IMG/VR virus record: IMGVR_UViG_3300044614_000667
Coordinates: 1 to 21,638 of that record
Reading direction: 5' to 3' (one strand)
From: a virus
DNA length: 21,638 bases
Shown one piece after another: positions 1-21,638 of the stretch (positions within the stretch are counted from its first letter, which is position 1; each line of letters starts with the position of its first letter). The translations under genes and the position numbers were made by a program. The notes beneath the pieces were generated by a model that did no database searches, had not been told where the DNA came from, and saw only the letters and a list, made by a program, of their open reading frames with translations.

Positions 1-186
1 CGCATCGCTGGCTTCAAGATCGCGTACTGTGGGTAACGCTATATCAATCTTGTCTATAGCGTCATCCACCCTGGCGATAATATCTTGATTTTCAGTGATT
101 GTTTTGAGTGCTTCGTCGGGTTCTACAGACTCTGTAGATGCAAGATCAGTTGGTAGATCAAATAATTCAGATAGTTTTTTGGTCAT
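1..186 (-). CDS. 16: Terminase small subunit, gp16-like (partial, 3' end outside window)
   Basis: Only the first 62 codons are present; the gene runs off the left edge. The visible protein starts MTKKLSELFDLPTDL. It then has an acidic stretch and a probable helix with an IDKIDIALPTVRDLEASDA-type sequence. From memory, this N-terminus resembles small terminase subunits of aquatic T4-like phages. In T4, gp16 recognises concatemeric DNA and stimulates the large ATPase/nuclease gp17 during packaging. The start lies 9 nt after the stop of gp4. No Shine-Dalgarno sequence lies at a usable distance. A TAAATA core ends 5 nt before the ATG. The context (gp4 upstream, packaging genes expected next) agrees. 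With only 62 residues the call is moderate; another small head or packaging protein remains possible. Confidence 0.6.
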   Translation of the reverse strand, partial: MTKKLSELFDLPTDLASTESVEPDEALKTITENQDIIARVDDAIDKIDIALPTVRDLEASDA

Positions 187-191
187 GCTCG

Positions 192-199
192 TATTTACC
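192..199 (-). promoter_or_regulatory. Possible late promoter core (GGTAAATA) before gp16-like gene
   Basis: The minus strand reads GGTAAATA, matching the last six bases of the T4 late consensus TATAAATA. It overlaps the stop codon of gp4. The last base is exactly 5 nt before the gp16-like ATG, so transcription starting about 6 nt downstream would begin at the start codon. Because the first three bases are read as the final codons of gp4, chance is a real alternative. Confidence 0.35.
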
Positions 200-635
200 G
201 AGCTCGTCCTTGATGGAAGATATCATTTTCAGTTACTACACGGAATCGTAATCCGTTTTGATTGCACCAGGCTTGTGCAGCTTGCCATTTGTACATATTC
301 AGTACTGCGGCTGCTTGATCTCTCGCGCTTTTTCCTGCAGCTTCCAGTGTGGTTTGTTTGCCCGGTTTGATTTCAATCAGCTCACCAAATTTTTCACCGT
401 TTTTGTTTACATACATAATCATAAAATCTGGTACGTAAATTGTATTCTTGTTTGTAAACGGATTACGATAAGGAATGTGTATGGCTTCGCTGGCCCATTG
501 CAACACTGCTGGATTTGTGTCGCAAAATCGCATAAAAGTGTGTTCCCAACTACTGCGAAAATGTGGAACTTTCTTTCCCACGTACTTGTCTGGGTTCATG
601 ATTTGATAGAACCCGTTTGCGAACTTTGCAGCCAT
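195..635 (-). CDS. 4: Head completion protein gp4 (TnsA-like nuclease fold)
   Basis: A 146-aa protein matching the T4 gp4 (gp50/4) head-completion family, whose members resemble TnsA-type endonucleases and act late in head maturation, before tail joining. Visible landmarks are an N-terminal NPDKYVG segment near residue 14 and the RSSWE motif with Glu31. They also include Pro69-Asp70 (YVPDFMIMY) and Glu88-x-Lys90 (LIEIKPGKQ). Together E31, PD and ExK form the usual metal-binding nuclease signature, so the active site looks intact. The length is normal for the family. The start ATG overlaps the stop of the upstream 131-aa gene by one base (TAATG), indicating translational coupling. It sits immediately upstream of the gp16-like gene. 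Confidence 0.88.
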   Translation of the reverse strand: MAAKFANGFYQIMNPDKYVGKKVPHFRSSWEHTFMRFCDTNPAVLQWASEAIHIPYRNPFTNKNTIYVPDFMIMYVNKNGEKFGELIEIKPGKQTTLEAAGKSARDQAAAVLNMYKWQAAQAWCNQNGLRFRVVTENDIFHQGRAR

Positions 636-1030
636 TACGGTTTTATTGTCCGTTGAATATATTTGTTTACCTGAGGCTGATTACTAATTCCAAGGTAACT
701 TGTACCTTTGCGTTCAAAATTTAAAAACATTGCGGTGTACGCATCAAGTTCACCTTTTGGTAATCGTTGAAATTCTTTTAAAGTTTCCATTGGATCGAGA
801 CCTTGCTTTACGCTGGTATAAATGACTGCGCTGGCCAAGGCTCTAGCCGATTCTTTACTGTCAGCCACTTGTTCAAAATATGCTATAATGGCCGCATCTA
901 CATTACTGCTTACTTCAACAGGAGTTTCAAAGAAATTATTAAAATACTTTTCAGTATTTTTTGTTTCAATGGCATTTAAATTAATTTCTGTTAAGTTAGT
1001 TGGTTCTTTAGCTCTAATCAAATTGGCCAT
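635..1030 (-). CDS. Unknown T4-like phage protein, 131 aa
   Basis: I do not recognise a function. The protein is largely helical in character. Its N-terminus is charged (NLIRAKEPTNLTEINLN), the middle is Ala-rich (SKESARALASAVIYTSVK), and the C-terminus runs MFLNFERKGTSYLGISN. From memory, small proteins with a comparable C-terminal pattern (N-x-x-R-x-x-TS-x-LG) occur beside baseplate genes of cyanomyoviruses, but this was not tested. It is coupled to gp4 downstream by a TAATG overlap and begins 1 nt after the 60-aa ORF. Position in the tail and head-completion operon suggests a virion or assembly role (inference). It has a clean ATG, no signal peptide and no membrane segment. Confidence 0.75.
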   Translation of the reverse strand: MANLIRAKEPTNLTEINLNAIETKNTEKYFNNFFETPVEVSSNVDAAIIAYFEQVADSKESARALASAVIYTSVKQGLDPMETLKEFQRLPKGELDAYTAMFLNFERKGTSYLGISNQPQVNKYIQRTIKP

Positions 1031-1031
1031 T

Positions 1032-1214
1032 TTAATCTTTCATTATTTTCTGATTACTAGGCACTCGAGGAACGGTGGTACCCATTGAGCTACTGCTAGC
1101 AGATTGCAAATATGTTTCTTGGGTTTTTCTATCCTGTTCGGCCAGCTCAGCTGAGGTTTTGCCGCTACTGGTGCCAAACACTGTTGTTGTAAAAATACTG
1201 CTGTTGGATGTCAT
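1032..1214 (-). CDS. Small Ser/Thr-rich protein, 60 aa, unknown
   Basis: This short ORF fills the gap between the tube-cap-like gene (4-nt spacing) and the 131-aa gene (1-nt spacing). That tight fit is the main reason to think it is expressed. The protein is rich in Ser and Thr (starts MTSNSSIFTTTVFGTSS) with a short charged helix-like stretch (AELAEQDRKTQETYLQ). There is no recognisable domain. It is in a different frame from the upstream gene, so it is not a simple read-through tail of that gene. The Shine-Dalgarno sequence is weak and distant (GAGAA about 13 nt upstream), so re-initiation after the upstream stop is more likely. Its function is unknown. Confidence 0.55.
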   Translation of the reverse strand: MTSNSSIFTTTVFGTSSGKTSAELAEQDRKTQETYLQSASSSSMGTTVPRVPSNQKIMKD

Positions 1215-1218
1215 AATT

Positions 1219-2883
1219 TTAAGTATTCTCTGGGTTAGTAGATCGGCCTACTTGATTACCTGCATAACTTAATGCAGGTTGTGGATTACCGGTGTTTATG
1301 TATTGTTTTGCTTCAGAGCTGGCTAAATTGGTAAATGCCACCGACGGTGCACTGGTACCCGGAATGACTGTTCTATTGTACGGAGTTTGAGCCAGTGGAC
1401 TTGTTGATGTGACTTCGGTAGATGTTCCTGTTGTGAAAGTTGGCGTAGTGGTTCCACTACTAAAATAGGAGCTGGTAGTATTGTTTACTTCTTTGTCTTT
1501 CTTTGCTTGCTCAGCTTTGGCTTTGGCTTCTCTTTCTTTTGCCACTTTCTGTAATGATGCGCCAAAGCTAAAGAAGTCCAATGGCGAACTACTAGACACT
1601 GCTTGTAGTGCACCAGATGCAATTTCAGCATTGCTTGTGGCCTCTGCGGGTTTTTCAATGTTCACTGTTTTGTCTATAGACCCACCGGTTATCTGATTTT
1701 TATTGTTTACTATTAACCCAGCAATGGCCAGGCCTACTCCTAATTCTGGTTTTCCGCTCAGTGCCAATGCTGCTCCGCCTCCAATTAATCCTGTTCCTAG
1801 ACTGATACCTGTTCCGTTGCTGTTTACACTGCCAGGAGCTACTCCTCCCGCACCCGGAGAGGTTGTTGATGTCTTTCCTGGTCTGTTGGCCAAACTTCCT
1901 GCTGCTGGTATAAAAAATCTATCTCTAGGATCTCTTCCGTTCAATATATCCATACCGGCGGTTAAAAGTTCGGCGCTTGCAAGACCTTTGAGGTCAACAT
2001 TTTTGTTTTTGTTGTATGATCTAAATAAACCAAATGCCCCCGCTGCAGGGTTCCTTACGAATCCATCAAGCGCAGATACAATACCACCTGGCCCGAGTAT
2101 ACTATTTGTTCCTCCGCCGGCTGCGGTTAATGGACTAGGTGATTTATCATAGTGCAGGTCAGCGAATCCTTTAACTGTATTTTTTGTAACATATCCGCTG
2201 GCATACAACATGGTGGTATATGCCAACGTCATCGAATGTTCAAGTCCTCCATTACTGCTGGCATTATGTGATCCGTGACTAAATGACACTATCATTGGAT
2301 TAACAAGAGTGTACTCACTGAATTTTTTCTGATGCAAACTATAAATTCTAACAGCTTGAATATATTGTGGTCCATTGACACCACCACCGTTTCTTGGAGT
2401 ATAACCAAAATTATTTAGAATATCTCTCTGCCCAAGTCTATATTGAGTTTTAGCGTGATAAAGAGGATGCACTGTTCCTGCACCGTCAGAATAGCTTGCA
2501 TCCATATCTCTATAGTAGTGATTGAAATAGTCAAACCACAAATTTCTTACAACATCAGACTGATCATCATGAAATGTTACTTGTACTGTATCATATTTTA
2601 CTTTTGTTTGTACAACTTCTGGTCTGTTATAACTATTAAAAGTTTTTGTATCAATGCTATATTTTGGAAGATCTACGGACTTTACTAGCATACCGGCTTC
2701 AAGAACTCGATCTCTATCTACCTTAGTAAGTGTGGGATCTAAATCAAAGTAAACGTGATAGAGCCAGTCGTATTTTGGGCTTAGAGCGTAATTATTATCT
2801 ACATACAGTCTACTGGCATGTTTAAAATCTTTAATCTGATCGCCGGTGGCTAACTGTTTAAAAAATCCGTCAAATATTCCCAT
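1219..2883 (-). CDS. 48: Baseplate tail-tube-cap-like protein (gp48-like)
   Basis: A 554-aa protein. The N-terminal 230 residues start MGIFDGFFKQLATGDQIKDF and contain LYHVYFDLDP, MLVKSVDLPKYSIDTK and YDTVQVTFHDDQSD motifs. From memory these fit the tube-fold baseplate cap/initiator proteins (gp48/gp54 type) of cyanophage-like T4 relatives, which join the baseplate hub to the tail tube. T4 gp48 is about 364 aa, so this one is long. The extra part has a Gly/Pro/Ser linker, a Gly- and Ala-rich hydrophobic stretch near residues 365-395, a Lys/Glu helix (KEREAKAKAEQAKKDKE) near 450 and a Ser/Thr-rich tail. A late promoter and Shine-Dalgarno AAAGG (8 nt) precede the ATG. It could instead be gp54 or a second tube-like protein. 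Confidence 0.65.
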   Translation of the reverse strand: MGIFDGFFKQLATGDQIKDFKHASRLYVDNNYALSPKYDWLYHVYFDLDPTLTKVDRDRVLEAGMLVKSVDLPKYSIDTKTFNSYNRPEVVQTKVKYDTVQVTFHDDQSDVVRNLWFDYFNHYYRDMDASYSDGAGTVHPLYHAKTQYRLGQRDILNNFGYTPRNGGGVNGPQYIQAVRIYSLHQKKFSEYTLVNPMIVSFSHGSHNASSNGGLEHSMTLAYTTMLYASGYVTKNTVKGFADLHYDKSPSPLTAAGGGTNSILGPGGIVSALDGFVRNPAAGAFGLFRSYNKNKNVDLKGLASAELLTAGMDILNGRDPRDRFFIPAAGSLANRPGKTSTTSPGAGGVAPGSVNSNGTGISLGTGLIGGGAALALSGKPELGVGLAIAGLIVNNKNQITGGSIDKTVNIEKPAEATSNAEIASGALQAVSSSSPLDFFSFGASLQKVAKEREAKAKAEQAKKDKEVNNTTSSYFSSGTTTPTFTTGTSTEVTSTSPLAQTPYNRTVIPGTSAPSVAFTNLASSEAKQYINTGNPQPALSYAGNQVGRSTNPENT

Positions 2884-2901
2884 TGGATATACCTTTTTAA
2901 A

Positions 2902-2909
2902 TATTTATG
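2902..2909 (-). promoter_or_regulatory. T4-type late promoter (CATAAATA) for the tube-cap gene
   Basis: The minus strand reads CATAAATA, one base from the T4 late consensus TATAAATA. It lies just downstream of a strong terminator hairpin and 18 nt before the ATG at 2883, with an AAAGG ribosome binding site between. The layout terminator, late promoter, gene recurs in this window. Confidence 0.7.
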
Positions 2910-2913
2910 CCAA

Positions 2914-2943
2914 AAAAATACCTGGATTCGTCCAGGTATTTTT
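2914..2943 (-). terminator. Intrinsic terminator after tail tube gene
   Basis: A perfect 13-bp inverted repeat (arms 2914-2926 and 2931-2943, loop TTCG on the plus strand, CGAA on the minus strand). GC pairs sit at the loop end and A/T runs at the base, so the minus-strand transcript ends in a U tract. It lies 21 nt after the gp19 stop and before the next late promoter. The symmetry would also let it work on the plus strand. Confidence 0.88.
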
Positions 2944-2963
2944 AATTTTGTTTCTGCAAAAAA

Positions 2964-3587
2964 TTAAGTTACGCCAGTAATAAGAGTACCTAGAGTACGT
3001 CCTACTGCTGTTCCAACTCCAGTACCAGTAGGAGTTTGAATTGCATTGTCGTAAGTAATTGTTAAAGTAATATCTGCAGGACTATTTTCTGTATATGCCA
3101 TTTCACCATAGTTCACCTGGTTAACAAATGCACCATACAGTTCCCATGTTTCTAATACGTTAGGTTGATTGGCTCCGTTACCACCATCTAACATTTCAAA
3201 TTTTAGAACAAATTTATAATCAATGCCAGAACTGGCTGACGCTTGCTCCATGAAGTCAAATTGTTTCTGAATTTGTTCGCCAACTAGTTTGCTTACGTTG
3301 CCGCCGGCGTCATCACGCAAAGTGACTGTAACTGGTTCCCAACTTGGCTTACCAACTAGATTAACTTTACTGTTATAAGCCTCAATGACAAAAGGATTGA
3401 AGTTTACATTAGGACGGCTAATGCTATTAACTTGCTTGGTTAACTCTACTCTGTCGCTACTTACACCAAAATTTTCAAATACCGCACGGAAGCGATATTT
3501 TAACTTAGGCATTAGCAGACCTTGTGTGCTAGCACTTTGATTAGTTGCTAAAGGTACTGTAAATCTGTTTAATGAGGCTATTGCCAT
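2964..3587 (-). CDS. 19: Tail tube protein gp19
   Basis: A 207-aa protein of the T4 gp19 tail-tube family, which polymerises into the rigid inner tube through which DNA passes. Recognisable segments are MPKLKYRFRAVFENFG, the QVNSISRPNVNFNP loop, GKPSWEPVTVTLRDD, a helix with LVGEQIQKQFDF, and the final strand SPADITLTITYDNA. T4 gp19 is 163 aa; the extra length is a Ser/Gln-rich N-terminus and a Gly/Thr-rich C-terminus. The ATG has a good ribosome binding site (AGGAG, 7 nt spacing) and its own late promoter. It follows the sheath gene, as in T4, and a strong terminator ends the unit. Confidence 0.9.
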   Translation of the reverse strand: MAIASLNRFTVPLATNQSASTQGLLMPKLKYRFRAVFENFGVSSDRVELTKQVNSISRPNVNFNPFVIEAYNSKVNLVGKPSWEPVTVTLRDDAGGNVSKLVGEQIQKQFDFMEQASASSGIDYKFVLKFEMLDGGNGANQPNVLETWELYGAFVNQVNYGEMAYTENSPADITLTITYDNAIQTPTGTGVGTAVGRTLGTLITGVT

Positions 3588-3607
3588 TTATATTCTCCTG
3601 TTATAGG

Positions 3608-3615
3608 TATTTATC
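3608..3615 (-). promoter_or_regulatory. Late promoter (GATAAATA) for gp19
   Basis: The minus strand reads GATAAATA, one base from the T4 late consensus, 20 nt before the gp19 ATG. AGGAG lies between it and the start. It follows a GC hairpin (3637-3656). A separate late promoter would let the abundant tube protein be made in excess over the sheath transcript. Confidence 0.65.
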
Positions 3616-3636
3616 AATTTTTTTCCAAAATTTTCT

Positions 3637-3656
3637 AGGGGGGTTTTACGCCCCCT
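3637..3656 (-). terminator. GC hairpin between sheath and tube genes
   Basis: A run of six G (3638-3643) faces a run of five C (3651-3655) across a TTTTACG loop, giving a stem of about six pairs right after the sheath stop codon. The following minus-strand sequence (TAGAAAATTTT) is a poor U tract, so termination may be partial. It may serve as a partial terminator or an mRNA-protecting hairpin. Confidence 0.45.
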
Positions 3657-3664
3657 TACCCATA

Positions 3665-6600
3665 TTATACGCCTGCTGCAATATCACCTGGGTTCTTCAA
3701 TCTAATAGGAATGAAGATAAACTCAACATCTTTCATTGGTTCAATTGCAATATCCACATAAAGTTCATTACGTGCAATACGTGTAGGTGTATTGTTTGTG
3801 TCATCACACACTACCAAGTAGTCATAGATACCGCGCTTGGATACAAGATCATTGATAGCACCGCTAATAATGTTCTTGATCTGATCTCTTGTAATCTTAT
3901 CATTTGGTTCAAACAAGAAACCATTTCCTACATTAGCTAAAATTGTACGAATGTAGTTTACTAGACGTGCTACATTGATACGATCAAGACTGCTTGCAGT
4001 TGGATTACGTGTTTTCTGACCCCATACAACTAATCCTACACCCGGTAAGTTAGTAATTGGATTGATCTTGTTTTCATATAATGTGTCGCGTAAACCAGTG
4101 CGAATGCTGTTAAATTCAAATTCGCCTGTGGTAGCATTGATATAACCAATGCTGCTTGCATTATCAACTAATCCACGACGTGTACCAGCTGGTGCAAACC
4201 ACTGATACGCAACATTGTCGTTGAATATCATTGTACGTAATGCCATGTGGCTTGCTGGAACAACAACGTCATTACCTTGTAAGTCGCTGCTTCTACCGCA
4301 AGGATAATAAACACCCAAGTAAGGATCAGCAGTTGCTAGACCATCGCCATTGGTGTTATTGCTCCAGTTTGCAATGTCAATTGCATTAGGTGCTAATCTC
4401 ATTGGAGTGTCTCCAATGATAAATGCAGTGTTTGCACGATCGTTGTTTAATGCAACCATTTCGTCAATCAGTTCAGGATATCCTGGAGCGCAGATGATGT
4501 TAAATGCATACTGTTCTTCTCTAACTTCTGTGTTTGCAATAATCGCTGCTTGCATTGCTGCTGTAACCATACGACGTTGTGCTTGACGTCCCATATATGG
4601 ACTGCCATTGTCTTTGAGACCGCTTGCTGTTTGCCAAGTATCTTTAATAGTTGGCAATGAGCTGTTTGCACCTGGTACAGCTGGTAAATCAGGATATGCA
4701 TTAGCATTAAATTTATTGCTTACATATTGCTTTACGTTATAACCGCTACGACGTGTGTTGAATAGCAACATACCGCGTGGGTACAGTCTATAGTCTGGTG
4801 CATCTTGATCAAGATAATCACTTTCTAATAGATCTGTAATTGCTGGCAATGAGCCAGTAATGATATCTGTTGTACCGTCGGTATCCCAACGTGCATCAGC
4901 AAATACAATACCATTTTGACTAACTTGATCAGTATTGTCAATCAGAACCCATGTATCGGCATCGTCGTATCTGTAAATAGCAGGATAATTTTCTAAATCA
5001 CCTGTATCTAGCCATAAATCACCTGGCACCAATGAAGTAACGCCATCGCTTTGTTTTGTTGGCTCACTTGCACTTATAATAATACCATTGGAGTCAGTGG
5101 CTGATAAATCATATCCACGTGCATCTGTTGTTGTGCCATCATAGTAGCTACTGTGATATGATTTCCATCCGCCAATTTCGTTAATCATGATATCAACTGA
5201 TGCTGGATCGCTATAGTACCATAATGTACCTTCAGCTGGAGCCTGATACGGTTCAGTTGAACTATAAGTTAACACAAACGACGAGGTATTAGGAATTTCC
5301 CAATTGGTCAAAGCCAGTGTGGTACCATATTGTAATATACCTGTACTTCCATCAACTGTTGTTGCAATAAATCCAGCATCTGCAGTTGGTGTACCAACAC
5401 CGTCTGTCAAGTAAATATCACCACCGTAAATGTGTGTAAATGTGATAACACCGCTAGTACTTACACTGATATTAAGTTCTGGAATATTAAGAGCTAGTAC
5501 ATCACTTACAAAAGTACCGCGGCTTGTGCCTGTTAATATCACAGTATATTCTGTAATATCTGCGCTTCCAATTTCAGTTACGCCAATTACTAATTCGTCG
5601 CTGGCTGTAAATGGATTAGCACCAACTGCTGAACCGCTCACTACTGTTTGACCGGCAGTACGTCTACGGAATACTTTGTATCCGCCTGTATCAGTACGTA
5701 ATGGATCATATGCTATCCATACGGTACCAGCAGCGATACCATTGCCGCCACCGCTTGAATCAAGTCCGTACAATGCATCTTCTGCACGATTGTAGAATGG
5801 TGCCGCAAGAGGAGCCCATGTATCTGTACTTGAGCTATAACGCTTTATAACAATGTCCGCACCACTACCAGTAGCACCAACTTTTGCAAAGACACTACCA
5901 CTTGGACGTGGCACAGTGTCTGAACTTCTCCAGCTTGGCATGGCTGCAAAATCACCGTAAGTTAAAATAGGATTTGCGTAGGTGCCTGCTGTTATACCCA
6001 ACAATGTCAATGGAGTACCTGACAAATTAGACGAAATAGAAATTTTACCATCAGCTGTAGAGCCGTTGCTTTCTGCAAGACTGCTGGCATATAGATATAA
6101 TTTGCCGCCTACATTAGCCGCTGTTACACCAGTAATTGCTGCATTATTGATTTCGTTGACCACATAGTCAAGATTTCTTGATACTGATGTATTGTTAAAT
6201 GAAATTGTGTAATCTACATTAATAGTAATTGTATACGCAGTTCCGTTAACAGGCACAGTAGGATTACTTGCAGTACCTTTAATTGATGGCCAAGCTGTTT
6301 GCCATGCTGTGGTACCCAATCTTACCCAAGTATTATAATTTGTATTGTCTGTGCGTAAGTTAGATCCTGCTTTGTAGAATAGATTTGCGTTAGTACCTGT
6401 CCATGCCACTGCGTACTGACCAATTTGGCCAATACTGGTTTTTGGAGTGTAAACACCGCCAACAAGTGTAGAATCAGTGGCATTATCCGTAATTAGCAAC
6501 GGTGATTTTAAAGTAAATGCGTTGTTAACTGCATCCCACTCGTTAATACCCCAAGTTGACTCTGCTAAATCCATCCAGTGTGTTCCGTTTTCAACAGCAC

Positions 6601-6979
6601 CTGTTGGACGTACACTAGTACCTTCTAGTGCATTAAGATCCACGTCTGCACGGATAGCATAAATTCTGTTTACATTGCCTAGTGCGCTATAAGCTGCCAT
6701 TAGGCCGTATTCATTTCGTTCGTCTCCATGTAAAGGAGTACCTGCTGCGCTTTGTTTAAAGCTAGGATATCCCATTGCGTTAATAAGTTCGCGTTGGCTA
6801 CTAAATGCCAATAGTCTACCTGCTCTAGCAGCAGTAGTGTCAGACGCCAGAGCACCTGATGGATTTGTTTTATCTTGTGCAGTGGCCATTACAATCAATG
6901 GAACGGTTCCAACTGCGCCTGGTACGTATTGACTTTCGTCGGTTACGCTAATTTCTAAACCTGGAGATACTAGTGCCAT
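3665..6979 (-). CDS. 18: Contractile tail sheath protein gp18 (enlarged)
   Basis: A 1104-aa protein of the gp18 sheath family; T4 gp18 is 659 aa. The N-terminus MALVSPGLEISVTDES and the sequence through NRIYAIRADVDL (about residue 118) match the family. So does the C-terminal part from about residue 720, including NIICAPGYPELIDEM, GLVVWGQKTR and VNYIRTILANVGNGFLFEPN. Contraction of the sheath drives the tube through the cell envelope. Roughly residues 125-680 are extra, Thr/Gly/Ser-rich, and contain several GTxW or GDLW segments, so they are probably surface domains. I chose the ATG at 6979 over one six codons upstream because AAAGGAT lies at a proper distance and a perfect late promoter precedes it. 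Gene order sheath then tube is the T4 order. Confidence 0.93.
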   Translation of the reverse strand: MALVSPGLEISVTDESQYVPGAVGTVPLIVMATAQDKTNPSGALASDTTAARAGRLLAFSSQRELINAMGYPSFKQSAAGTPLHGDERNEYGLMAAYSALGNVNRIYAIRADVDLNALEGTSVRPTGAVENGTHWMDLAESTWGINEWDAVNNAFTLKSPLLITDNATDSTLVGGVYTPKTSIGQIGQYAVAWTGTNANLFYKAGSNLRTDNTNYNTWVRLGTTAWQTAWPSIKGTASNPTVPVNGTAYTITINVDYTISFNNTSVSRNLDYVVNEINNAAITGVTAANVGGKLYLYASSLAESNGSTADGKISISSNLSGTPLTLLGITAGTYANPILTYGDFAAMPSWRSSDTVPRPSGSVFAKVGATGSGADIVIKRYSSSTDTWAPLAAPFYNRAEDALYGLDSSGGGNGIAAGTVWIAYDPLRTDTGGYKVFRRRTAGQTVVSGSAVGANPFTASDELVIGVTEIGSADITEYTVILTGTSRGTFVSDVLALNIPELNISVSTSGVITFTHIYGGDIYLTDGVGTPTADAGFIATTVDGSTGILQYGTTLALTNWEIPNTSSFVLTYSSTEPYQAPAEGTLWYYSDPASVDIMINEIGGWKSYHSSYYDGTTTDARGYDLSATDSNGIIISASEPTKQSDGVTSLVPGDLWLDTGDLENYPAIYRYDDADTWVLIDNTDQVSQNGIVFADARWDTDGTTDIITGSLPAITDLLESDYLDQDAPDYRLYPRGMLLFNTRRSGYNVKQYVSNKFNANAYPDLPAVPGANSSLPTIKDTWQTASGLKDNGSPYMGRQAQRRMVTAAMQAAIIANTEVREEQYAFNIICAPGYPELIDEMVALNNDRANTAFIIGDTPMRLAPNAIDIANWSNNTNGDGLATADPYLGVYYPCGRSSDLQGNDVVVPASHMALRTMIFNDNVAYQWFAPAGTRRGLVDNASSIGYINATTGEFEFNSIRTGLRDTLYENKINPITNLPGVGLVVWGQKTRNPTASSLDRINVARLVNYIRTILANVGNGFLFEPNDKITRDQIKNIISGAINDLVSKRGIYDYLVVCDDTNNTPTRIARNELYVDIAIEPMKDVEFIFIPIRLKNPGDIAAGV

Positions 6980-7008
6980 GTTTTTATCCTTTAACAAACA
7001 TTTTGTAG

Positions 7009-7016
7009 TATTTATA
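7009..7016 (-). promoter_or_regulatory. Late promoter (perfect TATAAATA) for gp18
   Basis: An exact T4 late consensus on the minus strand, 29 nt before the sheath ATG, followed by the AAAGGAT ribosome binding site. It is divergent from the late promoter at 7066-7073. A 12-bp palindrome (CCTTTCGAAAGG, 7048-7059) lies between the two. Confidence 0.8.
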
Positions 7017-7065
7017 AAAGGATATCTATTTTTGGTGGTTAGAGATGCCTTTCGAAAGGTTTACA

Positions 7066-7073
7066 TATAAATA
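7066..7073 (+). promoter_or_regulatory. Late promoter (perfect TATAAATA) for HNH-like gene
   Basis: An exact T4 late consensus on the plus strand. Its last base is 5 nt before the ATG at 7079, and no Shine-Dalgarno lies at a usable distance. T4 late promoters start transcription about 6 nt after this box, which predicts a leaderless message. Confidence 0.7.
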
Positions 7074-7078
7074 TCTAT

Positions 7079-7423
7079 ATGAATAGACCTTTATGTACAA
7101 TATGTCAGGGTAATCCTGTTGCAATCAATTACCATTCGGGAGAAAAAATACGTTATAGAAAAGTATGTTCCAGTTGTTCTCGTAAAGGAAAACGTACTCG
7201 TGTATTACCCGGGTGGGTCAAAGCAGGGTACAAGAAGAAAACTGTGTGCGATAAATGTAGCTTTAAAGCCAAATCAATCAATCAAATGTTTGTGTTCCAC
7301 ATTGATGGCAATTTAAAGAACAACGATTGGAGCAATCTTAGATCAGTATGTGCAAACTGTAGAATTGAAGTGCAGAATACTAAAACGACCTGGCGCGAAA
7401 GTCCGTTAGTAGCAGATTATTAA
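7079..7423 (+). CDS. HNH-like zinc protein, 114 aa
   Basis: A small protein with four CxxC pairs (Cys6/9, 30/33, 57/60, 91/94), suggesting two zinc sites. The C-terminal half has an HNH-like segment, FHIDGNLKNNDWSNLRSVC, with His74, Asp76, Asn86 and the final CxxC. From memory, very similar proteins (starting MNRPLCxIC) occur widely in cyanophage-type T4 relatives and are annotated HNH endonuclease or hypothetical. It is the only plus-strand gene in this part of the window. Its last 44 bp overlap the end of the convergent dNMP kinase gene. The protein could be a nicking or DNA-processing enzyme or simply a zinc-finger binding protein; catalysis is not shown. The start is supported by family N-termini, not by a ribosome binding site. 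Confidence 0.85.
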   Translation: MNRPLCTICQGNPVAINYHSGEKIRYRKVCSSCSRKGKRTRVLPGWVKAGYKKKTVCDKCSFKAKSINQMFVFHIDGNLKNNDWSNLRSVCANCRIEVQNTKTTWRESPLVADY

Positions 7424-8045
7424 CTTGAGCGTATAATTCTTCAACAGTTCCGTTATTGTCAAGCTCGTAATTGAACGTTTGTCCTATCCATGCCCATTCG
7501 CTGTGATGTATGTTAGGGTACTGTTGAGGCATCAATTGCCCGGCATCTTCTAGCAGCCATTGCCGATCTTCATGTGTGGTATTTTCTGTTAACGCACAAT
7601 CGTACCACTCGGGCAACGGTCCGCGTTTAACCCATACACAAATACCACCAGCTTTACGTATAGCTGCTAATTCGTTAGGAAATCTAACGTCGCTAATTAC
7701 AATATCTTCCGTAGTTTTGCGTAGTCTGTTTTCCAAACTGGCAATCCAGATGTCGTTATGGAAGCCTCGGCGACAAACTTCAGTGCCCCAAAGTTGTAGC
7801 ATATATCTAGGAGTAAGTCGGGGCATATCAAGTCGTTTAGACCACCACGGATCCACTTGTTCGCGCCATTCGCGGGCTTCAGGTGTTAGGCCTTCGAGTA
7901 GTTCTCGATCCCATCCAAATACTTGAGCTACTGCGTCTTTTAATGTGCCAGCAAAGCTGTCTCTAACAAACCCATGTTTGGCTACCAAATAGTTAGCTGC
8001 TGTGTCTTTGCCTGACCCAATGAATCCTGTAATTCCTATGATCAT
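7380..8045 (-). CDS. 1: Deoxynucleoside monophosphate kinase (T4 gp1-like)
   Basis: A 221-aa P-loop kinase. The Walker A is GFIGSGKD (residues 7-14). A lid/substrate region follows (YMLQLWGTEVCRRGF), then DIVISDVRFPNELAAIRKAG with the DxRxxNE pattern typical of phage dNMP kinases. A C-terminal NNGTVEELYAQV helix ends the protein. T4 gp1 phosphorylates dTMP, dGMP and hydroxymethyl-dCMP to diphosphates for phage DNA synthesis; the exact substrates here cannot be read. The length is close to T4 gp1 (241 aa). The start is preceded by GGGG 8 nt upstream, lying in the 3' arm of a terminator-like hairpin. The 3' end overlaps the convergent HNH-like gene by 44 bp. Confidence 0.87.
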   Translation of the reverse strand: MIIGITGFIGSGKDTAANYLVAKHGFVRDSFAGTLKDAVAQVFGWDRELLEGLTPEAREWREQVDPWWSKRLDMPRLTPRYMLQLWGTEVCRRGFHNDIWIASLENRLRKTTEDIVISDVRFPNELAAIRKAGGICVWVKRGPLPEWYDCALTENTTHEDRQWLLEDAGQLMPQQYPNIHHSEWAWIGQTFNYELDNNGTVEELYAQVNNLLLTDFRARSF

Positions 8046-8071
8046 AAAAAATGCCCCTTTAGGAGCATTTT
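8046..8071 (-). terminator. Terminator-like hairpin overlapping the dNMP kinase ribosome binding site
   Basis: The minus-strand RNA can form a 10-pair stem (arms 8062-8071 and 8048-8057, one G-U pair, loop UAAA) followed directly by a U run and the kinase ATG at 8045. The pair formed by 8055 and 8064 is G-U only in the minus transcript, so the structure is directional. The GGGG that should act as the Shine-Dalgarno is in the 3' arm. It may reduce both read-through and kinase translation. Confidence 0.65.
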
Positions 8072-8091
8072 AGTTTATTTGCTAACAAAAG

Positions 8092-8466
8092 TCAAACACC
8101 GTATTTGTTCTTTTTCTTAACAGAAACTGGGCTTACCCGATTGATTGTATCGCATTCTTGACTGCGTAAGTCGCCGTGATTTATATCTTCTACATTTGCA
8201 TCAACTGCTTTGTATGCTAGATTTAACATGTCCTGTTCAAGTTGAGTGTACGGTGCTGCCAGTTTCCATTTGCCCACCCATGACTCATCGTCAACATCGG
8301 GTATGGTTTTGCCATCTGTGCTGGCTACTGCTAGTCCTAAACGATAAAGAGTATAATCGCCATTCCATTTTTTAGCGTCGGAGAATTTATTCATACCGCG
8401 CTGAGCAAGTCGCTGCCTGTCTTTTAATTCTCCGGCTTGTTCTAGTACTATCTCTTTAATCTTCAT
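8092..8466 (-). CDS. Unknown 124-aa protein, possible head-targeted protein
   Basis: No named function. The protein begins MKIKEIVLEQAGELKD, a short amphipathic start ending in Glu that recalls capsid-targeting propeptides cut by the T4 gp21-type protease (inference). The body has FSDAKKWNGDYTLYRLGLAVA, a SWVGKW segment and an acidic helix (QLEQDMLNLAYKAVDA). It ends SPVSVKKKNKYGV. From memory, small proteins with this body and the KxNxYGV end are common, unnamed companions of head genes in aquatic T4-like phages. Its ATG overlaps the gp13 stop by one base (TAATG), so it is translationally coupled to a head-completion gene. A terminator-like hairpin follows it. Confidence 0.8.
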   Translation of the reverse strand: MKIKEIVLEQAGELKDRQRLAQRGMNKFSDAKKWNGDYTLYRLGLAVASTDGKTIPDVDDESWVGKWKLAAPYTQLEQDMLNLAYKAVDANVEDINHGDLRSQECDTINRVSPVSVKKKNKYGV

Positions 8467-9386
8467 TATCCAATTACCCAGGTTAGCGGCATACTACCAT
8501 CTACATAATCTTTTAATTGTTGCTCTAGCTCTTGCATTTCTGTCACTGCTTCTGATTTCAAGCTGGCGCCATTTAACTGTGTACCGCCTTGTGGTCCTGC
8601 TATACTGGCAAATTTTTCTCTAGCTTCACCTAGTATACGTTTGGCAAAACTGTAAGAATATTCTTGTATCCAGGTAAATGCTTGATAATCGTTTAGTAGC
8701 ATACTGTCTGGCTTGTAATTATAAATGTGCAGCAATACATCTTCCATCTGCTCTTCTTGTTGATTCGCTCCTGCATACGGAATTTTACGAATTAGTGTAA
8801 GCTTTTTTGTAGTTTTATTAAAATAAAAATTCAAATGACCACCAAACATACGCATGGACATCTTTTGATAATCAACAAATAGTTCGTAGCTCAATAGTCC
8901 GCCAACTCGACCAGCTACCAACATGTATGTGTTCAAATAGCCCGAGCTAAACGGTTCAAATTGACTTGCTGTTGTACCAGTTACACTGCCAATGCCTCGG
9001 CGATGTGCTGCCCTAACTTCCATCACTTCGTTGGGTAGTATGTATTCTTGAGTTTCAGGTTTGAGCTTTAAGAAAGCATAGCTTTCTTCTTGACTGTTTG
9101 CTGCACGTTGGCGGTACTTGCCCAACGCTGATTTTATCGCTAGCTCGTAGTGTTCTTTGTCTAGCTCAACATCCACAATGCCGTCAGCTAAACGCAAACG
9201 GATATAATCAGTGATTTCTTTACGCTTGTTGTTTACGGTCTCTAGTTCAGGAGCTGAAATTGTGCCTAGATCTTCATTGGGATCGTAAGCAATATGCCCG
9301 GTGCCTGTTCCGGCGCCCGGGTTGTAAAGACTGTCTGTGATCATTACGCCATTAGCGTAAAAATTAGTTGTATCTGCTGTAGCCAT
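8466..9386 (-). CDS. 13: Neck / head completion protein gp13
   Basis: A 306-aa protein with the gp13 pattern. A helix near residues 52-66 (KEITDYIRLRLADGIVDVEL) is followed by the conserved HYELAIKSALGKYRQRA, an extended QEYILPNEVMEVRAAHRRG segment, and a C-terminal region with PDSMLLNDYQAFTWIQ. T4 gp13 (309 aa) sits at the head portal vertex with gp14 and lets tails attach. The length is almost the same as T4. The ribosome binding site AGGA (7 nt before the ATG) lies in the 3' arm of a long hairpin, so translation is probably controlled. The next gene starts on its stop codon. Unlike T4, its partners gp14 and gp15 are on the other strand. Confidence 0.82.
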   Translation of the reverse strand: MATADTTNFYANGVMITDSLYNPGAGTGTGHIAYDPNEDLGTISAPELETVNNKRKEITDYIRLRLADGIVDVELDKEHYELAIKSALGKYRQRAANSQEESYAFLKLKPETQEYILPNEVMEVRAAHRRGIGSVTGTTASQFEPFSSGYLNTYMLVAGRVGGLLSYELFVDYQKMSMRMFGGHLNFYFNKTTKKLTLIRKIPYAGANQQEEQMEDVLLHIYNYKPDSMLLNDYQAFTWIQEYSYSFAKRILGEAREKFASIAGPQGGTQLNGASLKSEAVTEMQELEQQLKDYVDGSMPLTWVIG

Positions 9387-9389
9387 TTA

Positions 9390-9420
9390 GGTGTCCTAGT
9401 ATTGTATTTACCAGGACACC
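9390..9420 (-). promoter_or_regulatory. gp13 leader hairpin with internal late-promoter core
   Basis: Arms GGTGTCCT (9390-9397) and AGGACACC (9413-9420) pair perfectly. The stem extends by one G-U pair (minus RNA only) and three more pairs, leaving a 7-nt loop. The 3' arm contains the AGGA ribosome binding site of gp13. The loop side of the minus strand carries GGTAAATA (9405-9412), matching the late-promoter core. RNA started there would begin near 9399, lose the 5' arm and expose the ribosome binding site. Confidence 0.7.
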
Positions 9421-9426
9421 CATTAC

Positions 9427-10614
9427 TTAATTGATTCGAAGTAGAATCATGTCTGCGTTGATTCTGCCGTTGCCTACAGTTTCGGTAGCTTTGATTTCGT
9501 CCAGAAACTTGCGTAGCTGCACTTTACTTGCTCGTGCAAACTCCTTGAGTTTTTCTTCGGGTTTACGCAAAGTCTTGCCCACGCTCTTTGTTTCATCAAA
9601 TCCAGTTAAACTGGTACCTTTGACGCCCAATGGACCGTGTAAACTGTCGGCAATATACTTGTACAGTTTGCGAGTTTTGGTATTGTAAGCCCACAGCTCT
9701 TGTGCACCAACGATATCCACAGGATTGATTGACACCAACTTTAGCGTCTTTTCTTCCTTCATGTACTTGAGCTTGGCTACCAGCTTTTCTTTACTTGGAC
9801 TCTTTTTAACACGAGCCTTTTTAGTAGCTTTCTTGACACCGCGATACTGCTCAAGTGCATCCAAAATACTTTGAATAAAAGCATGATGGCGCTTGAAGTC
9901 GGCCGCTTTGTAGTGTCGATAAGCTTCCACCACCTGTTCGTCAAGTTTACCCAATGCTTCGCCTAGCTCTGTTTTGCGACGCATAAACAAATCTTCAAAC
10001 TTTTTAATCTGGCTTTGTGGTACTGCATTGGACACAAGATAGTCATATGCTTTAGGATCCACGGTTTCGCCTAGGATCACTTCATCGTACAAGCCTTCAA
10101 AGTGTGCAAGATGCTCGCTGGTTTTTTCGTTGAGTCTGTCTTGAATTGTTGGTGCTTTGACTGTCACTACTGGTTCTGCGGCTTTTGCGCCGGTGGCAGT
10201 TTCTGCGGGCTCAGCATCTGCTGAGTTAATTGCATTGTGTATTTGCTGTTTAAAATAGTTTAATTCTTTTTCACGAAACGGCATGCCTTGCCTGTGCGAC
10301 ATAAGCAGGCTGTATGCTGTCATTGGCATGGCGCGGTCAGGGCTGCGAATAAAAGCACTAACATCTGATTTGCTGTATTTTTGTTCTTGCATCCAACTTA
10401 CTGCATGCTTCTTGAGGTCTTTTTGTGCATAAAAGTAATTGTAATAGAAAAAACCTTTACGCAAGAAGTGATCAAACTCTGTTTGTGTCATTTTTAGAGC
10501 ACGTTCTGTGTCCCAAACGGGTTCGCCACCTGTGTACTTTTCGTCTGTAAACAGAGGGTCTCTAGTTTTTTTGGGTGCTTTTTTGGGTGCTTTAACGCTT
10601 TGTGCTGTAGCCAT
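9427..10614 (-). CDS. Unknown Lys-rich 395-aa protein
   Basis: No recognised function. The N-terminus is very basic (SVKAPKKAPKKTRDPLF), then a predicted helical/aromatic region (HFLRKGFFYYNYFYAQKDLK). A low-complexity Ala/Glu/Pro linker near residues 155-180 and a helical middle (LDEQVVEAYRHYKAADFK) follow. Then comes a second basic patch (KKATKKARVKKSPSKEK near 285) and a C-terminal domain containing INPVDIVGAQELWAYNTKTR. Two basic clusters suggest nucleic-acid binding (inference). I chose the ATG at 10614 rather than one 24 codons upstream because AAGGAG lies 8 nt before it and the longer form would overlap the upstream gene. It probably shares a transcript with the 93-aa gene and can read into gp13 through the leader hairpin. 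Confidence 0.82.
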   Translation of the reverse strand: MATAQSVKAPKKAPKKTRDPLFTDEKYTGGEPVWDTERALKMTQTEFDHFLRKGFFYYNYFYAQKDLKKHAVSWMQEQKYSKSDVSAFIRSPDRAMPMTAYSLLMSHRQGMPFREKELNYFKQQIHNAINSADAEPAETATGAKAAEPVVTVKAPTIQDRLNEKTSEHLAHFEGLYDEVILGETVDPKAYDYLVSNAVPQSQIKKFEDLFMRRKTELGEALGKLDEQVVEAYRHYKAADFKRHHAFIQSILDALEQYRGVKKATKKARVKKSPSKEKLVAKLKYMKEEKTLKLVSINPVDIVGAQELWAYNTKTRKLYKYIADSLHGPLGVKGTSLTGFDETKSVGKTLRKPEEKLKEFARASKVQLRKFLDEIKATETVGNGRINADMILLRIN

Positions 10615-10651
10615 ACGGATAGCTCCTTGTACTGTGCAAAATGCTATTATA

Positions 10652-10933
10652 CTATTCTTCGGGTTTTTCGTCAAGCAATGTTGCAAACATGAGCCAAGAT
10701 TGCAATTCTTGCAACTCTTGTTGCACTTTTAGCAACTGCTCGTCATACTTAGTACTACGCCCAAATCTGCGTCTGTCCACGTCCAATTTACTGAGCTCTG
10801 TAATACTTTGTAATACATTTTTATACATTCGTTCAAGTTGGCGCTTGTGCTGCAAATTGTACAATGCCCACAACGAACGCTTGATTTGTGTTTCAATTGC
10901 GTTCCAATCTTGAATTGAATTAAATTCACTCAT
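10652..10933 (-). CDS. Small helical protein, 93 aa, unknown
   Basis: A short protein predicted to be nearly all helix, with coiled-coil character: long runs of Leu, Gln, Arg and Glu such as LQHKRQLERMYKNVLQ and LLKVQQELQELQSWL. No domain is recognised. It is the first gene of a minus-strand unit. A sigma70-type promoter (TTGACA, 17 bp, TACAAT) ends 5 nt before its ATG and there is no Shine-Dalgarno at a usable distance. This predicts a leaderless early message. The 395-aa gene begins 37 nt after it. The early-type promoter suggests a role in host take-over or DNA metabolism rather than in the virion (inference). Confidence 0.68.
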   Translation of the reverse strand: MSEFNSIQDWNAIETQIKRSLWALYNLQHKRQLERMYKNVLQSITELSKLDVDRRRFGRSTKYDEQLLKVQQELQELQSWLMFATLLDEKPEE

Positions 10934-10938
10934 AACGT

Positions 10939-10967
10939 ATTGTACTATATAACCTAATTTATGTCAA
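10939..10967 (-). promoter_or_regulatory. Sigma70-type promoter TTGACA-N17-TACAAT
   Basis: On the minus strand, a perfect -35 TTGACA (10967-10962) is separated by exactly 17 bp from TACAAT (10944-10939), five of six matches to TATAAT. The sequence between it and the coding start is only 5 nt. It is the only host-like early promoter noticed in the window. It lies back to back with the late promoter of gp14. Confidence 0.75.
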
Positions 10968-10978
10968 TTTGGGCTGTC

Positions 10979-10986
10979 GCTAAATA
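10979..10986 (+). promoter_or_regulatory. Late promoter core (GCTAAATA) for gp14-gp15-Nudix
   Basis: The plus strand reads GCTAAATA, carrying the TAAATA core of the T4 late consensus, 20 nt before the GTG start of gp14. AGGA lies between. The same eight bases occur before the large tail fibre gene (21581-21588). Confidence 0.6.
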
Positions 10987-11006
10987 TAAAATAACAGGAT
11001 ACAATT

Positions 11007-12392
11007 GTGCCAAGATTATCACTTTGGAAAGACGGACGTCATAGCAACGACTATAAATTTATGGATCGCAGAATGAGCGAAATGTTCACCCTTGGCGGGA
11101 CGGGCATTTTGGTTCACAAATATCTTGGCACAAATGAACAAAACGTAGTTAAAACAACCAGTATTTCACAAGCCAATGTTGGCCCAACACTGACCTTTAG
11201 TAGTACCGGCGATGTACTATTAGGAGAGTTTGTTGTTGGTAATGGAATAGCTGCTAACACCACTGTTGTTTCAAAAACAGCAAACACTATTACATTGAGT
11301 TCAAATACTATATCTGCATTGAGTAGCGGATCTACAGTTAAGTTTTACGAAAATGCTAGTCAACCTAGTTATATCAATCAAAGCGCACAAAACATTCAAG
11401 ATCTTTTCTTCTTGGAAAACAGAGATAGAAAATACGACACTGATGTTTATGCCATGCGCGGCATTTATCAAACACAAGATGTAACATTTGATCTTAGTCA
11501 GTTTGGAATGTTCTTACAGACTGGAACATTGTTCATTGTGTTTCATATCAACGACATGGTACAGACATTGGGTAGAAAATTAATGTCCGGCGATGTTATT
11601 GAACTAATGCACCTTAAGGATTACTATCCGTTGGATGATAGCCTACCGGTCGCCCTTAAAAGATTTTATGTAATAAGCGACTGTCAAAATGCCTCAGAAG
11701 GCTTCAGCCCAACGTGGTGGCCTCATCTGTGGCGCTGTAAAATCAATCCGCTGACTGACAGTCAAGAATACAAAGATATACTAAATCAAATCAAAGTAGA
11801 CGCCACAGAGGGCGACCCTACATCTGGCAATATTACGCTAGGTTCCGTATCCAGTATCATCAACAAATATCAGACTATCAATGACGCTATCCTTAAGGAA
11901 GCTGAGACCAACGTACCTTACAGTGGATACGATATTGGTCATCTTTATGTAAAATCTAAAACTCCAAACGAACTTCCCGGTGATCCGGCAGGTATAACTA
12001 CCGATAACGGAACCATTACTGGCGATACTGCGGCAATTGGAACGGATGCTGCGGTATTATCGCCTGACGACAATATTCATGGATATCTAACCGGAGTAGG
12101 TGGTCCACCAAACGGTTTACCGATGACTTCAGGCATATCGTTTCCGTTGACTCCGTCCATTGGAGATTACGCTCTACGTACAGATTATCTTCCTAATCGT
12201 TTGTTCAGATGGGACGGTCGTCGCTGGGTCAAGATAGAAGATAATGTAAGAACAACACTAACACTAGGCGCAGACAATAAAACTCAGCGTAGTAGCTTTG
12301 TTAATAATACTGACACTTATATAAACAACTCTGGTAATGTAACAGTCAGACAAAGTCTAAGCCAAGCATTACGACCCAAGGCAGATAACTAA
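11007..12392 (+). CDS. 14: Neck protein gp14-like
   Basis: A 461-aa protein. The N-terminus has LWKDGRHSNDYKFMDRRMSE and GGTGILVHKYLGT. The core motifs are IQDLFFLENRDRKYD, the DLSQFGMFLQTGTLFIVFHI strand pair and GRKLMSGDVIELMHL, followed by ASEGFSPTWWPHLWRCKINP. The FG-(strand)-GDVIEL arrangement fits gp14, which with gp13 forms the neck collar; T4 gp14 is 256 aa. Extra parts are a Thr/Ser-rich insertion near residues 50-112 and a C-terminal extension with a YALRTD...RWDGRRWVKI module near 390-410. The start is GTG with AGGA 7 nt upstream. gp15 follows with a TAATG overlap, as gp14-gp15 order in T4. The call relies partly on this order. Confidence 0.72.
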   Translation: MPRLSLWKDGRHSNDYKFMDRRMSEMFTLGGTGILVHKYLGTNEQNVVKTTSISQANVGPTLTFSSTGDVLLGEFVVGNGIAANTTVVSKTANTITLSSNTISALSSGSTVKFYENASQPSYINQSAQNIQDLFFLENRDRKYDTDVYAMRGIYQTQDVTFDLSQFGMFLQTGTLFIVFHINDMVQTLGRKLMSGDVIELMHLKDYYPLDDSLPVALKRFYVISDCQNASEGFSPTWWPHLWRCKINPLTDSQEYKDILNQIKVDATEGDPTSGNITLGSVSSIINKYQTINDAILKEAETNVPYSGYDIGHLYVKSKTPNELPGDPAGITTDNGTITGDTAAIGTDAAVLSPDDNIHGYLTGVGGPPNGLPMTSGISFPLTPSIGDYALRTDYLPNRLFRWDGRRWVKIEDNVRTTLTLGADNKTQRSSFVNNTDTYINNSGNVTVRQSLSQALRPKADN

Positions 12393-13747
12393 TGAGTCAA
12401 CAATTTTTTTATGATGGTCAATTAAGAAGATTCCTAGTTCAATTCATGCGAATTGTCAGCGGAATTGACGTAGAGTTTGGAAAAAATACCCAAGGTGTTC
12501 GATCATTACAGCGTGTGCCTGTGTATTACGGCGACCAAAGCAGACAGGCAGCAATGATATTAAAAGGCAACAGTGAAAATACATTGAATGCTGTGCCAGC
12601 AATGTCAGTCTACATTGACGGATTGAACTACGATCAAACAAGAATGCAAGAACCAAATTTTGTTAGCAAGATGCATTTACGCGAACGTGAGTTTGACCCT
12701 GATACTGGGATGTATAACTCCAACCAAGGAGATAGTTATACTGTTGAGCGTTTAATGCCGGTTCCTTATAAACTGACTGTCAAGTTAGATATATGGACTA
12801 GCAATACCGAACAAAAAATGCAGATTATCGAACAGTTGGCTATATTGTTTAATCCCAGTTTAGAAATTCAAAGTACCGACAACTACATAGACTGGGCCAG
12901 TTTAACTTATGTACAACTGACAGAAATGATGTGGAGTTCTCGCGCTATACCAACCAGCACCGAAGAGCCTATTGATGTTGCTACGCTAACATTTGAAATG
13001 CCCATCTGGATTAGTGCGCCAGCAAAAGTTAAAAGATTGGGTGTTATACAAAAATTTATTGCCAACATTTATGATGAGCAAGGTGCTTTCAGTGAAGAAA
13101 CTGTGTTAACCAATTTGGTAAGTCGAGTCCGAATTACTCCAATGAATTATGGTATTTTTTATGCGGGCAATCAATTGCGTTTGTTGAAACCACAGGAAGT
13201 GGTAGACGACGAATCTAATATTACCAAAGTTGATCCACCTGATACCTGGCGAGCGTTCATTGATATCTACGGAACATTAATCACTGGTCAAAGTGAAATT
13301 AGAATTGAGTTGCCCACCGGAAACGAATTAATTGGGTCAATAACTTATCATCCTTCTGATCCAAATATATTGTTGTTTACTGCTGTTGAAGATACCATGC
13401 CGGTTAACACGCTAGAGGCCATTAATGCAATAATTAATCCACTCAATGTTGAAGTTGACAGTGGGTTATTGACTCCGGCAACAGGTACACGTTATTTGTT
13501 AACAGACAACATCGGCGATGATAGTAATCAATATTACAGTGCCTGGGGAACAATTGTTGCTCAGGAAAATGATATTATTGAATACACCGGCAGTGTATGG
13601 ACAAAAGTATTTGATAGTGCAAACAGTAATGAAATAGAGTATATAACTAATACCAACACTAATGTACAATACAGATGGACAGGTAGTGAGTGGGTCAAGA
13701 GCGTAGAAGGTGTTTATCGAGGTGGCGAGTGGAGTCTGATCATATAG
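12392..13747 (+). CDS. 15: Tail sheath stabiliser / tail completion protein gp15
   Basis: A 451-aa protein. The first ~230 residues match gp15, the hexameric cap that ends the tail and holds the sheath for joining to the neck. Landmarks are FYDGQLRRFLVQFMRI, RVPVYYGDQSRQAAMIL, VPAMSVYIDGLNYDQTR, LMPVPYKLTVKLDIWTSN and LFNPSLEIQSTDNYIDW. The closing segment is IWISAPAKVKRLGVI. T4 gp15 is 272 aa. The C-terminal ~220 residues are an addition with repeated short segments ending in GSVWTKVF, GSEWVKSV and GEWSLI. It starts on the stop codon of gp14. The Nudix gene begins inside its last 19 bases. Confidence 0.88.
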   Translation: MSQQFFYDGQLRRFLVQFMRIVSGIDVEFGKNTQGVRSLQRVPVYYGDQSRQAAMILKGNSENTLNAVPAMSVYIDGLNYDQTRMQEPNFVSKMHLREREFDPDTGMYNSNQGDSYTVERLMPVPYKLTVKLDIWTSNTEQKMQIIEQLAILFNPSLEIQSTDNYIDWASLTYVQLTEMMWSSRAIPTSTEEPIDVATLTFEMPIWISAPAKVKRLGVIQKFIANIYDEQGAFSEETVLTNLVSRVRITPMNYGIFYAGNQLRLLKPQEVVDDESNITKVDPPDTWRAFIDIYGTLITGQSEIRIELPTGNELIGSITYHPSDPNILLFTAVEDTMPVNTLEAINAIINPLNVEVDSGLLTPATGTRYLLTDNIGDDSNQYYSAWGTIVAQENDIIEYTGSVWTKVFDSANSNEIEYITNTNTNVQYRWTGSEWVKSVEGVYRGGEWSLII

Positions 13748-14175
13748 GTTGTGGCGCATTAATTTACAGTAAATCAACACAAAGATATCTTTTTTTACTT
13801 AGAAATCAAAAGAGGCATGCAGGCTCATGGGGATTGGTTGGTGGTGGTGTTGAATCCAACGAAACACCTTCAGAAGCACTGCACAGAGAGATTCAAGAAG
13901 AAATTGGTTTTATTCAAATTAGTAAGGTAATTCCTCTCGAAAAGTTTACCAGTGATACTAACAACTTTGAGTATCATACCTATCTTATAATCGTCGAAGA
14001 CGAATTTATTCCAAAATTAAACGATGAACATCGGGGATATGCATGGACTGAATTGGACGATCATCCCAAACCTTTGCATCCGGGTGTATGGCGTACTTTT
14101 AATTTTAAATCAATAATTGATAAAATCAAGACTGTGGAAAAGGTTATAGCCCAACCTCAGATGCAAATTGTCTAA
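13729..14175 (+). CDS. Nudix hydrolase
   Basis: A 148-aa protein with a complete Nudix box: Gly39-x5-Glu45-x7-Arg53-Glu54-x2-Glu57-Glu58-x-Gly60, read as GVESNE, then REIQEEIGF. Such enzymes cut nucleoside diphosphates linked to another group (for example ADP-ribose, NADH, dinucleoside polyphosphates or capped RNA). T4 also carries one (NudE); the substrate here cannot be inferred. I chose GTG at 13729 over GTG at 13690 because GAGG lies 6 nt before it and the longer start adds only an Arg-rich stretch inside gp15. It overlaps gp15 by 19 bp and the convergent minus-strand gene by 32 bp. Placement after structural gp14-gp15 implies late expression. Confidence 0.9.
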   Translation: MESDHIGCGALIYSKSTQRYLFLLRNQKRHAGSWGLVGGGVESNETPSEALHREIQEEIGFIQISKVIPLEKFTSDTNNFEYHTYLIIVEDEFIPKLNDEHRGYAWTELDDHPKPLHPGVWRTFNFKSIIDKIKTVEKVIAQPQMQIV

Positions 14176-14899
14176 AATCAATTTGTCTATAATTTAAACA
14201 ATATTTCCAGGCCTCAGGAGTTCTAAAACTAACAGTGGGTGCCACTCTAATAAATTCTGTCTCGTGGTAGGCAGACATCACTTCTTTTAAACTTAATACC
14301 CAAAAATCTTCTGGTATAACAGAATTCGTTGATGGATATCCTGTTGTTCCGTTATATACATTATAATTGTAGTTAGGAGTATCATTGCCATCAAATCCAA
14401 GCATGTACACTTTTTTATGTCCATCAAATGCTGCAAGATAAGCTGCTATTGCACCACTATTAAATTGTGGATTTTGCGGTATCAGATGAAATTTACCTGG
14501 AAGATTTACTAGCGGACTATTGTTTGCGTACACTACTCTACTATCGCAGTACCCGCTGTTGGCTACTTCTGTTAGTAGTGTATCGCCTGTAGCAATCAAA
14601 AAGTCTGGTCTGTAATCTCTAAAAAGTGCATTACATCCATAAGTTAAAAAATTAACTTTGTTTTCTTTTGATCTCCATGTATTAGGTGGAATGCGATAAT
14701 CTAAAAATCTTGAGCAGTCAAATTCTAATCTAGTAGGCCCGTTACCTAGAACTACTGCGTTTGTGCTATTAAGATCAACGCTAAAGCCATTTGCTACAAA
14801 TTCTACAGTAGGATTCCATTTTGAGTTTTGATAAACTCTATTTGTAATAACGTCCTCGCCGCGATAATCTTTACGATATAATTTTTTTATTGTTTGCAT
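14144..14899 (-). CDS. Rossmann-like glycosyltransferase/MptE-like protein (DUF115 or CST-I type)
   Basis: A 251-aa protein. After an N-terminal ~45 residues it shows AVVLGNGPTRLEFDCSRFL, then VNFLTYGCNALFRDYRPDFL, then SGAIAAYLAAFDGHKKVYML followed by GFDG. The NGP loop, the N(A/Q)LF segment and the SG-xxA-xxxxA helix followed by a GFD/GID strand are shared by CST-I-type sialyltransferases and DUF115/MptE-like proteins (family knowledge, from memory). A sugar-transfer role on virion fibres or host surface is an inference from its place at the end of the tail-fibre operon. A pyrophosphokinase-type activity cannot be excluded. It follows the chaperone-like gene by 4 nt and overlaps the convergent Nudix gene. 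Confidence 0.65.
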   Translation of the reverse strand: MQTIKKLYRKDYRGEDVITNRVYQNSKWNPTVEFVANGFSVDLNSTNAVVLGNGPTRLEFDCSRFLDYRIPPNTWRSKENKVNFLTYGCNALFRDYRPDFLIATGDTLLTEVANSGYCDSRVVYANNSPLVNLPGKFHLIPQNPQFNSGAIAAYLAAFDGHKKVYMLGFDGNDTPNYNYNVYNGTTGYPSTNSVIPEDFWVLSLKEVMSAYHETEFIRVAPTVSFRTPEAWKYCLNYRQIDFRQFASEVGL

Positions 14900-14903
14900 A
14901 ATC

Positions 14904-15218
14904 TTATTCCGGTTTAGGGTACTTATCTTTTATTGCCTGTATTTCTGCACGCCATGCATCGTATCCACCGTGATACAAGGTGTCAAATTGATCAGCAAAA
15001 CTAGGATATTCTTCCTTACGCAGTCGCTGATATTCTAACGCATCGTACTCCGCTTGCAGTCTAGCAATCTCTGTTTCAACTTCAAATTGAGTAGGACACG
15101 GAATAGTTTCATCTCTCCATTCAAGTCCGCCGTAATCTGATCCTCTGTGCGTCCATTGTGCAGTTGGATGTAAACTTACTAATGCTGCTGTTATGTCAAA
15201 TATTCTTCTTGTTGTCAT
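14904..15218 (-). CDS. Probable tail fibre assembly chaperone, 104 aa
   Basis: The protein begins MTTRRIFDITAALVSLHP. Its C-terminal half is a charged helix and a conserved-looking end: EYQRLRKEEYPSFADQFDTL, then YHGGYDAWRAEIQAIKDKYP. The YPSxxDQxDxLYH pattern is common in small proteins coded beside phage tail fibres, many annotated as tail assembly or fibre chaperones (from memory). A Trp-rich middle part (SDYGGLEWRDE) fits the same group. I chose the ATG at 15218, not one 25 codons upstream, because AAGGGG precedes it at 5 nt and it then clears the upstream gene by 11 nt. Its place right after six fibre-like genes supports a chaperone role. Binding partner unknown. Confidence 0.7.
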   Translation of the reverse strand: MTTRRIFDITAALVSLHPTAQWTHRGSDYGGLEWRDETIPCPTQFEVETEIARLQAEYDALEYQRLRKEEYPSFADQFDTLYHGGYDAWRAEIQAIKDKYPKPE

Positions 15219-15229
15219 GAAATCCCCTT

Positions 15230-15823
15230 TTACGCAATTGCCATTATGGTCAAGACTGGTATTCCAAGTTGAGTGCCACCAGCGCCATCCCAATAGGTAG
15301 TTCCGTGTAAATTTATAGGATTACCGGCTGCGTATCTTCTAAATTGCATTTTTAATGTTTTTGCTGTGGTCCATGTTGCTTGCCGTCCGGTATTATTATC
15401 TGTTGTTCCGCCAATAGCTATAGTCCATTCAAAAGTAAATCTTCCTTCCGGATAAAATCCAGATCTGCTGTGCCTGGCATAAATCACTTCATTTGCATCA
15501 ATAAGAAATTTATGATGACTTATACAGTGTGTACCACTGGGCCAGTGCCAATTGTACTGAAACATGTACTTTACTCTGGTTGTTCCGGCTGGAGGAGTGT
15601 ATGCAATACTTGAACCTGTGATATCTGCATGTGCATCTGTTCCTGTTTGTATGCCAGTCACATTACCAAAAGTGTAGGATCCTGATCCTACTACTACAGT
15701 GGATCCGTCACATGGACTGCTTAAATATTCTATAATTTGGCCTGGTTGACGAGGGTATCCATTGGCAATCACGACGCTGCCTGCGGTGTTTTTTATATCA
15801 TCAACTCTTAGTACTGACGGCAT
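15230..15823 (-). CDS. Tail-fibre-like paralogue C2 (197 aa)
   Basis: Last of six tandem ~190-aa paralogues. The N-terminus VLRVDDIKNTAGSVVIANGY, then PRQPGQIIEYLSSPCDGSTV, carries the PG-x-(I/V)-(I/V) segment seen in all six. The C-terminal part is beta-rich and contains FEWTIAIGG, TGRQATWTTAKTLKMQFR and TYWDGAGG. It pairs with the gene upstream (C1): the two share the GYPRQPG, CDG and NTGRQATWTT segments. From memory, proteins with the GYPRQPGxIIEYL/CDGS start are frequent virion or fibre-tip components in aquatic phages. Unlike its five sisters it has its own late promoter and a good ribosome binding site (AAGGA, 6 nt). A receptor-binding or fibre-tip role is inferred from position and composition. 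Confidence 0.8.
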   Translation of the reverse strand: MPSVLRVDDIKNTAGSVVIANGYPRQPGQIIEYLSSPCDGSTVVVGSGSYTFGNVTGIQTGTDAHADITGSSIAYTPPAGTTRVKYMFQYNWHWPSGTHCISHHKFLIDANEVIYARHSRSGFYPEGRFTFEWTIAIGGTTDNNTGRQATWTTAKTLKMQFRRYAAGNPINLHGTTYWDGAGGTQLGIPVLTIMAIA

Positions 15824-15839
15824 TTATTGTCCTTTTTAG

Positions 15840-15847
15840 TATTTAAC
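15840..15847 (-). promoter_or_regulatory. Late promoter core (GTTAAATA) before paralogue C2
   Basis: The minus strand reads GTTAAATA just after the stop of paralogue C1 and 16 nt before the C2 ATG, with AAGGA between. It gives C2 and the chaperone-like and transferase-like genes a promoter separate from the main fibre operon. Confidence 0.55.
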
Positions 15848-15851
15848 TTGT

Positions 15852-16436
15852 TTACGCTGTGGCAATTATACTTAACTGTGGCATACTAAATTGATTTACT
15901 GTAGCCCCGTCCCAGTAGTACGTGCCGTTTAAATTAGCATCGTTGCTGGCTCCGTACTGTCTAAACTGCATATACAATGTTTTAGGTGTAGTCCATGTTG
16001 CTTGTCTGCCGGTATTTGCATTGGCAGTGCCACCAATATCAATGGTCCATTCAAACGAGTTTCGATCTTCTATTAGTCTACCAGATCTATTGTGCCTGGC
16101 ATAAACTACTTCCTCGCCATCTATAAAAAATTTATAGTGATTGATAGCATGGTCCGAATCCCAATAACTAGCAAAATGATATCTATAGGTCACTGCGTTT
16201 GTTCCTAGTGGAGGCACATAATCAATCACTGACCCTCTTATTGTGGTGTAAGTGGTGGTAGAAATCTGCGCTGCAGATACTTGTTGAAATTGGTAAGTGC
16301 CTGACGCAACACGAACAATAGATCCGTCACACATTCCAGTTAAGTATTCTATAATTCTTCCTGGCTGTCTTGGATACCCGTTAACTAATATCTCCTGCCC
16401 GGCGCTATTTTGTATTAAATCAACTTTGGCAGACAT
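15852..16436 (-). CDS. Tail-fibre-like paralogue C1 (194 aa)
   Basis: Fifth of six tandem paralogues and the sister of C2. It begins MSAKVDLIQNSAGQEILVNG, then YPRQPGRIIEYLTGMCDGS. The beta-rich C-terminal part has YKFFIDGEEVVYARHNRSG, FEWTIDIGG, NTGRQATWTTPKTLYMQFR and TYYWDGATV. I chose the ATG at 16436, nine codons inside the longer ORF, because it overlaps the upstream stop as TAATG. The sequence GGAGG, about 10 nt before it, is coded by the upstream gene's conserved C-terminus. No signal peptide or membrane segment. Function unknown; a fibre or fibre-tip protein is inferred. Confidence 0.8.
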   Translation of the reverse strand: MSAKVDLIQNSAGQEILVNGYPRQPGRIIEYLTGMCDGSIVRVASGTYQFQQVSAAQISTTTYTTIRGSVIDYVPPLGTNAVTYRYHFASYWDSDHAINHYKFFIDGEEVVYARHNRSGRLIEDRNSFEWTIDIGGTANANTGRQATWTTPKTLYMQFRQYGASNDANLNGTYYWDGATVNQFSMPQLSIIATA

Positions 16437-16993
16437 TATGTAGCAACCTCCGTTATGTTCCACCCATATTCCATGTATTGATCCACTAGATAATTGGTAG
16501 CAGTTGATGACCAGTTTCTGTAGCGCAATTGATATACAACATTTGCTGTGGTGCTGGGTCTGTCAAGAAATGTAATTTTTTGCGGAGCCCATGTATTGCT
16601 ATTATAACTCCAGCCGTAATTATATCTAGTTCCAGTAATTGGAGTTAATGCCACAAAGCTAGATCCTCCGTCTGTGCTTCGATATAATACCGTCACTAAA
16701 GCATTGGCTGCACCATACATCATTTGCGACCACCATTCTACTAGAATTTTACTAGACGCATTTGTTGGATTCATCCAAACTTTTAATCCCAATGTAGTTT
16801 CTGCGGTTGAGGTCACTGTCAATGCTGCGGTTGTAGAAGCATTGCTAGATACGGTTTGTACTATTTCTCCTACTCTAGGTGGAGAGAAAAAAGTATTAGC
16901 TGATGTTCCAATAATTTTATTTCCTGTTGGTATTGTAATAGTACCAACATTGCCCAACGAGGCCAAGCTATCTGTTCTTACAATACCTGGCAT
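16436..16993 (-). CDS. Tail-fibre-like paralogue B2 (185 aa)
   Basis: Fourth of six tandem paralogues; sister of B1. The N-terminus has MPGIVRTDSLASLGNVGTIT, then a TGNKIIGT and PPRVGEIVQTV region. The C-terminal part is a likely beta sandwich: SSKILVEWWSQMMYGAANAL, RYNYGWSYNSNTWAP, VVYQLRYRN and TNYLVDQYMEYGWNITEV. The last motif matches B1 (TNYFMHQYMEYGWNLTEI). The ATG at 16993 forms a TAATG overlap with B1 and uses GGAG in B1's C-terminal codons. I rejected the nine-codon-longer start because it would lie inside B1. No known domain can be named with certainty. A trimeric fibre-tip or receptor-binding role is inferred from context. Confidence 0.8.
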   Translation of the reverse strand: MPGIVRTDSLASLGNVGTITIPTGNKIIGTSANTFFSPPRVGEIVQTVSSNASTTAALTVTSTAETTLGLKVWMNPTNASSKILVEWWSQMMYGAANALVTVLYRSTDGGSSFVALTPITGTRYNYGWSYNSNTWAPQKITFLDRPSTTANVVYQLRYRNWSSTATNYLVDQYMEYGWNITEVAT

Positions 16994-17547
16994 TATGCAT
17001 AAATCTCCGTCAAGTTCCAACCGTATTCCATATATTGATGCATAAAATAATTTGTTGCTGTTCCAGAGGCATTTCTATAATTTACTCTATAAGTCACAGT
17101 TGAAGTAGTATTTGGTGTGTCGTGATAGGTATGCACAGCAGACTGCCATTGAGATTGTACATATGCCCAACCGTATGCATATCTTGCTGCTGCGTTAGTG
17201 AATGGTGTTAATACATTATACCCTGCGTTACCAATGTCTCTGTACAACAAAAGAATCATAGGGCTACCTGCACCGTATTGCATAGTACACCAAAGTTCAA
17301 CTTTTATTTTACTAGTGGCATATCGAGGAGTAATGCTGCATGTCAGTGGAGCAGAAATTTCAGGTGTGTTAGCAATGCTCAAATGCGATGTTGGCATAGC
17401 ATTGGCTGTGACCAATTGAACAATACCGCCCGCTCTAGGTGGTCCATCGAATGTGCCTGGGTCGGTTCCTACCAATCTATTGCCAGCTGGTATAACAATA
17501 TTTCCTGTTCCGGTACTGTACGTAATTTGATCTACTTTTAATGTCAT
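16993..17547 (-). CDS. Tail-fibre-like paralogue B1 (184 aa)
   Basis: Third of six tandem paralogues; sister of B2. It begins MTLKVDQITYSTGTGNIVIP, then AGNRLVGT and PPRAGGIVQLV, the same anchor-like start as B2. The C-terminal beta-rich part has TSKIKVELWCTMQYGAG, ARYAYGWAYVQSQWQ and TNYFMHQYMEYGWNLTEI. The ATG at 17547 makes an ATGA overlap with A2, and GGGAG in the last codons of A2 (Trp-Glu) lies 8 nt upstream. A start five codons earlier exists but lacks its own ribosome binding site. Function inferred as for the rest of the array. Confidence 0.8.
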   Translation of the reverse strand: MTLKVDQITYSTGTGNIVIPAGNRLVGTDPGTFDGPPRAGGIVQLVTANAMPTSHLSIANTPEISAPLTCSITPRYATSKIKVELWCTMQYGAGSPMILLLYRDIGNAGYNVLTPFTNAAARYAYGWAYVQSQWQSAVHTYHDTPNTTSTVTYRVNYRNASGTATNYFMHQYMEYGWNLTEIYA

Positions 17548-18125
17548 TGTGCAATCTCCCATGCCATACCGTAGCTGACTCCGTTTTCATAACTGGTAGT
17601 ACCTGTACTGCCTGCTGTTCTATTTAAGAACCAAGTATAACTTGTTCCGGCAGTATTTTTTACGCCAGGAGCATAAGTTAATATATCTGTGGTTTTTGGA
17701 AAATCAAAATATCTCATAGTAGATGTAAATGGTGTTGAATTATAATCTGTTTCGTATGGCAACGGCATTGCATACCCTGACCAAAATTGTTTATCGGCTT
17801 GGTTGTTGTATCCAGCATAAGGTCCGTCAGGCACAGCACCATTTTTAAAAATGGTCATCACATAGTCGTGTGTGCTAGCACCTTCACCAAACATTTGAAA
17901 ACTGCACATTATCATACTGGTAAGCATTTTTGGTTTAATAGCAATTCTCATGTCTACAAATTCCACCCCGTTATGACTGGTTCCTGTAGTGTACGTGGTC
18001 AACATATCATATCTTTTTACCACACACTGAACAACTGACCCAGGACTAATAATCGAATGTCCAGCCGACATTACTATTGTGTTTCCTGTTAATGCTTTTA
18101 TATTACCAACAGTTAAAACTGTCAT
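17544..18125 (-). CDS. Tail-fibre-like paralogue A2 (193 aa)
   Basis: Second of six tandem paralogues; sister of A1, with more than half of positions identical by eye. It begins MTVLTVGNIKALTGNTIVMS, then AGHSIISPGSVVQCVVKRYD. Shared with A1 are LTTYTTGT/ATTYTTGT, FGEGAS/HGEGAS, FKNGAVP, YAGYN, WSGYAMPLPYE, DYNSTPFT, ILTYAPGVK, LNRT, STGTT, ENGVS and the end AWEIAQ. The beta-strand pattern suggests a jelly-roll-like fold (inference). Its ATG is in an ATGA overlap with the A1 stop. Most differences from A1 lie between the shared blocks. Confidence 0.82.
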   Translation of the reverse strand: MTVLTVGNIKALTGNTIVMSAGHSIISPGSVVQCVVKRYDMLTTYTTGTSHNGVEFVDMRIAIKPKMLTSMIMCSFQMFGEGASTHDYVMTIFKNGAVPDGPYAGYNNQADKQFWSGYAMPLPYETDYNSTPFTSTMRYFDFPKTTDILTYAPGVKNTAGTSYTWFLNRTAGSTGTTSYENGVSYGMAWEIAQ

Positions 18126-18709
18126 TGTGCAATTTCCCAGGCAATGCTTACACTTACACCGTTTTCTTGATTTGTTGTACCAGTACTAGAAACGGTTCTG
18201 TTTAGGTACCAGACATAGCTGGTAGCCGAGCTTACTTTAATACCAGGAGCATAGGTTAATGCGCTGGTCACTCCTGGAAAATCATAGTACATAAAATTTT
18301 GCGTAAATGGAGTACTACTGTAATCACCTTCATAAGGTAACGCCATGGCAATGCCGGACCAGTGCTGATCGCCAGCAGCAGTATTGTATCCTGCATACGT
18401 ACCAGCAGGAACTGATCCATTTTTAAATACTCTGAATATATAGTTGTGATCGCTTGCGCCCTCGCCATGCACTTGAAACTGACATATGATCAAACTGTTG
18501 GCTCGCTTTGGAGTTATACTAACTCTGAGATCTGTCATCTCTACACCGTTCAACCCTGTGCCTGTGGTGTATGTTGTGGCAGTATCGTATCGTCGTACCT
18601 GGCACTGTATTACCGATCCTGGGTTTATTAAACTGTGGCCATTAGTGACTAAAATTTGATTATTATTTGATACTGTGCCGGATAATCTACTGACAGTTAA
18701 ATTACTCAT
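18122..18709 (-). CDS. Tail-fibre-like paralogue A1 (195 aa)
   Basis: First of six tandem paralogues. It begins MSNLTVSRLSGTVSNNNQIL, then NGHSLINPGSVIQCQVRRYD, the anchor-like start with the PGSVIQ segment. The C-terminal part is beta-rich and ends SVSIAWEIAQ. The ATG directly follows the stop of the 275-aa fibre gene (TAAATG), so the array is an extension of the fibre operon. In many phages a series of small proteins after long fibres forms fibre tips or alternative receptor binders; here that is an inference. No catalytic motif is visible. Confidence 0.82.
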   Translation of the reverse strand: MSNLTVSRLSGTVSNNNQILVTNGHSLINPGSVIQCQVRRYDTATTYTTGTGLNGVEMTDLRVSITPKRANSLIICQFQVHGEGASDHNYIFRVFKNGSVPAGTYAGYNTAAGDQHWSGIAMALPYEGDYSSTPFTQNFMYYDFPGVTSALTYAPGIKVSSATSYVWYLNRTVSSTGTTNQENGVSVSIAWEIAQ

Positions 18710-19537
18710 TTACACAATACTCCATTCGCCGCCGTCGTTGATCACTACCTCTACTCCGTCTGCGATTGTCATTGGCCCAATACTCATTGCATTCTCAGTA
18801 GCGCCAATGGTCACATTAGCTGATATAGTTCTTGTGTTATAATAAAACTGTCCAGTATTGTTTACTCTTGCTGCTGTAAGATTATTAGTTGTGCTAATAT
18901 TTCCAGTGGTACTAATAAGTCCAGAAGCGTTAATATTTCCAGCTACACCAATTCCGCCTGCAACTACTAATGCACCTGTAGTAGTGGATGTTGAAGGAAT
19001 TGGTGATGCGGCAACTATGTTTCCGGCTGCTATCACTTCTCCGGCAATACCAACACCTCCGCGAACTACTAATGCTCCGGTGTCCGACGATGTAGAAGAA
19101 GTGGTTGCACCAATAACAGTATTACCGCGAACTGTGGTTGATAACGCTACACTGCCGTCTCTAGCAATTAAATGCAGCATTGGTACTGCATTATCAAACA
19201 CCGATCTGGCAGTTGAATCAATTACCACACCGTTTCCGGAACTGCCCACCGATGCCGACACGTACATTGTACCAGTAGTGCCGGCACCGTTGTTATTAAC
19301 ATACATCCGATAGCCATTGCCATTGGTTGTACCGGCAAAAATGTTTCCGCTGGTAGTTATTCCCCCGTTTGTTGTTAACGAGTCACTACCAGAATTAGTT
19401 AATACTAATTTGTCAAAAGTCAGTGTAGCTGATGCATTAGATGTTCTTACCCAAGCATCCTTTGTAGAGTTATAGGTATAAACTACATTGTTTACAATAG
19501 CCTGTTGACCGTTTGTTGGATTAGTTGGAAAGGACAT
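18710..19537 (-). CDS. Tail fibre protein, 275 aa, with TGALVV repeats
   Basis: The N-terminus FPTNPTNGQQAIVNNVVYTY followed by NSTKDAWVRTS is a common opening module of phage fibre proteins. The rest is Gly/Thr/Ser/Asn-rich with two copies of a TGALVVxGGxGIAG/GVAG repeat (TGALVVRGGVGIAG and TGALVVAGGIGVAG), each followed by xxAxGNIxA-type strands. Such repeats form extended beta-structured shafts. The short C-terminal part ends VEVVINDGGEWSIV. It starts on the stop codon of the 674-aa fibre (TAATG) and shares the repeat with it. It probably lies in series with, or parallel to, that fibre. It is shorter than typical long tail fibres, so a partner or tip protein is likely. Confidence 0.82.
   Translation of the reverse strand: MSFPTNPTNGQQAIVNNVVYTYNSTKDAWVRTSNASATLTFDKLVLTNSGSDSLTTNGGITTSGNIFAGTTNGNGYRMYVNNNGAGTTGTMYVSASVGSSGNGVVIDSTARSVFDNAVPMLHLIARDGSVALSTTVRGNTVIGATTSSTSSDTGALVVRGGVGIAGEVIAAGNIVAASPIPSTSTTTGALVVAGGIGVAGNINASGLISTTGNISTTNNLTAARVNNTGQFYYNTRTISANVTIGATENAMSIGPMTIADGVEVVINDGGEWSIV
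18937..18997 (-). repeat. Fibre repeat copy 1 (codes TGALVVAGGIGVAG)
   Basis: About 60 bp of related DNA occurs three times. Two copies are in the 275-aa fibre (here and at 19039-19100) and one is in the 674-aa fibre (20947-21003). The protein repeat is kept better than the DNA, so these are old coding repeats rather than fresh duplications. Confidence 0.75.
19039..19100 (-). repeat. Fibre repeat copy 2 (codes TGALVVRGGVGIAG)
   Basis: Second copy in the 275-aa fibre, about 100 bp from copy 1, with the same Ser/Thr-rich lead-in and Gly-rich end. Confidence 0.75.
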
Positions 19538-21561
19538 TAAAATCTCCCTACTACAACTTCAATTGTTTTCAATTCATTGTCCTTTATATCTTCAAGACTC
19601 TTGCCTATTACACACCCCGGAGCATACTTTAAAATATTCAATCGTTCAGCCGCGCCTGATGTAGTACTTGATACCAACAGATCACCTTTGTTCACTGGCC
19701 CAATAACCTGGCACGGAACTCTGCCTGTTAATGCCACTGGCAACCCATTGGCGCTTGAATTCATTATGTATGCTGGATTAGTAGATATTACTCCAGCGAC
19801 TCTTGAATCGTGATCTACAGTAGACACAGTGATTTCTTTTGTACCTCCAAAAATTACTACTGTGCCAGGAGCATACTCAAAGTCTGCATCGTATTTTTCG
19901 GCCAAGTCAGCATATTGTGCTGATGTTGATTTAGCAAAAATTGTATTAAACGCAGTTGTTGAAGAACCAATATTACCAACACCATTACTACCCCCATTAG
20001 CAATAGCTATTGGTTGTCCGTCGGAGTTGACTGATAGTAATCTTGTAGTAGTCAGTGTATTTGCTGTTAGACCTCTTGTGATCGCTGCATTACTGTTAAT
20101 AATAAGGTTCCCGGCTGTTAGAGTCTGATTCACTATTATTGTGTTTGCTACTAACACGTTGGCCACGTTTGCCGCGGCTGAACCTGTGTCTACCCAGATA
20201 CTGCTGGTCCCATCTGATATTCTAGAAAACAAAATGTCAGTGTCAGTATCATACCAATAATCACCTAGTCTAGGCGAACTGGGTGCAGTATTTGCGGCAG
20301 TAAATTGTATACCAGTGAAAGGTTCGTTGTTTGCTGACCAGAATACACCCGAGCCTGTATACAGACCGCCTACTGTAGTATTCCCAGCAATATTGGCCGA
20401 AGTGGGATTAAATTCTGTATTAGGTCCAAAACTTACAGTATGATTCCCGCTAGTGAACGACCAAACACCACTGGTATTGACGCTCATTGATTCTGGTCCA
20501 AGATAAACAGTGTTTCCACTTAACCAAAGATCCTTCCATCTTAGATTACTTGAACCTAGACTGTAGGTAACATTCGCATCTGGAATTAAATTTCCTTGTA
20601 CTCTCAAGTTGCCACTATTGGCCACAATATTACTATCAAGTGATAACCAACCCAGTCTCAGTGAATCATACACTATATCAGAATCTGACCAGTTTATTGT
20701 AGCCCCAGGCTCGGAATCTACATTGCTAAATAATTTCCATTGACTTGTAGCATAATCTCTAACTAGTCCAGTGTGTTGATATACATTGGCGCTTCCGCCT
20801 ACAAACTGACTAAAGAATCCTATATCATATACATACGGATAAGTTACGTTAGCTGTAAGATAAAGTAAAGGATCTTGAACATTTATAGTATGTGATGCAA
20901 TCGAAAGCAAATTTGATGCAAAAATATTTCCTGTGACAAATAAATTACCTGCTATGCCTGCACCGCCTTTGACAACCAACGCCCCTGTTGTTGAAGATAT
21001 TGATTCTGTAAGCGAATTAATAACAACATTACTAGTTGTTGAATTACCTAGTATAACGTTTCCAGTAGCGATAACATTCCCGGTTTCAACATAATAGTTA
21101 AAATCGCTAGCACCAGAGAAGGTACCGTTGCTGTTATACTGAATGTTTCTATTGGCACCTGCTACTCCTCCGGCAGCGCCTGCAGCATCAACAAAGGTTA
21201 AATCAGTTGTGCCAAGAATGATAGGATTACCTGTGGTTAGTCGCCAGGCCTTGCCTACGTAAGTTCCTTCTTCAATTGTGGTTGTAAGACCTGGAGTAAC
21301 TCTATCGTTAGTGTTTGCATCATAGCTACGTATCCAGGTCCCGTTACTTCCTGTGCCTACTGTTTGTACTACGTAAATACCATTTTGACTTGCTGTGCTT
21401 TGCCCTGCTACCAAAATACGGTCACCGGCTACCAAAGTTATGCTGTCGTAAGTGCCGGGTGCGCCGCCGCTCAGGGTAATATTAGTAGTGGTAACAACCC
21501 TACAACTTGCTTTGTAATCAGTATCTACAATGTTGCTGTATCTTGGTCTAGTTAATGCCAT
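19537..21561 (-). CDS. Long tail fibre-type protein, 674 aa, with Peptidase_G2-like end
   Basis: The N-terminal module (residues ~10-125) contains LVAGDRILVAGQSTASQNGI, TWIRSYDANTN and an EGTYVGKAWRLTT segment, a common phage fibre opening. The middle is a Gly/Asn/Ser-rich shaft with one TGALVVKGGAGIAG repeat near residue 190. A GDYWYDT...SIWVDTG module lies near residue 430. The C-terminal ~140 residues (SAQYADLAEKYDADFEYAPG, VVIFGG, VAGVISTNPAYIMN, GRVPCQVIGPVNKGDLL, VIGKSLEDI) resemble the Peptidase_G2/intramolecular-chaperone-like ends of marine phage fibres. Self-cleavage is known for some relatives but not shown here. A late promoter core and a weak GGAT ribosome binding site precede the ATG. 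It heads the fibre operon. Confidence 0.85.
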   Translation of the reverse strand: MALTRPRYSNIVDTDYKASCRVVTTTNITLSGGAPGTYDSITLVAGDRILVAGQSTASQNGIYVVQTVGTGSNGTWIRSYDANTNDRVTPGLTTTIEEGTYVGKAWRLTTGNPIILGTTDLTFVDAAGAAGGVAGANRNIQYNSNGTFSGASDFNYYVETGNVIATGNVILGNSTTSNVVINSLTESISSTTGALVVKGGAGIAGNLFVTGNIFASNLLSIASHTINVQDPLLYLTANVTYPYVYDIGFFSQFVGGSANVYQHTGLVRDYATSQWKLFSNVDSEPGATINWSDSDIVYDSLRLGWLSLDSNIVANSGNLRVQGNLIPDANVTYSLGSSNLRWKDLWLSGNTVYLGPESMSVNTSGVWSFTSGNHTVSFGPNTEFNPTSANIAGNTTVGGLYTGSGVFWSANNEPFTGIQFTAANTAPSSPRLGDYWYDTDTDILFSRISDGTSSIWVDTGSAAANVANVLVANTIIVNQTLTAGNLIINSNAAITRGLTANTLTTTRLLSVNSDGQPIAIANGGSNGVGNIGSSTTAFNTIFAKSTSAQYADLAEKYDADFEYAPGTVVIFGGTKEITVSTVDHDSRVAGVISTNPAYIMNSSANGLPVALTGRVPCQVIGPVNKGDLLVSSTTSGAAERLNILKYAPGCVIGKSLEDIKDNELKTIEVVVGRF
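20947..21003 (-). repeat. Fibre repeat copy 3 (codes TGALVVKGGAGIAG)
   Basis: Third copy, in the 674-aa fibre. Sharing across two adjacent genes points to an origin by duplication or recombination within the fibre region. Confidence 0.72.
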
Positions 21562-21580
21562 CGTTTTATCCGTTATGCAA

Positions 21581-21588
21581 TATTTAGC
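21581..21588 (-). promoter_or_regulatory. Late promoter core (GCTAAATA) for the fibre operon
   Basis: The minus strand reads GCTAAATA 19 nt before the ATG of the 674-aa fibre, just after a terminator hairpin. The same eight bases precede gp14. It is the likely main promoter for the run of coupled fibre genes. Confidence 0.6.
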
Positions 21589-21596
21589 CGTAAATA

Positions 21597-21623
21597 AAGG
21601 GCCTTGCGGCCCTTGTATTTTTT
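21597..21623. terminator. Terminator hairpin at right edge
   Basis: Arms AAGGGCC (21597-21603) and GGCCCTT (21608-21614) flank a TTGC loop. On the plus strand a GTA and six T follow. On the minus strand the stem is followed by TATTTA, preceded by an A-rich run. It may act both ways. Here it would mainly separate an upstream minus-strand unit beyond the window from the fibre operon. Confidence 0.7.
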
Positions 21624-21638
21624 AGTTTGCGCTTGTTT

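Follow-up and report, generated by a model that had tools for sequence, protein, structure and literature searches.

A tandem array of six paralogous genes as a putative C1q/TNF-type tail-fibre-tip cassette in a large tailed phage

The window, which is the whole 21,638-nucleotide stretch of viral DNA analysed here, comes from a large tailed phage and carries six adjacent ORFs running from 18709 to 15230 on the minus strand, exactly where the sequence-only reading had placed six consecutive tandem genes. We consider it probable that they constitute a tail-fibre-tip cassette, in which six C1q/TNF tips would be made together, aided by a chaperone, set in fixed non-equivalent places and brought into contact with receptors. 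The six ORFs, whose protein lengths assume the most likely starts, and their neighbours are listed below.

A1, 18122..18709, minus strand: putative fibre-tip protein of C1q/TNF fold, 195 aa; matches the phrog_6942 C-terminus (E 3.7e-18)
A2, 17544..18125, minus strand: A1 paralogue (58%), 193 aa; phrog_6942 E 2.9e-16
B1, 16993..17547, minus strand: 184 aa; phrog_6942 E 6e-10; homologue of A by hhalign
B2, 16436..16993, minus strand: 185 aa, 44% to B1; phrog_6942 E 1.4e-8
C1, 15852..16436, minus strand: 194 aa, 56% to C2; its family is nearly absent from PHROG and Pfam
C2, 15230..15823, minus strand: 197 aa; C1q/TNF fold by AlphaFold model
104-aa phrog_9114 protein, 14904..15218, minus strand: putative tail-fibre assembly chaperone of the array
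275-aa fibre-like protein, 18710..19537, minus strand: upstream of A1, putative attachment partner; weak match to phrog_5342 tail fibre (E 5e-4)
674-aa tail fibre, 19537..21561, minus strand: upstream; phrog_11518 tail fibre (E 7.8e-29)

The six ORFs form a single series of overlapping or closely packed cistrons. The starts of A2 and B1 overlap the stops of A1 and A2, respectively (ATGA), the B1/B2 and B2/C1 junctions each have a TAATG overlap, and the stop of the 275-aa gene abuts the start of A1. The six genes would be co-transcribed and probably translationally coupled. A standard promoter scan of the array region gave sites no more numerous than in shuffles. Neck and sheath-completion genes adjoin the array.

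The six proteins fall into three types. Full-length blastp identities within the pairs are 58% for A1/A2, 44% for B1/B2, and 56% for C1/C2, and C1 and C2 are mutual best matches inside the window, in agreement with the earlier observation that the pairs are more alike within than between. The N-terminal pattern described as common to the six does occur in all of them, except that the C type ends in P-G-x-I-I-E rather than in Q. A2 and B1 match each other by blastp (E=3e-4), and comparison of the A and B profiles gave an hhalign probability of 97.8; these sequence comparisons show the A and B types to be homologous. Blastp gives no detectable match of C to A or B, and the C type is tied to A/B only via profile comparison and fold. 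Its profile matches the A/B superfamily profile with an hhalign probability of 95.3 across some 94 N-terminal columns. In controls with reversed profiles and with 40 column-shuffled ones, the probability never exceeded 1.8; hence, the relation among A, B, and C does not arise from chance or composition. A1, A2, B1, and B2 match positions ~527-707 of the phrog_6942 profile. No direct match to phrog_6942 was found for C1 or C2, nor in 31 members of the C family, and a pattern scan of bacterial genome contigs found no C-type relatives.

We then inspected the fold of A1 and C2, to which the models apply, B being linked to A by profile. The AlphaFold models (pLDDT 87 for A1 and 92.6 for C2) are both C1q/TNF-type jelly rolls, with Pgp3, TNF-like lectins, and BclA as nearest structures. 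The A1 model aligns with the C-terminal domain of Pgp3 over 135 residues (Z 12.9, rmsd 2.7) and with C1q at Z 8.8, which delimit its Z range to C1q/TNF heads (8.8-12.9). The corresponding range for C2 is 8.9-10.0, with Pgp3 (Z 10.0, rmsd 2.8, 127 aligned) and PLTL (also Z 10.0) at its upper end. In BFVD, ranks 4-5 for the C2 model are array proteins of the cyanophages ACG-2014j and S-WAM2. Nanobody and flavivirus envelope chain matches were at chance level and were ignored. Unrelated folds for the types had been named as an outcome that would refute the sequence-only reading; the A1 and C2 models are instead alike, and the claim of one common ancestor and fold holds for the A and C types on profile comparison and models together. 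Pgp3, BC2L-C, PLTL, BclA, and C1q share the jelly roll with A1 and C2 by model comparison, but they are not phage proteins and no significant sequence relation to them was found, so that the resemblance is confined to the fold and says nothing about function. Most known proteins of the C1q/TNF fold are homotrimers, and the nearest solved relatives of both models are trimeric heads and lectins. Each array protein would comprise a short N-terminal anchor and a jelly-roll domain of the trimer-forming kind. The A1 model has low confidence over its first ~28 residues (pLDDT 52-65), and the anchor role is accordingly putative.

The placement at fibre tips, which the sequence-only reading had suggested, is supported by fibre matches, gene neighbours, and domain fusions. 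In phrog_6942 tail fibres, the C-terminal ~180 residues are the A/B domain, as seen in 68 of the 80 family members. Residues 491-657 of orf22 in PDB entry 9efk (658 aa, 18 chains) are an A/B relative (E 3.8e-27); here the domain is part of a single long protein instead of being divided over an array. The A/B domain is also C-terminal in contig proteins between 379 and 1475 aa long, and a 960-aa fibre in loci L028 and L170 ends in the C domain. Locus L071 likewise has the family domain at a fibre C-terminus. As L170 has this fibre-fused C domain together with a free A protein and a chaperone gene, fused and free tips coexist. The window array lies directly after a tail fibre gene and has a fibre-chaperone-type gene downstream. 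Judged from these sequence relations and layouts, the six proteins most likely cap tail fibres, and the fibre they cap would be built from the 674- and 275-aa gene products.

The same layout is found in known cyanophages. The T7-like Prochlorococcus podovirus P-SSP7 has three tandem ~190-aa members right after the tail fibre gene gp17, followed by a 96-aa phrog_9114 gene and a fourth member (PSSP7_037/038/039 and 041, annotated as tail fiber protein; HMM E 1e-24 to 1e-37). It differs from the window in its T7-like virion, in its three plus one copies, and in that its members belong to the A/B superfamily, only one of them matching the C profile, weakly (5.7e-4). In the T4-like cyanomyoviruses S-WAM2 and ACG-2014j, a very long tail fibre precedes three tandem A-type tail fiber protein genes; the gene after the array is phrog_9114 in S-WAM2 and PF16778 in ACG-2014j. 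Unlike the window, they have A-type genes only, in three copies with no B or C, and an upstream fibre far longer than that of the window. The earlier remark that no described system with exactly this layout was known is thereby answered in part, as three-gene versions in P-SSP7 and the cyanomyoviruses are already annotated as tail fibre proteins. The myocyanophage Pam3 has a trimeric tail fibre, gp24, which carries a TNF-like domain and was found in virions, and a chaperone, gp25 (PMC9608196). Judged from domain type and gene layout, it resembles the window in having a TNF-like domain and a separately encoded fibre chaperone, but gp24 is encoded by a single gene, not a tandem array, and has a helical shaft of its own and a glycine-rich tip (PMC9608196). 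No papers on C1q/TNF-like phage fibres were found in the open-access library searched.

The 104-aa protein downstream of C2 has no PF16778 (Phage_tail_APC) match above the curated cut-off. The syntenic genes in loci L165, L171, and L003 match PF16778 above cut-off, and PF16778 genes of other arrays share their N-terminal half with phrog_9114. A phrog_9114 gene follows the arrays in S-WAM2, P-SSP7, and most mixed A/B/C arrays, and a chaperone-type gene is the immediate downstream neighbour of 13 of the 18 distinct runs that mix A and C and of 11 of the 16 triples with A/B members only. Based on synteny and the shared N-terminal profile, the 104-aa gene encodes a putative fibre-assembly chaperone, which would aid assembly of the six small proteins. 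As many relatives with single genes or pairs have no chaperone-type gene, the chaperone is not obligatory.

The predicted variation of copy number in relatives was found. Array sizes of 1, 2, 3, 5, and 6 all occur, in mixes including AABBCC, ABBCC, AAACC, ACA, and CC; AABBCC is the largest array seen, and the window-type six-gene array is also present in loci L005 and L006/L007. Distinct complete arrays number 13 of size three, four of size five, and three of size six, besides many pairs, and these counts are biased by the way the loci were fetched. Cassandra, of the Pseudomonas jumbo phages that are closest by gp15, has no annotated array beside the NUDIX gene, and the HMM search, in which this locus was included, gave no hit there.

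In the tree, the genes of close relatives group by array position, one clade per position. This clustering by position, not by genome, disfavours concerted evolution or gene conversion. More distant lineages have other gene orders, and fixed places therefore hold only among close relatives. The array genes of relatives are all intact, and comparison with L007 (pN 0.06-0.21, pS 0.63-0.82) indicates purifying selection on all six. The proposed history of three types that each then duplicated stands in part: A1/A2 is a lineage-specific duplication, the B duplication order gave AU p=0.233, and the AU test rejects a C1+C2 sister pair (p=0.0003). Between L005 and the window, the array is 67-90% identical, the upstream fibres 37-48%, and a glycosyltransferase-like gene 58%. 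The cassette is exchanged between phages, and such a contrast would be expected of an exchangeable host-range module.

The position-specific clades and purifying selection, with no sign of an invertase or diversity-generating element, indicate that the six are probably co-made and co-assembled; all would be present together in one tip complex rather than serve as switchable alternatives. A reserve of alternative tips, used one at a time via recombination or switching, would agree with the exchange of the cassette, but in relatives all the genes are intact and evolve under purifying selection, and the cistrons overlap. A 137-kb relative, a linear and maybe incomplete record, has no match to reverse transcriptase (PF00078) or resolvase/invertase (PF00239), and inverted repeats in the array region are only short and imperfect, so that DNA inversion and diversity-generating switching were rejected. 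The suggestion of alternative tips, in this one-at-a-time sense, is disfavoured on all these grounds and is very improbable. Decoration proteins or other adhesins of the virion surface, at head or neck, would suit the adjoining neck and sheath-completion genes, and jelly rolls are known from other surface proteins too. However, the C-terminal fusions to long fibres, the adjacent chaperone-type gene, and the matching placement in T7-like P-SSP7, where the array comes right after gp17, make this quite improbable.

Two further readings keep the proteins at fibre tips. A special form of our proposal is a heterotrimeric tip, in which A, B, and C chains mix in each trimer like the A, B, and C chains of C1q and give two mixed heads, A1B1C1 and A2B2C2 or other combinations. 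The shared fold family (A1 versus C1q, Z 8.8), the three paralogous types each present twice, the recurrence of sizes 3 and 6, and, among close relatives, the constant order and distinct clades agree with it. It is nevertheless rather unlikely: five-gene arrays and many pairs occur, AAACC, ACA, and CC mixes break a 1:1:1 rule, and homotrimers prevail in the fold. Sizes 1, 2, and 5 rule out an argument for heterotrimers from array sizes in strict multiples of three. Alternatively, each protein might form its own homotrimer and compete for one shared site at the fibre end, so that virions carry a random mix of six tips for host breadth. The homologous N-terminal region of all six and the varying composition among phages, as expected of interchangeable members, fit such competition; the conserved position-specific lineages and the fibre-fused C domain beside a free A protein in L170 do not, and we regard it as unlikely. 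The favoured reading remains six co-made tips in fixed places, with trimerisation, attachment to the fibre, receptor binding, and simultaneous assembly as the parts that we infer.

It is possible, if doubtful, that C1q-fold paralogues build one hetero-oligomeric tip in a general, undescribed modular A/B/C design that spans T4-like, T7-like, and jumbo-related phages and whose members set host range. Host recognition of many aquatic phages is poorly known. According to a review, cyanomyoviruses lack the T4 long-fibre genes, and their functional substitutes have yet to be identified (PMC2984593); in the near-atomic structure of a T7-like cyanophage, the distal fibre was not resolved (PMC10575957). 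The small C1q-fold arrays offer concrete candidates for the missing tip proteins in virions of unrelated types. Should the paralogues co-assemble, one phage would expose several receptor-binding surfaces simultaneously, and from metagenomic contigs the array could be read as an exchangeable host-range module. The array is thus a good place to study how one phage displays several receptor-binding tips.

The window, an IMG/VR viral contig of 21,638 bases, comes from a T4-like phage, as seen from its recognizable genes for tail tube, 1110-aa sheath, head-tail adaptor, sheath completion, and head closure. The sheath-completion protein is 33-36% identical to its nearest relatives, those of the jumbo phages PA5oct/Cassandra, Atu_ph07, and Phosso, and is followed by a NUDIX-type gene, as in Cassandra. 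The array region comprises:

Minus strand: tail fibre, 674 aa, preceding the array
Minus strand: fibre-like protein, 275 aa, between the 674-aa tail fibre and the array
18709 to 15230, minus strand: six-gene array (A1, A2, B1, B2, C1, C2)
14904-15218, minus strand: 104-aa phrog_9114 protein, directly after the array
13690-14175: NUDIX-type gene, assigned by position and by relatives 83-89% identical, not by family search

The successive array junctions are TAAATG, ATGA, ATGA, TAATG, and TAATG, followed by a gap of 28 bases before C2 and one of 11 bases before the 104-aa gene. These overlaps and short gaps make the six genes one closely packed series, very probably a single operon. Elsewhere on the minus strand, the unusually long sheath (3665-6997) has its conserved match mainly in the C-terminal half (phrog_10581, 540-1103; phrog_23, 553-1094). 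The ordinary tail tube gene (2964-3587) adjoins a gene for a 554-aa protein (1219-2883, minus strand) whose N-terminus forms a second tail-tube-like domain (phrog_4542, E 1.2e-11), continued by a long Ser/Thr/Gly-rich tail. After the array and the 104-aa gene lies a 251-aa protein (14144-14899, minus strand) with weak sialyltransferase-family similarity (phrog_4603, E 0.004).

The sequence-only reading took the six tandem minus-strand genes for paralogues, and profile comparison bears this out, indicating that the paralogy is real. Identity within pairs is 58% for A1/A2, 44% for B1/B2, and 56% for C1/C2. Profile comparison shows homology between A and B (prob 97.8). Single sequences reveal no detectable kinship of the C type to A/B, but the C profile (31 members) matches the A/B profile (80 members) across the N-terminal 94 columns with prob 95.3, against at most 1.8 for reversed profiles and 40 column shuffles. 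One array member of P-SSP7 matches the A/B profile at 3.8e-34 and, weakly, the C profile at 5.7e-4.

The AlphaFold models of C2 (pLDDT 92.6) and A1 (87.2) are both nearly all-beta jelly-roll sandwiches, which Foldseek and VIA-align group with C1q/TNF-type heads. For A1 and C2, respectively, Z is 12.9 and 10.0 with the C-terminal domain of Chlamydia Pgp3, 11.4 and 10.0 with the TNF-like lectin PLTL, 11.2 and 9.7 with the TNF-like lectin BC2L-C, and 9.5 and 8.9 with Bacillus BclA; C1q gives 8.8 with A1. As unmatched models typically reach 7-8, A1 lies clearly and C2 modestly above that level. A search with the C2 model against predicted structures of viral proteins returns A-type array members at ranks 4-5, from ACG-2014j and S-WAM2 (E 8e-8 and 1e-7; TM ~0.57). 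Unrelated folds for the types would have refuted the sequence-only reading; since A1 and C2 share the predicted fold class, this objection fails for A and C. The B type would join the fold family through its homology to A.

Arrays in relatives differ in copy number, as anticipated, from singles up to six, the largest size found. The first locus set holds 54 single, 39 double, 13 triple, 4 five-gene, and 3 six-gene distinct complete arrays, counts that vary with the search seeds; singles and pairs are many among metagenomic contigs. Gene orders at the loci (L-numbers; ab, an A/B-superfamily member) include:

AABBCC: window, L005, L006/L007
ABBCC: L013, L014, L018
AAACC: L024-L026
ACA: L016, L162-L164
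C-B-B-ab: L171-L174

In L171-L174 the chaperone-type gene follows ab, while L176/L178 read ab-chaperone-B-C; distant lineages thus differ in gene order. In S-WAM2 and ACG-2014j, a very long fibre is followed by three A-type genes in tandem. The T7-like podovirus P-SSP7 has gp17, three family members, a phrog_9114 gene, and then a fourth member, and Melnitz-type methylophages have two members, followed by a gene that carries a tail fibre assembly annotation. The contig L155/L008 (IMGVR_UViG_3300034272_000589), whose proteins match those of the window at 100% identity across the shared part, is probably the same virus population and not an independent relative. Limnohabitans phage DC33 (L153, PQ492659.1) carries one family relative; its 39-kb record is classed as Inoviridae, possibly a taxonomy error, as its size and gene content resemble a tailed phage.

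In trees, each of the six window proteins falls beside its positional counterparts from L005 and L007; such counterparts also cluster in the S-WAM2-like set and, for the most part, across L106 and L148. The earlier proposal of three types, each then doubled, is borne out for A only: A1/A2 is a duplication inside the window's lineage, the order of the B splits is unsettled (AU p 0.233), and C1 and C2 as a sister pair are rejected (AU p 0.0003), C2 grouping with the single C of L020. All six genes are under purifying selection, with pN of 0.06-0.21 and pS of 0.63-0.82 against L007, although near-saturated synonymous sites make omega values only rough. Between L005 and the window, identity is 67-90% in the array, against 37-48% in the pair of fibres upstream and 58% in the 251-aa glycosyltransferase-like gene; between L012 and L007, the C genes are 86-93% and gp15 57% identical. 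This pattern suggests that phages exchange the cassette, whole or piecewise.

The family phrog_6942, 'tail fiber protein', ends in the A/B domain and is matched by 68 of the 80 A/B members. By sequence match, the domain also forms the C-terminus (residues 491-657, E 3.8e-27) of the 658-aa orf22 in PDB 9efk, an entry whose 18 chains would suit six trimeric fibres. L071 and L088 carry it fused to longer proteins. In L028/L170, a 960-aa fibre ends in the C domain and is followed by a free A protein and a chaperone-type gene. PHROG lists no function for phrog_9114. In the slot of the 104-aa protein, L165, L171, and ACG-2014j encode Phage_tail_APC proteins (PF16778) above the curated cut-off. The L165 protein hits phrog_4912, 'tail fiber assembly', and its N-terminal half also hits phrog_9114. 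This shared half suggests a function for the phrog_9114 family and supports the 104-aa protein as a putative tail-fibre assembly chaperone.

We propose that the six proteins are C1q-fold adhesins of a kind that forms trimers, which would be anchored by their N-termini, folded with help from the downstream chaperone, and displayed together at the fibre end. Gene structure, homology, the fold of two members, synteny, fusions, and selection were obtained computationally; trimers, docking, receptor contact, and simultaneous assembly are what we infer. A strict 1:1:1 rule, as in C1q-like heterotrimers, is argued against by the five-gene arrays, and switching among array members is disfavoured, the 137-kb relative giving no reverse transcriptase or resolvase/invertase match and the region only short, imperfect inverted repeats.

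Three-gene versions of the family are already annotated in public cyanophage genomes; our search, mainly of open-access papers, found none treating such arrays as a system. In Pam3, a tail fibre with a TNF-like domain, gp24, is described together with a chaperone, gp25 (PMC9608196), but there the fibre comes from one gene. We read the window's array instead as a probable multi-paralogue C1q-fold fibre-tip cassette, which reaches its largest observed size in the window's lineage.
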